The notes below the pieces were generated by a model that saw nothing but the letters and a program-made list of their open reading frames with translations, had not been told where the DNA came from and made no database searches. Positions 1 to 64,000 of a stretch of 64,000 nt of DNA are shown here, piece by piece. The stretch is from Methanosarcina barkeri str. Wiesmoor (GTDB taxonomy: Archaea; Halobacteriota; Methanosarcinia; Methanosarcinales; Methanosarcinaceae). The stretch lies in NCBI RefSeq assembly GCF_000969985.1, contig NZ_CP009526.1, positions 4,154,001 through 4,218,000 of the forward strand. The letters run 5' to 3'. Within the stretch, counting starts at the first letter, position 1. Every line of letters begins with the position of its first letter. Made by a program: the position numbers and the translations under genes.

Positions 1-65
1 TGAATACCAGCATATCCATATCAGCTGTCACTTCCTTTATCATTTAGGCTCGTACCATAAATGGC

Positions 66-88
66 ATTTTGGGACCTTCTCCCAAAAT
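66..88 (-). terminator. Hairpin downstream of the Nim-like gene
   Basis: A 9-bp perfect inverted repeat (ATTTTGGGA / TCCCAAAAT) with a 5-nt loop lies about 30 bp past the stop codon of the minus-strand flavoprotein gene. Its position suggests a transcription end or a 3' stabilising hairpin. Archaeal terminators are usually T-runs, so the role is inferred. Confidence 0.3.
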
Positions 89-117
89 ACCTTGCTTCGT
101 GTAACCTTAACATATAA

Positions 118-651
118 TTAGTGAATTTCCGATTTAAACAGTTTTTCAGATTCCACGGAGTTTTCTTTAGCTGTCATTCCCTGCGGTGTTATTTTATAAA
201 CCGAAACCGGATTTTCGTCAAGTGAAGAGCGATACTTTTCAATAAAATTGCTGGTTAAAGAATTACTGTAATATTCTGGCATATATTTATCAACCAGTTT
301 CTGGAGAGCTTCAGCAGCTTCTTCGAAGTCGGTTACTTTTTCTGCCTTTCCAAAAAGCATTACGCTCATATATGCCGTATCAACATGGCAGGGTACAGGA
401 TCAATTACAGTGCCATGCTCCTGATATATTGTGAAACAAACAGGTGGACTTTGGGAAAGAATATCTTCTTTTTTACCAGAACCCATACCATGAAAGTAAA
501 CTGAACCTTTGTGCCACACATAATTTGTTGGAACAGCATAAGGAAAATTACCGTTTACCATTCCCAGCACACCTGTTCTTTCCTGCAAAAGAAAATTTTC
601 TATTTTCTCTTTGTCCGTGCAGTCTCTTTGCGTATATCGAACCTGATCCAT
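118..651 (-). CDS. Pyridoxamine 5'-phosphate oxidase-like (Nim-type) flavoprotein
   Basis: A 177-residue cytosolic protein of the FMN-binding split-barrel superfamily, closest in pattern to nitroimidazole-resistance (NimA-like) proteins. The N-terminal region has the typical 'GVLGMVNGNFPYAVPTNYV' first strands and the 'YFHGMGSGKK' turn of this family. The middle carries the CHVDTAYMSVMLFGKA strand pair. The ATG at 651 is preferred over one at 681 because an AGGGTG ribosome site lies 8 nt upstream of it. The gene stands alone, with a hairpin just after its stop. The substrate cannot be read from sequence; family members reduce or bind flavin-linked small molecules. A second split-barrel protein of another subfamily lies at 32171-32575. 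Confidence 0.8.
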   Translation of the reverse strand: MDQVRYTQRDCTDKEKIENFLLQERTGVLGMVNGNFPYAVPTNYVWHKGSVYFHGMGSGKKEDILSQSPPVCFTIYQEHGTVIDPVPCHVDTAYMSVMLFGKAEKVTDFEEAAEALQKLVDKYMPEYYSNSLTSNFIEKYRSSLDENPVSVYKITPQGMTAKENSVESEKLFKSEIH

Positions 652-897
652 TAGAAAACACCCTATCTTTATACTTAGCATGATAATACAGAATAAAACT
701 GGCTCCCAATGCTCCTTTTGATTTTCTACTCCTTATCAAATTTAAGCCTTGTATGGCAATTCACTGATTAGTTTAGCGATGGTTTGAAAAACCATAGTTA
801 GGACAACCTTACTACCCAAGTTAATGACGAGATCGATAGTCAAAGAAAGGATAAAGTAGAGTACTTTCATTTATCTGTGCCTGTTATTCGAAGAATA

Positions 898-1164
898 TCA
901 TGTGTGTTTAGTTATGTAAAAATTATATTTAGTGAAGGTTAGTTGATTTTTTGTCCTTTGATATATCGATGCTTCCTTAGAGTATCCCATTATCGTATTT
1001 TGAGGTACACCGCCAAGTACTAAACGAGCACAGTCAGCTTTGGGGGTCACAGCCATGAATGAAAACATTTTTTCCATGATAATATGCCATAGCTGCTGCA
1101 GTATTTTGTTGAGTGGTGAATTATCCAATGCCACCTTTCCATAAAAAGCAATTTTTCGGATCAT
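898..1164 (-). pseudogene. nifH/vnfH-like 5' fragment, frameshifted
   Basis: The reading starts MIRKIAFYGK, the standard start of nitrogenase iron protein (NifH). It then leaves frame where the P-loop should be. A one-base shift restores GGIG, a stop codon in place of the P-loop lysine, then TTQQNTAAAMAYYHGK and FIHGCDP. A second shift after an extra C returns to PKADCARLVLGG and PQNTI. The similarity stops at about NifH residue 70, followed by unrelated codons up to a stop. With two frameshifts, a lost P-loop and no remaining three quarters of the gene, it is a relic. No nif neighbours are present. A different NifH relic is at 53788-53958. Confidence 0.75.
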
Positions 1165-1569
1165 TGGCACTCTTTAAATATTCATAATAATTATTACAAA
1201 ATTCACTTATTTCAGCATTTTATTTTGAGCAACTACTTATTCTAAACAAGTAACAAGTTTCTTTTATGCAGCTTACTCCAGTTCCAGGCCTCCTATATTG
1301 TGTCAGATAACTTTATTTTAGACGAATATAATATAATATAGGAATACACTAACCTAGTTCCGATTTGATAATATAAATAATTATTGGGTATAAAAAATAA
1401 GGACTTTATAGAGCAAGAGTACTCATGCCTGGCAAAGTTATGAGTGAGCGTAATAATGGGACTCTATAAGTTATAACTAAAGAAATAACATAAGTTTTAG
1501 TGGATAATTTACATCCACATCTTTTCAAAAGGTATGCATTTTCCAGAAAAACATTATTTCCTGCCGTTA

Positions 1570-1582
1570 AGTATTTAAAAGA
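1570..1582 (+). promoter_or_regulatory. Candidate box A of tRNA-Trp
   Basis: TATTTAAAA lies about 30-38 bp before the first base of the tRNA, a fitting distance for an archaeal TATA box giving a short 5' leader. Assigned by position and composition only. Confidence 0.4.
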
Positions 1583-1609
1583 GAACAGATATTTGAGTAT
1601 CCTTGTAAA

Positions 1610-1801
1610 GGGGCTGTGGCCTAGCCCGGCATGGCGATGGGCTCCAGCGGATAAATGATGAACAACGGGTATACTGAATCTTTCCCGACGGGGCAAGATA
1701 ATGAGGAACCGTTGGAGCACTGATAGATGCTCACCAGAAAACTGTATAAGCAGTTGTTCGGAGATACCCGTCGATCGTGAGTTCGAATCTCACCAGCCCC
1801 A
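1610..1801 (+). tRNA. tRNA-Trp (CCA) with a 118-nt intron
   Basis: The acceptor arms GGGGCTG (1610-1616) and CAGCCCC (1794-1800) pair perfectly and A73 is at 1801; the CCA tail is not encoded. The D arm GCC...GGC and a TTCGAAT T loop are present. The anticodon stem ATGGG pairs with CCCGT, giving a loop with anticodon CCA at 1644-1646. The exons are interrupted after G37 (1647), and the second exon resumes at A38 (1766). The intron boundary follows from restoring a 7-nt loop; the bulge-helix-bulge was not modelled in detail. Intron-bearing tRNA-Trp is the norm in Euryarchaeota. Confidence 0.93.
1648..1765 (+). ncRNA. Box C/D guide RNA inside the tRNA-Trp intron
   Basis: The intron holds box C ATGATGA (1655-1661), box D' CTGA (1674-1677), a C'-like ATGAGGA (1701-1707) and box D CTGA (1720-1723). 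The guide before box D pairs with the anticodon loop, and by the N+5 rule points at C34. The guide before D' pairs with ATACCCGT at the exon 2 junction and points at C39. This matches the known scheme in Haloferax, where the intron directs 2'-O-methylation of positions 34 and 39 of its own tRNA. About 40 nt after box D have no assigned role. Confidence 0.85.
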
Positions 1802-2150
1802 CGTTTTTTCTTTAATTTTGCTTCTTTATATATATTCTTATAAGACTCTTCTCCATACACGCTTTTTAGTGTTCCCTTTTACACTTATTCATTTTAGTCT
1901 TCATGTAATCTATTTTACCGTTCCCCTTTGTACTGATAATTTAATCACTCCTTTTTATACTTATTCGCTTAACACTTAACTACTAATCCGACACTCAAGA
2001 ATCTAATATTTTTATACCTGAAGACGAGGAAAGTTTTAAGAAGTAATACTTTCACGTAACTTCCCCAATGGTTAATAACCTGCAAATCCAATTTTCTTCT
2101 AGCTGCTTAAATCTGCTCAGACCTGCTCAACAGCAAGCGAGGTTCTTATT

Positions 2151-2915
2151 TTGAGACGCGAAAAAGAAGAAATAGCTGTCCTTGTCAGAGCCACTCCTGA
2201 AAAAAGCAAAAAAGATGGGGATGGACATGCCGTTGGAGTTATCGGCATCAATAAACATGGCGAACTGCTCAGGCTCTACCCCCTGGGATTCAGATACGGA
2301 GAAGGGCTGGTTGATTTCCAAAAGAATGACCTGCTTGAGGTCACGGTTACTAAACCTGAGCACGATGTCAGGTGGGAGAGCAGGAAAGTTCTCAGTCATA
2401 TGAACCTGGAAAACCCCCTTAAAGAAAGGAAAATAAAGGAGCTTACCCTGCCGCTCGTAACGTCTATTGAAAAGCTAAATCTCGAAGGAGCAAGTCTTGG
2501 AGTGGTAAAGCCAGAAATCCTGGATTTCGAGATAAAGGTTAACAGCACTGAGGCTTATGACCGGCAGCAGTATTTTAACCTCATAGGAGATTTTCTGGAA
2601 AAAGGGGAAAAATCCGCCCGAATGCCCGTCGAGATAAGGTTTTTCTTCAGATGTAAGGGAGAAGAGGCCTGCAGGGGGCATAAAATAATCCTGCTCGACT
2701 GGGAATTCAATGAAATCGTACGGAACATTATAAGGAATGAACAGGAACCGACAGCCATAGAAAGGAAAATAGAAGAGTATTTTTCGAACCTCATGAAAGA
2801 AAAGGAACTTTACTTTATCATGGGGACACATTTCACGTATGGGACCTGGATGATAACAGGGCTTTTCTGCCCGGAGAAAAACGGCAAGTTCCGGAGCAGT
2901 CTTTCCGGATTTTAA
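2151..2915 (+). CDS. Conserved hypothetical protein, 254 residues
   Basis: I do not recognise the family. The N-terminus (IAVLVRATPEKSKKDGDGH...GVIGINKHGELLRLYPLGFRY) looks like a small beta-barrel. A second part around residue 165 has FFRCKGEEACRGHKIILLDWEFNE, with two cysteines and a histidine that could bind metal. The C-terminus ends in a compact FIMGTHFTYGTWMITGLF segment. The start is TTG, chosen because a GCGAGG ribosome site lies 9 nt upstream. No signal peptide or membrane segment is seen. The gene stands alone, with a minisatellite 76 bp downstream. Soluble and probably nucleic-acid related, but that is a guess. Confidence 0.7.
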   Translation: MRREKEEIAVLVRATPEKSKKDGDGHAVGVIGINKHGELLRLYPLGFRYGEGLVDFQKNDLLEVTVTKPEHDVRWESRKVLSHMNLENPLKERKIKELTLPLVTSIEKLNLEGASLGVVKPEILDFEIKVNSTEAYDRQQYFNLIGDFLEKGEKSARMPVEIRFFFRCKGEEACRGHKIILLDWEFNEIVRNIIRNEQEPTAIERKIEEYFSNLMKEKELYFIMGTHFTYGTWMITGLFCPEKNGKFRSSLSGF

Positions 2916-2990
2916 AAACAACATGAGAAAAGAAAAATTGGTTAGAAAGTTAGAAATAATGAAGAAAAGATTGATCTAAAACACGCTCTA

Positions 2991-3171
2991 AACTCAATTA
3001 TTAACCTAACTCAATTATTAACCTAACTCAATTATTAACCTAACTCAATTATTAACCTAACTCAATTATTAACCTAACTCAATTATTAACCTAACCAAAT
3101 AATTAACCTAACTTAATTATTAACCTAACTTAATTATTAACCTAACTCAATTATTAACCTAACTTAGTTAT
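2991..3171. repeat. 17-bp minisatellite, ten copies plus a partial
   Basis: The unit AACTCAATTATTAACCT is repeated head to tail ten times, with C/T changes at one position, one copy diverged to AACCAAATAATTAACCT, and a degenerate eleventh copy. The array runs into the last codons of the aminotransferase gene, whose stop is at 3168. There are no unique spacers, so it is not CRISPR. Confidence 0.95.
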
Positions 3172-4364
3172 AGAATTTCTAACCCTTCAAGCTCTTTTTC
3201 CAAAAAAGCTTCCAACCTGTCCATACCTTCTTTTATGTTTTCGATGCTGTTAGCATAGGAGAAACGAAGATAACCTTCAGCCCCGTTTCCGAAATCGATT
3301 CCGGGTGTAACTGCAACGCCGGCTTCGTTAAGGATACGGCGGCTCATTTCCAGGGAGTCAGGGCCGTACCTGCGAGCATCAGCGAGAACATAAAAGGCCC
3401 CCATCGGCTCTTTGCGGACTTCAAGGCCCATTCCGATAAGCCTTTTCAACATGTACTGGCGGCGTTTGTTGTAAGTATGGACCATCTCGTCGACGTGATC
3501 CTGCGGACCTTTAAGAGCTGCGATTCCTGCCTCCTGGACAAAGGAATTGGCGCAGATGAAAAAGTTCTGGTGAATTTTCTGAATTGCACGAACGCATTCA
3601 GGAGGACAGATAATATAGCCGAGCCTCCAGCCGGTCATAGCATATAATTTGGAAAAGCCATTAAGGACAAAGGCGTTCTTTGTGTATTCCAGAATAGTAT
3701 GCTCGTCCCCGCCATAAATCAAACCCTGGTATATCTCGTCAGAAACAATAGGAATTCTTTTTTCATCCGCGATCTTGGCAAGTCCCTGTAAGTTTTCCGG
3801 AGACATGACATGCCCTCCAGGATTTGAAGGACTATTAATCAGGATAGCTTTTGTATTAGGGCTCAAGCACTGCCTTACAGTTTTCGGTTCTAGGGCAAAC
3901 CCGTTTGTTTCACTCGTGTAAACAAAAACAGGAGTTCCACCCAGGTATTTCACGAAGTTCGGATAGCAGGCATAATGGGGGTTCGACATTATGACTTCGT
4001 CCATTTTCTCAAGCAGAGCCATAAAAACAATCAAAAGAGCCGGACTTGTGCCGGATGTTACAATCACCTGATCCGGACTCAGTTCGACTCCGAACTTCTG
4101 CTGGTAAGATTCGACTATTGCCTCTCTGAGCGAAGGAAGTCCCTGACTGTGAGTGTATTTTGTGGCTCCCCGGCCAATAGCAGCACAAGCAGCGTCACAG
4201 ATATGGGGAGCTGTAGGGAAATCAGGCTCTCCTACCTCAAGGTGGATTATGTGTCTTCCCTCAGCTTCCAGAGCCTGGGCACTTTCCAGCACTTCCATCA
4301 CATAGAAAGGGGGGATATCTTCAGATTTTTTTGATAAGACGCATTCGGAATTTATTGAAAACAT
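3168..4364 (-). CDS. Class I PLP-dependent aminotransferase (aspartate aminotransferase family)
   Basis: A 398-residue fold-type I aminotransferase that moves an amino group between an amino acid and a 2-oxoacid. Visible family marks are LEVGEPDF near the N-terminus, NSPSNPGG, SDEIYQGL and the PLP lysine in FSKLYAMTGWRLGY (Lys239 from this start). A substrate-carboxylate arginine lies in the C-terminal GYLRFSYA segment. The ATG at 4364 has an AGAAGG ribosome site 6 nt upstream and is preferred to a TTG at 4385. The length is normal for the family. Exact substrate (aspartate, alanine, aromatic) cannot be told apart here. The gene is monocistronic, and its 3' end overlaps a minisatellite. Confidence 0.9.
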   Translation of the reverse strand: MFSINSECVLSKKSEDIPPFYVMEVLESAQALEAEGRHIIHLEVGEPDFPTAPHICDAACAAIGRGATKYTHSQGLPSLREAIVESYQQKFGVELSPDQVIVTSGTSPALLIVFMALLEKMDEVIMSNPHYACYPNFVKYLGGTPVFVYTSETNGFALEPKTVRQCLSPNTKAILINSPSNPGGHVMSPENLQGLAKIADEKRIPIVSDEIYQGLIYGGDEHTILEYTKNAFVLNGFSKLYAMTGWRLGYIICPPECVRAIQKIHQNFFICANSFVQEAGIAALKGPQDHVDEMVHTYNKRRQYMLKRLIGMGLEVRKEPMGAFYVLADARRYGPDSLEMSRRILNEAGVAVTPGIDFGNGAEGYLRFSYANSIENIKEGMDRLEAFLEKELEGLEIL

Positions 4365-4634
4365 AGAAGACCTTCTGAAAATCAATTATTGTGAGAGGAG
4401 CTAAAGTAAAAGCAAGTAACACCGTTGATGTTATATATGGAACTGCGTATGCTTTCAAGATTTAAATATTCTGTGGGAAAAAAACAGAACCAGACCTGAG
4501 AAAACAGAAAGAAAAAAAACTAAACCCTGAGAAGCCTGAAAGGGAAAAATGGTAACTCCTGAGAAAACAGAAAGAAAAAATTAATTCCTGGCATGAAATT
4601 AGTTTATAAGACCGAAAACAGTTTATAGGATAGC

Positions 4635-5276
4635 TTAATTTCTTGGCATGACTTTTTCGAGAATTTTCATATCCTGGTCACTCCAACCCTGGCTTTCAAG
4701 TGTTTTCGCAAAATCTCGCTGGAAAACCTTGAACTTTTCAAGATTTTCAGGAATAATATTAAGGAAGTCATAGTCCCCATATGCCCCTGCAAAAAAGGAA
4801 GAAACCGTTTCTTCAAGCTTTTCCTCTATTCTCTGGGGATACCAGAACCCATCCCGTGAGAGCAAGACAAGGTTCGGATCGGGAACCGGTACATCGTCCG
4901 AGTAAATAAAAAACCCTATAGAAACTTCTTCCCCGTATTTTGCAAGAACCAGTTTATTCTCAAACCCGGATTTCTGAAGCTTAAGGAACCATTCCCCCTT
5001 TAAAAGATCAGCAACTTCATTGATAACCCCATGGGCCCTGAGTATCTTTTCTGCCACCTGCTGTATCTCCAGGATGAAGTTTTTACGTTGCTCTTCAGGC
5101 ATCTCAAGACAGGACATACAGCCTTCACCGGCCGGAACTCCAGCATACTGAACCTCCTCGTTACCGAGTTTTTTCGGTTCTTTGGCATTTTCTTCAGATT
5201 CTTTTCCGGTCTCCCGCTGAACATCGGGAACAATCTGCCATATCTTATTTTCAGGATCTTCTACCGTAACTCGCAC
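4635..5276 (-). CDS. Hypothetical protein with CMSC motif
   Basis: A protein of up to 213 residues that I do not recognise. Residues 1-50 are charged and low-complexity (KESEENAKEPKKLGNEE). The globular part starts near GCMSCLEMPEEQRK and ends in the GWSDQDMKILEKVMPR helix. The middle contains alternating strands and a FFAGAYGDYDFLNII segment. The CxxC may be structural or bind metal. The start is uncertain: the GTG at 5276 has no clear ribosome site, and a TATA-like CTATATAC lies only about 10 bp upstream, so translation may begin later, for example at the Met of MSCLEM. No signal peptide or membrane helix is seen. Confidence 0.55.
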   Translation of the reverse strand: MRVTVEDPENKIWQIVPDVQRETGKESEENAKEPKKLGNEEVQYAGVPAGEGCMSCLEMPEEQRKNFILEIQQVAEKILRAHGVINEVADLLKGEWFLKLQKSGFENKLVLAKYGEEVSIGFFIYSDDVPVPDPNLVLLSRDGFWYPQRIEEKLEETVSSFFAGAYGDYDFLNIIPENLEKFKVFQRDFAKTLESQGWSDQDMKILEKVMPRN

Positions 5277-5331
5277 CCCATACAGTATATAGTGACCACT
5301 CGTGAACTACCTTTCCCTATCTGATCCGGCT

Positions 5332-5628
5332 TCACCAGATCATCTGAGTGAGAGGCTTCCCAAAGGCCATTAGGCTCAAAAAGAGATACCTAATGTTCCT
5401 TTCCTTCATTCCCCTCTCTACCGAGAGCGAGTCCAGAGGCTCTACCCCGCGTTCCACGGGTGAAGAAATGTCAAAGTGAGATATGAGCGTGATATACTTG
5501 AGATGCGTATAGCTTCTACCTTTCCGTAGCTTGAATTTCCCAATCCCTTTGGGTATTTCCAAAACAGCTACCCTGTTCTCCAACTCCTCAGCTTGGTTTT
5601 CGCATTTTGGTTGTGGTGTCAGTAGCAT
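5332..5628 (-). pseudogene. Possible TnpB (IS200/IS605 type) C-terminal fragment
   Basis: The 98-codon frame contains ISSPVERGVEPLDSLSVERG followed by a short hydrophobic tail. To me this resembles the C-terminal tail that follows the zinc ribbon in Methanosarcina TnpB proteins. There is no zinc ribbon, no RuvC part and no recognisable element end next to it. The first 50 codons have no clear similarity. It may equally be a chance frame. A weak call from remembered family appearance, not from alignment. Confidence 0.3.
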
Positions 5629-5784
5629 ATATTATTAGACGGTAAAGTAGAAATAGCCACGCAGAACCAATAACGGAAGAAGGTGAGGAAGTTGACGGCT
5701 CTCATCCCTCCCTGTCCGATCCGGAAAACCGGATCTACCGAGGAAGGGTCTTCTCGCCTTCAGAAGATAAATATTAGGTACTGC

Positions 5785-5906
5785 AAGCCTTTTCAAAAAA
5801 GGCTTGACCGAAAACTCCAGCAACAATATGGTCGGCTTGATCACAACCCTTTTGAAAAAAGGCTTGACCGAAAACTCCAGCAACAATATGGTCGACATGA
5901 TCAAAC
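5785..5906. repeat. Two tandem 60-bp copies of a palindromic intergenic repeat
   Basis: The two copies are 60 bp apart and nearly identical. Each begins with CCTTTT(C/G)AAAAAAGG, a short palindrome, followed by CTTGACCGAAAACTCCAGC. The same palindrome-plus-GACCGAAAA core recurs near 38711-38870 and 46104-46245, so this looks like a dispersed REP-like family. Confidence 0.8.
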
Positions 5907-5938
5907 AGTGCAACGGTTGGGCTCAACGGTCGAAGTGG

Positions 5939-6766
5939 TTACTTTAAGTATTCGGCTCTTCTGAAGAGGTTTTCAGGGGAACGGTCCACCTCGTCACAGA
6001 TTATCCTGTGGGGAATTGAGCTAGGAAGAATGGAACAGGTTTGATTGTCTGTGCCCCGAAGTCCCCAGGTTTCATCCGTGAGCAGGAAATAGGAGTTTTC
6101 AAGCCTGACACCTTTTGCCTCCAGCGAGGAGAGAAAACGCGGATCAGACAGATCTTTCCTTATTTCTTCTGCGACTTTTACCTGCGTGCCCAAACCTCCT
6201 TTTTTTATTAAATAAAACCGGTCACTCGAAAGAATTTTCTCCATTGTACGGATAATCAGCCTGTAGCAGGTCTTTTTATTCGTGGATTTTTCTTCGACTT
6301 TCTCAAGATAAAGGATATTACGCCCATTATGGGCAATATCGGAAAGAATGTCTTCTCTCCGGGAAAAAGACTCCACCTCACAGGTGGGAATATTCAGGAA
6401 AAATACAGGAAATTTTTTAGATAAACTGTCTGCAATTGCCTGATTTACCTTTTCGCGTGGAATATACTCAAAACTAATGCTGAGTTCCGGAAATTTCTTT
6501 TCAATTTCCGGCCTTTTCTTCTGAAAAACTTTTACAGCCTCAGTAGAATCATTATAAATGGTAATGTCCCTGTCACCTTTGGAAAAAATATTAGAAAGGG
6601 TTACAGCGAAAGAAAGGGCCGTAAGTTCACAGTCAAGGTTATTTTTAGGGACACCGGGAACCTTTGTTGTAGACTGGTGGATCTGCTTGCCGTCCCGGAG
6701 CACAATACAACCAATATAAGAGTCTTCGCCTTCATTAAATGAAGAATCACAGTAAACCTCAAACAT
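5939..6766 (-). CDS. RNase H-like domain protein
   Basis: A roughly 275-residue protein with an N-terminal ribonuclease H-like fold. The four expected acidic catalytic positions are all visible: Asp in VYCDSSFNEG, Glu in NNLDCELTAL, Asp in IYNDSTEAV and Asp in QAIADSLSKK, in the order and spacing of RNase HI. The remaining 150 residues do not match a domain I know, with IRTMEKILSSDRFYLI and LLTDETWGLRGTDN among the clearest segments. The start is set at the second Met (MFEVYCD) because the fold begins there; an ATG 33 nt upstream is also open. Probably cleaves or binds RNA/DNA hybrids or structured nucleic acid, but the target is unknown. Confidence 0.7.
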   Translation of the reverse strand: MFEVYCDSSFNEGEDSYIGCIVLRDGKQIHQSTTKVPGVPKNNLDCELTALSFAVTLSNIFSKGDRDITIYNDSTEAVKVFQKKRPEIEKKFPELSISFEYIPREKVNQAIADSLSKKFPVFFLNIPTCEVESFSRREDILSDIAHNGRNILYLEKVEEKSTNKKTCYRLIIRTMEKILSSDRFYLIKKGGLGTQVKVAEEIRKDLSDPRFLSSLEAKGVRLENSYFLLTDETWGLRGTDNQTCSILPSSIPHRIICDEVDRSPENLFRRAEYLK

Positions 6767-6799
6767 ACTTATTTTCACCTGTTCAGTAGAAGATTCCAT

Positions 6800-7121
6800 T
6801 GCAATCTGGACTAGAATATAGAGTAAATGTATAAACAGTAATCCTACCAGATGGACTACAAGATGGCAAATTAATAGTTATGGCTATTGATAAAATATGA
6901 TATTAGAAATATATAACTCATAAGTAAAATAAAAAATCAGGCAAAGAGAAGATAAGCGGGAAGAAAAGTCAGGAAAGGAAAAAAGAAAGCAAGGAAGAGA
7001 GGAAGAGAGCAAATAAGAGTAAAAAACAAAGAATGGGAAAAAGAAGTAAAAAGAAGTGAGGAAAGGGAAAAAAAGCAAGGAAAAGTAAAAAGAACAAAAA
7101 AGAAAAAGGAAAAAGCTAAAA
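6800..7121. other. Gene-free 322 bp with a long purine tract
   Basis: From about 6945 to 7118 the plus strand is almost all A and G, with only scattered pyrimidines. No gene, tandem unit or hairpin is evident. It lies directly past the 3' end of groEL, so its transcript would be pyrimidine-rich and could act as a U-rich termination region on the minus strand. Confidence 0.6.
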
Positions 7122-8738
<1,617 letters not shown>

Positions 8739-8854
8739 TCACCTGGATTAAAATCAAATTATTTCCCTAATCAAATTTAATATAACCTTAAGTTCCATGA
8801 ACCAAATCTGAACATACTTTTATCTATGTTCGTCAGGATCGACCTCGTTCAACA

Positions 8855-9133
8855 TTATTCTTCAGCAATTGTTGCCAGAATATCCTTGAAGTCGACAAAA
8901 ATGTACTTTTCATCGTCAATTTCAATTTCGTCTGACTGATATCCCCCGTAGATCACATGGTCACCTTTCTTCAGGGGAAGCTCCTTTCCATCTTCAAAAG
9001 TCCCTACCGAAATAACAATACCTTCCTTTTTCTCCTGCCGTGCAGACTCCGGGATATAGATCCCGCCTTTTGTTACTTCTTGTTTCTTCTGGTGCTTAAG
9101 CAAGACTCGTTCGCCAATAGGTTTGATAATCAC
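8855..9133 (-). CDS. groS: Co-chaperonin GroES
   Basis: The 92-residue heptameric lid of GroEL. Clear marks are IIKPIGERVLLK at the N-terminus, the mobile loop (KQEVTKGGIYIPESA) and the KKGDHVIYGGY strand. The start codon is GTG, with AAGGAGG 10 nt upstream. It precedes groEL in the usual order. The 237-bp region to the divergent HTH gene holds an AGCGC-tcat-GCGCT dyad (9224-9237) and AT-rich stretches that probably include both promoters. I could not fix the groES TATA box. Confidence 0.96.
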   Translation of the reverse strand: MIIKPIGERVLLKHQKKQEVTKGGIYIPESARQEKKEGIVISVGTFEDGKELPLKKGDHVIYGGYQSDEIEIDDEKYIFVDFKDILATIAEE

Positions 9134-9337
9134 TTTATTGTTCCTCCTTATGTGTAAGTGACCCCATGTTAGCTGAATATTAACTGGTAGCTATGAGTCA
9201 TTATGGGATTGATCAATATATTGAGCGCTCATGCGCTTGACTATCTGCATATAATGCGGAACTCATATTTAAAAATTACTGGAAAAATAAATACGATTCC
9301 CAAAAAATCGAAATGATATCGATAAAATACAAAGAAA

Positions 9338-9348
9338 TTATATATAGG
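9338..9348 (+). promoter_or_regulatory. TATA box of the HTH gene
   Basis: TTATATATAGG is centred about 28 bp before the ATG at 9371. An archaeal start about 25 bp downstream would give an almost leaderless mRNA, which agrees with the absence of a ribosome site. Confidence 0.5.
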
Positions 9349-9370
9349 AAATATTCTAAAATATACACTG

Positions 9371-9778
9371 ATGGTTCAACAGATAATCCTCAGATATCTT
9401 GAAAAACCGCACATCAAAAGTCTGGAAGACGACCTTTTATGGTTGTGCGATAGCTTTGGCTTTTCTTCGGGCAGGGATACGGAAAATACCGCTACCAGAA
9501 TCGTTTTTAGCCTGCTTGACAAACTCTCAAATGACCAAATAACTTCCTCAGAAGCCCTTGCTGAAGACCTTGAGATAAAAATATCCAGAGTAAACCATCA
9601 CCTCAGGAATCTTAATGACTCGGGTCTCCTTTACAGAAAAAAACGCCTGGTATATCTGCGCGGGGGAAGCCTGAAAGCTGCAGTAAAAGAAATGAGAAAA
9701 GACTCGGAAAGAATATTCGACGAGCTCGAAAGCATAGCTGAAGAAATAGATCTCAGGATAGGGATCAAAAATAGATGA
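9371..9778 (+). CDS. Winged-helix transcriptional regulator next to groES
   Basis: A 135-residue protein with an ArsR/MarR-like winged helix at about residues 45-100: SSEALAEDLEIKISRVNHHLRNL is the recognition region, followed by GLLYRKKRLVYLRGG as the wing. The C-terminus is a long charged helix, probably for dimerisation. The N-terminal 45 residues are helical without a known motif. It is divergently transcribed from groES-groEL with 237 bp between them, so it may sense stress and control the chaperonin genes or itself; that is inference from position only. Confidence 0.75.
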   Translation: MVQQIILRYLEKPHIKSLEDDLLWLCDSFGFSSGRDTENTATRIVFSLLDKLSNDQITSSEALAEDLEIKISRVNHHLRNLNDSGLLYRKKRLVYLRGGSLKAAVKEMRKDSERIFDELESIAEEIDLRIGIKNR

Positions 9779-9850
9779 GAAATTAAGATCGAAAGATCGA
9801 ACTAAAGAAGAAATCAATATTAATTGAACCAATAAATTAATTGAACCAAA

Positions 9851-9910
9851 GAAATTTGATGATAAAAACTTGGACCGGAAAAAATTTGATGATAAAAATT
9901 TGAACCGGAA
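9851..9910. repeat. Two 30-bp tandem copies
   Basis: AATTTGATGATAAAAA followed by (C/T)TTG(G/A)ACCGGAA occurs twice with exact 30-bp spacing between the HTH gene and the DUF362 gene. Similar TTGAACC words lie just before it. Confidence 0.75.
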
Positions 9911-9946
9911 AGAAATTCAACAATAAACTCATTTATTTCCTCAGCC

Positions 9947-11086
9947 GTGAATCGAGTATCCATAGTCCACTGCCCTGATTATTCTGATACAGAAAAAGCA
10001 ATAGCTGAGGCTCTGGAGCTCCTTGGAGGTCTTGAGAATATAATCCATCCCGGTGACAGCGTACTCCTGAAACCGAATATCCTTGCGGCTGTTTCTCCTG
10101 AAAATGCAGTAACCACTCAGCCTTCAGTTGTAGCGTCAATGTGCAAGTTCGTGCTTCAGGCCAGAGGAAGACCTGTAGTAGGGGACGGAGCCGGAATCTC
10201 AAGGCCAGGGGCCACCTCAAAAGCCCTGAAAGCTTCAGGTATAGAAGAAGCCGCCCGAAAAGCCGGAGCAAAGGTAGTAAACTTCGAAACCGCAGGCTTT
10301 ACCCTGGTAGATGTCCCTGACCCCCTGCAATTCCGCAAACTATACATTGCAAACCCTGTCCTTGAAGCCGATTTAGTTATCTCTCTCCCAAAATTAAAAA
10401 CTCATGAACTTACTTACTACACAGGTGCAGTTAAGAACTTTTTCGGAACTCTCCCATTAAGGTGCCGAAAAGAGGCACACCTCCTTGGAAAAAGAGACCT
10501 TTTTGGTGAAGCTGTTGCTGACCTGTATTCGGTTGTCAGGCCCAGCTTTGCAGTTATGGATGGGGTAATAAGCATGGAAGGAAACGGGCCTTCTCATGGA
10601 AATCCCGTAAATTCCGGAGTAATTTTGGCAAGTCAGGACTGTGTCTCTCTGGATATTGTCGCTGCGGAAATGATAGGTTTTGACCCCTTCAAAATTCCCA
10701 CGACTGCAGGAGCCATGAAAAAAGGACTTGGAAACCAGTGCCCTGTTGTGGTCGGAACCCCGTTAAAAGAAGTTAAAATGAAATTCAAACCATCCAGTGG
10801 AGGAGTCAGTACAGCCCCTTCCTTTCTTACCCGCACCCTTGGCAAATACTATAAGATTTATCCCAGGATTAACAGAAGAAAATGCACTCACTGCGGAGCT
10901 TGCTATTTAAACTGCTCTCCCCACGCTATTGAACAGCTTGAAGACGGGAGCTTTAAGATCAATGAGGAAAAGTGCATTCTGTGTTATTGCTGTCGCGAAC
11001 TGTGTCCCAGCAATGCGGTAGAAATTAAAAAATCATTTCTTGCAAAGCTTTTAACAGAAAAAGACAACCTAATCCGTAAAACCTGA
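9947..11086 (+). CDS. DUF362 protein with C-terminal 2[4Fe-4S] ferredoxin domain
   Basis: A 379-residue cytosolic protein. Residues 1-290 form a DUF362 domain (LLKPNILAAVSPENAVTT near the start, then GAVKNFFGTLP and AVMDGVISMEGNGPSHGNP). Residues 310-360 carry two CxxCxxCxxxC clusters: Cys313/316/319/323 and Cys343/346/349/353. It is presumably an electron-transfer or iron-sulphur handling protein; no member of this type has a firmly known reaction to my knowledge. The start is GTG at 9947; no ATG begins before the conserved VSIVHC strand. It stands alone between repeats. Confidence 0.85.
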   Translation: MNRVSIVHCPDYSDTEKAIAEALELLGGLENIIHPGDSVLLKPNILAAVSPENAVTTQPSVVASMCKFVLQARGRPVVGDGAGISRPGATSKALKASGIEEAARKAGAKVVNFETAGFTLVDVPDPLQFRKLYIANPVLEADLVISLPKLKTHELTYYTGAVKNFFGTLPLRCRKEAHLLGKRDLFGEAVADLYSVVRPSFAVMDGVISMEGNGPSHGNPVNSGVILASQDCVSLDIVAAEMIGFDPFKIPTTAGAMKKGLGNQCPVVVGTPLKEVKMKFKPSSGGVSTAPSFLTRTLGKYYKIYPRINRRKCTHCGACYLNCSPHAIEQLEDGSFKINEEKCILCYCCRELCPSNAVEIKKSFLAKLLTEKDNLIRKT

Positions 11087-11404
11087 CAATGAATTATAAA
11101 AGATATAAATAGAACGTTACACACCACACTTTACCAAAAGTTAAGGTTTTTAATTAGCTTCAAGCCAATTTAAGAAACGTCTAACTTTTAAAATAAGCTT
11201 GATTTATTTTATATACCCATACTTTTACCATAACCCCAACTAATCAAACTTAATTTTTGGCTACAGATGTTTATAGTCCCAATTTAGCTAAGACTTACAA
11301 GCAACTATAAAACAATTTAATCATGGGAGACATTTAATATGCCTCCCCCACACACTTATCACTTGTATTTGTGTTTCCACATATTTCCTATCATCTTATC
11401 TCTT
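11087..11404. other. Intergenic, nothing recognised
   Basis: 318 bp between two converging genes. It is AT-rich, without tandem units, RNA genes or a plausible reading frame. Sequence near 11150-11250 has T-runs that may end the DUF362 transcript. Confidence 0.5.
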
Positions 11405-12862
11405 TCACTGGTATTTGTGTTCCCGCCTTTCAGCTATCGCTTTTTCTCTTTCCAGCCGTTTAAGTTTCTCTTCATCGGTTTCTGTCTTTTCCAGCTGTTC
11501 TATCCGTTCTTTCTCCTGCTGGGCAATTAATTCTTCTGCCGTTTCCAGGAGTTTTTCTTTTTCAGTGCGGGTTGTCCTCGGTGGTTGAGTCTCTCTTGGC
11601 ATTTCGGCACGTTCGGTCACTTCTCTCTGCCAGTAAGGTTGATATCCATAGTAGCTGTAGGTTCTGAAGAGTTCCTCACGAGTTAAAGGCCAGTGATCCT
11701 TGTCAAAACCTTCCGCCTTTTCCAGGATATCCTTGGAAATATTAAGAGTAAAAGCGTGCTCATGCAGCCTTAGTGCAAGAGCTTGCCAGGGAATAGCAAA
11801 GAACTTATCGGCCATACCCAGGAATCCACCAAAAGAAAGTACAGCATACGCAATCCTACCGTTTTCGAGATCAACCAGTAATTCTTCGATCTTTCCGATG
11901 TCTTCTCCTGCTCTATTGACTACTTTATCCTTTTTTATAGTGTTTGCTGACAAAAAGTCCGGCATCTCTCCACCTGTTGTACTTACTGTGCCTCCAGTCT
12001 GGACCATTTTTTCACTTTCCATCCGGGCCATCCTTTCAGATTCGGCTTCAGCTGGCATTGCTGCCGAAACTCCTGCTGCCTGTGCTGCCATCCCTGCCTG
12101 CCAGTAAGGTGGATACCCATAATAGCTGTAGGTTCTGGAGAGTTCCCCACGAGTTAAAGGCCAGTTATCCTTGTCAAAGCCCTCTGCTTTATCGAAAGTC
12201 TCATTAGAGACATTGAGAGCGAAAGCATGCTCATGCAGTTTAAGTGAAAGAGCTTGCCAGGGGATAGCAAATAATTTGTTGCCTAGACCCAGAGTTCCGC
12301 CGTGTGAGACTACAACATATGCTACTTTTCCGTCCTGTAGATCAATCATAAACTCTTCAATCTTTCCAACGTCTTCTCCATCCATACTGACGATCTTATC
12401 CTCTTTTAGCGTGCCTGCTGACAAGAAATCTGGATTTTTCCTGCCTGCAGACGGACTTCCCACCCGTGCCATCCTCTGTGATTCGGTCTCTCTAGGCATT
12501 CCTGCTTGCCAGTAAGGTTGATATCCATAGTAGCTATATACAGTGGAAAGCCACTCATGGGAAGTTATAGGCCAGTTGTCTTTATCAAAACCTTCTGCCT
12601 TCTCCAGGATATCTTTGGGAACATCCAGGACAAAGACATGGTCGTGAAGTTTTAATCTAAGAGCTTGCCAGGGAATAGCAAACAACTTGTTCCCCAGACC
12701 CAGAAATCCGCCGAAAGAAAGTACTGCAAACGCTAATCTTCCATCACGTAAGTCGATCATTAATTCTTCAATCTTTCCAAGGTCTTCTCCAGCTGCGTTG
12801 ACAACCTTATCCCCTTTTATCGTGCTTGCTGACAAAAAATCTGGATTATTTCGATCTGCCAT
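11405..12862 (-). CDS. Triple PRC-barrel domain protein
   Basis: A 485-residue soluble protein built from three repeats of about 120-150 residues. Each has a PRC-barrel (NPDFLSA-TIK-DKVV...GEDxGKIEELMIDL, then a GLGNKLFAIPWQAL strand) and ends in a conserved YSYYGYQPYWQ box. Linkers are rich in Met, Glu and Arg. The C-terminal 60 residues are a charged coiled coil (EKEKLLETAEELIAQQEKER). The ATG at 12862 (MADRNNPDFL) is chosen by identity with the start of the neighbouring paralogue; the frame extends to 12919. PRC barrels serve as protein- or RNA-contact modules in ribosome maturation and photosynthetic complexes; the role here is unknown. Confidence 0.85.
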   Translation of the reverse strand: MADRNNPDFLSASTIKGDKVVNAAGEDLGKIEELMIDLRDGRLAFAVLSFGGFLGLGNKLFAIPWQALRLKLHDHVFVLDVPKDILEKAEGFDKDNWPITSHEWLSTVYSYYGYQPYWQAGMPRETESQRMARVGSPSAGRKNPDFLSAGTLKEDKIVSMDGEDVGKIEEFMIDLQDGKVAYVVVSHGGTLGLGNKLFAIPWQALSLKLHEHAFALNVSNETFDKAEGFDKDNWPLTRGELSRTYSYYGYPPYWQAGMAAQAAGVSAAMPAEAESERMARMESEKMVQTGGTVSTTGGEMPDFLSANTIKKDKVVNRAGEDIGKIEELLVDLENGRIAYAVLSFGGFLGMADKFFAIPWQALALRLHEHAFTLNISKDILEKAEGFDKDHWPLTREELFRTYSYYGYQPYWQREVTERAEMPRETQPPRTTRTEKEKLLETAEELIAQQEKERIEQLEKTETDEEKLKRLEREKAIAERREHKYQ

Positions 12863-13004
12863 AGTTCCAACTCCCCATGTTTTACAAAATATACATTTAA
12901 ATGCCTGTGCTTGAAGCACAGTTTCAAACTCTCCCCCAATTAAGTTTATTCTAGCATCCTTATTTGCCAGTAAATTGATGCCTATCTGCCTATCCGATTA
13001 AAGC

Positions 13005-13820
13005 TCAGAGATTTCCTGGCCGGTTTTCGATTCTCTGTGCCTGCCAGTAAGGCTGGTATCCGTAGTAACTGTACATTGCAGAAAGCCACTCACGGTTAGT
13101 TACAGGCCAGTGCTCCTTATCAAAACCCTCTGCTTTCTCCAGAACATCTTTGGGAATGTCAAGCAGAATAACGTGATCGTGCAGTTTCATTTGAAGAGCC
13201 TGCCAGGGTATAGCAAACAGCTTACTGCCCAGACCCAAAAATCCGCCAAAAGATAGTGCAGCATATGCTACTCTTCCATCTTCAAGGTCAATCATTAATT
13301 CTTCAATCTTCCCGAGGTGCTCTCCTGCTTTATTGACAACCTTATCCCCTTTTATTGTACCTGCTGACAAAAAATCCGGATTGGCCCTGCCTGCCATAGT
13401 TTCCATCCGGGACATCCTTTCCGATTCGGCCTCTTCTGTCATTCCTGGTTGTCCCGTTATGTCTGCCTGCCAGTAAGGCTGGTACCCGTAGGAAGCATAA
13501 GTTCCGGCAAGTTCTTCACGAGTCAGAGGCCAGTTGCCTTTTTCAAGGCTTCCTGTCTTTTCCAGGGTTTCTTTAGTAATGCCAAGTAAGAAGGCGTGGT
13601 CGTGCAGCCTCAGAGAAAGAGATTGCCAGGGAATAGCAAAAAATTTGTCTCCCAGACCTATAAATTCTCTAAAAGACAATACGGCGTATGCTATCCTTCC
13701 ACTTTGAAGGTCAATCATTAATTCTTCAATCTTCCCAAGGCCTTCTCCTGCCCTATTGGCGACCTCGCCCCCTTTTATCGTGCCTAATGATAAAAAATCA
13801 GGATCATCCCTATCTGCCAT
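13005..13820 (-). CDS. Double PRC-barrel domain protein
   Basis: 271 residues, two copies of the same PRC-barrel unit as the downstream neighbour, each closing with the YxSYGYQPYWQ box. Copy 1 is more diverged (FREFIGLGDKFFAIPWQSL); copy 2 is close to the first repeat of the 11405-12862 protein. The two genes lie 142 bp apart on one strand, and their five units must have come from duplication. The ends of both genes show no membrane segment. An unusual Tyr/Trp-rich end box in all units may form a contact surface. Confidence 0.85.
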   Translation of the reverse strand: MADRDDPDFLSLGTIKGGEVANRAGEGLGKIEELMIDLQSGRIAYAVLSFREFIGLGDKFFAIPWQSLSLRLHDHAFLLGITKETLEKTGSLEKGNWPLTREELAGTYASYGYQPYWQADITGQPGMTEEAESERMSRMETMAGRANPDFLSAGTIKGDKVVNKAGEHLGKIEELMIDLEDGRVAYAALSFGGFLGLGSKLFAIPWQALQMKLHDHVILLDIPKDVLEKAEGFDKEHWPVTNREWLSAMYSYYGYQPYWQAQRIENRPGNL

Positions 13821-14389
13821 ATTTCAACTCCCAAAATTTAAGGAGACATTCATCTCAAAGCCTGCGCCCCCAGACACAGTTTCAGAGCATCCCCTCCAAT
13901 AAATATTATTTTTTTGATGTTATTTAAAACTACCGGGAATATAAAAAGTAATATTTTATGTTATCATGTAAAAATTTATGAATAAATATTATAAAGAGAA
14001 GATATTAAGAAAAGATTTTTTTGAAAAAGCCTTGTTTTATATCTGAGAATATCAATCTGGCAAACCGCTTCAAATACCTGAGAAGATAATCTCTTGAGGA
14101 AAAATGAATCAAGAAAGCTGGTAAATAAAAAAGAGAAACTTAGAGAGAAAAATTCATATTCATTTCGAGAACCAAACGTTTGTGGTTCTTCAGATTTTAT
14201 ATAAAATATTTTGAAAGTATAAATTAGAACGCCTGCTGATATTGAAAAATGCAGAAAGTCAGCAATTAAGTTATAACCTTTTCCTTTTTATCTTTTTAAA
14301 AGGTCTTTTAAGCCAGAAAGCTGAAAATAAGTATCAAAAAGATTTATTGAGACAATGTTTCTGTAATCATACCTTTTAAAGGTGATAAG
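13821..14389. other. Intergenic, promoter region only
   Basis: About 570 bp, AT-rich. It should hold the promoters for the PRC-barrel genes (minus) and the zinc-finger gene (plus). I see no RNA gene, repeat array or reading frame of interest. Confidence 0.45.
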
Positions 14390-14608
14390 ATGCTTCATAG
14401 CTATATAGACACTGAATACGCTCCGGAAAAATGCATTCATTGCAATGGAACCGGGCACGCTAATGGCAGAATTTGTGAAGCTTGCGGGGGGCATGGTGAT
14501 GTACTCGTTGCTCAGCCCGCAATAGTATGTCCTCTATGTAACGGTTCCGGGAGTTTTGAGAATGGAACTTGCAGGGTATGTGGAGGAAGCGGCTGGGCTC
14601 TTCTTTGA
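14390..14608 (+). CDS. DnaJ-type cysteine-rich zinc-finger protein
   Basis: A 72-residue protein with four CxxCxGxG-type motifs: CIHCNGTG, CEACGGHG, CPLCNGSG and CRVCGGSG. This is the full zinc-binding set of the DnaJ central domain (two Zn sites), without J-domain or client-binding domains. Such free-standing domains could act as thiol-dependent chaperones or as partners for other proteins. ATG start, with GGTGATAAG upstream. It is followed by a converging broken gene. Confidence 0.8.
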   Translation: MLHSYIDTEYAPEKCIHCNGTGHANGRICEACGGHGDVLVAQPAIVCPLCNGSGSFENGTCRVCGGSGWALL

Positions 14609-14672
14609 GAAAATTATATAGATCACTGGATAAAAGGAGCAACTTAGAGGGAATCTCTGAATTTCAGGGAGC

Positions 14673-15279
14673 CTAGCGATTTTGCCTTTCCCGAAACTCA
14701 GCTTTTCTTTCGTCAGGCAGGCAGTCAAAACAAGTTTCATAGTTTACAGGCTTATATTTATTCCTGTATTTAGGGCAGAGATTCATACCACTGAGACTTG
14801 CAAAATGGCAGCGTTTGCAGAGCACAATTGCGTTTGTCAGAGACTCGCATTCTTCCTCAGCTTTTTTAGTTTCTTCTTCAATTAATTCTTTAATTCCGGT
14901 TTCTTCTAGCCATTCATGATAAAGCTTCTTGAAATTACTTTCTTCTGAATCTTCAAGAAGAATTTCAATAAATTGCTCCTCAAGTCCTGATGGTCAGGTT
15001 CGGTTTCATGCACAGTTGAAGCTTTATGCCAGGTCGGATGGCTTTTGTGACGGTGTTTGCCGGTAGGGATAGAATCGAATTTCCGGTACCTTTGCTGTAA
15101 ACCTCCCTGAACCTGGTATACGCAGCACTGTAAATCTCTGAGCTAACCTGCGAAGTAGAAAAATACCTGGGAATGTGAACACATAGAGAGTCGGAAGATC
15201 CGCACCATTCACAGGTCTTACCTTTTAGAAACTCGGCTCTTTTTTCTTTCCATTCCTTTGTGCTGCGTTTCAGAACCAT
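14673..15279 (-). pseudogene. HNH-like zinc protein gene with two frameshifts
   Basis: The first frame begins MVLKRSTKEWKEKRAEFLKG and has CEWCGSSDSLCVHIP, the start of an HNH-type zinc domain. After about residue 75 the sensible reading moves to another frame (FDSIPTGKHRHKSHPTWHKA). Near 14990 it moves again to EEQFIEILLEDSEESNFKKL, then CKRCHFASLSGMNLCP and CFDCLPDERKAEFRERQ, ending in TAG at 14673. All three pieces form one sensible zinc-rich protein of about 200 residues. So this is either a decayed gene or one with sequencing slips. Function unknown. Confidence 0.7.
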
Positions 15280-15329
15280 TTTAAGAGAACTGACTAAAAA
15301 TAGACTATTTTTACTTAGCGAAGATAAGA

Positions 15330-15450
15330 TAAAAAGTGTTGGTAAGAAGAAAAGTGTTGGTAAGAGAAAAAGTGTTGGTAAGAAGAAAAGTGTTGGTAAG
15401 AAAAAAGTTTTGGTAAGAATAAAGTTTTGGTAAGAAAAAAGTTTTCCAAA
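15330..15450. repeat. AG-rich minisatellite, units of 18-19 bp
   Basis: Copies of AGTGTTGGTAAGA(A/G)(G/A)AAA, later AGTTTTGGTAAGAA(A/T)AA, follow each other about six times between the HNH relic and the histidine kinase. A 60-codon frame read from it on the minus strand (SYQHF repeats) is an artefact. Confidence 0.85.
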
Positions 15451-15496
15451 ACTGAAAGTCCAGGAAGGACAGATATTTTGAAATTATAAGGCTTCA

Positions 15497-17548
15497 TTAC
15501 CCTTCATTACTGAAACAGATAATATATTTTGTCCCCTGATTCCTTTTAAGCTCTATACACCCGCCTATTTGTTTGGCAAGAATATTCACAAGCTGGAGCC
15601 CCAGGGAGTTGGTATTTTGAAAGTCGAGTTCTTCGGGAATTCCTATTCCGTTATCGGCTACTGTAAGTATGTAACGGAAATTATTGTTTATACAGTCCTT
15701 ATAATCCGTATAGTCCCCCTCATATGGACAGTATTTCTCCGAGCATGAAGTCCCGTACTTTGCAACTAAAGTTTCAGCTTTACAAAAATTTATGCTGATT
15801 TCGCCTCTTTTTCCCGCGGGAAAAGCATGCTTCAGGGAATTTGAAACGATCTCATTTACAATAATTCCAAGAGGGATGGCAGTACTCATACCCAAATAAA
15901 CCTGTTCAAGGCTCAATTTGAGGCTTATATTCCTGTTTCCTACATTATAGGAATTGAAAAGATCTGTTGTTAGTTTTCTTAGGTAGTCTGAGAAATCAAA
16001 AGCATCCATATTTTCACTCTCATGAAGTCTCTCATGGATCATCGCAATAGATTCGACTCGATTCTGGCTCTCTCTAAAGGCTTCGAGTACCTCTTTATCT
16101 TCAAATTTTTCTGCCTGCAGGCTGAGGAGAGATGAGATTACCTGGAGGTTATTTTTTATGCGATGATGGACTTCTTTTAATCGAATTTTATCTATTTTTT
16201 CCAGAACTTCTTCATCTATTTTGCGTTCAGTGATATCATAAACCAGACCCTGAAACTTTCCCGAACTTTCGGATTCATCCGAGATTCTCTGGATAATCTC
16301 ACGAACCCATTTTATCTCCCCGTCTTTTTTCTTTATCCGATATTCGCTTTCAACGATAGAATTAAGATTTAACTTTAGTTTATCCTCTTTTTTAGAAATA
16401 ACAGAGCGGTCTTCAGGTATTATTATTTCCTGCCAGTCAATTTTTCCAGAGAGGAAATCCTGCTTTGGATAACCTGTCATTTCCTCAACAGGACCATGGA
16501 GAAATATCAATTTAAAATCCTTATTAAACTGAAATCCAATTCCCTGAAGATTTTGCATATAGGAACTATAACTGTCTGGCCCATCTTTGGGATTGTCTTC
16601 TTCCTCAGCATTTCGATGTTCAGTCAGGTATCTCTTGCCTACCATCCTGCAAATATGACCATACTCGTCCCCAAAGAAAATGGCTTTCTGCCTGAAATCT
16701 TCTTCTCGGTGTTTAAGCTCCCTGAATAAAAGACTGCAAGGTTCTTCGAACCCAACATCTAAGATTGCTTTATAGACCAGATAAAAAGACAATAATTTAA
16801 AGAAGAGACCTATAATGCTCGGAGCCTCGCCCATTTGACTGTCGAATGCAAATAACAATGACATGAAACCCGTAAGGACCAGGGAGGCTGAAAGTAAACT
16901 GAAAACTTTTTCTTCGAACCTCTCCCTGACAACATACAGGAGAAAAAGTGAGCATAGAAGCATGAAAGGAATTAAGTATCCACTTGCTACTTTGAATTGA
17001 GTAAATCCTGAACTCTGGAAATAAGAATCCGAGAAATTTGCAGAAAAAAAGATTGAAATCAGGCAGGCAACACTAATTACTGCATATACAAGAAATGCCT
17101 TCAAGGCAAAAATTGAGCTTTCAAGGGTTTTGATATTTCTCTCCTGGTTCTCTCCAGTGCGTATCAAAAACAGTGGAGCTACCAGAAAAGAAGTACTTTC
17201 CAGGAATCTTGCAACGATCCAGAACTGAGCATTCAGGTTTGTATCAAACCCGGGAAATACTCTCAAGTGATGGAATGCAAGTGTACTTAGAAAGTCGAAA
17301 CTTCCGACAAAAAAGTAGCCAACTCCCAATATCAGAAGGTATCGATTCTCCAGACGGCTTCTTGACTTCCATATAATTAGGAATATCATGTATGCAAAGT
17401 AAACGCTGAATAATTCTATTACTATATGGAAAAGGAGGTAATTGTTAAGGCTAATTAGATAAAGCAAAATGATTATGGTCATCCAGACCATTAATTCATA
17501 GAAGTCTATATTTAGTGTGTTTTTCCTTACATCTGCTATGTTCATCAA
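15497..17548 (-). CDS. Membrane sensor histidine kinase (membrane sensor-PAS-HisKA_2-HATPase)
   Basis: 683 residues. Residues 1-265 hold about eight membrane helices, resembling the MASE3-type sensor common in Methanosarcina kinases. A PAS domain covers about 335-440 (FKLIFLHGPVEEMTGYPKQD... VYDITERK). The HisKA_2 segment KEVHHRIKNNLQVISSLLSL has the phospho-accepting His at 461/462. An HATPase domain follows with NEIVSNSLKHAFP (N box) and DNGIGIPEELDFQN (G box). It autophosphorylates and should pass phosphate to a response regulator, none of which is nearby. A decayed paralogue lies upstream at 18121-18740. Confidence 0.9.
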   Translation of the reverse strand: MMNIADVRKNTLNIDFYELMVWMTIIILLYLISLNNYLLFHIVIELFSVYFAYMIFLIIWKSRSRLENRYLLILGVGYFFVGSFDFLSTLAFHHLRVFPGFDTNLNAQFWIVARFLESTSFLVAPLFLIRTGENQERNIKTLESSIFALKAFLVYAVISVACLISIFFSANFSDSYFQSSGFTQFKVASGYLIPFMLLCSLFLLYVVRERFEEKVFSLLSASLVLTGFMSLLFAFDSQMGEAPSIIGLFFKLLSFYLVYKAILDVGFEEPCSLLFRELKHREEDFRQKAIFFGDEYGHICRMVGKRYLTEHRNAEEEDNPKDGPDSYSSYMQNLQGIGFQFNKDFKLIFLHGPVEEMTGYPKQDFLSGKIDWQEIIIPEDRSVISKKEDKLKLNLNSIVESEYRIKKKDGEIKWVREIIQRISDESESSGKFQGLVYDITERKIDEEVLEKIDKIRLKEVHHRIKNNLQVISSLLSLQAEKFEDKEVLEAFRESQNRVESIAMIHERLHESENMDAFDFSDYLRKLTTDLFNSYNVGNRNISLKLSLEQVYLGMSTAIPLGIIVNEIVSNSLKHAFPAGKRGEISINFCKAETLVAKYGTSCSEKYCPYEGDYTDYKDCINNNFRYILTVADNGIGIPEELDFQNTNSLGLQLVNILAKQIGGCIELKRNQGTKYIICFSNEG

Positions 17549-18120
17549 TTACCCCCCTTGAACTTAACATCTTAAGAATTCATGAGCTTCATATAAGACT
17601 GAATGTTTATACTTACAAAGTGACTTTAACACCAAGTAATAATGTTAATATTGAATAAAGGATTTTAATATCGAATAAAAGATTTTAATATCAAGTAAAG
17701 GATTTTAATATTGAGTTATGCTGAACTTAATGCAATTTTAGATTTGAATCACCTGCAAAATAACTGAACCGGAAGAGTAAAAAGCATTGCACAAAAGAGA
17801 ATAAGAAGAAGCATGGAGGCATTATCCCCTTTTTATTGTATTCCCCAATACAGCAAGTGCAGACAAACACTCCCCACGCGTACCATTTAGAGAAGGATTA
17901 TCAACGCCCTCCAGGCAATTGTTTACTTGTTCACACTCAACTCACTTCCCAATTCAAAAAATATAAAGAGCATAAATTATTTTAAATTAATTATTCAAAA
18001 AATTGCCCATAAGTAAAAAATAATTTGGCTTAAAAAATTTTGCACACCTGATAAAATTTATTGTTAAACTAAAACAATAAAAAATATTTTAAAAATGATT
18101 AGCCAATCAGTTAGATTTTG
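17549..18120. other. Intergenic region between kinase and its relic
   Basis: About 570 bp with a three-unit 20-bp repeat at its start (17651-17715), then AT-rich sequence with no gene. The ACACTCCCCACGCG segment near 17870 is locally GC-richer but has no obvious meaning. Confidence 0.45.
17651..17715. repeat. 20-bp tandem repeat, three copies
   Basis: T(T/C)(G/A)A(A/G)TAAA(G/A)GATTTTAATA occurs three times at exact 20-bp spacing just upstream of the histidine kinase start. Confidence 0.8.
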
Positions 18121-18740
18121 TGCTCCCTATATTGCTAAACAGAATAATGAATATCGTCCTCTTACTTTTATCAAGCTCGATACAGCCGTTTATTTGTTCA
18201 ACAAGGATGGTTACAAGCTGAATCCCAAATGAATCAGTTTCGAAAATCTATCTCTTCAGGGATGCCCTTGCCGTTATCTGTTACCGTCAGCACAAAGGGT
18301 AGATTTTCTTTTTTCTCCGAGTCTCTCTTTCGCAGGAATTTTCTGTTGAGACCAAGTATTCAGCTCGATAGAGTGTTATACTGATTTCCCTTCCTTTTCC
18401 TGAAGGAAAAGCATGCTTAAGAGAGTTTGAAATCAGTTCATTGAAAACAATGTCAAGTGAAATGTCAAGTGAAATTACAATGTCTATTCCCAAATTAATT
18501 TCTTCAATATCCACAGTTGAAGATCTCATCAAGCAGAAAAGTCATAATACCTTCAATATTCTGCAAGGATGGACTGCAACCTTTTTCATAAATATATAAC
18601 TTTTCATCTGTAGATTCACTTCCCAATTCATCCATTTTTACTCCAAGCATTCTGTAAATACAGGTGAATTTAATCAGATCCCATTCTCCACAACATGACA
18701 GGCAAGTAGCTAGAAAAATAAATATTTTCAAATTTTTACT
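18121..18740 (-). pseudogene. Decayed paralogue of the adjacent histidine kinase
   Basis: Two overlapping frames match separate parts of the 15497-17548 kinase. One (18504-18761) has YRMLGVKMDELGSESTDEK and PSLQNIEGI, aligning with the segment just before the PAS domain. The other (18287-18532) has EINLGIDIVISLDISLDIVFNE and NSLKHAFPSGKGREI, aligning with the N-box region. After it, TVTDNGKGIPEEIDF runs into a stop, and a frameshift restores DSFGIQLVTILVEQINGCIEL and the terminal SNIG. PAS and HisKA parts are missing. A clear relic of a duplicated kinase with an internal deletion and frameshifts. Confidence 0.8.
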
Positions 18741-18893
18741 ATTTCCTGGGTTCCATTTCAAAGAGGAGTAATTATATAAATTTTAAGCTTAAATTTTATA
18801 TCTATACGTTTAAGGGCTTGAACATAGATACTATAAATTAAAACATTGCTTGCCTTATCAATTAATCCAGTTCGGAAAGGGGTTGAGGGACAA

Positions 18894-19547
18894 ATGGCAC
18901 TTTTTGAAGACCGGGTGGATGCCGGGAAAAAGCTTGCAAAAGAACTTTCGAAATATGCAAATCGCTCAGATGTGTTGATACTTGCGCTCCCACGCGGTGG
19001 GGTTCCGGTAGCATTTGAAGTTGCAAAGGAACTTAATGTAAAAATGGATGTGTTTATAGTAAGGAAGCTGGGAGTACCCGGAAATGAAGAGCTGGCAATG
19101 GGAGCGATCTCTTCTGACAATGTCCTTGTGTTGAATGAAGACATTGTCAGTTCTTTTCAGATATCTGAAAAAGTAATTAATATGGTATCTGAGAATGAGC
19201 TCAAGGAACTTAAACGCAGGGAACGCATTTACCGTGGAGATAGGCCTAAGCCAGAGATTAGCGACTCGACTGTGATTTTAATAGATGACGGGCTCGCTAC
19301 AGGTGCGACAATGCGTGCAGCTGTATCTGCTATTAAAACCAAAAACCCGGCTAAAATAGTGGTTGCAGTACCCACGGGTGCACCGGACACGTGTGAGCTT
19401 TTCAAAATGGAAGTAGACGAAGTAATATGTATAGCCACCCCTGAACCTTTCTATGGGGTTGGAGCCTGGTACGGAAACTTCAGTCAAACCACCGATGAAG
19501 AGGTCTGCAAACTTCTGGATAAAGCAAGAGCCCTTCCGGCAAGATAA
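18894..19547 (+). CDS. Phosphoribosyltransferase-family protein
   Basis: 217 residues. The PRPP-binding loop VILIDDGLATGATMRAAV lies near residue 130, preceded by the LALPRGGVPVAFEVAKEL strand-loop and a flexible hood VFIVRKLGVPGNEELAMGAI. This is the common stand-alone 'PRTase' type found fused or next to alpha/beta hydrolases in many bacteria. The acceptor base is unknown. The ATG at 18894 fits the start of the conserved FEDRVDAGKKLA; an upstream TTG at 18846 does not. The hydrolase gene follows 87 bp downstream. Confidence 0.9.
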   Translation: MALFEDRVDAGKKLAKELSKYANRSDVLILALPRGGVPVAFEVAKELNVKMDVFIVRKLGVPGNEELAMGAISSDNVLVLNEDIVSSFQISEKVINMVSENELKELKRRERIYRGDRPKPEISDSTVILIDDGLATGATMRAAVSAIKTKNPAKIVVAVPTGAPDTCELFKMEVDEVICIATPEPFYGVGAWYGNFSQTTDEEVCKLLDKARALPAR

Positions 19548-19634
19548 TCGTAATGTTCAACATTTAAAAATATGATGTGATATTTTTCAGACGCAGGTAT
19601 ACAATTAATAGTGAAACCTTTTTGGGGGGTTGGC

Positions 19635-20312
19635 ATGGGTGAATTAGTAAGTAAAGGTAAAAGTAGTGAAATACAAATTCCAATCGATTCTATTATACTT
19701 GAAGGAAACCTCACAATTCCTGAAGGAACAAAAGGAATTGTTGTTTTTGCACACGGCAGCGGGAGCAGTCGTTTTAGTCCTCGGAATAGGTATGTTGCGC
19801 AGGAACTTCAGAAAGAAGGCCTTGGAACACTGTTATTTGATCTGTTGACAGCTGAGGAAGAGAGAATTGATATGATAACTGCGCACCTCAGGTTTGATAT
19901 TGACATGCTTGCAAACCGGCTTGTTAACGTAACAAACTGGCTTTTAAGCAATCCTGATACTAAAAATCTTAATATAGGTTACTTTGGTGCCAGTACGGGA
20001 GCTGCAGCCGCACTCATAGCTGCAAAAGAGCATGCGAATATTATAAAGGCGGTAGTTTCCAGAGGAGGAAGGCCTGATCTGGCTGAAAAAGCCCTGCCGG
20101 ATGTAAAGGCACCAACACTACTTATTGTAGGTGGAGAGGATTATCAAGTAATAGAAATGAATCAGTGGGCATTAGACCGATTGAAAGCAGAACAAAAAGA
20201 ACTTAAAATTGTTCCCGGAGCAACTCATCTTTTTGAAGAACCGGGAACATTAGAACAAGTCGCAAATCTGTCTGGAGAATGGTTTAAAAGACATCTTCGA
20301 GAAGAAAAATAA
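19635..20312 (+). CDS. Alpha/beta hydrolase, dienelactone hydrolase-like
   Basis: 225 residues of alpha/beta hydrolase fold. The oxyanion strand VVFAHGSGSSRFSPRNRYVA, nucleophile elbow GYFGASTGAAAAL (Ser), an acid in VGGEDYQVIEMNQW and the catalytic His in VPGATHLFEEPG are all in order. The ATG at 19635 has GGGGGGT 6 nt upstream. In bacteria this domain often forms a single protein with the phosphoribosyltransferase that precedes it here. The pair probably acts together on an unknown nucleotide-linked substrate. Confidence 0.9.
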   Translation: MGELVSKGKSSEIQIPIDSIILEGNLTIPEGTKGIVVFAHGSGSSRFSPRNRYVAQELQKEGLGTLLFDLLTAEEERIDMITAHLRFDIDMLANRLVNVTNWLLSNPDTKNLNIGYFGASTGAAAALIAAKEHANIIKAVVSRGGRPDLAEKALPDVKAPTLLIVGGEDYQVIEMNQWALDRLKAEQKELKIVPGATHLFEEPGTLEQVANLSGEWFKRHLREEK

Positions 20313-20370
20313 TAAGCAAATAAATAATAAGCAAATAAATAATAAGCAAATAAATAATAAGCAAATAAAA
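20311..20370. repeat. 15-bp tandem repeat, four copies
   Basis: AATAAGCAAATAAAT is repeated four times, starting within the stop codon of the hydrolase gene. The stop is inside the first unit's left edge. Confidence 0.9.
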
Positions 20371-20562
20371 CTGATAAGCAGTATATTTGACAAAAGTAGT
20401 TTTAATTAGTTTTCAAATAGACTGCTAAGCATTATATTTGACAAAATTAGTTCTCAATACACAGTATTATTTTTTTACAATTTATAGAAAATGAAATTGT
20501 AATCAATGAAATAAAGACTTTTCTCGTGATTTGTCAGTTTAAAAAAACCCAAGCGTTTTGCC

Positions 20563-21339
20563 TTATTGGAAATATATTACATGAAGGATGTACTCTGTAT
20601 TTGGAGCTGCATCCATAATACATTCATAAGACGCGGTTGGTGGGGTACTCGAAAGATAACCAGTATATATTCCTACCGATGTGTAGTAACCAGCAAGTTC
20701 TCCATATTTGGCCATGAGTTTATCTTGAGTAGTTCTCTCACCATCATATAGAATGACAAGATCTTTTGTATCATCAGGAAAATAGGTATGGTCTTGAAAA
20801 TTGGTCAGGAAGAGTTTAAACTTAGGGTTATAGCTTTGAATCTGTGTTAACCAGAGATCACGCTCCTTGTTGCTGGCATGATTAGGGTTTCCTGTTAATT
20901 TCCACTCCATATCAATATTTACACCTATGACACTTTTGTGATGACCGTATCTCGAAAGTACAATATCGATCAAATCAGCTACATCAACCTCATTAGGTTG
21001 AATTGAAAGAATTACCTTCAATCCGTCTCTATCGAATCTATCCAGATAAGGCTCAACTTTGTCAGTCTGATTATAACTGTAAATTTTTCCATTTTTTTCA
21101 AAAGGAAAAGGCACATATGTGAGTTTACTTTCATGTGCCTGAGCGACGACCAAGTCAACTACTGCAGATTTACCTCCAAACTGTCTCGCAGCTTCAGACC
21201 AGTCTTCAGCAGGCTTCGAAAAATTACAATTATTCCAGACTCCTTGGAAACATGCTGGTCGTGGAGGAGTGACTGAGGCAAAATAAAACAGAATTATGAA
21301 AAAAATTAAGAGTGTCGATCCCAATAAAATGTATACCAT
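20563..21339 (-). CDS. Membrane-anchored glycosidase-like (TIM-barrel) protein
   Basis: 258 residues. One N-terminal membrane helix (residues 3-24) anchors a roughly 230-residue outer domain. The domain shows alternating strands and helices of a TIM barrel: GVWNNCNFSKPAEDW, VVDLVVAQAHESKLTYVPFP, GLKVILSIQPNEVDVADLIDIVL, SVIGVNIDMEWKLTGNPNHA, FLTNFQDHTYFPDD, VGIYTGYLSS. The IDMEW stretch recalls the acidic catalytic strand of GH18-like enzymes. It is about 70% identical by eye to the secreted protein at 23812-24684. It lies 14 bp after the synthase gene on the same strand, so it probably acts on the polymer made there, like the hydrolase part of PgaB. Confidence 0.75.
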   Translation of the reverse strand: MVYILLGSTLLIFFIILFYFASVTPPRPACFQGVWNNCNFSKPAEDWSEAARQFGGKSAVVDLVVAQAHESKLTYVPFPFEKNGKIYSYNQTDKVEPYLDRFDRDGLKVILSIQPNEVDVADLIDIVLSRYGHHKSVIGVNIDMEWKLTGNPNHASNKERDLWLTQIQSYNPKFKLFLTNFQDHTYFPDDTKDLVILYDGERTTQDKLMAKYGELAGYYTSVGIYTGYLSSTPPTASYECIMDAAPNTEYILHVIYFQ

Positions 21340-21353
21340 ACTGTCTTTCTTAA

Positions 21354-23438
21354 TTATCTCACCTCAATAATCCGCGGACCGAATTGTATTTTCAACCCTC
21401 TCCCTGTTAGATAGCACAGGTAAAGGTAACTGATCGTTACAACTTTAATTGTTGAGTAAACCAAAACATAAGGAATCAGCATTGGCAGTAATTTTTTGTC
21501 TTTTGAAAAAAGTGAAGCAGTGAATACGATGAATATCAGCACAGGAAGAATGGAGTATGAGAGCCCACGCAGAGATATCAGCAGGAGATTATCGTATTGA
21601 AGAAGCAAATAGGGCAGAAACATAACCAGAATAATGGAACAAACTCCAATGATGTAGCCCAAGTAATTGAGTACCATCCATGCATTCCTCATTGCCCAGT
21701 GTCTATGAAGCCGCCATACCTGGAGATTGCCGTACCACCACCGTTTCCTTTGCTTATACCATGCCCTGAACGTTTCAGGTGCATTCGTGTAAACTTTGGC
21801 TTTTGGTTCTCGGATAATTTTCATGGATTTTTTAAGGGCTTTTATCGTAAAATCTGCATCCTCAACAATCGTCTCGTCACTGAATCGAACAGATTCACAT
21901 ACCTCGCGCTTGACAGCAGTGAGCGGGCCGGGACAAACAAGAATATTACCACTTAAACTCTGAAGGTACCGAGTTATCTCCTGTTCTATAAGATACTCAA
22001 TCATCTGGAAGTACTTCATAATTCGCTTTTTTCCCTGACTATTATGGATAAAAACATTTCCTGCTACTATCTGCGCGTCATTATTAGTGATGAGACATTC
22101 TACTAATGAACTCACTGCATTGGCTGACATGTACGAATCAGAGTCCGTAAAGATTAGAATATCCCCTTTTGCATCTTCAATTGCTCGATTGAGAGCATTG
22201 GCCTTTCCTACATTCGCCTTAAGATCAATAAATTTCACCGGATATTTTAAAACGATCTCTGCAGTCCGATCAGTGGAACCATCATTTACAACTATTACTT
22301 CCATTTCACCGTTATAATCCTGATTAAGGATCGACTCAAGGCATGAACCTATCGTTTTTTCCTCATCATATGCCGGAACTATAATAGAAACCAATCCATG
22401 ATACCCAGTATCCTGAATATTCTGAGGTTGACAGCTATTTTTACTCCTTCTTATGTTCCAACCGGATAAAAATTTCCATATAACAAAAAACGAAAGTGGT
22501 AGCAATGAAGTTATGATAAAGAACCAGAAATAGACTACCATAATTTTGTTGACTTCAAGACTTCCAATGGCAGGGTTACCACCTTTCCATGTCCCCACAG
22601 GAATAATTGCAAGTACAACTCTTCCTACAGATTTATATTTTGTCATCTGAGATATGCCAGTGATCACGTCTTTTGGGGTATTTACCTCAACATCATCCAT
22701 TCTGACGGTTATATTTTTTTCGTCTGTTGAAGACAGATAGTCAATGAGGAACTGGTTCACATATGGATTCCAATCCATTGCATGGAGAACAATAGTCTGA
22801 GGATGATCTTCCCTGATTTTTGCAGATGCCGCCTGGAATCGAGGATCATCAAAACTTTCCATTGTACGCCAATTCCATGTATATTCATCTATGTGCGTTC
22901 CATTTGTTTTCAGGGAAGGCAGTCTTGTTGCAACTTTCGTGCTCTCTATTGCCTGTCTCACTGATGGATCTGTCGGTATTCCATAGATATCAAAAGGGGA
23001 AATGAACACTCTCGGGACGAGTCCGGCCTTTTCAAAGACCAGCTTTCCTTTTTCAACATTTTCTTTTGCCTGGAAAGGCTTCAGGGTGGAATAGTTTTCA
23101 TGTTCCCATCCGTGGACCCCCATAATAACTCCCCTATCCTGTGCGTTTCTCAGCGCATTGAGAAGTTCCGGCTCATCCAAGATAGTTATTCTTCCGAACA
23201 TAGCATCGTTTAAGTGATTGACTTCTGTACAAAGGAATACTCCTAGAGGAAGGGTAATTAATATCGCCAAAAAGAATGAGATAAGTGGTACCTTTTTTTT
23301 AAAAATTAGCTTATTAGACAAACCAGGGAATTTTTTTTCGATCATCCCTGCCTCCTTTTGAGTAAACCTGACATTAGATTGATTTACCACGTAATTTTCT
23401 TGAGATTTTTCAAAATCCGCAAGCTGTTTCTTGCTCAC
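21354..23438 (-). CDS. Membrane GT2 polysaccharide synthase with permuted deacetylase-like domain
   Basis: About 694 residues. After a membrane helix (about 50-70) an outer domain contains, in this order, MGVHGWEHENYS, a PSPF-like FISPFDIYGI, IVLHAMDW, then ITVRMDDVEVNT and VVLAIIPVG. These are DUF2334/NodB deacetylase motifs with the normally first DD strand moved to the end. Two membrane helices lead to a cytosolic GT2 domain: VSIIVPAYDEEKTI, VVNDGSTDRT, FTDSDSYMS, VEDADFT and QRKRWWYG (the QxxRW motif of processive synthases). Four C-terminal helices follow. Likely makes and deacetylates a beta-linked amino-sugar polymer. The GTG at 23438, with GGGGGATC upstream, is chosen; the frame extends to a TTG at 23489. 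Confidence 0.85.
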   Translation of the reverse strand: MSKKQLADFEKSQENYVVNQSNVRFTQKEAGMIEKKFPGLSNKLIFKKKVPLISFFLAILITLPLGVFLCTEVNHLNDAMFGRITILDEPELLNALRNAQDRGVIMGVHGWEHENYSTLKPFQAKENVEKGKLVFEKAGLVPRVFISPFDIYGIPTDPSVRQAIESTKVATRLPSLKTNGTHIDEYTWNWRTMESFDDPRFQAASAKIREDHPQTIVLHAMDWNPYVNQFLIDYLSSTDEKNITVRMDDVEVNTPKDVITGISQMTKYKSVGRVVLAIIPVGTWKGGNPAIGSLEVNKIMVVYFWFFIITSLLPLSFFVIWKFLSGWNIRRSKNSCQPQNIQDTGYHGLVSIIVPAYDEEKTIGSCLESILNQDYNGEMEVIVVNDGSTDRTAEIVLKYPVKFIDLKANVGKANALNRAIEDAKGDILIFTDSDSYMSANAVSSLVECLITNNDAQIVAGNVFIHNSQGKKRIMKYFQMIEYLIEQEITRYLQSLSGNILVCPGPLTAVKREVCESVRFSDETIVEDADFTIKALKKSMKIIREPKAKVYTNAPETFRAWYKQRKRWWYGNLQVWRLHRHWAMRNAWMVLNYLGYIIGVCSIILVMFLPYLLLQYDNLLLISLRGLSYSILPVLIFIVFTASLFSKDKKLLPMLIPYVLVYSTIKVVTISYLYLCYLTGRGLKIQFGPRIIEVR

Positions 23439-23489
23439 CCATGATCCCCCATAAGAAAAGCCCAATATTAAATTGAGATATAGAATCAA

Positions 23490-23811
23490 GTAAAATAAAT
23501 CGAATTGAATATAACTATTTTTATATTAATCAAAAATATAAAATAAATAGATTTTGAAGCATTTGTTCTAAAAAATTGTTCTAAAAAATTGTTCTGAAAA
23601 ATTGTTCTGAAAAATAGTATATCTTAGAGAAAAATAACAAAGAATGATTAAATAGAAGTACGTTGGTGATTTCATTCCAGACAGGCTTTTATTTATAATG
23701 GAACAAGGAAAGAAAAAGTCCAAATAAATATTATAAATAGATTGGCGGGAAATATTCCCGCAAAAATTAGAGGTAAATCACAATTCTACAAATATACTTT
23801 GATCCACCTCA
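23490..23811. repeat. Intergenic region with four 13-bp repeats
   Basis: 322 bp between the synthase and the secreted paralogue. GTTCT(A/G)AAAAATT repeats four times at 13-bp spacing (23565-23616). The rest is AT-rich without a gene and should contain the synthase promoter. Confidence 0.6.
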
Positions 23812-24684
23812 TCAGTCATCTATTGCGTGCAAGATATACTTCGTATTCGGGGCTGCATTCATAATGTTTTCATTAGATGCTGTTCGGGGAGTATTTGAAG
23901 AATAACCTGTGTATATTCCAACTGAGGTATAATGACTTGCAAGATCCTGGTATTCTTTCAGGATCTCATTCTGAGTACCTTCGCCATCGTACAGGATAAA
24001 AAGATCTTTTGTGTCATCAGGGAAATAGGTATGGTCTTGAAAATTGGTCAGGAAAAGTTTATACTCAGAGTTATAACTTTGAATCTTGGTCAACCAGAAA
24101 TCACGCTCCTTGTTGCTGGCATGGTTCGGGTTTCCTGTTAATTTCCACTCCATATCAACATTTACACCAATAACACTCTTATGATGGCTATATCTCGAAA
24201 GTACAATATCAATCAAATCAGCTACATCAGCCCCATTAGGCTGAATTGAAAGGATAACTTTCAAGCCTTCATCATCGAATCTGTCGAGGTAAGGTTCAAC
24301 TTTGTCGGTCTCGCCATCACTGTAAATGTATCCCTTCTTTTCAAAAGGAAATGGCAAGTATGCGAGCTTGTTTGCATGCGCTTGAGTAACGACCAGGTCG
24401 ACCACACCATCTTCACCTCCAAATTTCTTGGCAGCTTCAGACCAGTCTCCAGCAGGTTTTGAAAAATCACAATTATTCCAGACACCTTTCAAAGGCCCAT
24501 TTGCCAATATTATACTATCTGTCGATGCCTCGTTATTTGTAAGTATTTTATTTGCTTCGGCATTTTTTTGAGTGACGTGGTCAGGTACAACAGCCTTGTT
24601 AATGGTTGAACCTAATGCAGCCGGCGCGGTTGTTAAAATAAGGCATGTTACCAGGAATAGGGTTCCCAGCTTTCTTTTTAGCAT
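23812..24684 (-). CDS. Secreted glycosidase-like (TIM-barrel) protein
   Basis: 290 residues with a classic signal peptide (KRKLGTLFLVTCLILTTAPAALG, cut near residue 26) and a 40-residue linker. The same domain as in 20563-21339 follows: GVWNNCDFSKPAGDW, VVDLVVTQAHANKLAYLPFP, VILSIQPNGADVADLIDIVL, VIGVNVDMEWKLTGNPNHA and VGIYTGYSSN. It is the exported version of the membrane-anchored paralogue. The two flank the synthase gene, which supports a joint role in trimming or releasing an extracellular polymer. The family name is not certain; no biochemical function is proven by sequence. Confidence 0.75.
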   Translation of the reverse strand: MLKRKLGTLFLVTCLILTTAPAALGSTINKAVVPDHVTQKNAEANKILTNNEASTDSIILANGPLKGVWNNCDFSKPAGDWSEAAKKFGGEDGVVDLVVTQAHANKLAYLPFPFEKKGYIYSDGETDKVEPYLDRFDDEGLKVILSIQPNGADVADLIDIVLSRYSHHKSVIGVNVDMEWKLTGNPNHASNKERDFWLTKIQSYNSEYKLFLTNFQDHTYFPDDTKDLFILYDGEGTQNEILKEYQDLASHYTSVGIYTGYSSNTPRTASNENIMNAAPNTKYILHAIDD

Positions 24685-24757
24685 CGTATCACCTTTGGGT
24701 TGGGTTTTTAGAATTTAAGTAAATTTAAAAATATTGAGAAAATTATATTTTCCCCAA

Positions 24758-24862
24758 AGCCGATACAGTTGTTAAAATAAAGTTGTCACTAGAAATAAGG
24801 TTCCCAGCTTTCTTTTTAGCATCGTATCAACTTTGGGTTGAATTCTTATAGGGACTTAAGTG
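24758..24862 (-). repeat. Second copy of the 5' end of the secreted paralogue
   Basis: This stretch repeats 24620-24720, the signal-peptide start and ribosome region of the gene at 23812-24684, about 138 bp further upstream. Shared words include TTCCCAGCTTTCTTTTTAGC and ATCGTATCA(C/A)CTTTGGGTTG. It is either a local duplication or the remaining start of a third tandem copy. Confidence 0.8.
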
Positions 24863-25800
24863 AAATCAAAACACATACAGTAAAAGTAATTTTTCCCAAA
24901 TATTTTTCAAAATTCCATATTACGTACTCGTAATACTTACTTTTCCGAACTAATCTAATCAGGTAGGGATTTTTGAATTCTTCAACAGAATTCCCTGATC
25001 AGGTTGGCTCTATACGGGTTTTAAGATTCCTATTACGTCTGCGTAATATTTTTCGAGCCGATCCAATTAGGTTCTCTGCGATTTAGTGAGATGGATACAT
25101 TGCACACAGAGTATCCACTCTCCAATAACGTATAGGGATTAGTCACTGGAGACGGCCGGAAACAAGAAACTTTGGCTTCTATAAATCAAAAATGCTACTG
25201 ACCACAGAATAGTAGCCTTCTGGTCAATATCATCTATTTATCTGCTACAGCCTTTAGCCAGATCAACTCTCCTTTTTAAAAAGGTTTGATTCACCATTAT
25301 TGAATTTCTGAGTTGACACACCTGGTTATGTGACCTTGTTATAAAATATTTTTGGTATTTTAATAAAGAAATTTACATAGTTTGTGGTTAAAGCAGCAAA
25401 CCCCCAGGAATTAGCTTGAATTTCGAAAACTTCATCTCTACGATTTCTCCCCTGTATCTATTTGTATTTGAGAATAGACACCATAAAATTATCTAATCCA
25501 ATTATAAAAATAAATAGTAATAATAACTCAAGTATATTAATTGCAGGCAGAAAGCTGAAAACGGAGTTAAAAAGTTCCAACAAGGATAAACATAAAAGTG
25601 ATAAAAAAGAAAAAACCACTGTAAAATCCCCTGAAGCGGGAAATACAGGTTAATTTTAAGTTCGAGAACTTTATAGAGCTTCTATAGATGGAAAACTTAA
25701 ACTGGAGATCAGGGAATAATGTGGATCCTTGAAAGACCTGAGACATTTCTGACTATCTATAAATATGGTCAAATCTCCAGTGAAAAGTTAATGATATCTT
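24863..25800. other. Gene-poor 940 bp
   Basis: AT-rich sequence with short dyads: ATTACGTACTCGTAATAC near 24920, GAATTC...GAATTC around 24975-24993, and a second ATTACGTCTGCGTAATA near 25031. The two latter ACG(T)..CGTAAT words with nearby GATCCAATTAGG-like text look like an old duplication. A 63-codon Lys-rich frame at 25462-25653 is not convincing. It ends at the MITE. Confidence 0.5.
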
Positions 25801-25996
25801 GTAACTACTCAGCCTATAAAAAACAGAATCAATAGCCATCTTTATTAAAATTTAATAAATAAATTTCTGCAAATTGATTTTCTTAAACTGTTGGCGATTA
25901 ACTGCGTTGCTTCCTTTTCCATAGGTTATTTTTCGGAGTCTTCGTTTTCACTAGAATCAAAATCAACAGACATGTTTTGATAGGCTTAATAGTTAC
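25801..25996 (+). mobile_element. 196-bp MITE, copy A
   Basis: Terminal inverted repeats GTAACTACTCAGCCTAT (left) and GTAACTATTAAGCCTAT (right end, read inward) bound a non-coding 196-bp unit. It is flanked by a perfect 8-bp direct repeat GATATCTT (25793-25800 and 25997-26004), which marks it as an insertion. The body matches the reversed copy at 33034-33229 over its full length. GTAA ends and 8-bp target duplications are typical of IS66-family elements, so an IS66-type transposase is the likely mover. Confidence 0.88.
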
Positions 25997-26016
25997 GATA
26001 TCTTATCTATATCAAC

Positions 26017-26424
26017 TCAGGCAGGAGATTCCTTGTTCATGATATAAGCAACCATTTCAGGATCGATTTTGTTTTCCCTTGAAACTTTTGCTTCAATATC
26101 TTCATTGGATTTACCTTCGATTCTCATTTCTTTTATTCTTTCAATAACCGAAGATGGAACGGTGTAGTATTCGTTTATATCCTTTCTGTGGCCCCAGACA
26201 TCACCTTCGAGAAGCTGGATTTTTTGCAGTTCAAGGAACATCTCTATGGACTTTGAGATTGTGCCTAGGTAGGATTTCGGTAACTGAATTACTTCAATCT
26301 TAGGGCAGGTTTCAACCAGTCCAAATACATCCTTGTTCGAAGGCCTGAAAGCCAGGTGAACAATGCGTTCATTAGGATTCAATGTAAAGATTTCTTCTCT
26401 TGAGCTAACTACTCTGATTTTCAT
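26017..26424 (-). CDS. DUF1699 family protein
   Basis: 135 residues. MKIRVVSSREEIFTLNPNER and VHLAFRPSNKDVFGLV are, in my memory, the hallmark of DUF1699, a small cytosolic family of Methanosarcinales. The C-terminal part has a helix-rich segment with KEMRIEGKSNEDIEAKVSRE, resembling a helix-turn-helix, and ends with MVAYIMNKE. The start ATG has GGGGGG 6-7 nt upstream. Function unknown; a DNA- or RNA-binding role is possible. The MITE copy A sits only 20 bp past its stop, so the element may supply the 3' end of its mRNA. Confidence 0.75.
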   Translation of the reverse strand: MKIRVVSSREEIFTLNPNERIVHLAFRPSNKDVFGLVETCPKIEVIQLPKSYLGTISKSIEMFLELQKIQLLEGDVWGHRKDINEYYTVPSSVIERIKEMRIEGKSNEDIEAKVSRENKIDPEMVAYIMNKESPA

Positions 26425-27008
26425 GTTTTTCCCCCCACTATGAAATTGTTATGTTTTTATTGATAGAAGTTACTTTCACTGACTATAAATGTTTATCTTA
26501 TAGTCCAGTTATTTTTTATACAGTATTCGGTATCTCCTGCTTCCGTAATTTTCTGCAATTAAACAAATGAACGAACAAAGTGAATGAATTGTTGTGATTC
26601 AAAGGCTGGAATTAGCCAGCTGGGAGAATTGTTAGATTAAAGTTGATGTTAGTTAACGGAAATATAGTGAAATAATATGTACTTCAGAATATTTAAGAAA
26701 ATATTAGCAAATATACATGAATAAGTAGGAAAAATTATATATCATTTGGATCTTACAGACTGAAGTTATCATATATGGAGAACAGCTCAAAAAGTTTACC
26801 TTTGTAAATAAAATACTGTAGCTCAGATAATAATTAAATTAGTTTGGAAATAGAAGCTAATCAAGTTAGTTTAAAAATAGAATTTTTTGAGTATTAATTA
26901 CTTAAACGTTAATTAAATTCAGGATAACTAGTTATTTGATAATCGACTAAACAAGCTAATAGACCAAGAAACTTCATCAATACCAGAGAACTTTATTGGG
27001 GTTTTGCC
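26425..27008. other. Intergenic, promoters only
   Basis: About 580 bp between divergent genes. Very AT-rich, with repeated TAATTAAATTAGTTT-like words around 26830-26930. No gene or RNA seen. Confidence 0.4.
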
Positions 27009-27902
27009 TTGCAGGAAACAAAAAAAATTATGTTGTTGATATTAGCAGTATTACTTTCACTTCAAGCTATCACTTGCAGTGCTTCTGCTAAAACTATTTA
27101 TGTAGAGCCTGGAAACTCGATTCAGAAAGCGGTAGATAATGCTCATTCCGGAGATACAATAATCGTAAAACCGGGGACATACAATGGAGACATTGAGATC
27201 TCAACTGCGAATATAACTATAATGTCAAGCAGTCCATATAAAGCAATAATTAAAACTAAAGGCGACGCTTTTAATATTTATGAAAGCTACGTTACAATAA
27301 AAAATTTTGACATAAGGGGCCCAGGGAAATCTTCAGGTATTTGTTTTTCATTTAGTCGCAGCGAAGGTACTAACGGTGCTTTTTACTGCACAGTCCAAAA
27401 TAACAAGATATCTAACTTTAGCATGGCTGCAGATGTTGGTTTCTATCTGTACAGCGGAAGCGAGTATATTCTTGATAATGAGATTTACAACTGCGAAACA
27501 GGAGTATACGCCTTTGATCTTATGTTTGAAGATATGACAGTTAGTGGAAATCGAATTACAAGCTGTGACAATGGACTATATCTTGTTGATGCTCCATGTA
27601 CCATTACCAATAATAATTTTAACAATACAGTGAATGTAAATATCGGTGATGGAACCGTAAACATTTTCAACATTACGAAAACAAGTGGAGAAAACATTGT
27701 AGGCGGCTCTTATCTGGGAGGTAACTACTGGGCAACCCCTTCAGGTAACGGCTTTTCACAGACACACTCCGATAAAAATGGAGATGGCTTTGCAGACGAA
27801 CCATATAAATTGGAAGGTTCTGGTTATGTTGATTATCTACCTCTCGTACCTTTAAATGCCTCATTTGTTGCTTTTTCGGAATCTCCTGAGCAGGAAGAGT
27901 AA
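27009..27902 (+). CDS. Secreted right-handed beta-helix protein (NosD/PbH1 type)
   Basis: 297 residues. A signal peptide (KKIMLLILAVLLSLQAITCSASA, cut near residue 28) leads into TIYVEPGNSIQKAVDNAHSG and DTIIVKPGTYNGDIEIS, the standard start of the archaeal NosD-like beta-helix. Repeating YVTIKNFDIRG, YCTVQNNKISNF, YILDNEIYNCETGVY and MTVSGNRITSCDNGLYL rungs follow. An IVGGSYLGGNYWATPSGNG-type end caps the helix with a DKNGDGFADEPY Ca-binding-like loop. No anchor is seen. Probably a cell-surface carbohydrate-binding or -cleaving protein. The start is TTG. Confidence 0.85.
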   Translation: MQETKKIMLLILAVLLSLQAITCSASAKTIYVEPGNSIQKAVDNAHSGDTIIVKPGTYNGDIEISTANITIMSSSPYKAIIKTKGDAFNIYESYVTIKNFDIRGPGKSSGICFSFSRSEGTNGAFYCTVQNNKISNFSMAADVGFYLYSGSEYILDNEIYNCETGVYAFDLMFEDMTVSGNRITSCDNGLYLVDAPCTITNNNFNNTVNVNIGDGTVNIFNITKTSGENIVGGSYLGGNYWATPSGNGFSQTHSDKNGDGFADEPYKLEGSGYVDYLPLVPLNASFVAFSESPEQEE

Positions 27903-28196
27903 CTTTGAAAACTTAGTTTACTTATAAAAGTATCAATCATCCAACTTCATAGAAACAAAGTGAAGATACCGAATTGAAAGTAAACTAGAACGTTAAATTT
28001 ACATTAAGAAGGTCAGTATTAAAAACAGATACGGAAGATCCTTCTTACCAGCAAGGATTTTCCTGACTGATATTTATAAAGGCAAGGTTTATGAGCATAT
28101 CTTGCCTTACTTATGGAATAATCTTATTTTTACCAATTAAAACTGGTACCATTCTGCAGGCATGACAGATCAAGATTGGGAATCTATACAATTATA

Positions 28197-29465
28197 GGCA
28201 GTGTGCCTAATCTTCTGTGAATTTTACTCTATACCCTATTCTTCTTTTTTGATTACTGCTCCATTACTATATACCTGTTTCCTGTAATCCATTCATCATT
28301 TATATCAATAAGTATTGAGACTACCAGTCTCAATACTTATTCCTGGTTCGGAAATGCTCTCACAACTCTGCTTCTTCTTTTTATTTCCTTGTTAGTTCTC
28401 TCCATCATATTTGTTGTCCTTATTCTTCTCCAATGACTCTGTGTGGAAACTGCATGTAGTTCATCACATCATACTGAAAATGTTCAAGAGTATCAGCTGC
28501 ACTTTTATATCCCATATTATCCAGTTCCCTTATCAAATCCTGTAACTTCTGACGGTCTACCAATGCTTCTTTTATTTTCTCTGATACTTCTTTCTGTTTC
28601 TTTTTTGGAACCTTTTTTAGAACTTGTCTTCTCAGATGAACGTGACACATCTGCCAGCTTGATCCAATAAGGGATTCTCTCACTGCTTTTTGTATTCCTT
28701 TATGACCATCAGAAACAACTAACTTTAAGCCTCTTAACCAAGGTCTTCGAATAGATCTTACCAGAATAGAGAGTCTTCACTGTCTGCCAATCTTACTCCA
28801 AGAATCTCACGTAAACCATCATCTCTAATTCCAGCAACTACAAAAAGAGCTTTATTTTCATAATGGAGTCCATCTCTTACTTTAAGATAAGTCGCATCAA
28901 CAAAAAGGTAAGGAATTTCATGTTCTATTGGCTTTGAGAGAAATTCTTCAACTTTTTCATCAAGTTCTTTATCAAGTTCTTTAGTAATTCTAGAAACAGA
29001 AGAGGCTGAGATTCCCTCTACTCCTAAAGCAGTCATGACCTTTTCCACCCGTCGGGTGGAAACTCCTTGAAGGTAAGATTCCGCTACATCAGCTAATATG
29101 GACTTTTCAACCCTGGAATACTTTTCAAATACTTGAGTTTCAAAAGGAAATTCACGGAACTGAGGCTTTAACAATTCAAGTTCTCCATATTTGGTAAGGA
29201 GAATTCGAGATTTGTAGTCGTTTCTACTAGCTTTTCGTGAATCAGTACGCTCATAACGTTGTGCACAAGATTGGAGGAGGGCTTCCTCCTCCATGACAAG
29301 ATTCAAAAACCAGGTAATTAGATGACGAATTCCGTCTTCCTGATCGACAAGATACTCTTTGATGAATGAGAATAGATTAACCATTGACTCCGCCTCCTAT
29401 TTTTTGTGATGAAGAAAAAGGATACAGAGTCAATCATAATTTACAGAACTTTCGCTACACTGCCC
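28197..29465 (-). mobile_element. Decayed IS256-family insertion sequence
   Basis: Imperfect ends face each other: GGCAGTGTGCCTAATCTTCT (28197 rightward) and GGCAGTGTAGCGAAAGTTCT (from 29464 leftward), followed by TGT(G/A)AATT. They enclose one minus-strand transposase relic and fit the usual element size of about 1.27 kb. No clear target duplication is visible, so the flanks have changed. A 14-bp minisatellite starts 25 bp beyond the right end. Confidence 0.85.
28253..29384 (-). pseudogene. IS256-type (Mutator) transposase, broken
   Basis: The N-terminal 208 codons are intact: YESYLQGVSTRRVEKV-type segment, then YLFVDATYLKVRDG (first catalytic Asp) and REILGVRLADSEDSLFW, ending in TAA at 28758. 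A frameshift restores RGLKLVVSDGHKGIQKAV (second Asp) and MCHVHLRRQVLKKVPKK. A second frameshift near 28418 gives RIRTTNMMERTNKEIKRRSR with the catalytic Glu (ME). Then FPNQE is followed by an in-frame TAA and LRLVVSILIDINDEW up to the final stop at 28253. Two frameshifts and one nonsense codon make it inactive. Confidence 0.9.
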
Positions 29466-29489
29466 AGTGGGTACTGTCAAAGTCAGGTT

Positions 29490-29614
29490 AAGATGAAAAA
29501 ATTAAGATGAAAAAATTAAGATGAAAAAATTAAGATGAAAAAATTAAGATGAAAAAATTAAGATGAAAAAATTAAGATGAAAAAATTAAGATGAAAAAAT
29601 TAAGATGAAAAAAG
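29490..29614. repeat. 14-bp minisatellite, nine copies
   Basis: AAGATGAAAAAATT is repeated nine times almost without change between the IS256 relic and the 3' end of ribB. Its uniformity suggests recent expansion by slippage. Confidence 0.95.
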
Positions 29615-29631
29615 CGGAAGAAAAAAAGTTC

Positions 29632-30372
29632 TTATTCCGAGCCTGCCCACATCATATAGGCTTCGACTATTTCCTGCCCTTCTAGAAATACCAGCTCGTG
29701 TTCTTTACCATACTCTTTTGAGTCTTCTTTGGAGAGAGCCTTCCCATTATTGTCGTCAAGCATCTCGCAGACTACCATTGCAGGGGTAATGCCTGCCATA
29801 CGGGCAAGAGCAACTGAAAGTTCGGTCTGGCCTTTGCGCTCGTCCAGAAGTCCTTCAGCAGCCCTCAGCAGTGCAACATGCCCAGGAGTTCTGAATTCTT
29901 CTCCAAAATGGATTACATCTCCGGACAGCTTTTTTTCCGTAATTTCCCCTATTTTTCGGATAGTAAGGGCTCTTTCGTTGTCAGGGATGCCGGTTCTGGT
30001 CTCCCTATGATTGACCCAGAGAGAAAAGGAAGAATGAGCATCATATTTAAGATCGCCTTCTTTCTCTGCGATTTCTCCAAGCACATCACTGGTTTTACTG
30101 GCTTCACGAACGAGTTCAGCCATAAAAGGCAGCCTGAGTTGTTTTGATGCTACAGGGTCCACTGCCACACAGATAAGGCCGCCTGCATCTTTTCGCATCC
30201 ATTTCACGTCTTTGAAAGTGACCGCTTTTGCAGGAATTACAAGATCAGTTTCTCCTTCCCTTGTGTCCGAGTCGTAAATCTGGATCATTTTTCCGGCCCT
30301 CAGGGCTTCCAGTGCCTGGTTGATATTCTCATTTCTGTACGTAAGACATTCGTAAACCGTACTTCCGCTCAT
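29632..30372 (-). CDS. ribB: 3,4-Dihydroxy-2-butanone 4-phosphate synthase
   Basis: 246 residues. It turns ribulose 5-phosphate into the four-carbon unit for lumazine in riboflavin synthesis, with a divalent metal. Visible signature: IYDSDTREGETDLVIPA near residue 32 (acidic active-site loop), MRKDAGGLICVAV, FSLWVNHRETRTGIPDNERALTI and the metal-binding HFGEEFRTPGHVALLRA with His. The length is that of single-domain archaeal RibB without a GTP cyclohydrolase II part. Its ATG overlaps the stop of ribK by 4 nt (ATGA), so the two are translationally coupled. Confidence 0.95.
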   Translation of the reverse strand: MSGSTVYECLTYRNENINQALEALRAGKMIQIYDSDTREGETDLVIPAKAVTFKDVKWMRKDAGGLICVAVDPVASKQLRLPFMAELVREASKTSDVLGEIAEKEGDLKYDAHSSFSLWVNHRETRTGIPDNERALTIRKIGEITEKKLSGDVIHFGEEFRTPGHVALLRAAEGLLDERKGQTELSVALARMAGITPAMVVCEMLDDNNGKALSKEDSKEYGKEHELVFLEGQEIVEAYMMWAGSE

Positions 30373-31055
30373 TTCTGATTCTCCGTACCCTGTTTTTTTA
30401 ACTGTACCACAACTCTGTCCCCATCCTTCAATTTCAGGGCGTCTCTTAACTTTATAGGCGCGATAATCTCAATCAAATCCGATGGGTAGTGTGTTCTTTC
30501 AGGAACGACTACAGCAGCTTCTATACTGCCAACGACAACTGGATAGCATTTTCCGCCTCCGAATGTACGTTCTCCGTCATTGAAACCTTCGACCCTGATA
30601 GCCGGTGTTTCAAGTAATAGGTTTCGAAGAGACGAACTGCTTTCTGAAAGCTGTACGTTCAGAGTCCCAGGAAAAGGTACAAAATGCAACTTTTCTTCAA
30701 ATTGCTTCCGGTATCCGGGTATATTTACATAATACTGGCCTTCACCTAGGCCCTTGAGTACCTTTCCTTCAAGTTCGAGAATATCGAGGTCTGGGGAAAA
30801 AATTCTGCTGTAATCGACGTATTCGTTCTTAAGAACTTCAATTCCTTTGTCTGTCATTTTTATCAACTGGCCACCGGGAACGATCTTCCTTTCGATCAGC
30901 CTCTCATCTTCCAGCTGCTTTAGCTTTCTTGCCGTGGTTTTGGAGCTTGCCCCAGTATGCTTTTGAAACTCGCTCGATGAGACCTTGATGATTTTATTTA
31001 TTGCTCCTATAAGTGCGAGTTTTTTAAGGTATTTAATGTCAGGCACTGTCGGCAC
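30369..31055 (-). CDS. ribK: CTP-dependent riboflavin kinase with N-terminal HTH domain
   Basis: 228 residues. Residues 10-90 form a winged helix (ISASEFQ-like VSSEFQKHTGASSKTTARKL, then RLIERKIVPGGQLIKMTDKG). Residues 95-225 are the archaeal riboflavin kinase: LEGKVLKGLGEGQYYV, FVPFPGTLNVQL, GGGKCYPVVV and the C-terminal LRDALKLKDGDRVVV. It uses CTP to make FMN. The fused HTH suggests it also senses flavin and represses its own operon (inference; RbkR-type regulators have this layout). The genes run ribK-ribB. Upstream, inverted GAGATG/CATCTC words at 31070-31095 could be the operator. Confidence 0.93.
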   Translation of the reverse strand: MPTVPDIKYLKKLALIGAINKIIKVSSSEFQKHTGASSKTTARKLKQLEDERLIERKIVPGGQLIKMTDKGIEVLKNEYVDYSRIFSPDLDILELEGKVLKGLGEGQYYVNIPGYRKQFEEKLHFVPFPGTLNVQLSESSSSLRNLLLETPAIRVEGFNDGERTFGGGKCYPVVVGSIEAAVVVPERTHYPSDLIEIIAPIKLRDALKLKDGDRVVVQLKKQGTENQK

Positions 31056-31315
31056 CTATCTTAATTTTGAGATGCATCTCAATTCTGAGATGTTATATTA
31101 TGAATTCCGTTATAATAAAACTTTTGATAGCAAATTCCACTTGATAACTCTCCAGGAAACTTTTTAGTATCTTCTGAAGTCGCCAAAGTTTGACATCAAT
31201 TTCAATGGCAACTGACAACAATAACTCAAAAACTCGGAAAATAACAAACTAGATTTATCATCTTATTGATGCATAGTTTTCTGCTTTTTGCCTGGTATAG
31301 CTGAAGGTTTTGAAC

Positions 31316-31531
31316 TCATTTTTTTAACTTCATGCCTCTATTAGTCATTTCAGTTTCTACATCTTCAAGCAAGGTTTTTAGATCGACCATGACTTCGGTT
31401 AAATGAGAATCAGAAGTATTTACGAGTCCTTCATCAACTGCATGCCTTATTCGTTGTAACATTTTTATTCTTTGATAGTTGAGAGTATTGGGATCTAGAG
31501 ATATAGAATGTTCAAATTTATGATCTACCAT
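31316..31531 (-). CDS. Small helical protein, 71 residues
   Basis: Not recognised. The sequence is soluble and helical (YQRIKMLQRIRHAVDEGLVN, then LTEVMVDLKTLLEDVETEMT) and ends in KLKK. A GAGGAG ribosome site lies 9 nt before the ATG, which supports a real gene. No cysteines, signal or membrane helix. It may be a small DNA- or protein-binding factor; no family name is offered. Confidence 0.6.
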   Translation of the reverse strand: MVDHKFEHSISLDPNTLNYQRIKMLQRIRHAVDEGLVNTSDSHLTEVMVDLKTLLEDVETEMTNRGMKLKK

Positions 31532-31713
31532 TCTTTTTAACTCCTCACATACTTTTCAGTAATTACAGGAACGTGATATACATAAATATATCAAAAGAAT
31601 CAAAGAACGAATTTAGAGAGGTAGTCTTTTTTGTACTCTCTTAAAGTCATTTTTGTTTGAGAATTGGAAGTTCCTCATATCACATAATCTTAACCATATT
31701 AGGTTTAAGCAGT

Positions 31714-31914
31714 TCAAATTTGCGCCATTCTTTTCAGATTTCCGTTTTCATATTTTCGAATTCTCTGCAGGAACAACTTTTTAAAAGAATGCCCATTTGA
31801 GTGAAGATTGACTGTCTTGATGATTTCATAGATATTAGAAAGCTTATACTTAATAATTTTCAGCCGATATACTTGAGACAAAACCATGGGTTTCTTTGTC
31901 CGTTTTTCTTCCAT
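31714..31914 (-). CDS. Possible small basic protein
   Basis: 66 codons starting MEEKRTKKPMVLSQVYRLKI; very basic (many Lys/Arg), mostly helical. A GAGG word lies 8 nt before this ATG; the frame is open to a TTG at 31941. No family match. May be a real small protein or a chance frame. Confidence 0.3.
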   Translation of the reverse strand: MEEKRTKKPMVLSQVYRLKIIKYKLSNIYEIIKTVNLHSNGHSFKKLFLQRIRKYENGNLKRMAQI

Positions 31915-32170
31915 CCTCATTACCTCTATATCGCCTGACAATACGTGGGTAGATGCAAAGTCTTCGGTAGATGTAAAGTCTTCGAGATAATATATTTTTA
32001 TTTAGTGGTGTGTATATAAAATGTTTATTTCCCGAAGACTATACAGAACCTTATAGTAATCTCAAATCAGGATTTCCTATGAAAAACTTTGTCATCAATA
32101 TAAAGTTTTTCATGTTTTATGCATGAGCCTTTGGTTCATGAGAGTTTCTACAGAGTAATTTGAGTTTCGC

Positions 32171-32575
32171 TCAGAGCAATTTTTTTCCTGCATCCGGGCC
32201 GGGAGCACACTGGAAGACCCCAGTAATCTTGACTTCTATCAGAGTTTTTGCAGGAAGTCCTGGTTTTGCTGTCTGCACAATTGACCTCATTTTTTCAAAC
32301 TTTTCCCCAGTATCAATAACATCCGCTTTACCTTTTATTTGGAAGCAGCCACCTGTATCAGGGCCCCAAACGTAAACTGCAACATTGGGATTTTCTTTTA
32401 GGTTTGCCAGGGACTTAAGCATGAAATTATCTGCAATCCAGATTGTTTCGTCATCCACAAGCTGGCAGAATCCTATAGGTACAACATTCGGAACTCCATC
32501 CTTTGAGGCCGTAGCTACAGGAAAGATCTTCACCTTTGAAAAGGCAGTTTTCATGTTTTCATCTAATTTTACCAT
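32171..32575 (-). CDS. Pyridoxamine 5'-phosphate oxidase-like flavoprotein
   Basis: 134 residues of FMN-binding split barrel. PVATASKDGVPNVVPIGFCQ, IWIADNFMLKSLANLKENP and VAVYVWGPDTGGCFQIKGKA are typical of the small archaeal type. The Cys-Ala-Pro-Gly-Pro end (GVFQCAPGPDAGKKLL) is common in this subfamily. The ATG at 32575 fits the conserved start; the frame extends 51 nt upstream. It probably binds FMN or F420 as a dimer. A single gene with no operon partners. Confidence 0.8.
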   Translation of the reverse strand: MVKLDENMKTAFSKVKIFPVATASKDGVPNVVPIGFCQLVDDETIWIADNFMLKSLANLKENPNVAVYVWGPDTGGCFQIKGKADVIDTGEKFEKMRSIVQTAKPGLPAKTLIEVKITGVFQCAPGPDAGKKLL

Positions 32576-32743
32576 AATATCACAACCAAGAGGATTGTAG
32601 TATATATTAATATATTTAAGCGTCACAATTCTGTATCGAACTTTTTTTTGTCTATTTTAGTAACCTTTCAATATATAAAATTTAAAAAATTTCTAAAGCT
32701 TTGAGCTAATATACAATATCTTTCTCAGGGAGGTTAATACTGA

Positions 32744-32989
32744 TGGTTTATCTCAACCGGTCTGACATCTGGTGATGTTGTAGATGAATATATACGAATG
32801 GGAACACTTCAAGATCAATTCACTGCAACTTATTCTTCAAGTCCTGGAGATAGTGGTGCTCCAGTATTTATAGAAGGAAGCACGGTAAAACTTGTAGGAG
32901 TACATAAGGGAAGGTGGGGCAATTATGCAGCTTTCTCACCAATGAGTGGAATAAGACAAGATTTAGGGATAACCCCATTGATCGCCTGA
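32744..32989 (+). pseudogene. C-terminal fragment of a chymotrypsin-like serine protease
   Basis: The frame reads ISTGLTSGDVVDEYI, FTATYSSSPGDSGAPVFIEG and KLVGVHKGRWGNYAAFSPMS. The GDSGAP motif holds the catalytic Ser, and the TSG strand belongs to the same domain. The part with catalytic His and Asp is absent, and a stop codon (32741-32743) lies immediately upstream. A GGGAGG-ATG just before it is in another frame and gives only ten codons. A relic; alternatively a very short secreted fragment, which I consider unlikely. Confidence 0.7.
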
Positions 32990-33033
32990 ACATAGTAACT
33001 CATCCAATTGAATAGATAAGCTGATCTTTTAAG

Positions 33034-33229
33034 GTAACTGTTCAGCCTACACAAACGTGTCTATTGATATTGATTCTAGTGAAAGCAAGGAATCCAAGAA
33101 ATAAAATATGGAAAAGGAAGAAACGTAATCAATTGCGAACAAATTAAGAAAATCAATTTACAGAAATTTGTCAATTGAATTATAATAAAGATGGCTATTG
33201 ATTCCGTTTTACATAGGCTGAATAGTTAC
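33034..33229 (-). mobile_element. 196-bp MITE, copy B (inverted)
   Basis: Exactly the same length as copy A and similar over its full length in the opposite orientation. Ends are GTAACTGTTCAGCCTA and, inward from the right, GTAACTATTCAGCCTATG. An 8-bp flanking repeat with one mismatch (CTTTTAAG at 33026-33033, TTTTTAAG at 33230-33237) marks the insertion. It follows the protease relic by 44 bp. Confidence 0.88.
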
Positions 33230-33678
33230 TTTTTAAGTTATTATTACCTTACTCCATCAAACGTAGGAAATAACTTATTTCACATACCATGATATTGATT
33301 TTAGTTTCCAACAGGAAATTCAAAATAAATTTCAGATATTTTCTATCAATCGTTGCCGAAATCTAACAGAACGAGTTAAGATTTGGACCCATTGATATGA
33401 AGAATAAATCATTTAGTTGATTTCCATGTGAAAAGTGGAGTTAAGGTTTTAATTTAATTGTATTGAATAAACTGAGTAGCGGATGCAATTATTTACATGC
33501 TAACATAAGATGAAGTCTCTTCAAAAGCAAAAATAAGTCAAAAACTTATGGATAGGCTTTATTATTGCTTGTCTCATTATATAATAATTAGTTGCCGTGG
33601 AGTTTGGATAAAATATAATTTGGGGTTGGTATAATACTCAAGAAAAGCAAAACTGACAAAATCTTAACGCTTAAATTA
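33230..33678. other. Intergenic, nothing recognised
   Basis: 450 bp AT-rich DNA upstream of the surface protein gene. It should contain its promoter; no gene or repeat is seen. Confidence 0.4.
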
Positions 33679-34725
33679 TTGATACTTATGTTATTTCTTT
33701 GTGTATCATTATCCTGTTCTGCAAGCGCAGGTGATAGTAAATTGAATGATTCTAAATATAATGGACTCTCTGATCCCTCTATACAAGAATTTGCAAACGA
33801 CTCCTCGTTCATAGCATACAGAGGAATCTTACCTGAAACAGTTGACCAAGCGTGGGAAAATTCAATTGCTAATTGCTGGCTAAATCTCACCCTTATGGGG
33901 CCATTTTATTCAGAGCTTGACAACTCTATAAATAGCGTTGCCACCAACAATAAAATAATAATAATTGAATTAAGTCCTTCATATAAAGAAGAAATGAATG
34001 ATTCCAGAATTAACAAGATCTATCAAAATATTACTAATTATTGCGAACAGCAAGAAGGTATAAGTGACATACCTGTGGTCTTTATGTGGGCACAAGTCAA
34101 AGAAGATTTTTCGTTATCAGATTATGGTCCTGAATCTTTTGAAGAAGCTAAAAAATTGTTTCCAGGATTTATAACTGCTCGAGGAACGATGCCTGAAATT
34201 CACCAGGAAGAAGAAAAAAGTGAATGGGTAGATTTACTTACTGAGTATAGTCGTTCTAGTTCTAGACCTGCAGGAATTAATCCATATTTGACTACATTCG
34301 GCGGTCCAGTTAATAGTTTTGGAGCCCACATACATGGATATTTAATAGTAGGTTTCGAGGAATCCACTGCAGGGAAAGTGAATGAATCAGTAATTGATGA
34401 AATATATCAAGTAATAGATGAGCACTTTAAAAAGAAAGGCATCAGTGATGTACCTGTAGTTTTTACTTTCATACGCATAACGGATGATTTAGCACCAGCC
34501 AATGAATCATACATAGATGACGAAACTGTTGCTATCAAAGACAAAGACGGAAATTATATAGATGTAAGCAAAAATGAGATCGATATCAACAAAGATGGAA
34601 ATCTTACAATTAAAGATAATAAAACAAAACAAAAAACTAATGGGACAACCAATCAAACGTCTGGATTTACTTCAATAATGGTTATTTTAGGGATTTTACT
34701 GTTGTCGGTCATCAACCGTTTATAA
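33679..34725 (+). CDS. Surface protein with signal peptide and C-terminal anchor
   Basis: 348 residues. The N-terminal hydrophobic stretch ends in SLSCSASAG, a likely signal cut. Two halves repeat a motif: FIAYRGILPETVDQAWEN and GISDIPVVFMWAQV in the first, ITARGTMPEI and GISDVPVVFTFIRI in the second, so it is an internal duplication of about 130 residues. The tail has Asn/Thr-rich sequence, then SGF followed by a membrane helix and a final Arg. This resembles PGF-CTERM archaeosortase signals. The TTG start is unsure: the frame is open upstream and codes a basic n-region (LKKSKTDK), so the true start may be earlier at a non-standard codon. Confidence 0.65.
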   Translation: MILMLFLCVSLSCSASAGDSKLNDSKYNGLSDPSIQEFANDSSFIAYRGILPETVDQAWENSIANCWLNLTLMGPFYSELDNSINSVATNNKIIIIELSPSYKEEMNDSRINKIYQNITNYCEQQEGISDIPVVFMWAQVKEDFSLSDYGPESFEEAKKLFPGFITARGTMPEIHQEEEKSEWVDLLTEYSRSSSRPAGINPYLTTFGGPVNSFGAHIHGYLIVGFEESTAGKVNESVIDEIYQVIDEHFKKKGISDVPVVFTFIRITDDLAPANESYIDDETVAIKDKDGNYIDVSKNEIDINKDGNLTIKDNKTKQKTNGTTNQTSGFTSIMVILGILLLSVINRL

Positions 34726-35104
34726 TGATATAGGTGTACCTACGTGGTGAGAATTCGCAGAGTGAATTTCGAAAACTGGTTAGAATGCATCACTCACCAC
34801 GTGTATACTCTAAGACTTCAAAGAATCATAAGAAAAATTTATTTGCTCTTTTCAAGTTTTTCAATGATGACATATGACATGAGTTTACTATTTTCCTCAA
34901 ATCTTGAAGATGAAAAGAAAAAATTCAGTGAAGAATTGAGTATATACAGAGAAAAGCAGGACAAATTAATTGAGGAATTTAATGAATCATAAAAAAGAAT
35001 ATAACGATTTAATTTTTCCTTAATATCTTCACATTTTAATCACTCACCCCAGAACCCTTCGTCTGTGTGCACTTCCTCAATATGTGTTTTCAAGACCTTT
35101 AAGT

Positions 35105-35142
35105 AGGAGACCCGTGACTTCAGTCGTGGGAGTAGTCACTTT
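35105..35142 (+). mobile_element. Orphan IS200/IS605-type right-end hairpin
   Basis: CCCGTGAC-TTCA-GTCGTGGG at 35111-35130 forms an 8-bp stem (two G-T pairs) with a four-base loop, followed by AGTAGTCAC. Archaeal IS605/IS1341-type elements end in this sort of 'gac-ttca-gtc' hairpin, which is also the 3' end of the TnpB guide RNA. No tnpA or tnpB is next to it, so it is a stranded end or solo PATE-like unit. Confidence 0.5.
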
Positions 35143-35439
35143 TATTAAACAAACTCTTTCTAATGGAAAAAGTAAACAAAAATAATCAATGTATCAGTTG
35201 TGAAATGGTATTTAAAGGCAATATATTAATTTCTGTTTTTATATTGATGGAAATTTGGATAGATTACTGTTTCTAAAATAAGGAAAAAATTTAATAAATT
35301 GGGATAAAGATTATCGTTCTTTTTATCGCCCTCTTTAAATTCAATTAAATTTGAAAAATATTATAAAGCCTATCTCTAGGGAAAATGTAGCCGGAGAAGT
35401 TAAGTATTTAGTATCTTGAATCCATCTATTGATCATACC

Positions 35440-36075
35440 ATGACAAGAGAAATTGAAGTTGAGTGCCCTTCATGCTCCCCTGAAGAAGAGGTAGGGCACG
35501 AGGTTCTTAAAGAGGGGCAGAGTCCGCTTGTTCGCTGTCTGGAGTGCGGGCAGGTGCATGCAGTGAAACTTAAACCCCCTAAATCCGTCAGTTTGAAAGT
35601 GATAGTCAGTAAGATGGACATTTCGGACACTTACAAAACTGAACTGGATTCCGAGACAGTCCTTCAGGTAGACGATGAGCTGGTTGTAGACGATGAGGAA
35701 ACAGGAGTAGTGGTGCCTATCCTGATTACTGCTCTTGATGCAGGAGGAAAACGAGTCCTGATTGCCCGGGCAGAAGATACTGAGACAATCTGGGGCAGAG
35801 CCATTGATGAAGTGACCATAAAATTTTCCGCACAGGCAGGGACTGAAAAAACCGAAGTTCTTGAAAAACGTGTGCCTGGCGATTATGAATTTGTCGTAGG
35901 AGCCGAAGAAAGAGTGGGGAATAAACGCCTTTTCATTAACAAAATCAAGGTGAGAGATGGGGCATTCCGATCTAGAAAAGGCGATGTTGTGCTTGCAAAA
36001 TACGTAAAAAGGATTTTTGCGAGAAAGAAATGGGAAGGTTCGGGTCAGCGTGAATTCCGAAGAGGGCCGTGGTAA
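35440..36075 (+). CDS. HVO_0476-family zinc finger protein
   Basis: 211 residues. [16 protein letters not shown] and [13 protein letters not shown] make a two-CxxC zinc ribbon at the N-terminus. Then a beta-rich domain follows ([51 protein letters not shown]), with [19 protein letters not shown] near the end. The family is widespread in Euryarchaeota, often near RNA or protein-repair genes; function unknown. The ATG at 35440 fits the family start better than TTG at 35416. Its 3' end overlaps pcm by 26 bp, so the two are co-transcribed. Confidence 0.85.
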
Positions 36076-36763
36076 AGAAAAAGATAACAGGGAAAAAGAG
36101 GAAGAAAAACTCGAAGCAATGCGCAGGTACCTCGTAGACAATCTTGAGGCTTACCTGCTACTGAAAGATAACGTTCGCGAGGCTATGCTCCGTGTCCCAA
36201 GGCATAAGTTTGTTCCGGAATATGAGCAAAAAGCAGCTTATATGGACAGACCCCTTGACATCGGCCACGGGCAAACAATCTCTGCCCCGCATATGGTTGC
36301 GATGATGTGTGAACTCCTTGAACTTTCGGAAGGGCATAAAGTCCTGGAGATTGGAACAGGTTCAGGGTATAATGCTGCAGTGATGGGGGAACTCGTAGGA
36401 AAAAGCGGGCACGTGTACACGGTTGAACGTATAGAAGTCCTTGCGAATTTTGCAAGGGAGAACCTGAAAAAAGCAGGATATAACAATGTTACAGTGCTAC
36501 TTGAAGACGGTTCAATGGGTTATTCTTAGTATGCCCCTTATGACAGGATAGCTGTGACGTGTGCAGCTCCTTATATCCCTGAACCTTTGCTGGAACAGTT
36601 GAAGCCTGGAGGCATAATGCTCATTCCTGTGGGAGATTATTTTCAAGAACTTTACAAAATTAAAAAAGACAGCAAGGGACGCATACATAAAAAGAAAAAA
36701 GGTGAGGTCATTTTTGTACCTCTTATTGGTAAACATGGCTTCCGAAAAAGCCTGGAGTGCTAA
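36050..36763 (+). CDS. pcm: Protein-L-isoaspartate O-methyltransferase with in-frame amber codon
   Basis: A SAM-dependent enzyme that repairs isoaspartyl residues in damaged proteins. Family motifs are all present: [57 protein letters not shown] (SAM loop), [18 protein letters not shown], then after a TAG at 36527-36529, [20 protein letters not shown] and [13 protein letters not shown]. The frame is unbroken on both sides of the TAG, which replaces the usual Glu between GY- and YAPYDRI. In this host TAG can be read as pyrrolysine, so this may be a 237-residue Pyl protein (Pyl160). Otherwise it is a nonsense mutant. Start GTG at 36050 is a guess; a Met at 36119 also fits. Confidence 0.85.
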
Positions 36764-36930
36764 AAGTTCTGGTAAGAATAAGGTCTAACCTGAACTCCCG
36801 TTGCTGCTTCGATGCTAAAACTTGGTTGAAAGTTCTGATAAAAGAAGTCGAATCCGATCTTTAAGTAATATTTTAATATATTTAAAAAAATTAAATTAGG
36901 TATTAATAAGTTTAAAATCATTTATTAAAT

Positions 36931-37395
36931 ATGGACATCGACATTTATGAGGGCTTTGAGGAAATTCGAGTCAAGGATGTCTACATAGTTGATGTTTTTA
37001 CAGACCCGACTCCTGTAGTGCTTCTTGAAGATCTTCAGGGAAATATGCTACCTATATACATAGGGCATCTCGAAGCTCTCTCAATAGGAAATGTGATTAA
37101 AAATATTTCTCCTCCCAGGCCTCTGGCTCATGACCTTATGCTCACTATTTTTAACAGGCTCGACGTAAAAATCGAGGGAGTCTTAATTGATGAAAAGGTG
37201 GATAAAATCTATTATGCCCGGCTCCTGATAAAAAAGGACAACACGGTCATGCAGTTTGACGCAAGACCAAGCGATTGCATCGCCCTTGCCCTGCGTGTTG
37301 GAGCCCCGATAAGAGTCAGAAAAAATGTGCTTGAAGGTTCTGAGATCGAAGTGTCAAGGCTTGAAGGTGCCCGGGTGATAAATATTTTCGGTTAG
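36931..37395 (+). CDS. Bifunctional nuclease (BFN, DUF151) family protein
   Basis: 154 residues. RVKDVYIVDVFTDPTPVVLLED, LPIYIGHLEALSI, PLAHDLMLTIFNRLDVKIEG and MQFDARPSDCIALALRVGAPI are the full set of BFN-domain strands. Family members have been reported to cut DNA and RNA or to act in stress responses. It starts directly with conserved sequence at an ATG and is cytosolic. It lies 168 bp after pcm and may share its transcript. Confidence 0.88.
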   Translation: MDIDIYEGFEEIRVKDVYIVDVFTDPTPVVLLEDLQGNMLPIYIGHLEALSIGNVIKNISPPRPLAHDLMLTIFNRLDVKIEGVLIDEKVDKIYYARLLIKKDNTVMQFDARPSDCIALALRVGAPIRVRKNVLEGSEIEVSRLEGARVINIFG

Positions 37396-37450
37396 GTTCT
37401 ATTGGAACGCTCGGATTTCTTGTGCAGATTTCTTTCCTGAGCTGGCGACT

Positions 37451-37580
37451 TTCGTTTACTTTCACTCACCTTTGTTTACTTTCACTCACCTTTGTTTACT
37501 TTCACTCACCTTTGTTTATTTTCACCAACTTTTGTTTACTTTCACCAACTTTTGTTTACTTTCACTTACCTTCACTTATC
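37451..37580. repeat. 21-bp minisatellite, about six copies
   Basis: The phrase TTTGTTTACTTTCAC plus (T/C)(C/A)A(C/A)C(T) recurs with 21-bp spacing between the nuclease gene and hisF. The last copies are diverged (CACTTACCTTCACTTATC). Confidence 0.9.
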
Positions 37581-37779
37581 TTCTCTTAATTCCGATTTTA
37601 AAGTCTGCGAAAATTGATCCGTGGTCTTCGATCAGATACAGCAGGACTGCTGTTGATAGAAACTACTATCTAAAACTGCCATTGATCTAAGACTGCCGTT
37701 AATCCTGGACCGGTATTAAGACTGACATTGGCTTAATTTCAACAAGCTTTTAATAAAAGTTAAATTTATTATCCCATAG

Positions 37780-38601
37780 ATGCTCACCAAAAGAATAATA
37801 CCATGCCTTGATGTGACCCTTGACAGAGCAGGTGGCTGTGTTGTTAAGGGTGTTGAGTTTGTGGACCTGAAAGAAGCCGGAGACCCTGTGGAACTTGCCA
37901 AGCGCTATAATGAAGAGGGCGCAGACGAACTTGTTTTTCTGGACATTACAGCTTCGGCTCAAGGCAGGAAAACTATGATCGATGTGATCGAAAGGACTGC
38001 GGATGAGGTTTTCATTCCTCTTACGATTGGAGGAGGAATAAATTCCATTGATGCAATTCGTCAGATTCTCCGAGCTGGGGCAGATAAGGTCTCAGTTAAC
38101 ACCTCTGCTGTCAAGAATCCTGACTTTATCAAAGAGTCCTCAGATATATTTGGAGCCCAGTGTATCGTCACTGCGATTGACTGCAGGCGAAACACTGACA
38201 TAAAGAATAATCCCGACAAAACTATTCTGGAGCTTGAAGACGGAACACCTGCCTGGTATGAGGTTGTAATTTACGGAGGCAGAGAGGCTACAGGAATCGA
38301 TGCCGTGCAGTGGGCAAGAAAAGCAGAAGAATTGGGTTCCGGAGAAATCCTGCTCACAAGCATGGACCGGGATGGCACGTGTGCCGGTTATGACCTGCCA
38401 ATTACGAAAAAGCTCTCTGAAGAGCTCGATATCCCGATAATAGCTTCAGGAGGTGTCGGAAACCCTCAGCACATTTACGAAGGATTTTCAATTGGAAAAG
38501 CCGATGCTGCACTTGCAGCAAGTATCTTCCACTTCAGAGAGTACTCAATTAAGGAAGTCAAAGAATACCTTAGAGACCGGGAAATCCCTGTAAGGCTTTA
38601 A
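37780..38601 (+). CDS. hisF: Imidazole glycerol phosphate synthase cyclase subunit
   Basis: 273 residues. A TIM barrel that joins PRFAR and ammonia from HisH to form imidazole glycerol phosphate and AICAR in histidine synthesis. Catalytic Asp11 ([12 protein letters not shown]) and Asp134 (VTAIDCRRN) are both in place. Phosphate loops IGGGINS and [10 protein letters not shown] are also clear. It begins at the conserved [12 protein letters not shown]. It is not beside other his genes here. A MazG-like relic follows immediately. Confidence 0.97.
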
Positions 38602-38643
38602 AACTTAGGAAAAAGCAGAAAAAGATGGGAGTGGGGAAAACCA

Positions 38644-39132
38644 ATTGATATCTCCGAATTCCAGGAACTGATGTCCAAGCTGTATGCGCATAATGACATC
38701 AATCACCTTTTTTCGGTCAAGCCTTTTAAAAGGGTTGATGTCCAAGCTGTATGCGCATAATGACATCAATCGCCTTTTTTCGGTCAAGCCTTTTAAAAGG
38801 GTTGATGTCCAAGCTGTATGCGCATAATGACATCAATCGCCTTTTTTCGGTCAAGCCTTTTAAAAGGGTTGATGTCCAAGCCGTATGCGCATAATGACAG
38901 GAAGAGAGGAGGTAAGGCTACCGTGCTCTGGCTGGTTGAGGAAACTGGAGAACTTGCCGAAGACATTCGCAGGGAAGAGCCCGAAAATATAGAAGAGGAA
39001 CTTGCAGATTGCTTCGCCTGGATAGGGGACCTTCCCAATCTTTACGGCGTGAACCTCTAAGACGCCTTCCTTAAGAAGTACCCTGGTATATGCCCTACCT
39101 GCAAACAGAAGCCCTGTATCTGTACAGACTAA
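38644..39132 (+). pseudogene. MazG-like pyrophosphohydrolase gene split by tandem 67-bp repeats
   Basis: The start reads DISEFQELMSKLYAHND; after the repeat array the gene goes on as HNDRKRGGKATVLWLVEETG and ELAEDIRREEPENIEEELAD. This is the MazG fold with its ExxE...ExxD metal site. Then CFAWIGDLPNLYGVNL is followed by an in-frame TAA, and DAFLKKYPGICPTCKQKPCI completes the protein. Removing three 67-bp units (201 bp) rebuilds one smooth frame. It is broken by both the array and the nonsense codon. The only start near the ribosome site is ATT at 38644. Confidence 0.8.
38670..38900. repeat. 67-bp tandem repeat inside the MazG-like gene
   Basis: Three full copies start at 38670, 38737 and 38804, and a 30-bp fourth part starts at 38871. 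Each contains 30 bp of the host gene (GATGTCCAAGC(T/C)GTATGCGC...) and 37 bp of foreign sequence with CGGTCAAGCCTTTTAAAAGG, the same REP-like palindrome as at 5785 and 46104. Confidence 0.95.
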
Positions 39133-39351
39133 GTACAATAAGCTATCTTATTGAGGGGACTGATTTTCAAAAAGCTGATTTTCAGAATTTGTCTCTGGAT
39201 CTTGATTATCCCGGCTTTCATTCTTCCGGAGAATCTTTCCGGAGATTTTTTCATATTTGCTTTCACATATTTTGAGATACTTTTTTATTTCTTAGAGACA
39301 ATCTCTTATACGGAATTCGTATCTGGATTCTCCATTTATCGGGGGATATAT

Positions 39352-39753
39352 ATGTCAGAAGCCGAAACCATGGAATTTCTTGAGGGCTTGCAGTTGAAGA
39401 TTCTTAATAACACTGACGAGGATCTTGTGCTCCAGGCTGAGAGAATTGAGAAAGGGAAATTCAAAAAAGGTCAACGTGCTCCAGCTAAAATCGAATCTTA
39501 TGAGGAAAAGAGCTTTGAGCTTATTGCATGCGAAGGGAGCTGTGAAGGTGGAGCGGACATTGAAGGCTGGGTTAAGTATGGACTGGGGTGTACGGAAGGG
39601 TACTGCAAGATACACTTCAGGCACATGGGAAAAACAGATAAACTCAGCTACTCCTGTGAATGCCACATGCCTGATGGAAAGATGCTCTGTGAGGCTTCAA
39701 AAGATGCGAAAGCCGAGAGAACTGTGAGCTGTATAATAGGGCCGAGAGCATAA
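39352..39753 (+). CDS. Small protein, possibly aegerolysin-like
   Basis: 133 residues. LKILNNTDEDLVLQAERIEKG at the start, GKFKKGQRAPAKIESYEEKS in the middle and six cysteines in two groups (CEGSCEGGAD; CTEGYC...CECHMPDGKMLC). The layout of a beta-sandwich that starts with 'NNT..L.L' and 'GKF' recalls aegerolysin-type pore or lipid-binding proteins. That is weak, and the cysteine content is unusual. ATG at 39352, with GGGGGAT upstream; the longer open frame upstream is not conserved-looking. No signal peptide. Confidence 0.6.
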   Translation: MSEAETMEFLEGLQLKILNNTDEDLVLQAERIEKGKFKKGQRAPAKIESYEEKSFELIACEGSCEGGADIEGWVKYGLGCTEGYCKIHFRHMGKTDKLSYSCECHMPDGKMLCEASKDAKAERTVSCIIGPRA

Positions 39754-39958
39754 TACAAAGAGCATATCATCAGGCTTGTTAGGCAAGAGTTCCTCGGGCT
39801 GGACTTTATTCGTTCCTTTATTCGTTCTTATCTATTTTTATCTTTTTTAATTGTCATCTTTTCACGAGTTTTAGCTACTGAATCCTTTAACTATTGAGTC
39901 CTGCAGACAAGAAATGTATGCCAAAGTTTAATTAAGGGCAGGCTCTCTAATCCTTTCG

Positions 39959-42619
39959 ATGAAGCCTGAAAAACCGGAACTGCTTGCCCCGGCAGGAGGC
40001 CTGGAAGCTTTTATTGCAGCCGTAGAAAATGGGGCAGATGCCGTGTACCTCGGAGCTCGGGCTTTCAGTGCTCGGGGGTATGCCTCAAACTTTTCAGAGA
40101 AAGAGCTTGAAGAAGCCGTCGATTATGCTCACCTGAGAGGCGTGAAAGTATATGTAACCGTAAATACGCTACTCAAGGACGAAGAAGTAGAAAATGCCCT
40201 CAAGTTGCTTTCCTGGCTGAGAGAAATTGGAACTGACGCAATCATAATTCAGGATCTAGGGCTTATCTCTCTTGCAAGAAAATATCTGCCTGACCTTTCA
40301 CTGCATGCGAGCACGCAAATGACTTTGCATAATAGCGAAGGGGTTGAATTCGCAAAAAAAATGGGAATAGAGAGGGCTGTGCTCTCAAGGGAATGCTCGC
40401 TTGAAGAGATAAAACGAATTAAAGAGAAAACAGAGACTGAAATCGAGGTTTTCATACATGGGGCTCTCTGTATATCCTATTCTGGCCAGTGCCTTTTGAG
40501 CAGTCTTATAGGGGGAAGAAGCGGAAACCGTGGTTTCTGTGCCCAGCCGTGCCGTAAAAAATACAGGCTGTACTGCGAAGGGAAACAAATCAAAACAACA
40601 GGCAGTTACCTCTTAAGCCCGAAAGACCTTAACACGACTGCAGGCCTTGGAGCCCTTATAAAAACCGGGATTGAATCTTTCAAAATTGAAGGCCGGATGA
40701 AAAGGCCGGAATATGTTGCAGGTGTTGTCAGGATTTACCGCCATCTGATTGACAGGTATATTGAAAACCCTGCAGAATATTTCGTTTCCGAAGAAGAGCA
40801 GGAAATACTTACCCAGCTTTTTAACAGGGGTTTTACTCAGGGTTACTTTTTTGAAAACCCGCGCTGGGAGCTCATGAACAGGGAAAACCCCCACAACCGT
40901 GGAGTTCTGGCAGGTACGGTTACCGGGTATGACAGGCGTTTAAACCGTATCCGCGTGAAACTTTCCCGGCCTCTTCGTCTCGGAGACGGGATAATGGTTG
41001 AAAATGCAGAAACCAGGTCAGAAGATAAAGGAAAAATCGTATCCTCAATGTATACCGGAAAAGGTCCAGTATACAGTGCAAGAGTAGGAGATACGGTAGA
41101 AATTCCTTTCGATTCAAGGGCACCCTCAGGAAGCACAGTATACAGGACGCATGACAAAAAGCTTATGGATTCCCTTAAAAAAGAAAGTGAGTCAGGAAGC
41201 CTGAGGCCTAAAATCCCTGTGTCTATTACGGCAATCATTGAGTCTGGAAGACCTGTCAGGCTTGAGGTAAAAGACAGGGATTCAAATACAGTAATAGTTG
41301 AGTCCGGGTATCTTGTCGAGAAAGCCGAAAAGCAGCCAACTTCAAAGGCCCGTATCGAAAAACAACTTTCAAAACTCGGAAACACGATTTTTGAGGCTGC
41401 TGAATTTTATGTCAAAATGGAAGAAGATGTTTTTATTCCTGTAGGGCAGTTGAATGAGCTGAGGACAAAAGCAATAGAGCAGCTTGAAAATCTGCGGATT
41501 TCCAGGTGGAAGCGGAAACCTCTTGATATTCTACAGTTCTACGACTCTGGAGAAAAGGGATCCAAAGAGAAGGAATCCGTAGAAAAAGAATTCGTAGAAA
41601 AGGAATCTGTAGGAAAGGAATCTGTAGGAAAGAAATTCGTAGAAAAAGAATCCATAGGAAAAGAATCCGTAGAAAAGGTGGGACAGGAAGCCAAAAAAAC
41701 TATTCAAGAGCGCCTTTCTACATATCCATTGCTCTCAGTTTCCGTGTATTCCCTTGAAGGGCTCGAAGGAGCACTCGCAGGTGGAGCCGATAGGATTTAT
41801 TTCGGCGAAGGGCTTTTTAGAAAGCCGAAAAAAACAGAGCAAGAAAATGGATCGGCAAAGGGACCTGACGCAGTTTTTGAGAAAGCAGTATTGGAGACTC
41901 AAAAGGCAGGCAAGAATATCTATTTCATTACTCCAAAGCTTGTTAAAGACTCCAGAATGGAGTCCGTAGAAAAAATTATCTCTCGTGTAAGGAAACTGGG
42001 AGCTGACGGGGTCCTTGTTTCAAATCTGGGAACCCTTGGCCTCGCAAAAACTGAGAAAATCCCTTTTATTGCAGACAGTCCTCTTAACATCTTCAACAGC
42101 CGCACTTTTGACTTTATATTGAAGGAAGGGGCTCAGATGGCTGTAATTTCTCCGGAGCTGACCCTTGAGGAATTAAAAAGCATTGCGTCTCATGGGCCTG
42201 CAGAGTGTATTATTTACGGCAGGCTTGAACTGATGGAGTCCGAACACTGCCTTATAGGCGGGCTGCTCGGGAACAATAAAGGTCAATGTAGTGCCCCATG
42301 CAGGTCAGGAAAGTTTACACTGGTAGATGAGAAAAACTACGAATTTCCCCTGCTCATGGACTATGAATGCAGGATGCACCTCCTTAACTCAAGATCGCTC
42401 TGCATGCTTGAATACCTCCCTGAAATCCTCGAAAGCGGGGTTTCAAGCCTCAGGGTCGAAACTCTGGGAATGGATAATCCAGAAGAGATCCGAAAAGTGA
42501 CCCGAGCCTACAGGAGAGCAATTGATACTTACCTTGAAACCGGGAAAAAGGGGCAGGAAAACTGCGAAAAGCTTGGAAAAGGCTTTACTACAGGACATTA
42601 TTTCAGAGGTGTGCAGTAA
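39959..42619 (+). CDS. Large U32-family peptidase/tRNA-rRNA modification-type protein
   Basis: 886 residues. The N-terminal half is a full U32 domain: PELLAPAGGLEAFIAAVENG, VYLGARAFSARGYASNFSEK, ALCISYSGQCLLSSLIGGRS and GNRGFCAQPCRKKY, whose cysteines may hold an iron-sulphur cluster. A beta-rich DUF3656-like part follows (to about 530). A low-complexity linker encoded by 15-bp repeats (KESVEKE units, 41570-41690) joins a second, shorter U32-like half (GALAGGADRIYFGEGLF; CIIYGRLELMESEHCLIGGL; CSAPCRSGKF). U32 proteins such as TrhP and RlhA hydroxylate RNA bases; others are listed as collagenases. The reaction here is unknown. Confidence 0.88.
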   Translation: MKPEKPELLAPAGGLEAFIAAVENGADAVYLGARAFSARGYASNFSEKELEEAVDYAHLRGVKVYVTVNTLLKDEEVENALKLLSWLREIGTDAIIIQDLGLISLARKYLPDLSLHASTQMTLHNSEGVEFAKKMGIERAVLSRECSLEEIKRIKEKTETEIEVFIHGALCISYSGQCLLSSLIGGRSGNRGFCAQPCRKKYRLYCEGKQIKTTGSYLLSPKDLNTTAGLGALIKTGIESFKIEGRMKRPEYVAGVVRIYRHLIDRYIENPAEYFVSEEEQEILTQLFNRGFTQGYFFENPRWELMNRENPHNRGVLAGTVTGYDRRLNRIRVKLSRPLRLGDGIMVENAETRSEDKGKIVSSMYTGKGPVYSARVGDTVEIPFDSRAPSGSTVYRTHDKKLMDSLKKESESGSLRPKIPVSITAIIESGRPVRLEVKDRDSNTVIVESGYLVEKAEKQPTSKARIEKQLSKLGNTIFEAAEFYVKMEEDVFIPVGQLNELRTKAIEQLENLRISRWKRKPLDILQFYDSGEKGSKEKESVEKEFVEKESVGKESVGKKFVEKESIGKESVEKVGQEAKKTIQERLSTYPLLSVSVYSLEGLEGALAGGADRIYFGEGLFRKPKKTEQENGSAKGPDAVFEKAVLETQKAGKNIYFITPKLVKDSRMESVEKIISRVRKLGADGVLVSNLGTLGLAKTEKIPFIADSPLNIFNSRTFDFILKEGAQMAVISPELTLEELKSIASHGPAECIIYGRLELMESEHCLIGGLLGNNKGQCSAPCRSGKFTLVDEKNYEFPLLMDYECRMHLLNSRSLCMLEYLPEILESGVSSLRVETLGMDNPEEIRKVTRAYRRAIDTYLETGKKGQENCEKLGKGFTTGHYFRGVQ

Positions 42620-42662
42620 AAGTCGAATTGTCGGAAAAAATGGATAAAATGGTGAAGGAACT

Positions 42663-43142
42663 ATGAAAAGACTGGAGAAAATGGAGGTCTCGGAAAAAAG
42701 AATTAAGGTTTCGGAAAAAAGAAGCCCAAAAATCTTTTTGTCTGGTTCGATCCGTGGAGGAAGGCAACTGCTTGGGACGTACAGGTTTATGTTTGATACC
42801 CTCGAAGAGGCTGGGGCTGAAGTGCTGAGCTGGCACGTTGCAGATCCTGAGCTGGAAAAAACCGAAATGAGAATGACAGAAGAAGAGATCTATGCTAGAG
42901 ATATGGGTTTGCTTCTAAAAAGTGATGCCCTGATTGCAGAAGTAACAGTGCCATCCACGGGCGTAGGTTACGAAATCTGCAGGGCGCTTGTACAGAGAAT
43001 TCCCGTGCTCTGTCTTTACAGCCCTGATGCATCAGTCTCGGCAATGGTACTGGGAAATCCGGACCATTTACTTGATGCAAGAGCTTATCCGGACAAAGCT
43101 TCACTCAAAAAAATTATCACTGAGTTTATCCTGGCTCTCTAA
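42663..43142 (+). CDS. Nucleoside 2-deoxyribosyltransferase/DNPH1-like protein
   Basis: 159 residues. [20 protein letters not shown] opens the Rossmann-like fold; [33 protein letters not shown] and the key [14 protein letters not shown] with catalytic Glu match 2'-deoxynucleoside 5'-phosphate N-hydrolase (DNPH1/Rcl) and deoxyribosyltransferases. It probably cleaves the base from deoxynucleotides. A charged 20-residue N-terminal extension ([15 protein letters not shown]) is unusual. It lies 43 bp after the U32 gene, likely one transcript. Confidence 0.82.
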
Positions 43143-43287
43143 GGAATAAAGCTGATGTTATCTTTCTTTTTGAAAGAAACGTCATTGGGTATCCTGACAA
43201 GCCAGGAGTGTAATCTCTTTATGGCTCATGACCACATTATAAAACTCGGTGATAATTATAAATAAGTTGAACCCCTAAGTATGATTC

Positions 43288-43545
43288 ATGGTAGTTGGAA
43301 TTATAGAAGTTTTAGTACTGATTCTGGCAATCGTAGTGGCCTTTGTCCTGTATAAAGCCCTGAAGACCGCAACCAGCCTTACAATAAATGCAGTACTTGG
43401 GGTCTTAGTCCTTATGGCAGCAAAACTTTTGCTCGGACTTGAAATCGCAATTACCTGGGTAGCAGTTCTTGTCTGCGCAATAGGGGGAATTTTCGGGGCA
43501 CTTGTTATAGTTGTGTTAAATTATCTGAAAATAGCTTTTGTATAA
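43288..43545 (+). CDS. BofA-family small membrane protein
   Basis: 85 residues, nearly all hydrophobic in three membrane helices: IIEVLVLILAIVVAFVLYKA, INAVLGVLVLMAAKLLLGLE and TWVAVLVCAIGGIFGALVIV. The LTINAVLG...GG.PGAL pattern is that of the pro-sigmaK processing inhibitor BofA family (PF07441), which in Bacillus binds a membrane metalloprotease. In archaea its partner is unknown. ATG directly at the first helix; 145 bp after the previous gene, with TATA-like TATAAATAAG about 25-30 bp upstream giving a near-leaderless mRNA. Confidence 0.8.
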   Translation: MVVGIIEVLVLILAIVVAFVLYKALKTATSLTINAVLGVLVLMAAKLLLGLEIAITWVAVLVCAIGGIFGALVIVVLNYLKIAFV

Positions 43546-43622
43546 TAGTAAACAGGCAAAAAAACCGTAGGGGAGACTAAAAGTTAGGGAGACTAAAAGC
43601 TACAGAGAGAATTTTGATAACA

Positions 43623-43733
43623 TTTTTTCCTAATTTGTTTTTTGATAAAACTTTTCTACAAAGTTTTTGATAAAGCTTTTTTCCTAATTTGTTTTTTGAT
43701 AAAACTTTTCTACAAAGTTTTTGATAAAGCTTT
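43623..43733. repeat. 54-bp direct repeat, two copies
   Basis: A 54-bp phrase with CCTAATTTGTTTTTTGATAA and CTTTTCTACAAAGTTTTTGA occurs twice in tandem between the BofA-like gene and the converging methyltransferase gene. It is T-rich on the plus strand, so it could end transcription. Confidence 0.9.
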
Positions 43734-43759
43734 TTCCAAAATATTCTGAGAGGCGGAAT

Positions 43760-44440
43760 TCAAGGATTTCGAAAGATTCCTTTTATCAGATGCCTTCTGT
43801 AAACTTTCCCTTTGAAAACTTTTTCTTTTATTACATCTTCCAGCTCTATAATGTCGAATCCCTTGAAAAGTGCTCTGATCTCTTCTTTAGTAAAATAGTG
43901 GTAGATTATTCCGTTTTGACGGGAAAAAGTCCTCTCCTCAAAAGGGGTTGAAGCTTCTCCTCCGCAGCGCATATCTTTATAACCGAAGGCCTCAAAGAAG
44001 AAAAAACCGCCCTTTCTAAGTATATAACTGAACTCTTCGACAGCGGATTTCCTTTCTTCTTTAAAGAGGTGCTGAAGTACCCCGTAACAGAGAATTCCGT
44101 CAAAAGTCTGGACTTTGAAGGGAAGGTCCGAGATACTTGCGCCAAGGTGTTCGGCAAACCTGTCGCTCCTTGAAAGCTGAGCTCTGGAACCTTTTAGAGC
44201 CGTTATAGAAATGTCAATCCCTACTGCATTGTAATGCCTTGCAAGTTCCCCAAGGTATCTACCATTTCCTGAACCTGCATCAAGAACTCTGGATCCTGGC
44301 AGAAGATGAGCCTGGATATTCCTGACAGGGGCAGGTCCGCCCCATTTCAGGTGGGTGTATTCTTTGTCCCAGGCAAGGAAATGATTTTTCGTGTGGTTTG
44401 CCTGTGAATCTTCAAGGTTAAAAGTATCCGATTTATCCAT
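43760..44440 (-). CDS. Class I SAM-dependent methyltransferase
   Basis: 226 residues. The SAM motif SRVLDAGSGNGRYLGELARH (motif I), VGIDISITALKGS (motif II), FDGILCYGVLQHL (motif IV) and LRKGGFFFFEAFG (motif VI) are clear. The N-terminus KNHFLAWDKEYTHLKWGG suits the Methyltransf_11/UbiE-like type that often modifies small molecules or tRNA. It lies 35 bp after lysS on the same strand. That spacing suggests an operon and perhaps a link to translation, but the substrate is not known. Confidence 0.88.
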   Translation of the reverse strand: MDKSDTFNLEDSQANHTKNHFLAWDKEYTHLKWGGPAPVRNIQAHLLPGSRVLDAGSGNGRYLGELARHYNAVGIDISITALKGSRAQLSRSDRFAEHLGASISDLPFKVQTFDGILCYGVLQHLFKEERKSAVEEFSYILRKGGFFFFEAFGYKDMRCGGEASTPFEERTFSRQNGIIYHYFTKEEIRALFKGFDIIELEDVIKEKVFKGKVYRRHLIKGIFRNP

Positions 44441-44475
44441 TTTTGCAATTTATCCATTTCTGCGATTTATAGTGT

Positions 44476-46089
44476 TTATGCCTGTTTTTCGGGGCTGTAG
44501 TTTGAGGCTTCTTCAAACCTTTCTACCAGAAATTCCTTATCAAACGAAGATAAGAACCATCCGGCTTTAGGGCCTGACTTCTGCCCGAGTAATGAAAAAT
44601 AAATAGCCTTGAAAAGCTCCCTGGGATCCACTTGAGGAGCATGAGTGTTCAGCTTTTCTGCAATCTTTCTGTTCAGTTCGGAACCCTCATCCTTTGCAGA
44701 ATAGACCAGCATATGGTATTCTTCTCCACTAATTTCGCCTCTGGATTCAATAAGGGCTGCAAAGGCTGAAAGAAAGGCTCTCTGAAGTTCTGATAGGGTT
44801 GCTGCCTGTACAGGCACTTTTTCTTTCACTTTAAACTTGGCAAAGGGCGGAGCATAGAGTTTTAGCCATTTAGATACGTTATCTGCCAGTTCTTTTATAC
44901 ACTTTTTATCTTCAGTTGAAAAACCTGAACGTTTTACGATTTTCAGTATTTGGGCAAAATCTCCCCTTGCTACCTGATATATAGTCACCATCTGCTTGAA
45001 GGGAATTTCAGACTGGCAGATCCCGGTTGCCCTGGAAAGTTCATACACTCTTTTCTGAAAAGTCCCAAGTGAAGGATCATTTTCCCTGAACTGCGTCCTT
45101 AGTCGTTCGTATTCGTCCACAAGGGTGAGGAGAGGCTGTCCAGGGTCGAACTGAATGTGTTTTTCAGGTTTTGTGCGGATGATCAGGTAGCGAAGAACCT
45201 CGGGTGGTATGATTTCCAGCATGTCCGAAATCGAGATAACGACTCCTGTAGAAGAAGACATTGCACCCTGCTTTCCGAGCATTATCCACTCATAGACAAT
45301 TGGGTATGGCGGTTCGTGCCCGAAAATTTCTCTTACTATTCTCTTTCCGGTATCGTAAGAACCGCCTTTTGAAGCATGGTCTTTTCCGAAAGGTTCGACA
45401 GTCACCCCTAAAACTGACCAGCGGGCAGGCCAGTCAACACGCCAGGTAAGTTTTCCTCCTCCTGCCATGGGTACGATTCCGGAGTGACCACATGCACAGA
45501 CATAGTCCACGGTTTCAGCTTCCAGATCAAAACCCGTTACCTTCGTTGTTGTGATCTTTCCGCATTGATTGCATCTGGGATTGAAAGGGCTCCAATCCGC
45601 GGCTACAGTTTTTCCCGATACTTCTTCCAGGATTTTTGCAATAGCATCTCTTTTAACAAGGGCGGTTTTTATTGCTTCGGTGTATTTACCTGTCTTATAC
45701 ATCTCGTCTGCCCTGTAAACCTGAGGGTTAATGCCAAGTCGCCTGAGGGCTTCCAGGAAAGGTTTCAAGAAATGCTCGGCATAGTTTGCGCAGTTTCCAC
45801 AGGGGCAGGGAATTTCGGAGATGGGCTTTCCCACATGTTCGACGTAACTTTCGGGAAGGAATGGGTAAACCTTGCGCAGGGGATCATAATTGTCAGCAAT
45901 ATAGATAAAGTCAGCATTCGCTCCTTTATTACTCAGAGCCCTATAAACAGCATCGGCAGTTACGACTTCTCTCATGTTGCCTATATGGATGTTCCCCGAC
46001 GGAGTGATACCTGTGGCAACAAGATGTTTGCCGCTTTTTTTTAACACGTCTTCGGCTATGACGTCTGCCCAGTGAATTGTGTCAGCCAT
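44476..46089 (-). CDS. lysS: Class I lysyl-tRNA synthetase
   Basis: 537 residues. It charges tRNA-Lys with lysine in the archaeal class I manner. The HIGH-like [16 protein letters not shown], two zinc-type clusters ([15 protein letters not shown]...CACGHSG) and the KMSKS-like GAMSSSTG are visible, together with the alpha-helix cage IHFDPGQ-type ([11 protein letters not shown]). The ATG at 46089 ([10 protein letters not shown]) is chosen; the frame extends 18 nt upstream. Methanosarcina has both class I and class II LysRS. The region upstream is filled with palindromic repeats. Confidence 0.95.
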
Positions 46090-46103
46090 ATTTCTCACCA
46101 GAA

Positions 46104-46245
46104 TCAAGCTTTTTCAAAAAAGCTTGAACGCAAACCTTTTCAAAAAACTGTTTGATCGCAAGCCTTTTTAAAAAAAGGCTTGAGCGAAAACCGTTGGAAA
46201 ATTATTTAATTCCTGATAATTATTGCAAGCCTTTTCAAAAAAGGT
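46104..46245. repeat. Cluster of REP-like palindromes upstream of lysS
   Basis: Four palindromic units in 140 bp: CAAGCTTTTTCAAAAAAGCTTG, CAAACCTTTTCAAAAAACTG, CAAGCCTTTTTAAAAAAAGG and CAAGCCTTTTCAAAAAAGG. Each is followed by (A/G)(A/G)CGC/GCGAAAA-like words. They can fold into hairpins on either strand and belong to the same family as those at 5785 and 38711. Confidence 0.85.
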
Positions 46246-46261
46246 GAGCGAAAAACTTTGA

Positions 46262-47099
46262 ATTCCCTGCATAATTATCTTTTCAACTAATAAACCTTGG
46301 GCTGGAAGGCAAGGAACCGGAACCTGTTTCTGTTTTTCTTTTTTTGGTAATAAAAAATGTAAATAAAATCGAAATGAAAAACCATATGTAAAAAATAAAA
46401 AAAAGGAGAAAAATTAATGGAGGTTCAAAGGCAAATTAATTCAGGAGTCTGCAGATTTACGGAGATTTAATCTGGCAATTTAATAAGTAATTCAAGTAAA
46501 CTTTATTTGCCAATAAATAAAAGCATGTAAAAATATATAAATATTTCGAAATGGGTAGAATATGCGGATAAATGGTTCGTATGTTAAGACAAGCTAGGTG
46601 AAAACAACATTAATTTATATAGTCAGAAGAAAAATCCTAAAAAAGAAGTGGACAGTTGCGAAACTCTGAAAAAATGGAATAGAACTGGTTAACAATATTC
46701 TTGTCTGCTATCATCTGTGTCAAGTATGGGAAAATTAACATTAAAAAGGACGTTAGATATTTCTTAATAATACTTTTTGTAGCTTTAACAACTACCGAAT
46801 CAGTAAGTTTATCTCTCGCCAGCTCTAGACGCAGATATCCCGCCAGATACAGCAATAGCTAAAGGGCAGGTTACAGTTGAGGATTCGATGGCTGTATCAG
46901 GAAGTAAGTGAACTCACAAAAAATAGAAACAACAGCAGGGGGAGGTGGTCGCTATTTCTCAAGGAAGAACTTTTCGGACCTGCCTGAGAGGTTTAATAGT
47001 TGTTTTACTACAGTTTTTTGGCAGGTCCGGGTTTTTAAAGTCTGGATCTTGTTTATCCCTGCTGTGGAGGAACATTCAGGCTTCTACCTGAATTCTTTT
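46262..47099. other. Gene-free 840 bp downstream of mtbB
   Basis: No gene could be supported. A short open stretch (about 46805-46909, plus) reads SPALDADIPPDTAIAKGQVT and looks like a scrap of a protein gene, but it is closed by stops on both sides. The rest is AT-rich, with a 10-bp inverted repeat near the mtbB side (see terminator). Confidence 0.5.
46965..47031 (-). terminator. Stem-loop after mtbB
   Basis: CGGACCTGCC (46975-46984) pairs perfectly with GGCAGGTCCG (47020-47029) around a 35-nt loop, 70 bp past the mtbB stop. The minus-strand transcript has AAAAGTTCTTCC after it. It may end or protect the long methylamine mRNA. Confidence 0.5.
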
Positions 47100-48503
47100 T
47101 TAAGCGATCTGCTTTCTGAAGAGGTTGCAAGAATTAATCTTAATATCGAGCAACTTTTCGATGTTCATCTTTGCAGCAATACCTTTTGCAGCGCCTGGTA
47201 CCGACGTTATAATACCAATATCGAGTTCTTCACGCAGCTCGCGCATAACGTGCTCGTCTACGAGGTCCATCTGGTCGACACCAAGTTTCTTTGCGACATA
47301 CTCTTTTGCTTCACCTATGCGCATATTCTTTGAGAACTCCATTCTTGCAACAAGGTCTCCTGCAGCTCTCATTCCTGTCATACCTGAAGCCATTATGTGT
47401 GCGATCGGCATACCCATTGGGTCGCCGACCCCGATCTATATGCCGTCTACGCCCGCAATTTCTACCATTGCTTTGCTTGCCCTTGTGACTGCATCAATAG
47501 GAGGCGTTTCAAGCATCGGTATTCCGCCAACTCCCATTCCCATGTCAACGTGACAGGGTATTGGAGATGCTTCGACGGCTGCCTTCATGAAAGTAACTGC
47601 ACGGGCAAGGTTCCATGCCGAGGTTTTGCTGGTATTGGTGTTGCATACTGGTCCGAAAACATTTGCTCCGGCTTTTGCAACAAGTGGGGCCTGCTGGTGA
47701 GGCCAGAGTCCTGCAAGGGTTACGCCGTCATACTGAAGGTTTCCGTGCATACCAAGTACGCATTCCCCGGCCATTCCTGCTTCAATATACATATCAGGGA
47801 ACTCTTTTCTGAGGGCTTCAATCGCATGGAGTGTACCATACATGTCACCGTCGCCTGCTGCACCGGTTGTGTCAAAGTTGACACCATCAGCACCAGAGGC
47901 AAAGAGTTTCTGCATTACCCAAACTGTGTCTCTTGTCAAGTGTTCTGCAGCGTGTTCCATTGATTCCCAGGCTTCTGGGATCTTGAAAGCCTTCATGAGG
48001 TCGCCAGGGTTCTCAAAGGGACCATCTGGTGTATAGTAAAGCCCCATATTGGGCATTGCACCGTAAAACAGTGGAATAATCATGTTCTGTTGGCAGACTT
48101 CCATTGCCTGGCACTCGTTTGATACGACAGGTTTTACAGGCTTGAAACTGTAATCAATGTGCCCGAGTTCCATTGTGTCAGCACCAAAAGCCCTCTCATG
48201 CGTCATGCAGCCAACTAAACGGCTGGAAGGAATACCAACACCACTGTTTCCCTGGTCCCCATCAAGCCTGATAGTGCCGATATCGTGTGTTACAGGAACT
48301 TCCATACCCTGTTCGACACTAACGGTCTTGCCAGGCATCATAAGGATCTCTGCAAGCTTCTCCATTTCATTGGCGTTCAGAGCAGGAATTTCACCAAGGT
48401 CGGCAGCATTTGCAGTTCCGTCTTCGATCTCTGCAATTATCTTTTCTTTGGTAAGGTAGATACGTTTACCGTCTCCCATACGCAAAGCATATTCAGTTGC
48501 CAT
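47100..48503 (-). CDS. mtbB: Dimethylamine methyltransferase MtbB (pyrrolysine protein)
   Basis: 467 residues. It transfers a methyl group from dimethylamine to the Co(I) of the corrinoid protein MtbC. The sequence begins [40 protein letters not shown] and [20 protein letters not shown] are typical. The TAG at 47436-47438 is codon 356, in the known Pyl context VEIAGVDGI[11 protein letters not shown]. The frame continues to [10 protein letters not shown]. It is the last gene of the operon. No other mtb paralogue is present in the window. A BLAST-free but very firm call. Confidence 0.98.
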
Positions 48504-48560
48504 TTTTTTCCTCCTTTCTATTTGTCTCTAATTCATAGTTCGAAAATTGTATTCTGGGGT

Positions 48561-48710
48561 TCAGAATTGGGATACAAAGGTTCTGGCTTGCCAGAGGGCT
48601 ATTACCGCCAGAATAAGGATCAAAACCATCCACAGGATCTTTGCTTCTGGGATGAAGGAATTGGCCCAGTATGCATTGTAAGCTGCTAGAGCCGCTGCTG
48701 TTTGTGTCAT
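48561..48710 (-). CDS. 49-residue membrane protein in the methylamine operon
   Basis: Starts MTQTAAALAAYNAYWANSFI, followed by KILWMVLILILAVIALW as a single membrane helix, and ends QARTFVSQF. A strong GGAGG lies 7 nt before the ATG. It sits between the wHTH gene (19 bp) and mtbB (57 bp) on the same strand. The N-terminal half is Ala- and aromatic-rich and outside or peripheral, and the short C-terminus is polar. It may help MttP or dock the methyltransferases at the membrane, but that is inference. I know no family. Confidence 0.8.
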   Translation of the reverse strand: MTQTAAALAAYNAYWANSFIPEAKILWMVLILILAVIALWQARTFVSQF

Positions 48711-48728
48711 ATTTAATCCTCCGTTGAA

Positions 48729-49025
48729 TCAAACATACCTGAAGCAGGCATCAGAGCCTCGAACTCTGCCGAAATCCGTTATTGTGTACTTGTGCAGCAG
48801 AAAACCTTTTTTGTAGATCCCATCATCATCAACTTTCTGCTCTATATCTTTCAGCATTCCTCCAGACGCCAGTTCAATGATGTCAAAGTTAATGCTGTCT
48901 CTCTGGAAATTACTCTTCATGCCGTACTCTTCCTGAATCTTTGAAACGATTTCATAGTTCCAGTGTTCGTTCCCGTCCAGGAAAAGTTCCAGGATTCTGA
49001 ACTTGATAGGACGATTTTTGCTCAC
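48729..49025 (-). CDS. Winged-helix protein within the methylamine operon
   Basis: 98 residues starting MSKNRPIKFRILELFLDGNE. It has HWNYEIVSKIQEEYGMKSNF as helices 2-3 and RDSINFDIIELASGGMLKDI as a further helix pair, then a wing (GIYKKGFLLHKYTITDFG). This matches the size and layout of small archaeal winged-helix regulators. The GTG at 49025 has a GGTGAG site 4 nt upstream and overlaps the stop of mttP; another GTG at 49034 is less well placed. It may regulate the operon in which it lies. The target and signal are unknown. Confidence 0.75.
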   Translation of the reverse strand: MSKNRPIKFRILELFLDGNEHWNYEIVSKIQEEYGMKSNFQRDSINFDIIELASGGMLKDIEQKVDDDGIYKKGFLLHKYTITDFGRVRGSDACFRYV

Positions 49026-49026
49026 T

Positions 49027-50073
49027 TTACTCACCTCTCAGAGTTTCAAGTTCACTTGCGTCTTCAGTAAACATAACGAAACTTCCAGCGATACAGAGAG
49101 CACCGCCTATAACAATAGTCCAATCCGGAACATCTCCAAAGAAGAGGAATAAGAAGATGATTGCACAGAGTCCATAGAGGTTTCCAATTCCCTGGCCTCT
49201 CCCAACTCCTATAAGTGGGAAAGATTTGTACCATGTAACGTAGCAGAAACCAAAGGTGATACCTGCAAAGACCAGAATCAGTATGGTCAAAGGGTCAAAT
49301 GCCTGCAGTGCAAACGAGTACATCGGAAAGCCCACAAGTGCAAGAATTGGCACAATGATGATCCACCAGATTATGTTCTCACCAAGGAAGTGAAGAGTCA
49401 ACCCGGCATCCGGTTCTGCAATATCAAGACCTTTGCCTGCAATTGCACCTTCAATGCCCCAGCCGGCAGCCGCCATCAAACCTCCGAGATATCCTATCCA
49501 GGGGACGTTACCTGAAGAAAGTTCAGTAAAAAGTCCACCGCCGTAAATAGAAATACCTCCCAGAACGATGACTGCAATACCGACTGCTGCCCTCTTGGAG
49601 ATCTTTTCTCCATACCAGTAGTAAGCAAGAATCGAACCCACTACAGGGTAAAGAAGACCTGCAACAGCTGCAAATGATCCCCCGATAAAGCCCATAGCAA
49701 TGAAAGAACCTAGAATTGCCATAGGACCACCGAAGATAGAAGCAAGGAAGAACCATTTGGAGCAGGGATGGAATTCCTTCAGAGTCCTTACAAGTTCTCC
49801 GTATTTTCCAAGTACTCCGTTCCAGACCATAAGTGCCAACATGACAGCCAATGCATTAAAGGCAGTAATCAGTACGGCAGTCACAACAAGAGATATGCCG
49901 TCTCCACTTGTTTTAGCAATAGCACTACTCATTTCATCAAAAGGGTTAAGAACCCAAACCACGGTTCCTGGCAAATACCAGATTCCCCAGAATATGGCAC
50001 AGAAAAAGGCCCACATGTACCCTTTACTGATTTTTCTTTTACTTTCCTGTTTTTTTAAAGTTTTCAAATCCAC
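49027..50073 (-). CDS. mttP: Methylamine permease MttP (DMT-type transporter)
   Basis: 348 residues with about ten membrane helices in two halves, such as GYMWAFFCAIFWGIWYLPGT, FNALAVMLALMVWNG, GGSFAAVAGLLYPVVGSILA and ILILVFAGITFGFCYVTW. This is the drug/metabolite transporter fold and matches the gene always found between mttC and mtbB in Methanosarcina, assigned to trimethylamine uptake by context. The GTG at 50073 has GGAGGGAG 5-6 nt upstream; the ATG at 50088 contains that site within its own codons and is unlikely. Confidence 0.9.
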   Translation of the reverse strand: MDLKTLKKQESKRKISKGYMWAFFCAIFWGIWYLPGTVVWVLNPFDEMSSAIAKTSGDGISLVVTAVLITAFNALAVMLALMVWNGVLGKYGELVRTLKEFHPCSKWFFLASIFGGPMAILGSFIAMGFIGGSFAAVAGLLYPVVGSILAYYWYGEKISKRAAVGIAVIVLGGISIYGGGLFTELSSGNVPWIGYLGGLMAAAGWGIEGAIAGKGLDIAEPDAGLTLHFLGENIIWWIIIVPILALVGFPMYSFALQAFDPLTILILVFAGITFGFCYVTWYKSFPLIGVGRGQGIGNLYGLCAIIFLFLFFGDVPDWTIVIGGALCIAGSFVMFTEDASELETLRGE

Positions 50074-50088
50074 GAAAACTCCCTCCAT

Positions 50089-50493
50089 TTTTCAGAACGC
50101 TGTGGAGTTCCCTCAGGACGTAATCTTCAGTCCATCTCCACAACCTGAAAGTGCAGCCTAAAAGCTCTTTTTGCGGGTTTCATATCTCGGGAATATTTTA
50201 CAAGTTCTTTTCAACTTAGATCCAAACTTCTATTCAACTGTTGTTTTTAGCCGTTTTTCGACTACTGTTTTTTAGCTGTTTTTAGCTGCTTTTCAGACTG
50301 CATCTAAGTTTTCCATTTTTACAATCGTTTTCAGCCATTTTTGTAATATTCCCTTAAGTGATATGACTTGCAAGAACTGTTTTAGCTATATCCTGATCTA
50401 TAGTCTCACAAAAATGCACAAAATAGAGTGTTGCAGAAAATATACTTTTGAATACATTTTCTGCAGTTTAAGCCGTTTTCTAAAGCTGCTTTA
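50089..50493 (-). other. 405-bp gap inside the methylamine operon
   Basis: Between mttC and mttP. The plus strand has repeated TTTTTAGC(T/C)GTTTTT words at 50240-50300 and a TACAATCGTTTTCAGCC-like repeat. The minus-strand transcript would have poly-A stretches with GCTAAAAA. It may process or attenuate the message so that the corrinoid/methyltransferase genes are made in larger amounts than the permease. Confidence 0.5.
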
Positions 50494-51147
50494 TCAGACG
50501 TTCAGAGATGCTTTTACCTTAGCAACTGCGTCATTAGCGCTTTCACCGTAGATATCTGCGCCGATCTTGTCTGCCCAGTCCTGGGTAACAGGCGCGCCAC
50601 CAACCATAGTCTTTACCTGGTCGCGGACACCTGCCTCTTTCAGCTGTTCCTCAATCTGGATCTGGTTGACCATTGTGGTTGTCATAAGTGCGGAGGATGC
50701 AACAACCTGGGGTTTGAGTTCTTTTACTTTTTCTACAAAAGTATTAATTGGGACATCTCTTCCAAGATCCACTACTTTGAAACCTGCAATGTTAAGCATG
50801 GAAGCTACAATGTCCTTTCCGATGGAGTGGATGTCGCCTTCGATTGTTCCGATAGCAACGGTTCCGAGGCTCTTGGTTTGAGACTTGCGCTTTTCCATTT
50901 CAGGGGTGATAACTTTTATACCGGAATTCATTGCCTCGGCAGCTGCAAGTACATGTGGCAGGAAAAGTTCACCCTGACCGAATTTTTCTCCTACTTCTTC
51001 CATGCCTGCGGTAAACCCTTTCTCAATAAGCTCTACAGGGTCAACTCCTGCGGCAAGGGCTTCATTTGCCACTTCTTCTGCAAGTTCGTCATCAAAGTCG
51101 GTGATTGCTTCTTTTGCTTTTGCAATGATTTCTTCTTTATTTGCCAT
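50494..51147 (-). CDS. mttC: Trimethylamine corrinoid protein MttC
   Basis: 217 residues. It accepts the methyl group from MttB on its cobamide and passes it to MtbA/coenzyme M. Residues 1-90 are the helical cap (GFTAGMEEVGEKFGQGELFL). Residues 92-217 form the B12-binding Rossmann domain with the lower-ligand motif GDIHSIG (Asp105, His107, Gly110), then SALMTTTMVNQI and TMVGGAPVTQDW. The ATG has AGGAGAT upstream. It follows mttB by 30 bp. Confidence 0.97.
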   Translation of the reverse strand: MANKEEIIAKAKEAITDFDDELAEEVANEALAAGVDPVELIEKGFTAGMEEVGEKFGQGELFLPHVLAAAEAMNSGIKVITPEMEKRKSQTKSLGTVAIGTIEGDIHSIGKDIVASMLNIAGFKVVDLGRDVPINTFVEKVKELKPQVVASSALMTTTMVNQIQIEEQLKEAGVRDQVKTMVGGAPVTQDWADKIGADIYGESANDAVAKVKASLNV

Positions 51148-51177
51148 TTTTAGATCTCCTGAATATCTGAATATTAA

Positions 51178-52665
51178 TTACATGCCTCTGAAGGCTTTGT
51201 CAGCCTTGTCCACGATTGCCTGCATGTCCTTGAGAATGTCTGCATCGATTGGGGTTACCTGGTGGTTTTTAAGAACGTCCTCTACTTTTTCGTGTGCAAC
51301 TGTTGCAAGGTCTTTTGAGCCTGCTGCAGCCCAGTCTCCAAACATGTGCCTGTCGAGGAGCATTGGGTTGGACGGGTAATCCACAAGCTGCCTGGTCTGT
51401 TTAAGGGCCAGGAAATTGTTTCCGATGCCTACTTTCTGGATAGATTCGACTGCAAGAGTTTCTTCCGAGACAGGAATTCCCTTCATGGCTTTCTTAACCA
51501 TACTGAAGATATCATTGTCAATAACAAGCTGTTCCATTGAGAATGTCATTCCGAGCTCAAGCATTCCAGCTCCGTAGATGGTGTTGGCACCGGAAAGAGC
51601 AGGCAGAAGGGTGGTCATGGTTTTTTCGTGGCCTGCCTGGTCGTCCGGAACCTTGGCATCAGACTAGGAACCTGCCACATAGGAGGGAAGGCCGTAGAAC
51701 TGGGCAAGCTTTGCGACTGCAGCACTGATAAGACCGAGTTCAGGAGATCCTACAGGTGCTGTACCTTTCTTGAGGTCGAAGGTAGTTGTGGAACTTCCGT
51801 ACCAGACCTTAGCTCCAGGTACTGTCAACTGGGCAAGTACGATTCCTGAAAGAACTTCGGCATTGTGGGTTACGAGAGTGCCTGCAAGATATACAGGAGA
51901 AGAACCACCTGACATTGCCATACTCAGGACATTTACAGGAATTCCATAGCGGGCACCCTTGATGATGACCTGACAAGCATTTACACTGAGCTCAAGTGGG
52001 CTGGTAGGGCAGAGCAGCATGGAGAAAATAGGTTTCTTTCTTGCTTCTTCTTCGTCGCCGCCATAGTAAGCCTTTACAATGTCCCGGTAGTACTCGACAT
52101 TTTCGCCAACAGGGTCAATGTGGTGGAAGTGTTTTGCGGTGTTTGCAATAGGGGTAAGTGTTTCGTGGACATCCTGAGCGCCCTGACCTGCAATATCTCT
52201 TGCAGAGACTGGCAGAGAGAAATAGTCAATGTTTTCTGCCCAGTCACAGAGTTTTGCGATGTCTGCAATATCTTTTTCGACGGAGTCGACTGTTACATAC
52301 TTGCCGTCCTGGTACTTGCACATCTTGACACCGGTACCAAAACAGGTCCAGTGAACCTTACCGCCACATTCCTGAACAGTATTGAATTTTTTGTCACGGC
52401 CCCAGAGGATAAATCTGGAGGGAGCAAGCTGAAGAGCTTTTCTTACAAGATATTCAGGGATCTTTACAACGTTGGTCTTTTCATCAACTTCGCAGCCATT
52501 TTCCTTGAAGATCTGCCTTGCCTCTGGGTCAGAAACTTGAATTCCTGGGTCCATCAGAACTTCCATGGTTGCATAGTGAATTGCCTTAAGTTCGTCAGTG
52601 GTAAAAAGGTTTAATTCTACGCCATTAAGTGCATTAAATCCAGCAACTGCATTATTTTTTGCCAT
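51178..52665 (-). CDS. mttB: Trimethylamine methyltransferase MttB (pyrrolysine protein)
   Basis: 495 residues, TIM-barrel methyltransferase that demethylates trimethylamine and methylates MttC. The TAG at 51664-51666 is codon 334 in the known Pyl context (LPSYVAGS[13 protein letters not shown]). N-terminal [20 protein letters not shown] and [20 protein letters not shown] are typical. After the Pyl, [20 protein letters not shown] leads to DKAFRGM. A GGAGGT site lies 7 nt before the ATG. The order mtbC-mttB-mttC is standard. Confidence 0.98.
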
Positions 52666-52691
52666 TTTTATAACCTCCGAATAAGAATGAT

Positions 52692-53333
52692 TTAAGCCAG
52701 CAACTCTTTTGCTTTTGTAACAGCCTCGGTTGCATTTTCAGCATAGCAGTCTGCACCGATTTTGTCAGCCCAGGCCTGGGTTGCAGGTGCACCGCCTACC
52801 ATGACTTTTACTTTATCTCTGAGTCCTTCTTCTTTAAGGAGCTCAATTACACCTTTCTGTCCCTGAAGAGTTGTGGTCATAAGAGCGGAAATTCCAATCA
52901 TATCAGCATTGACTTCCTTTGCCTTCTCAATAAAGTTCCTGATTGGAACATCACGGCCGATATCATGTACTTCAAAGCCGGCAGATTGGAGCATTGTGGA
53001 CACGATTGCCTTTCCAATATCATGAACATCACCTTCTACGGTACCGTTCACAATAACACCGAGCTTTGAGCCGGAAGCCCCTTCAGGCATAAGATCCTTA
53101 AGAGCTGCAACTCCTGCAGTCATCGCATCGGCAGCCATCATCACATGCGGCAGGAACAGTTTTCCTCTCTCGAAACGGACACCAACCTCATTCATGCCTG
53201 CTGCAAGTCCTTTTTCTATTATTTCGGAAGGTTCCAGTTCTCCTTTAGATTTTTCAACTACAGCGAGTACTGTATCCTTCTTGCAGGAAATTATAGCATC
53301 TGCAAGTTCCTGAAGCAATTCTTCTTTGCTAAT
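52692..53333 (-). CDS. mtbC: Dimethylamine corrinoid protein MtbC, probable ATT start
   Basis: 213 residues if it starts at ATT (53331-53333). It carries the methyl group from MtbB. The cap has [20 protein letters not shown]; the B12 domain has GDVHDIG with the cobalt-ligand His104, then [13 protein letters not shown] and [16 protein letters not shown] at 53341-53345 is 7 nt before the ATT, and the codons after it ([11 protein letters not shown]) match the family's usual N-terminus. A TTG at 53318 would lose those residues and lacks a ribosome site; an ATG at 53338-53340 is out of frame and ends after three codons. First gene of the operon. Confidence 0.93.
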
Positions 53334-53637
53334 GTTGCATCCTCCGTTTTAGTTTTTGAACTATAGAGACTTCTCTCCGGTAATTATCACGATTATTCGT
53401 GAACATTCGGGCTGTAAGCTCATGCTTCTGGGTGAAGCGATGAATATACAGGAAGAAACTCACGATCACCATGGGTGGGAAGCCATGATCACCTCAAATG
53501 AGACAATGAAACCATGAAGAGTTCATGATTACGTTGATTGGGGTTCATGAGTGTTTTAGCAGAGGGAGTGTTTTTCGTGCCATTTTAATCCCGTCTGATT
53601 ACTCATTTCTCAGATGTCTCTAATACTTTGTTGGTCA
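53334..53637 (-). promoter_or_regulatory. Long 5' leader of the methylamine operon
   Basis: About 290 nt between the likely start of transcription and mtbC. It contains an imperfect dyad GATCACCATGG...CCATGATC (53464-53490) and several CATGA/TCATG words. Long leaders are known for Methanosarcina methylotrophy operons and may carry regulation. No reading frame is supported here. Confidence 0.5.
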
Positions 53638-53639
53638 TT

Positions 53640-53656
53640 CGAATATATATATTTTT
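53640..53656 (-). promoter_or_regulatory. Candidate TATA box of the methylamine operon
   Basis: On the minus strand AAAAATATATATATTC, the best TATA-like stretch upstream of mtbC. It predicts a start of transcription near 53620 and therefore a leader of about 290 nt. Confidence 0.45.
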
Positions 53657-53787
53657 CTAAAAATTCTGTAATGAATTTGGGGGTAATATTTATAGTTTTT
53701 GGTTTTTCAGGTTTTATTTGTATATTAAGGAAGAAAATAAAATCGGATTATCAAAAAATATAAATATCAAATATCAAAAGTGTACTT

Positions 53788-53958
53788 TTATAAAGTTTCT
53801 TCCGGTTCAGATCTCGGCAGCATTCTGGTGAAGTCTGCTTTCAGGTCGCATCCCACAAGCAAAATTTTGTTGCCTATAGTCAAAAAATCCGTAGTCACAT
53901 TTTGCATTGCAGTGGATATTCCAGTACTTCCTTTTCCATAGATTGCTATCTGTCTCAC
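53788..53958 (-). pseudogene. NifH-like N-terminal fragment with dead P-loop
   Basis: A 56-codon frame starting at GTG reads RQIAIYGKGSTGISTAMQN, then KILLVGCDLKADFTRML. It is clearly the first 50 residues of nitrogenase iron protein (RQIAIYGKGGIGKSTTTQN; KILLVGCDPKADSTRML). The P-loop Lys is replaced by Ile, and Pro of GCDPKAD by Leu. The frame ends in TAA soon after, with no further NifH sequence. Too short and without ATP-binding residues, so a relic, unless reused as a small protein. It lies 130 bp upstream of the methylamine promoter. Confidence 0.8.
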
Positions 53959-54169
53959 CTTTTTACCTTTCTCTCTATTTGCGCCCTTTCAAATTAGAAG
54001 GCCGGCAATCATTGTACTATATGATCATATATATTTTTTTATGAATTATAAAAGTATGTCACTCATAGTTACCTTTATTTGGAAGCTTTGGAAAAAATTC
54101 GTAAAGGGAAAGGATTAGTAAATAGTTCCTTAATTGCAAAGCTGAAATAAACCACAGGAAGAGCCTTTC

Positions 54170-54313
54170 ATGAGTCACGAGACTTTTTATCATGTAATCG
54201 CAGTGGATACAGATCTTGCCAGTTCTACATCTATCCTGTATGTTACAAATAACAAGGTTTCTTTTGACAAAAAAGGTAATGAAATCAAAAAGGATATGCG
54301 GATTACAAGGTAA
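54170..54313 (+). CDS. Possible small protein, 47 residues
   Basis: MSHETFYHVIAVDTDLASST to KKGNEIKKDMRITR, soluble. AGGAAGAG lies 6-8 nt before the ATG. No family known. It converges with the HdrD-like gene, 2 bp between stops. Could be a real small gene or a remnant. Confidence 0.35.
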   Translation: MSHETFYHVIAVDTDLASSTSILYVTNNKVSFDKKGNEIKKDMRITR

Positions 54314-54315
54314 GA

Positions 54316-55464
54316 TTATAAGCCTTCTGATTCCCCATATCCCGAAATGCAGAGCTTGTAAGCCCGGTTGACGAGTTCCAGCATTCTGGAATCTTCTCTC
54401 TCAATTTTTATTCCGCAGGCAAGAGAAAGATATTCAGCAAGGTCAAAAACTTTTATTTTTTCATCCTGTCCGGCTTCAATAAGATTCTGCATGCAGCCCC
54501 CACAGTTCGTGATAATTATATCACAGCCCAGTTTCTCGGCAGTCCTGTAGCGGTCAGAGGCTACATCCAGGGACTCAGATGGATAATTGACCCTTACTCC
54601 ACCTCCAAAGCCACAACAAGCCGAATTTTCAGGGGTTTCATTGGCAAGTTCAGTGCCAGGAATTTGCTCAAGCACATCTCTTGCTTCTTGATATACTCCC
54701 ATTGCCCTAGTCAGATGGCAGGGATCATGATAAAAGACTTTATGTTTGAGCACAGTTTCTGGGGTGAGTTTTCCTTCCCTTATAAGAAGCTCAAGGTACT
54801 GAGAAACATGCAGCACCTGAAAATCAAGTTTCCCAAAAATTCTAGGGTAGATATCTTTAAATGCCTTAAAGCAGCCAGGGCAGGCTGTAATTAGAGTTTT
54901 AGCTCCTCTTTTCCGGATTTCTTCAATGTTACGCTGTCCGTTCCTGTGAATAGGCCCAGGATCTCCGGCGCCCGCAGATACAGCTCCACAGCAGTATTCA
55001 ACCCCGCTCAGGACAGTGTAATCGACTGCGGCTTTATCCAGCAGTGCAATCGCAGCCTGTGCCATAATTTTGTTAATATACGTGCCTGCACAGCCAGGAA
55101 AATAGACTACTGAACCTGAACTTTCTTTATACGCAGGAGTTTCGTCCAGCTCGGCAATCTTCTTAAAGAGGTTGTTCTCAGCTCCGGGGTCTAACATTGT
55201 CTGTCTGTCGGTAAGTCCATGTTCACTGACCCACTTTTTCCTGGCAGGAGAAATTAGCGTTTTTATTCCCAATCCCTCTGGGCAGGCATTTGTACAGAGC
55301 CCGCAGGTCAGGCAGCGCAGCAGACAGTCTGCATCAATTTCCGATTTCCCTTCCAGATATCCATACAGCCGGGTAAACAAACCCAGGTCATTGTAGCGAG
55401 GGCAAACCTTAAGGCATTGTCCACATTCTTTACACTCTGACCTGTGTTTTTCTACGATTTCCAT
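54316..55464 (-). CDS. HdrD-like iron-sulphur oxidoreductase (CCG domains)
   Basis: 382 residues. Two N-terminal [4Fe-4S] motifs (CKECGQCLKVCPRYND; CLTCGLCTNACPEG) are followed by two CCG cysteine-rich domains: FPGCAGTYI...EYCCGAVSAG...CPGCFKAF and YHDPCHLTRA...SACCGFGGGV...CGGCMQNL. This is the layout of heterodisulfide reductase subunit D and GlpC/LutA-type proteins. It may shuttle electrons between ferredoxin-like carriers and a disulfide or lactate/glycolate-type substrate. It is shorter than true HdrD and has no HdrE beside it, so the function is open. It lies near, but is separate from, the methylamine operon. Confidence 0.85.
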   Translation of the reverse strand: MEIVEKHRSECKECGQCLKVCPRYNDLGLFTRLYGYLEGKSEIDADCLLRCLTCGLCTNACPEGLGIKTLISPARKKWVSEHGLTDRQTMLDPGAENNLFKKIAELDETPAYKESSGSVVYFPGCAGTYINKIMAQAAIALLDKAAVDYTVLSGVEYCCGAVSAGAGDPGPIHRNGQRNIEEIRKRGAKTLITACPGCFKAFKDIYPRIFGKLDFQVLHVSQYLELLIREGKLTPETVLKHKVFYHDPCHLTRAMGVYQEARDVLEQIPGTELANETPENSACCGFGGGVRVNYPSESLDVASDRYRTAEKLGCDIIITNCGGCMQNLIEAGQDEKIKVFDLAEYLSLACGIKIEREDSRMLELVNRAYKLCISGYGESEGL

Positions 55465-55940
55465 TTTTTAACTCCATATCATTTTTAATTCATGTGACTT
55501 ATTATCTCTTTTGAATGTACGTTTTTATCGGGTACTTTTAACAGATACTTTTTAACAGGTATTTTTAATAAAGATCATTAAAACTTCCTTTTTGACAGGA
55601 AATCCTTAAAAGTTCCTCCTTGATATGAATTCTTATAAGTTCTTTCTTGATAAGAAACCACTTAGAAGCCACTTAAAAATTCTGATAATCACTCACAAAC
55701 CGCTTAGGTATCATAGAAATTACTCAAAAATCACTGCAAAGTTAGTAAGTAACTGAAAAAATCCTTTAAAATCACCAGAAAATCTTTAAAAATTCTCTTT
55801 TTGACAGAAATTCTTTTATTCTCCCTGTCTACATTCTGTCCGGATAACTGTTCCTGAACTTCAGGAAGCCCTTAATAGCAGATTCGAAGTGTGGACAGGT
55901 TTTTTCCAAAAAAGATAAGCTAATATTCAACCATACTATC
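55465..55940. other. AT-rich intergenic with loose repeats
   Basis: About 480 bp. Related phrases such as TTTTTGACAGGAAATCCTTA, TTGATA(T/A)GAA(T/A)TCTTATAAG and CTTTTTGACAGAAATTCTTT recur loosely at about 50-bp distance or more, suggesting an old repeat array. No gene seen. The 55800-55900 part is GC-richer, with AACTTCAGGAAG, but no RNA was identified. Confidence 0.5.
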
Positions 55941-55955
55941 ATCTATATATAGCTA
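55941..55955 (+). promoter_or_regulatory. TATA box of the phosphatidyltransferase gene
   Basis: ATCTATATATAGCTA is a strong TATA box. A start of transcription about 25 bp downstream (near 55972) leaves room for GGAAGGGG as ribosome site and a start codon close to 55985, which argues against initiation at 56072. Confidence 0.55.
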
Positions 55956-55987
55956 TACACGCAGCCAGTAAAAGGAAGGGGTTAAAT

Positions 55988-56605
55988 ATCTTCGACGAAC
56001 TCAAAAACAGCGCAAGAAAGCTGATAATTCCAATTGCCCGCCTGATTCCCTTATCTCCGAATACTCTCACGTTGCTGGGTTTTGCCGTAAGCATCGCTGC
56101 AGGGGCAGCATTTGCGCTGGGAAAACCTTTTGCAGGTGGTCTTCTTATTCTTTTTAGCGGGATCTTTGATATCCTTGATGGCGGAGTCGCGAGGGCAAAA
56201 GGCAGGATTACGCCCTTTGGAGGCGTGCTTGATTCGGTTTGCGACCGGTATTCCGATGGTCTAATGTTCCTCGGAATAATAGCAGGCGCGGTTAACGGCA
56301 GGCTTGTCCTTTCCCCAATTGTGCAAATCGAAGGCTGGCTCTGGGCAGGCTTTGCCCTTATAGGCTCCTTCCTGGTAAGCTACACTCGCGCCCGTGCGGA
56401 ATCTGCAGGTTGCCGGAAATTGTCAGTCGGAATTGCCGAACGTACGGAAAGAATGGTTCTTCTGGCCCTGGGCGGAATTTCAGGTTTTCTAGGTTGGGCT
56501 CTGGTACTTGTAGCTGTGTTTTCCCACATCACCATTATCCAGCGAGTCCTTCGGGCAAAAAGCATATTGAGTAAGCCTTCAGAAGTTGATTTCCAAAAAC
56601 CGTAA
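55988..56605 (+). CDS. CDP-alcohol phosphatidyltransferase (archaetidylinositol-phosphate synthase type)
   Basis: About 206 residues, membrane enzyme that joins a CDP-activated lipid to a polar alcohol. The full catalytic motif is present in DILDGGVARAKGRITPFGGV and LDSVCDRYSD (D-x2-DG-x2-AR-x8-G-x3-D-x3-D). Several membrane helices follow. The conserved segment LIPLSPNTLTLLGFAV starts before the first normal start codon (TTG 56072). The frame is open further up, with GGAAGGGG at 55974-55981 but no ATG, GTG or TTG. ATC at 55988, or TTA/AAT just before, is therefore the likely but unusual start. Likely makes archaetidylinositol phosphate; other head groups are possible. Confidence 0.8.
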   Translation: MFDELKNSARKLIIPIARLIPLSPNTLTLLGFAVSIAAGAAFALGKPFAGGLLILFSGIFDILDGGVARAKGRITPFGGVLDSVCDRYSDGLMFLGIIAGAVNGRLVLSPIVQIEGWLWAGFALIGSFLVSYTRARAESAGCRKLSVGIAERTERMVLLALGGISGFLGWALVLVAVFSHITIIQRVLRAKSILSKPSEVDFQKP

Positions 56606-56803
56606 TAGATCAGACTCTGCTAAGAAATTCAGATAAGGATGGCATCTATGAGTAACGGAGTACTATAAAAAATATGGCAAAAAGAGTTTCCCTACTCTTT
56701 TCTACCGATACTCATTTATACTACATATTTGATTACAATAGTTGACGATGGTAAACAAAGAAAGAGATTTGCCATTGAGAATTTACAGTATAACCTGCTC
56801 TGC

Positions 56804-56878
56804 GGGGCCGTAGGGTAGCCTGGTCCATCCTGCAAGGCTGGGGGTCTTGCGACCTGAGTCCAAATCTCAGCGGCCCCA
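56804..56878 (+). tRNA. tRNA-Pro (GGG)
   Basis: Acceptor GGGGCCG pairs with CGGCCCC (56871-56877), with A73 at 56878 and an encoded CCA tail (56879-56881). The anticodon stem CAAGG/TCTTG (one G-T pair) encloses CTGGGGG with anticodon GGG at 56840-56842. The T stem CTGAG/CTCAG has loop TCCAAAT. No intron. Confidence 0.93.
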
Positions 56879-56881
56879 CCA

Positions 56882-58136
56882 AACTTTTACTTATACGTTA
56901 ATTTTGATAGACTTTACCCTTTGTTGCATTAATCTCTGGGGCTTTATTTATTTTTGTTTTCTAGTTCAATTTAGATTTTCTAGTTCAATTTATAGATTCT
57001 TTCATCGTTTTTCATTGTATTAGAACAGAAGTAACCTGATGTATTTTTTATTTTTGTTTTCTACTTTTTATGTTTTATATTAAACTATCAGGGTAAAGCA
57101 AAAATATCAATTTAGTTTTATATTTAGAACAACCAGTCGATAAAAAGTTATATATGCTTATACTTCCAATATACTATTATACGACTCATCTATACTTAAA
57201 ATTAAAATTCATAAAGTATCCCTGGGTCGTGGATGGAGGAAACTGTGTCAAATAAAATTACGATACCCAGAATCATTTGCTGGGTGTCCAAATATTTTTA
57301 CTAGTGGGATTGGTATCTTTATAATTCAAAAACAGTCACAAGAATTTCAAAGGGAGGTAATATATAGTTATATACAGTTTCATATCATTTGATATTGAAA
57401 GTTTGTACCTGGAAAAATCACCTAGATTACTATCTTAACTTCCTATTTTTTAGGCGCATATCTACTATAATGTATATCTGTGAGGTCAGACGATTGCGAT
57501 TTAAAACTATTGCCTTGAGTCTGATACTTAAGTTTAAGCGCATTTATCGATGCCAAGCGATATTTATGCGCTTAAAAATGCGGAACTAAAATTACTATAC
57601 TTTTTATGTTAATGATAGATTGTAATCAAGTTGTTGTGGATGACTGTGGTTCGTTACCAATCATGTAAAACCGACTTTTATTTTGACATGTTGTTTCTTG
57701 AGCTTGGATCCTAGATTCGGCAAGTCGACATTCATTTTCGATAATTTTTGTTGATGGCTATTTTGAAATGATGATTCCTTATTGCGTGCAGTTATGAGGT
57801 TTACATATGATCCGAAAATAATCTCTCATACCAAACTTTAACAGAAAAATGATTTAGTGTTTATATGTATTGTGGGAGTTGAGCCACACTGTAACCAGCT
57901 TTAAATCTAATGTGTATTTATCAAATGTCCAAAAAACGATATCAGGAATAATATTCAAATTCCTTATGTCAACCTGCCGAATCCAGGTTGGATGCATTAC
58001 ACTTGTTATTTCATCATTGGTTACTTTTGGAAAGGGACATTATGTTATTTGCCTTGGCTTTTGCCAGAGTTTACAAGGCACTTACAAAATAGAGTAAAAC
58101 ATGCTTTCAACAAAAACCGGCATGATGTCGAATTAA
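56882..58136. other. Gene-free 1.25 kb
   Basis: No supported gene; frames of 60-75 codons here show no family features. TTTTCTAGTTCAATTTA appears twice near 56970-56990, and TTTATTTTTGTTTTCTA twice at 56948 and 57047. A strong hairpin lies at 57533-57576. The region could be old mobile DNA, but no transposase was recognised. Confidence 0.5.
57533..57576. repeat. Strong inverted repeat
   Basis: TTTAAGCGCAT (57533-57543) pairs perfectly with ATGCGCTTAAA (57566-57576). Inside, ATCG and CGAT pair again around ATGCCAAG. It is unattached to any gene and could be an element end, a structured RNA or a protein-binding site. Confidence 0.75.
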
Positions 58137-58221
58137 TTAGCAATATGACGATACATTTATATTGCTAATACTACTACCTTGTATTACAAGATAGATATTG
58201 TATCTTGTAATACAAGGTAGT
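58137..58221. promoter_or_regulatory. Nested dyads: PadR operator
   Basis: ACTACCTTGTATTACAAGATA (58173-58193) is the perfect reverse complement of 58201-58221. Each arm also contains its own 13-bp palindrome CTTGTA(T/A)TACAAG (58179-58191 and 58204-58216), centres 25 bp apart. Just upstream, TTAGCAATAT (58137-58146) pairs with ATATTGCTAA (58159-58168). The sites lie 25-70 bp before the PadR start, a place where an autoregulator would block transcription. Confidence 0.8.
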
Positions 58222-58245
58222 GTGCGAAAAGAGGTGCAACGTATA

Positions 58246-58569
58246 TTGATACCGTCGCAAATGCTCAAAGGAATATTGGAAAACTGTATATTAAAAGTAA
58301 TCAGCGGTGACGAAACTTACGGATATGAAATTTCACAGCAATTGCAGAAATATGGTTTTTCAGATATTTCAGAAGGCACGATTTATCCGCTCCTGCTCCG
58401 CCTTGAAAAGAACAATCTCATAAAGGCAAAATATCGTGAGTCGGCTCTCGGACCAAAACGCAAGTATTTTTCCATCACACCGGCCGGGGAAAAAGAATTG
58501 GAGGCATTCATAAATAATTGGCAAGAGCTCAATCATGCTGTAAATCAATTATTTCATATTGGGGAATGA
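58246..58569 (+). CDS. PadR-family transcriptional regulator
   Basis: 107 residues. It begins IPSQMLKGILENCILKVISG; DETYGYEISQQLQKYGFSDI and SEGTIYPLLLRLEKNNLIKA form the winged helix, with SALGPKRKYFSITPAGEKEL as the wing. The start is TTG at 58246, which gives the family's usual first residues; GAGGTG is 11 nt upstream. It overlaps the next gene by 4 nt (ATGA). The pair PadR plus membrane protein is common in Firmicutes, so the unit may have been acquired from there. It should bind the double palindrome upstream. Confidence 0.9.
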   Translation: MIPSQMLKGILENCILKVISGDETYGYEISQQLQKYGFSDISEGTIYPLLLRLEKNNLIKAKYRESALGPKRKYFSITPAGEKELEAFINNWQELNHAVNQLFHIGE

Positions 58570-59267
58570 TGATGAAGACTGAGACAAAAATACTGAATCA
58601 AGAAAATAATGAGCTGGATAAGCGGTTAACCGAAAAAAATAACGTTATCATGACTGATATGGTATGCTACCTGCGCCTGGCAAACATTTCAGAGCATGAT
58701 CAGGAAGTCGTAAGGCAGGATTTGCTACAAATGGTCCTATCCGCGCAAGAACGTGGTGAAGATATTAAAACGTTGATCAGTGAAGATTATAAATCCTTCT
58801 GTGATGAGGTGATAGCCGCATTACCACAGAAAAATCATAAAGAGAGAGTCCTGGATCTTATTGATACACTTCTTTTGTCCACATCCATTCTTGGAGTAAT
58901 CCATATTGTCATTTCCAAAGAAACGATGGAATTAATTTATAATGCAGTAACAGGTCAACAGTTGAATTTTCATATTTCTATTTCCGTTGGTGATTTATTA
59001 TCCTATGTTATTATCATTGCAACTGGTTTTCTTATTGTTCATGTTATTGGCAAAAATTTACTAAAGCCAGAAAAAAAGCATAATCAAAGTAAGATAAAAA
59101 AGTTCATAATATGTGGAGCTATAAGCGGAGGTCTAATGGCTGTCTTTTTGATTATTGCATGGGTTGGCAGGCAAACACTTTTTACAGTTAATATATTTGC
59201 TGCATGTGTATTTATCTTAGGGCTATATATTGCGCATAAACTTCTTCAAGAACTCATCATAACGTAA
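58566..59267 (+). CDS. PadR-partner membrane protein (DUF1048/DUF1129-like)
   Basis: 233 residues. The N-terminal 95 residues are soluble and helical (MTDMVCYLRLANISEHDQEV, GEDIKTLISEDYKSFCDEVI), a domain of the type that follows PadR in Firmicutes. Four membrane helices follow: LIDTLLLSTSILGVIHIVIS, VGDLLSYVIIIATGFLIVHV, FIICGAISGGLMAVFLIIAW and TVNIFAACVFILGLYIAHKL. The start overlaps the PadR stop, so translation is coupled. It may sense membrane stress or antimicrobials, but nothing in the sequence proves that. The exact DUF number is from memory. Confidence 0.75.
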   Translation: MMMKTETKILNQENNELDKRLTEKNNVIMTDMVCYLRLANISEHDQEVVRQDLLQMVLSAQERGEDIKTLISEDYKSFCDEVIAALPQKNHKERVLDLIDTLLLSTSILGVIHIVISKETMELIYNAVTGQQLNFHISISVGDLLSYVIIIATGFLIVHVIGKNLLKPEKKHNQSKIKKFIICGAISGGLMAVFLIIAWVGRQTLFTVNIFAACVFILGLYIAHKLLQELIIT

Positions 59268-59516
59268 AGCAATTTATGGTTGAGCTTAACATGATGAGAA
59301 AGTGGTGAATGGCAGCTTACCGCTTTTTTGCATACATACCTCCCATGTTATTGCTTTCTTCATCGATGAAGGGCTCATCGTTATTCTCGCAACGCCAAAC
59401 ACAACTAAAAAAGTTGTTCCCAAAAATATTTAATAAACCAATAAACTATATGTGCAAATAAACTATATGTGCAAAAATATATTTGTCTAATTGGTAGTTC
59501 ATTATCTCATTTGCTT

Positions 59517-59735
59517 TCATTCACTTTCGCTTTCGTTATTACTTTGACTCATTCTTTCACGCCTGTACTTTTCCCGGATTTTCTCGATCATTTCTTCATT
59601 AGCTTCAATAACAAAAGCACCTACATACCCGCATTTTTTGCAGTGGTAAACCGAACCTGCATAACCGCCAACTTCATAATATAAATCTGCATTTCCGCAG
59701 ACAGGGCAAACTTCTATGAGTTTTTCCTGGTCCAG
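59517..59735 (-). CDS. Small zinc-ribbon protein, probable non-standard start
   Basis: About 72 residues: LDQEKLIEVCPVCGNADLYY, GGYAGSVYHCKKCGYVGAFV, then a helix IEANEEMIEKIREKYRRERM and an acidic tail. Two CxxCG pairs form a zinc ribbon as in many archaeal small proteins. GGAGG lies 7 nt before CTG (59733-59735), which is the best-placed in-frame codon; ATT at 59741 is too close, and no ATG, GTG or TTG is in frame after the TATA box (about 59777-59788). Otherwise the first Met is after both zinc knuckles. Function unknown; such proteins bind nucleic acids or other proteins. Confidence 0.7.
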   Translation of the reverse strand: MDQEKLIEVCPVCGNADLYYEVGGYAGSVYHCKKCGYVGAFVIEANEEMIEKIREKYRRERMSQSNNESESE

Positions 59736-59986
59736 AGCAATTCCTCCTTCAAAATGGCTTTCAATATCGAATTGTTAAATATATATAAGAAGGATGATTT
59801 TAATAAAGATGTTGTATCTGCTAATCAATATCTATAGGTATGGTATTAGCCAGTATTTATGGAATCCTTATACAGACATTATCCCACATCTGAGGAACCT
59901 GAGATACCCGAAATTCCCAATAAAATCCCAATTTTATTTTCTTAATTATATTAACAGAATAATTCAAGGCCTACAGTGAGTAAAAA

Positions 59987-62689
59987 ATGACTAAAATGAT
60001 GACCCCTGCAATGTGCCAGTACTATGAAGCCAAGCAGGCATATCCTGACACTCTGATCTTCTTCCGCATGGGAGACTTTTACGAATCTTTCGGAGAAGAC
60101 GCAAAAACTATTGCAAAAGAACTCGAGATCACGCTTACAGCCCGAGGAAAGGACAAATCAGGAGAGAGAATGCCGCTTGCAGGAATACCTTACCATGCAA
60201 TTGACACCTATCTGCCGAGGCTTATAAATAAAGGGTATAAAGTGGCAATTTGCGAACAGCTTGAAGACCCGAAAAAGGCAAAGGGAATTGTAAAAAGAGG
60301 GGTTGTCAGGGTTGTCACTCCAGGTACGGCAATTGACTCTTCCATGTTTTCAGATGCCTCAAACAATTACCTCATGGCAGTTGCTGGGAGAGAAATTGGA
60401 AAGCCTGGAAAGAATGCCGAAAACGAATTCGAAATTGGGGTGTCGTTTCTCGATATTTCTACAGGTGAATTCCTTACAACGCAATTCAGGGACTCGGAAA
60501 ATTTTGAAAAGCTTCTAAGCGAGCTCGCTCGCATGCGGCCGTCAGAATGCATTCTTCCTTCATCTCTGTATGAAAATCCCGCACTTGCCGAGCGGCTGAG
60601 AGCCCAAACTATTGTGCAGGAATTTGCCCCCGATATTTCAGGAGCAAAGGAAGCTGGAGAAAGGTTGAAAAACCATTTCAGGGTTGCAACCCTTGAAGGC
60701 ATGGGCTGTGAGAACCTGGATTTTGCAGTGTATTCGGCCTGGGCTGCCCTGGAATATGCACAGACTACACAGATGCGGGAGCTTACCCATATTAATACCC
60801 TGAGAACCTACTCAAATTCCGAATTTATGATCCTTGATTCCGTAACTCTGCGGAATCTCGAAATTGTTAAAAACGTGCGAGATGAAGGGGACGAAAATTC
60901 TCTTTACCGCATTCTGAATCATACGAAAACGCCAATGGGAAGCCGTGCCCTGAAAAAGTGGCTTTTGAAACCTTTGCTTTCCGTAGAAAAAATCAACTAT
61001 CGACTCGATGCTGTTGAAGAACTGACAGCAAAGCCTCTGCTCCGTTACGATCTCCGGAACTGGCTTTCAGATGTCAGGGATATAGAACGCCTCGTAGGCA
61101 GGGTAGTCTATGGGAACTCAAACGCAAGAGACCTTGTAGCCCTGAAAAAATCCCTTGAAGCTCTGCCTCCTGTCCGGGATTCCCTTCTAGAAAACATTGA
61201 ATCCACAATTTTAAATGATATTGCAGTCGGACTTGCATCGTTTTCCGAACTTGAAAATCTGGCTGAAATGATAGATAGAGCAATCGTTGATGAGCCTCCA
61301 ATCTCAGTTCGGGAAGGAGGCATGATAAAGTCTGGATATAATGCAGAACTCGATGAACTCAAGGATATTGCAAGCAACAGCAGGCAGTGGATTGCAAATT
61401 TTCAGCAGAAGGAAAGAGAAAGAAGCGGCATAAAGTCCCTGAAAGTGGGATATAATAAGATTTTTGGGTATTACATAGAAGTAACAAATGCCAACAGCAG
61501 CCAGGTGCCTGAGGATTATATCAGAAAGCAAACCATGGCAAATGCCGAGCGCTTTTTTACCCCTGAACTCAAGGAAAAAGAGAGCCTTATCCTGACAGCC
61601 AATGAAAAAGCTATAGCTCTCGAGTATGAAATCTTTACAGAAATTTTGCAGACCCTTTCAGCCCATTCAAGAGAACTTCAGGAAACCGCCGAAAGAATAG
61701 GCACGCTTGATGTCCTTACAGACCTGGCTGAAGTAGCAGAAAATAACAATTATATCAGGCCCCAGCTTACAGACGACTGCAAGATTCTTATCCGGGACGG
61801 GAGGCATCCGGTAGTTGAAAACACCGTACATGGCGGCTTTGTCCCGAACGATACCGAAATGGACTGCAAGGAAAATCAGTTTTTGCTGGTAACAGGCCCG
61901 AATATGGCAGGTAAGTCCACTTACATGCGTCAGACTGCCCTTATAGCTATTATGGCTCAGGTAGGTTCTTTTGTTCCTGCATCCTATGCTTCAATAGGGA
62001 TTATTGATCAGGTCTTTACAAGAATTGGGGCATTTGACGACCTTGCAAGTGGGCAGAGTACCTTTATGGTAGAAATGGTTGAGCTTGCCAATATCCTGAA
62101 TAATGCAAGCCCGAGAAGTCTTGTGCTTCTTGATGAGATCGGCAGGGGAACAAGTACCTATGATGGGTACAGCATTGCAAAAGCTGTTGTGGAATTCCTG
62201 CATAACAGGGGGAAAGTAGGAGTAAGGGCTCTATTTGCAACTCATTACCACCAGCTCACAGCCCTTGAAGAGAAATTAAAAAGAGTCAAAAATTATCATG
62301 TTGCGGTAAAAGAAGAAGGTCATGAGTTAGTTTTCCTGCGAAAGATCGTGCCGGGTGCAACAGACAGGAGTTATGGAATCCAGGTTGCAAGGCTTGCAGG
62401 CGTTCCGGAAAAGGTAATTGAAAGGGCAAATGAGATTCTTAAGGAACTCGAAAGAGAGAACGTGCTCGAAGAGGTTGAAGACAGCAAGAACGGAAAAAAG
62501 AGAAAAAGTAAGGCTACAGCGCGTTATACCCAGATGATGCTGTTTGACCCTGGAGACAGCGGTGGAAATACAGCAAAGGTAAACAGACCCAGCCCTGTAG
62601 AAACAGTTCTTAAAAAACTGAATGTGGACGAAATGACACCAATAGAAGCCCTGAACAAGCTTCATGAGCTCAAAAGGCTGCTGAATTGA
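59987..62689 (+). CDS. mutS: DNA mismatch repair protein MutS
   Basis: 900 residues of the bacterial MutS1 type. The N-terminal mismatch-binding domain has FFRMGDFYESFGEDA, with the Phe-x-Glu that stacks into mismatches. The connector, lever and clamp domains follow. The ATPase has GPNMAGKSTYMRQ (Walker A, about residue 640), LVLLDEIGRGTSTYDG (Walker B) and FATHYHQL. A C-terminal helix-turn-helix and Lys-rich linker complete it. Bacterial MutS-MutL in Methanosarcina is regarded as acquired by transfer. mutL follows 75 bp downstream. Confidence 0.97.
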   Translation: MTKMMTPAMCQYYEAKQAYPDTLIFFRMGDFYESFGEDAKTIAKELEITLTARGKDKSGERMPLAGIPYHAIDTYLPRLINKGYKVAICEQLEDPKKAKGIVKRGVVRVVTPGTAIDSSMFSDASNNYLMAVAGREIGKPGKNAENEFEIGVSFLDISTGEFLTTQFRDSENFEKLLSELARMRPSECILPSSLYENPALAERLRAQTIVQEFAPDISGAKEAGERLKNHFRVATLEGMGCENLDFAVYSAWAALEYAQTTQMRELTHINTLRTYSNSEFMILDSVTLRNLEIVKNVRDEGDENSLYRILNHTKTPMGSRALKKWLLKPLLSVEKINYRLDAVEELTAKPLLRYDLRNWLSDVRDIERLVGRVVYGNSNARDLVALKKSLEALPPVRDSLLENIESTILNDIAVGLASFSELENLAEMIDRAIVDEPPISVREGGMIKSGYNAELDELKDIASNSRQWIANFQQKERERSGIKSLKVGYNKIFGYYIEVTNANSSQVPEDYIRKQTMANAERFFTPELKEKESLILTANEKAIALEYEIFTEILQTLSAHSRELQETAERIGTLDVLTDLAEVAENNNYIRPQLTDDCKILIRDGRHPVVENTVHGGFVPNDTEMDCKENQFLLVTGPNMAGKSTYMRQTALIAIMAQVGSFVPASYASIGIIDQVFTRIGAFDDLASGQSTFMVEMVELANILNNASPRSLVLLDEIGRGTSTYDGYSIAKAVVEFLHNRGKVGVRALFATHYHQLTALEEKLKRVKNYHVAVKEEGHELVFLRKIVPGATDRSYGIQVARLAGVPEKVIERANEILKELERENVLEEVEDSKNGKKRKSKATARYTQMMLFDPGDSGGNTAKVNRPSPVETVLKKLNVDEMTPIEALNKLHELKRLLN

Positions 62690-62764
62690 TTGGACTAAGG
62701 GTCGATTAAAGGTCGATTAAAGTATTTCCAATGAAAGTTTTTCTGGTCTGGACGGAGTAAAGGA

Positions 62765-64000
62765 ATGATGGAAGAACATATTGAAGGGAAGAAAGAAGCT
62801 AAGGGAAATAAAATTCGGCTCCTTGATAAGGATACGATAAACAAAATAGCGGCCGGAGAGGTAATTGAACGCCCTGCATCCGTAGTAAAAGAGCTGATAG
62901 ACAACTCAATCGATGCAGGAGCTACGGACATCCGCATCGAAGTCGAAAAGGGTGGAAAACGCTCCATTCTTGTCCGGGACAACGGATGTGGAATGGACAG
63001 AGAAGATGCCCTGCTTGCATATAAAAAGCATGCAACTAGCAAGCTCACAAGGATTGAAGATCTTAATACTATTTCTACAATGGGTTTCAGGGGAGAGGCT
63101 CTTTCGTCTATCACAGCGGTTGCAAAGGTGGAGATTCTTACCAGGCCCCCAGAAGAAATTACAGGTACCAGGATAGTGATCCATGGGGGAAAAGTTCTGG
63201 AAACTTCAGCTGCAGGCACGACTCCGGGTACGTCTGTGAATGTAAAAGACCTGTTTTACAACATCCCGGCAAGGCAGAAATACCTCAAAAGCGACCGTAC
63301 CGAGCTTGCCCATATTACAGATACGGTAATGCAGCTTGCTCTGGCAAATCCGCATATTTCCTTTACTCTGCTCAGTGAAGAAAAGCCAGTCATAAGAAAT
63401 GCAGGCTCAAGCGAGTCTTTCAAAAGTATTGTAAATCTTCTGGGCCCGGATACGGCTCGTTCAATGCTTCCCCTGGAGTACAGGACCGAAGATTTTGAAA
63501 TTTTTGGATACATCTCAAAGCCTGAAACCACTCGACGAGAAAGCGACCAGATTTTCCTGTTCGTAAATACTCGCCCGGTAACCTCAAGGTCCATTAATAA
63601 AGCTATTCGCGAAGGATATTATACCAAAATTCCGAAAGAGCGCTATCCTGTAGCAGTGCTCTCTCTTATTGTCAATCCCGGGGAAGTGGACGTTAATGTA
63701 CATCCCCGAAAAGCTGAGGTTCGTTTCAGCCGGGAGAAAGAGCTTGGGGATGCGGTCACATCTGCAATAGAAAAAGTACTCTCCGAAAATGCTCTGGCTC
63801 CTGAAATTCGGGAAAAAAGAGACCGAGTTTTTCAGAAAACCTTCGATGTTTCAGGTTCTCCAGGTAGATTACAGGTCTCTGAAGCTGCGGAAATTTTTGG
63901 AAGGAAAGAGATTGGAAAGGATACCAGGATTCCGAAGACCGGAATTCTGGAAACTGGACTTCCTGAAAGAAGCAAAGTTATGAGAAATAAGGCTGAGACC
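62765..64000 (+). CDS. mutL: DNA mismatch repair protein MutL (5' part)
   Basis: 412 codons up to the window end. The GHKL ATPase is complete: IRLLDKDTINKIAAGEVIER (motif I region with Glu), VKELIDNSIDAGATDI, RDNGCGMDREDA, TSKLTRIEDL and TMGFRGEALSSI, then NVHPRKAEVRF of the transducer domain. It is the partner of MutS and lies in the same transcript. ATG at 62765, with GGAG 9 nt upstream; a second ATG follows at once. About 18 residues precede the conserved start, longer than in E. coli. The C-terminal endonuclease/dimer part is outside the window. Confidence 0.96.
   Translation, partial: MMEEHIEGKKEAKGNKIRLLDKDTINKIAAGEVIERPASVVKELIDNSIDAGATDIRIEVEKGGKRSILVRDNGCGMDREDALLAYKKHATSKLTRIEDLNTISTMGFRGEALSSITAVAKVEILTRPPEEITGTRIVIHGGKVLETSAAGTTPGTSVNVKDLFYNIPARQKYLKSDRTELAHITDTVMQLALANPHISFTLLSEEKPVIRNAGSSESFKSIVNLLGPDTARSMLPLEYRTEDFEIFGYISKPETTRRESDQIFLFVNTRPVTSRSINKAIREGYYTKIPKERYPVAVLSLIVNPGEVDVNVHPRKAEVRFSREKELGDAVTSAIEKVLSENALAPEIREKRDRVFQKTFDVSGSPGRLQVSEAAEIFGRKEIGKDTRIPKTGILETGLPERSKVMRNKAET

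Follow-up and report, generated by a model that had tools for sequence, protein, structure and literature searches.

A putative bifunctional exopolysaccharide synthase of Methanosarcina with a circularly permuted DUF2334/CE4-like deacetylase domain

Analysis of a 64,000-nucleotide stretch of the genome of Methanosarcina barkeri str. Wiesmoor (the window) revealed a gene that probably encodes a bifunctional archaeal exopolysaccharide synthase. Judging from sequence comparisons, a GT2 core is combined in this protein with a circularly permuted, putatively active deacetylase domain, located in the loop between transmembrane helices TM1 and TM2. The gene is represented by a single uninterrupted open reading frame encoding a membrane protein of Methanosarcina (Table 1). 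The GTG codon at 23438 was preferred as the start over the TTG codon at 23489, because the reading frame of an 88%-identical orthologue starts at the same residue.

Table 1. Features of the synthase gene and its neighbours (positions in the window; residues numbered from the GTG start)
Feature	Position	Strand	Description
Synthase CDS	21354..23438	-	694 aa from GTG; TM1 / permuted DUF2334/CE4-like domain / TM2 / PgaC/IcaA-like GT2 / C-terminal TM helices
TM1	23226..23291	-	Residues about 50-71 (hydropathy signal about 48-71); basic segment before it
Circularly permuted deacetylase domain (strongly supported)	22584..23186	-	Residues about 85-285; profile matches and joint alignment
MT2 HGWEHE (109-114)	23097..23114	-	HGWxHE invariant in 12 homologues; aligns with DUF2334 HGYTH
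MT3 FISPF (145-149)	22992..23006	-	Counterpart of DUF2334 FIPP
Putative MT4 EYTWNW (185-190)	22869..22886	-	EYTWxW invariant; weak match to DUF2334 F-x-x-W region
MT5 IVLHAMDWN (216-224)	22767..22793	-	His column common to standard DUF2334 after rotation
MT1 VRMDDV (245-250)	22689..22706	-	Shifted to the domain's C-terminal end; R, D and D are invariant columns once the sequence is rotated; the C-terminal piece matches DUF2334 2-43 in an orthologue
Strand 2 VVLAIIP (274-280)	22599..22619	-	Domain cut directly after this strand
TM2	22470..22538	-	Residues about 301-323; hydropathy; PgaC homology begins here
GT2 catalytic domain	21684..22394	-	PF00535 5.5e-35
C-terminal TM helices	21423..21683	-	Hydropathy
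Downstream gene	20563..21339	-	258 aa, membrane anchor at the N-terminus; separated from the synthase gene by 14 bp
Upstream paralogue, same family	23812..24684	-	290 aa, signal peptide

The synthase part of the protein contains the motifs of processive GT2 enzymes, namely, DSDS (residues 432–435), VEDAD (525–529) and QRKRW (563–567), and, according to hydropathy, the GT2 domain is flanked by TM helices on both sides, as in processive GT2 synthases. The top NCBIfam model is that of PgaC/IcaA (TIGR03937), with 145.5 bits, which is below the equivalog cut-off of 422.3; NodC is also among the best-scoring models, and both PgaC/IcaA and NodC are GlcNAc synthases. In the BLASTP comparison with PgaC of Escherichia coli, the match starts at residue 302, which corresponds to TM2 of PgaC itself, and continues onward with 28% identity. 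Since the homology to PgaC begins at TM2 and the TM1–TM2 loop of E. coli PgaC is short, the deacetylase domain occupies the site of this loop. Basic segments are located before TM1 and after TM2, as expected by the positive-inside rule for a domain outside the cell, and the domain is predicted to be extracytoplasmic. An earlier note on this DNA had placed a deacetylase-type domain in the same chain as a GT2 synthase, with membrane helices at both of its new ends; the fusion is confirmed by matches to DUF2334, above the cut-off, and to PF00535, and the two helices, TM1 and TM2, were found by hydropathy where the note had placed them.

The standard order of motifs in CE4 enzymes is MT1 (DD), MT2 (HxxxH), MT3, MT4 and MT5 (PMC5855634). 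In the window protein, the order is MT2, MT3, putative MT4, MT5, MT1 and strand 2: GVHGWEHE occupies residues 107–114, FISPFD 145–150, IVLHAMDW 216–223, VRMDDVEVNT 245–254 and VVLAIIPVG 274–282. The order and positions reported earlier for GVHGWEHE, FISPFD, VLHAMDW, VRMDDVEVNT and VVLAIIPVG agree with these when numbered from the GTG at 23438.

The Pfam family DUF2334 (PF10096) was detected with 37.9–41.8 bits against a curated cut-off of 26. In the native order, the match comprises only positions 46–125 of the 203 positions of the profile, at residues 83–149, and the MT1 strand, which comes first in the standard order, is the last in the window protein. Likewise, in the orthologues tested, the best DUF2334 stretch in the native order begins at profile position 46, whereas after rotation of the sequence one DUF2334 stretch starting from profile position 2 (2–124 to 2–130) was obtained for all four of them. 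In the hhalign comparison with standard-order archaeal DUF2334 proteins, the native profile gave two out-of-order matches, T43–138 followed by T3–51, with the best score of 78.1 (E 2e-11), and the rotated profile gave one match across T3–138 with a score of 100.4 (E 6e-15). The rotation scan showed a peak in the form of a plateau that includes the MT5–MT1 junction; when the MT5 segment was tested by profile on its own, no correct match was obtained. In the joint alignment of five permuted proteins, after rotation, with seven standard ones, R-x-D-D, P of IIP, H-G-x-x-H, F of MT3 and His of MT5 are invariant.

The C-terminal piece, comprising MT1 and strand 2, is weakly recognized when taken alone: in one orthologue it matched positions 2–43 of the DUF2334 profile (15.4 bits, E 0.014), and no match to DUF2334 was found in the profile search for the corresponding piece of the window protein. 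Such weakness could be expected if no true permutation existed and a standard domain had been broken, its first strands lost, with an RMDD sequence occurring near TM2 by chance. This explanation is very improbable, as the C-terminal piece matches the correct segment of the profile in the correct register, the R, D, D and P columns are shared without exception by the permuted and standard proteins, and the score of the real piece exceeds those of all its column-shuffled versions (n = 30, hhalign scores 78–89, all below 100.4).

Accordingly, the assignment of the domain to the DUF2334/CE4-like type with a circular permutation between strands 2 and 3 is strongly supported by the profile and alignment data. 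The permuted order cannot be attributed to errors in sequencing or assembly, because all 12 homologues share it, including the most distant, with about 45% identity along the entire chain. The earlier description of the region as exactly the standard domain cut before its third strand and rejoined end to start holds with respect to the permutation, which is upheld by rotation and by the shuffled controls; the word ‘exactly’ does not hold, as the short last strand, which follows the MT5 helix in standard DUF2334 proteins, is missing from the permuted proteins or merged with the MT1 strand. The AlphaFold model of the domain (residues 72–300, 4 sequences) had a mean pLDDT of 34.2 and a pTM of 0.32, and Foldseek matches to it were spurious.

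The motifs of the CE4 metal site, D248 D249 and H109 H113, are present in the window protein, aligned with those of standard members. By homology, D249, H109 and H113 are putative metal ligands, D248 is the putative base and H219 is the putative acid. In comparison with the CE4 consensus, which is RxPY for MT3, DxxD(W/Y) for MT4 and I(V/I)LxHD for MT5, the permuted domain contains FISP without arginine, a tentative MT4 and the histidine of MT5. The classical arginine of MT3, which activates the base in CE4 enzymes, is not conserved in the permuted domain. PelA is an active deacetylase that also lacks the MT3 arginine, and a residue located two positions before the base was proposed as its substitute (PMC12022489). 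In the window protein, this PelA-like position, two residues before the base, is occupied by R246, invariant in both the permuted and the DUF2334 sets.

The divergent MT4 and the absence of the classical arginine from MT3 are the features that would be expected if the permuted CE4-like barrel had lost catalysis and had the role of guiding the polymer or of clamping it by binding. An inactive barrel is unlikely, given that PelA is active with a residue at the R246 position in place of the MT3 arginine, and that the putative catalytic and motif residues, including both aspartates, both metal-site histidines, the MT5 histidine and the MT1 arginine, are invariant across the 12 homologues. The dN/dS ratio is 0.13–0.19 for the deacetylase domain and 0.04–0.14 for the GT2 domain, and these values indicate that the deacetylase domain is under purifying selection. 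A putatively active deacetylase therefore remains the preferred interpretation.

The permuted synthase is represented by 12 copies in 11 of the 31 Methanosarcina genomes, with the same order of motifs in all of them. Outside the genus, no permuted synthase was found among 393 genomes of Halobacteriota; the search of 384 genomes of the phylum with a profile of the junction also revealed none outside Methanosarcina, the weak matches with E values of 0.016–0.06 being not credible. No permuted relative was found in the plasmids and phages searched, and no relatives were found in the viral contigs scanned. The remaining DUF2334/CE4-like proteins of Methanosarcina, where the sequence was read, have the standard order. 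Thus, the occurrence of the same architecture in other archaea, raised in the earlier note, was established within the genus and not beyond it in the phylum sample. Two of the copies are broken: in genome G028, the gene is interrupted by a transposase-like reading frame (L082, 6701–8296), and in genome G008 it is split by a frameshift (L078, near 10918–10936). Some lineages may be able to do without the gene; alternatively, the frameshift could be a sequence error.

The genes on either side of the synthase gene in the window belong to one family, characterized by the motif VIGVNxDMEWKLTG. The downstream gene of this family adjoins the synthase gene in the window and in genomes G010, G023, G024, G003 and G008, and in genome G006 a gene of the family comes after what remains of another copy of the synthase gene, close to the contig end. 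No fitting family in Pfam or NCBIfam and no sequence match in PDB were found for these proteins. Apart from Methanosarcina, the family was detected in a single genome of the phylum sample (G143); there, a stretch homologous to it (E 2e-20) is fused to a standard-order DUF2334 domain in a chain (L094) that also contains CARDB and dockerin domains. Intact genes of the family are present in eight Methanosarcina genomes, seven of which carry the synthase (Fisher p = 0.0009, with related genomes treated as independent); in the eighth, G025, the gene is located at the contig edge. The AlphaFold model of the family (8 sequences; pLDDT 47, pTM 0.47) contains, with moderate confidence, a core of alternating helices and strands, and its comparison with PDB gave no trustworthy match. 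These proteins represent an undescribed extracellular family, suspected to be hydrolases, possibly of the (beta/alpha) type. Decayed remnants of genes of this family, with no detectable synthase remnant nearby, are present in genomes G020 (L130) and G013 (L129 and L132), which suggests loss of the cluster.

Glycoside hydrolase genes occur near the synthase gene in other genomes. A gene of the chitosanase family GH46 is located within about 3 kb of the synthase gene in genomes G001 and G006. Genes of this family were found in 3 of the 31 genomes, all of which carry the synthase (p = 0.037, with shared ancestry ignored), and no GH46 gene is present in the genome to which the window belongs. Six GH46 genes were found in genome G003, four of them clustered in tandem (C1:4420421-4426867; L084, L087). 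GH16-like genes are located near the synthase gene in genomes G026 and G028; the G028 protein has no Pfam match and was assigned by its similarity to that of G026. Among other neighbours, a DUF1699 gene (PF08004) is located upstream in the window, at 26017–26424, and its homologue is also found close upstream of the synthase gene in loci L077 and L079. The synthase gene of genome G001 is adjoined by a gene of a 943-aa PKD protein (L083, 4296–7124), in which TVDDVE...YIIPSS resembles the piece comprising MT1 and strand 2. Possibly, this is another deacetylase-like protein, of the standard order; no Pfam deacetylase match was found for it.

According to the proposed mechanism, the cytosolic GT2 domain would polymerise an N-acetylated sugar, most likely GlcNAc, and thread the growing polymer through the membrane, while the outside domain, acting as a metal-dependent de-N-acetylase, would partly deacetylate the chain as it emerges. 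Neighbouring secreted or anchored proteins would probably trim the polymer; this role is proposed for the undescribed family in the window and for GH46 chitosanases or GH16-like proteins elsewhere. The proximity of GH46 genes to that of the synthase, seen in two further species, suggests a chitosan-like product.

The same architecture might instead serve another N-acetylated polymer, methanochondroitin (GlcA-GalNAc-GalNAc) or a polymer of GalNAc, rather than a poly-GlcNAc or chitosan-like one. This is a possible reading with a minor share of the probability. The score of the synthase far under the PgaC cut-off is compatible with it, as are the apparent genes of UDP-sugar dehydrogenase and epimerase, recognized by eye, that adjoin one carrier locus, and the genes for methanochondroitin synthesis have not yet been identified (PMC12369344). 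It agrees poorly with the limitation of the carriers to 11 of the 31 genomes, with the chitosanase genes near the synthase in two species, and with the inclusion of the GlcNAc synthases PgaC/IcaA and NodC among the best NCBIfam models.

The position of the cut may also be of importance. The catalytic face of a (beta/alpha) barrel comprises the loops that follow its strands. With the cut after strand 2, the domain would thus be attached by this face, and its active site would be directed towards the membrane exit. It is tentatively suggested, as a possibility rather than an expectation, that the permutation is functional, that is, that the tether at the catalytic face makes the domain a co-extrusion deacetylase, the protein is an archaeal synthase of the chitosan type and the flanking genes encode a new family of polymer-cleaving proteins. 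These proteins provide a natural test of whether a modifying domain meets the nascent polymer in a way set by the face at which it is tethered. Aggregation and surface polymers are important for Methanosarcina, and the genes for the main polymer are still unknown (PMC12369344). If the deacetylase is active, the genes described here would identify the set responsible for a partly deacetylated (cationic) polymer, hitherto unsuspected, at the surface of some Methanosarcina, with synthesis and putative deacetylation united in one archaeal chain.

The combination of a deacetylase and a GT2 synthase in one chain is not new. The plasmid-encoded protein WP_047804880.1 of Kocuria rosea (L138), annotated as ‘bifunctional polysaccharide deacetylase/glycosyltransferase family 2’, is organized as TM1-NodB-TM2-GT2, which is the same TM-deacetylase-TM-GT2 layout as that of the window protein. 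It differs in that its deacetylase is of the NodB type (CE4 proper) in the standard order, whereas that of the window protein is of the DUF2334 type and permuted; with its standard termini, the Kocuria domain would be tethered from the opposite face. A chitinase gene adjoins the Kocuria gene, a link to hydrolases similar to that suggested for the window protein by its neighbours. A reading frame of Novosphingobium (L139) combines, as recognized by eye, GH18-like, NodB and GT2 domains in one chain, also in the standard order. Both proteins resemble the window protein in that the deacetylase would face the outside of the membrane and the GT2 part is of the processive type. On haloarchaeal plasmids (Halorussus, Natrinema and Halorubrum; n = 3), a DUF2334 gene overlaps a GT2 gene by 4–8 bp, but the products are two unfused proteins with the standard order. 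In the tree of GT2 domains, the permuted synthases are not clearly grouped with either haloarchaeal or bacterial fusion proteins (relevant support 0.48–0.82). PgaC, IcaA and NodC have the same GT2 motifs and TM layout as the window protein without the deacetylase insert. Deacetylases joined to other partners are represented by PelA (CE21 with GH166), in which the partner is a hydrolase (PMC12022489), and by the G143 protein, in which a standard-order DUF2334 domain is joined to a domain of the neighbour family; neither chain contains a synthase.

Circular permutation is not new in the CE4 superfamily either, since PgaB and IcaB are circularly permuted CE4 enzymes cut in Loop 5 (PMC5855634). 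These PNAG deacetylases resemble the window protein in being CE4-like and permuted and in having a synthase of the PgaC/IcaA type as a partner, as in the pga locus of E. coli. In the sequence of E. coli PgaB, the order of residues is H55, D114–D115 and H184–H189, corresponding to MT5-MT1-MT2, where H55 is presumably the histidine of MT5. The window protein does not have the arrangement of the PgaB/IcaB permuted subfamily, a Loop 5 cut with MT5 placed before MT1: its domain is cut after strand 2, and it is fused to the synthase, whereas PgaB is a separate, unfused protein. No description of a permuted DUF2334-GT2 protein was found in the open-access literature searched, the coverage of which is incomplete. 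The window protein and its homologues would be the second case of circular permutation among polymer-modifying CE4-like enzymes, with a different cut and, as before, with a synthase of the PgaC type as partner. Fusions of a deacetylase with GT2 and permutation in CE4 deacetylases were both known before; the cut point, the archaeal host and the fusion of the permuted domain to a synthase are new.

Follow-up and report, generated by a model that had tools for sequence, protein, structure and literature searches.

Short palindromic repeats present in many copies are known in bacteria as REPs and BIMEs, and the Methanosarcina element described here resembles them in both respects. However, it carries neither the GTAG nor the CGTC tag of the bacterial repeats, and neighboring copies follow one another head to tail on a single strand, unlike BIMEs, which alternate in orientation. 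It is also less abundant, as PMC8266576 gives hundreds to thousands of copies for bacterial REPs, compared with 59 exact copies in the genome analyzed here. The host is an archaeon, and Methanosarcina has zero occurrences in the main text of the bacterial REP/BIME paper used for comparison. A second likeness is to quasi-palindrome mutation, in which, according to PMC8604942, template switching at an imperfect inverted repeat alters several bases at once, so that its arms become identical. The arms of an inverted repeat seem to have been made identical in the present genome as well, as judged from one paired change.

Methanosarcina has been reported as the archaeal genus richest in tandem repeats, with up to 406 arrays per genome, and the passages of PMC6749651 on these satellites describe neither a unit with a REP-like palindrome nor a gene broken by one. 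SSO3215-type MazG-like proteins (PDB 1vmg) are related to the intact protein and thus bear on the broken host gene rather than the array. No description of this repeat was found in the Methanosarcina literature covered, which included PMC6749651, PMC3733652, PMC8266576, and PMC8604942 and few subscription papers, and one may already be in print.

The window (the whole stretch of DNA analyzed, 64,000 nucleotides, G000:C2:4154001-4218000) is part of the 4.9-Mb genome of Methanosarcina barkeri str. Wiesmoor, hereafter G000. A broken MazG-like gene begins about 40 bp past hisF and is interrupted by a tandem array, as follows:

37780-38601, forward strand: hisF, the upstream neighbor (PF00977, E 5.8e-83)
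38644-39132, forward strand: MazG-like pseudogene (PF03819), with ATT for ATG, stops in the array, and an in-frame TAA downstream
38669-38735, forward strand: unit 1, gene piece plus REP-like palindrome (repeat comparison, TRF)
38736-38802, forward strand: unit 2 of the array (repeat comparison, TRF)
38803-38869, forward strand: unit 3 of the array (repeat comparison, TRF)
38870-38903, forward strand: final, native-side 34-bp gene piece, continuous with the remaining gene (junction matches intact relatives)
38710-38737, forward strand: first REP-like core, TTTTCGGTCAAGCCTTTTAAAAGGGTTG, with further copies at +67 and +134 bp (13-base head, 59 exact genome copies)
38695-38742, forward strand: outer stem, GACATCAA ... 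TTGATGTC, around the first REP-like core (stem pairing)

The 67-bp unit proposed in the sequence-only reading was recovered as three units at 38669-38899, after which the 30-bp gene piece occurs a fourth time within that interval, and the array therefore holds four gene pieces and three palindromes. The units are 98-99% identical to each other over 97 nt, and the TRF score of the array (448) is the highest among the 31 rows for the window. Folded as single-stranded DNA, the whole array was more stable than all 200 shuffles (z -5.2), which is what any palindrome-bearing tandem array would show. A CRISPR array was considered and rejected, as the gene copies are separated by 37-bp pieces that resemble one another rather than by unique spacers, and an Rfam scan of the window returned no family at the array. 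Elsewhere in the window, a 192-base tRNA match (1610-1801, forward strand) encloses an sR3 C/D-box RNA match (1651-1725), and the intron of this tRNA looks like a guide RNA. Pyrrolysine insertion-sequence matches of the mtbB and mttB types occur on the reverse strand at 47339-47438 and 51567-51666; methylamine methyltransferase genes with an in-frame TAG are therefore probably present there. Short-period tandem arrays with units of 14-45 bp were also seen at 2991-3164, 15325-15459, 29488-29613, 37449-37572, and 41551-41678, the last inside the open frame of a U32-peptidase-like gene (39959-42619).

The identity of the host gene is supported by PF03819 matches to both the 3' part of the pseudogene (E 2e-10) and an intact relative (E 1.5e-15). 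The named relatives of the gene likewise place the genome in Methanosarcina. Intact relatives are about 95 codons long, and the closest solved structure to the intact protein is PDB 1vmg (E 9e-21). HisE was rejected as an identity, since the PRA-PH and hisI models match weakly, and no second PF03819 gene was found above the cut-off in G000. Reading in the gene frame through all three units of G000 meets stops within the array and then the downstream TAA, and there is no ATG. Stops inside the units and the TAA had already been taken as signs of present inactivity, to which the lost start codon can now be added. G003 lacks the ATG as well, with ATT in both genomes where relatives have ATG. Because this loss is common to both, the gene was most likely dead in the G000/G003 ancestor and the expansion came later in the G000 lineage; the array thus probably expanded within an already dead gene.

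It had also been proposed that changes in copy number could switch the reading frame, a phase-variable gene being turned on and off by the number of units. The near-identical tandem units and the combined length of three units (201 bp, a multiple of three) would suit such a switch. However, without an ATG, and with stops in the array and the TAA beyond it, the open frame is not restored even with all three units; moreover, one 67-bp unit is not divisible by three, and the genes of G003 and G012 have decayed too. We therefore consider phase variation scarcely credible, and the locus has no present role as a protein-coding switch.

A search with the 3' part of the gene in 30 Methanosarcina genomes gave matches in 22. 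The gene is uninterrupted, with about 95 codons and no insert, in 18 of the 30 (loci L010-L027), and three genomes (G000, G003, and G012) carry the REP-like insert, all at one site. In the other nine, the gene is partly deleted or absent. G009 has lost the 5' part, and in the remaining eight, where hisF was fetched and the sequence downstream was read by eye, remnants were recognized in G013, G007, G022, and G024, and no recognizable gene was seen in G010, G002, G016, or G015. Since the gene is frequently lost in the genus, its breakage in G000 is not exceptional: the MazG-like gene is dispensable, and the case is a mostly ordinary one of repeat-driven gene decay. The insertion reading would have failed if intact genes of relatives already contained the 37-bp segment; it is absent from the intact genes of all 18 genomes.

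An intermediate stage is preserved in two genomes. In G003, 34 gene bases (A) are followed by a palindrome segment of about 37 bases (R) and then by a repeat of the 34 bases that continues into the remaining gene, giving a single A-R-A unit; G012 has the same single-unit arrangement, more heavily decayed, and three units occur in G000 only. Together with the 18 empty sites, this one-unit stage bears out the order suggested from G000 alone, namely insertion first, with some 30-34 bp duplicated, and expansion afterward. The duplication length needs correction, as 30 bp describes the piece in G000, whereas the duplicated piece is about 34 bp in G003 and G012, two bases of it being altered in G000. 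The two A copies match at 24 of 34 positions in G003 and 23 of 34 in G012, whereas the first and last copies in G000 match at 31 of 34, as expected for an array homogenized by exchange.

Whether the three genomes owe the insert to one event was considered with two trees. A regional tree (12 reading frames, 14 rows, and 9681 columns, with one stretch counted twice as the frame at 40843-41238 on the reverse strand sits within 39959-42619) placed G000 and G003 as sisters with support of 99/99, G029, which has an intact gene, next to this pair, and G012 elsewhere. A single old insertion, or a transferred broken allele, could underlie all three inserts, with intact genes elsewhere explained by exact loss of the insert between the direct copies or by gene transfer. 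This reading draws on breakpoints that are the same in all three genomes and on a 7-base left junction that is unusual and much alike among them, and the tree of the MazG-like gene itself permits a single clade (p-AU 0.17), although its 252 columns cannot place the insertion alleles. In contrast, the 12-frame tree rejects a clade of G000, G003, and G012 (p-AU 8.7e-5), and under a single insertion the gene would have had to be restored exactly more than once, with no other damage left in it. The broken allele may, even so, have been transferred. A single origin is thus a real but tentative possibility, to which we give less than even weight. It is a statement about how many origins there were and is compatible with either mechanism of insertion. 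The common site of G012 and G000/G003, with their similar left junctions, would point to an allele that was shared or transferred, or else to a hot spot.

The palindrome belongs to a family. Exact copies of the 13-base head (TTTTCGGTCAAGC) number 59 in G000, 39 in G003, 35 in G029, and 27 in G004, degenerate copies being uncounted, and the head is absent from 15 of the 30 genomes. A reversed-pattern control gave 0 or 1 match per genome (1 in G000). The family is concentrated within one subclade. Further members lie within the window:

5784-5903, reverse strand: two-unit tandem of the REP-like element with a 29-bp flank and a 60-bp period (TRF, core search; core copies at 5785-5874)
46111-46192, reverse strand: variant element copies upstream of lysS (TRF, core search)
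44476-46089, reverse strand: lysS, directly downstream of the variant copies

The earlier statement that the same palindrome occurs at 5785 and upstream of lysS is thus upheld for the core, the lysS copies being variants, with variant cores at 46111-46190 and about 46226-46255. Among near-neighbor core pairs (≤250 bp), all 19 in G000 (gaps of 54-236 bp) and all 8 in G003 are on the same strand; therefore, tandem growth of the core plus its flank is a habit of the family, and the locus at 38669-38899 is an instance of it in which the flank is a gene. The core has the size and stem-loop form of a REP (a palindrome of 20-50 nt), and its 59 exact heads in G000 against one control match give it a high copy number, although folding of the 31-nt core into a stem was modest (-6.7 and -5.1 kcal/mol for the two strands, with z about -1.3). 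Eight of the 59 copies fall inside open frames of at least 100 codons, which are open frames and not gene calls.

Among the 59 listed G000 copies, all starting with TTTTCGGTCAAGC, no GTAG or CGTC was commonly adjacent. Counted genome-wide in 12 genomes, Y1 transposase matches swing widely within the genus, with 25 in G000, 79 in G009, which has no core, and none in G029, which has 35 cores. Across these 12 genomes, Y1 transposase numbers do not track repeat numbers. A REP moved by a RAYT (TnpA-REP) was rejected, as Y1 counts are unrelated to cores and the GTAG tag is missing. The name REP that the palindrome was first given is therefore fair only in a loose sense: the resemblance stands, but the GTAG tag is absent and, by these genome counts, no Y1 transposase goes with the repeat.

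These observations also weigh on a broader alternative, in which a transposase or integrase moves the palindrome as a non-autonomous element and duplicates about 34 bp of target at each insertion, with expansion later through recombination. The clean A-R-A structure, the empty sites, and the hit on the same site in two phylogenetically separate lineages would all suit such an element, whereas the missing GTAG/CGTC tag and the unrelated Y1 transposase and repeat numbers do not. The flanks of other copies were compared for 157 core copies (exact and near) at 102 loci in five genomes (G000, G003, G004, G005, and G012), covering 20 G004 loci and 5 of 10 G005 copies, with those of G013, G025, G027, and G029 outside the test. 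Own-flank similarity reached at least 12 in 44 of the 157 copies, compared with 17.5% of mismatched flank pairs, both values being inflated by the family's own modules. Such modules recur next to the core, and for that reason the comparison yields no rule for target duplication in general; most copies lack a clear flanking duplication, and duplicated flank length differs between loci. The suggested search for the 37-bp piece elsewhere with similar 30-bp duplications thus gave no general pattern of this kind. We consider a mobile element unlikely. At one further REP-like tandem (L062, G000:C2:2151100-2152200), the element is bracketed by flank copies in G000, G003, and G029, and it is present without the second flank copy in G004, G025, G027, and G012. 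This suggests that flank duplications may form once the element is already in place, gene conversion being a fair alternative given the loose alignment.

The reading that we favor, with a little better than even confidence, is that template switching at a hairpin, followed by unequal exchange, built the array in a dispensable gene that the A-R-A insertion had killed. In this sequence of events, (i) placement of the REP-like hairpin (R) in the gene would have been accompanied by a repeat of the 34 bp to its left (A), giving A-R-A and killing the gene; (ii) this step would have occurred by template switching of a polymerase at the hairpin-forming repeat rather than through a transposase; and (iii) unequal exchange between the two A copies would later have expanded and homogenized the locus to (A-R)x3-A. 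The junctions are compatible with a template switch. At the right junction, the last bases of the core and the gene have TGAT in common. At the left junction, the seven bases before the core match the opposite strand of the gene at six of seven positions, as do 36 of 20,000 random 7-mers at equal strength; this comparison takes the gene from G017 and the insert from G012, a pairing selected post hoc, and the G003 and G000 versions match less well by eye. In G000, a change of GG to TC in each inner A copy converts GACAGGAA to GACATCAA, which is exactly reverse-complementary to TTGATGTC across the core. The outer stem is perfect only in G000 among the three insert-bearing genomes, the stem around the core pairing at 8 of 8 positions there and at 4 of 8 in G003 and G012. 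A template switch between inverted repeats is expected to leave such a paired change (PMC8604942), and this one may record such an event.

The donor copy of the insertion was not traced: CCTYTTTTCGNTCARGC, with the flank CCTY before the core, has seven matches in 4 of the 30 genomes, four of them at the array locus (three G000 units and one in G012), two in G004, and one in G025. That G012 has its insertion at the identical site is hard to square with an accident of replication striking at random, and an unknown enzyme making a true target-site duplication would yield A-R-A as well. Spacer capture by Cas1-Cas2 has a comparable geometry of insertion and duplication. A dedicated integrase-like activity of this kind, acting off target, might insert 33-37 bp, duplicate 30-37 bp of target, and hit the same position twice in separate lineages; we rate this explanation as very improbable.

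With template switching and unequal exchange as the preferred explanation, the locus neatly illustrates processes that are already known, here in an archaeal genus rich in repeats. A single genus shows the passage of a REP-like repeat from empty site to one-unit insertion with duplication and on to tandem expansion, and the order of decay can be traced, with gene death first and array growth later. Through strain surveys, the locus could serve to gauge the rate of satellite growth in Methanosarcina.
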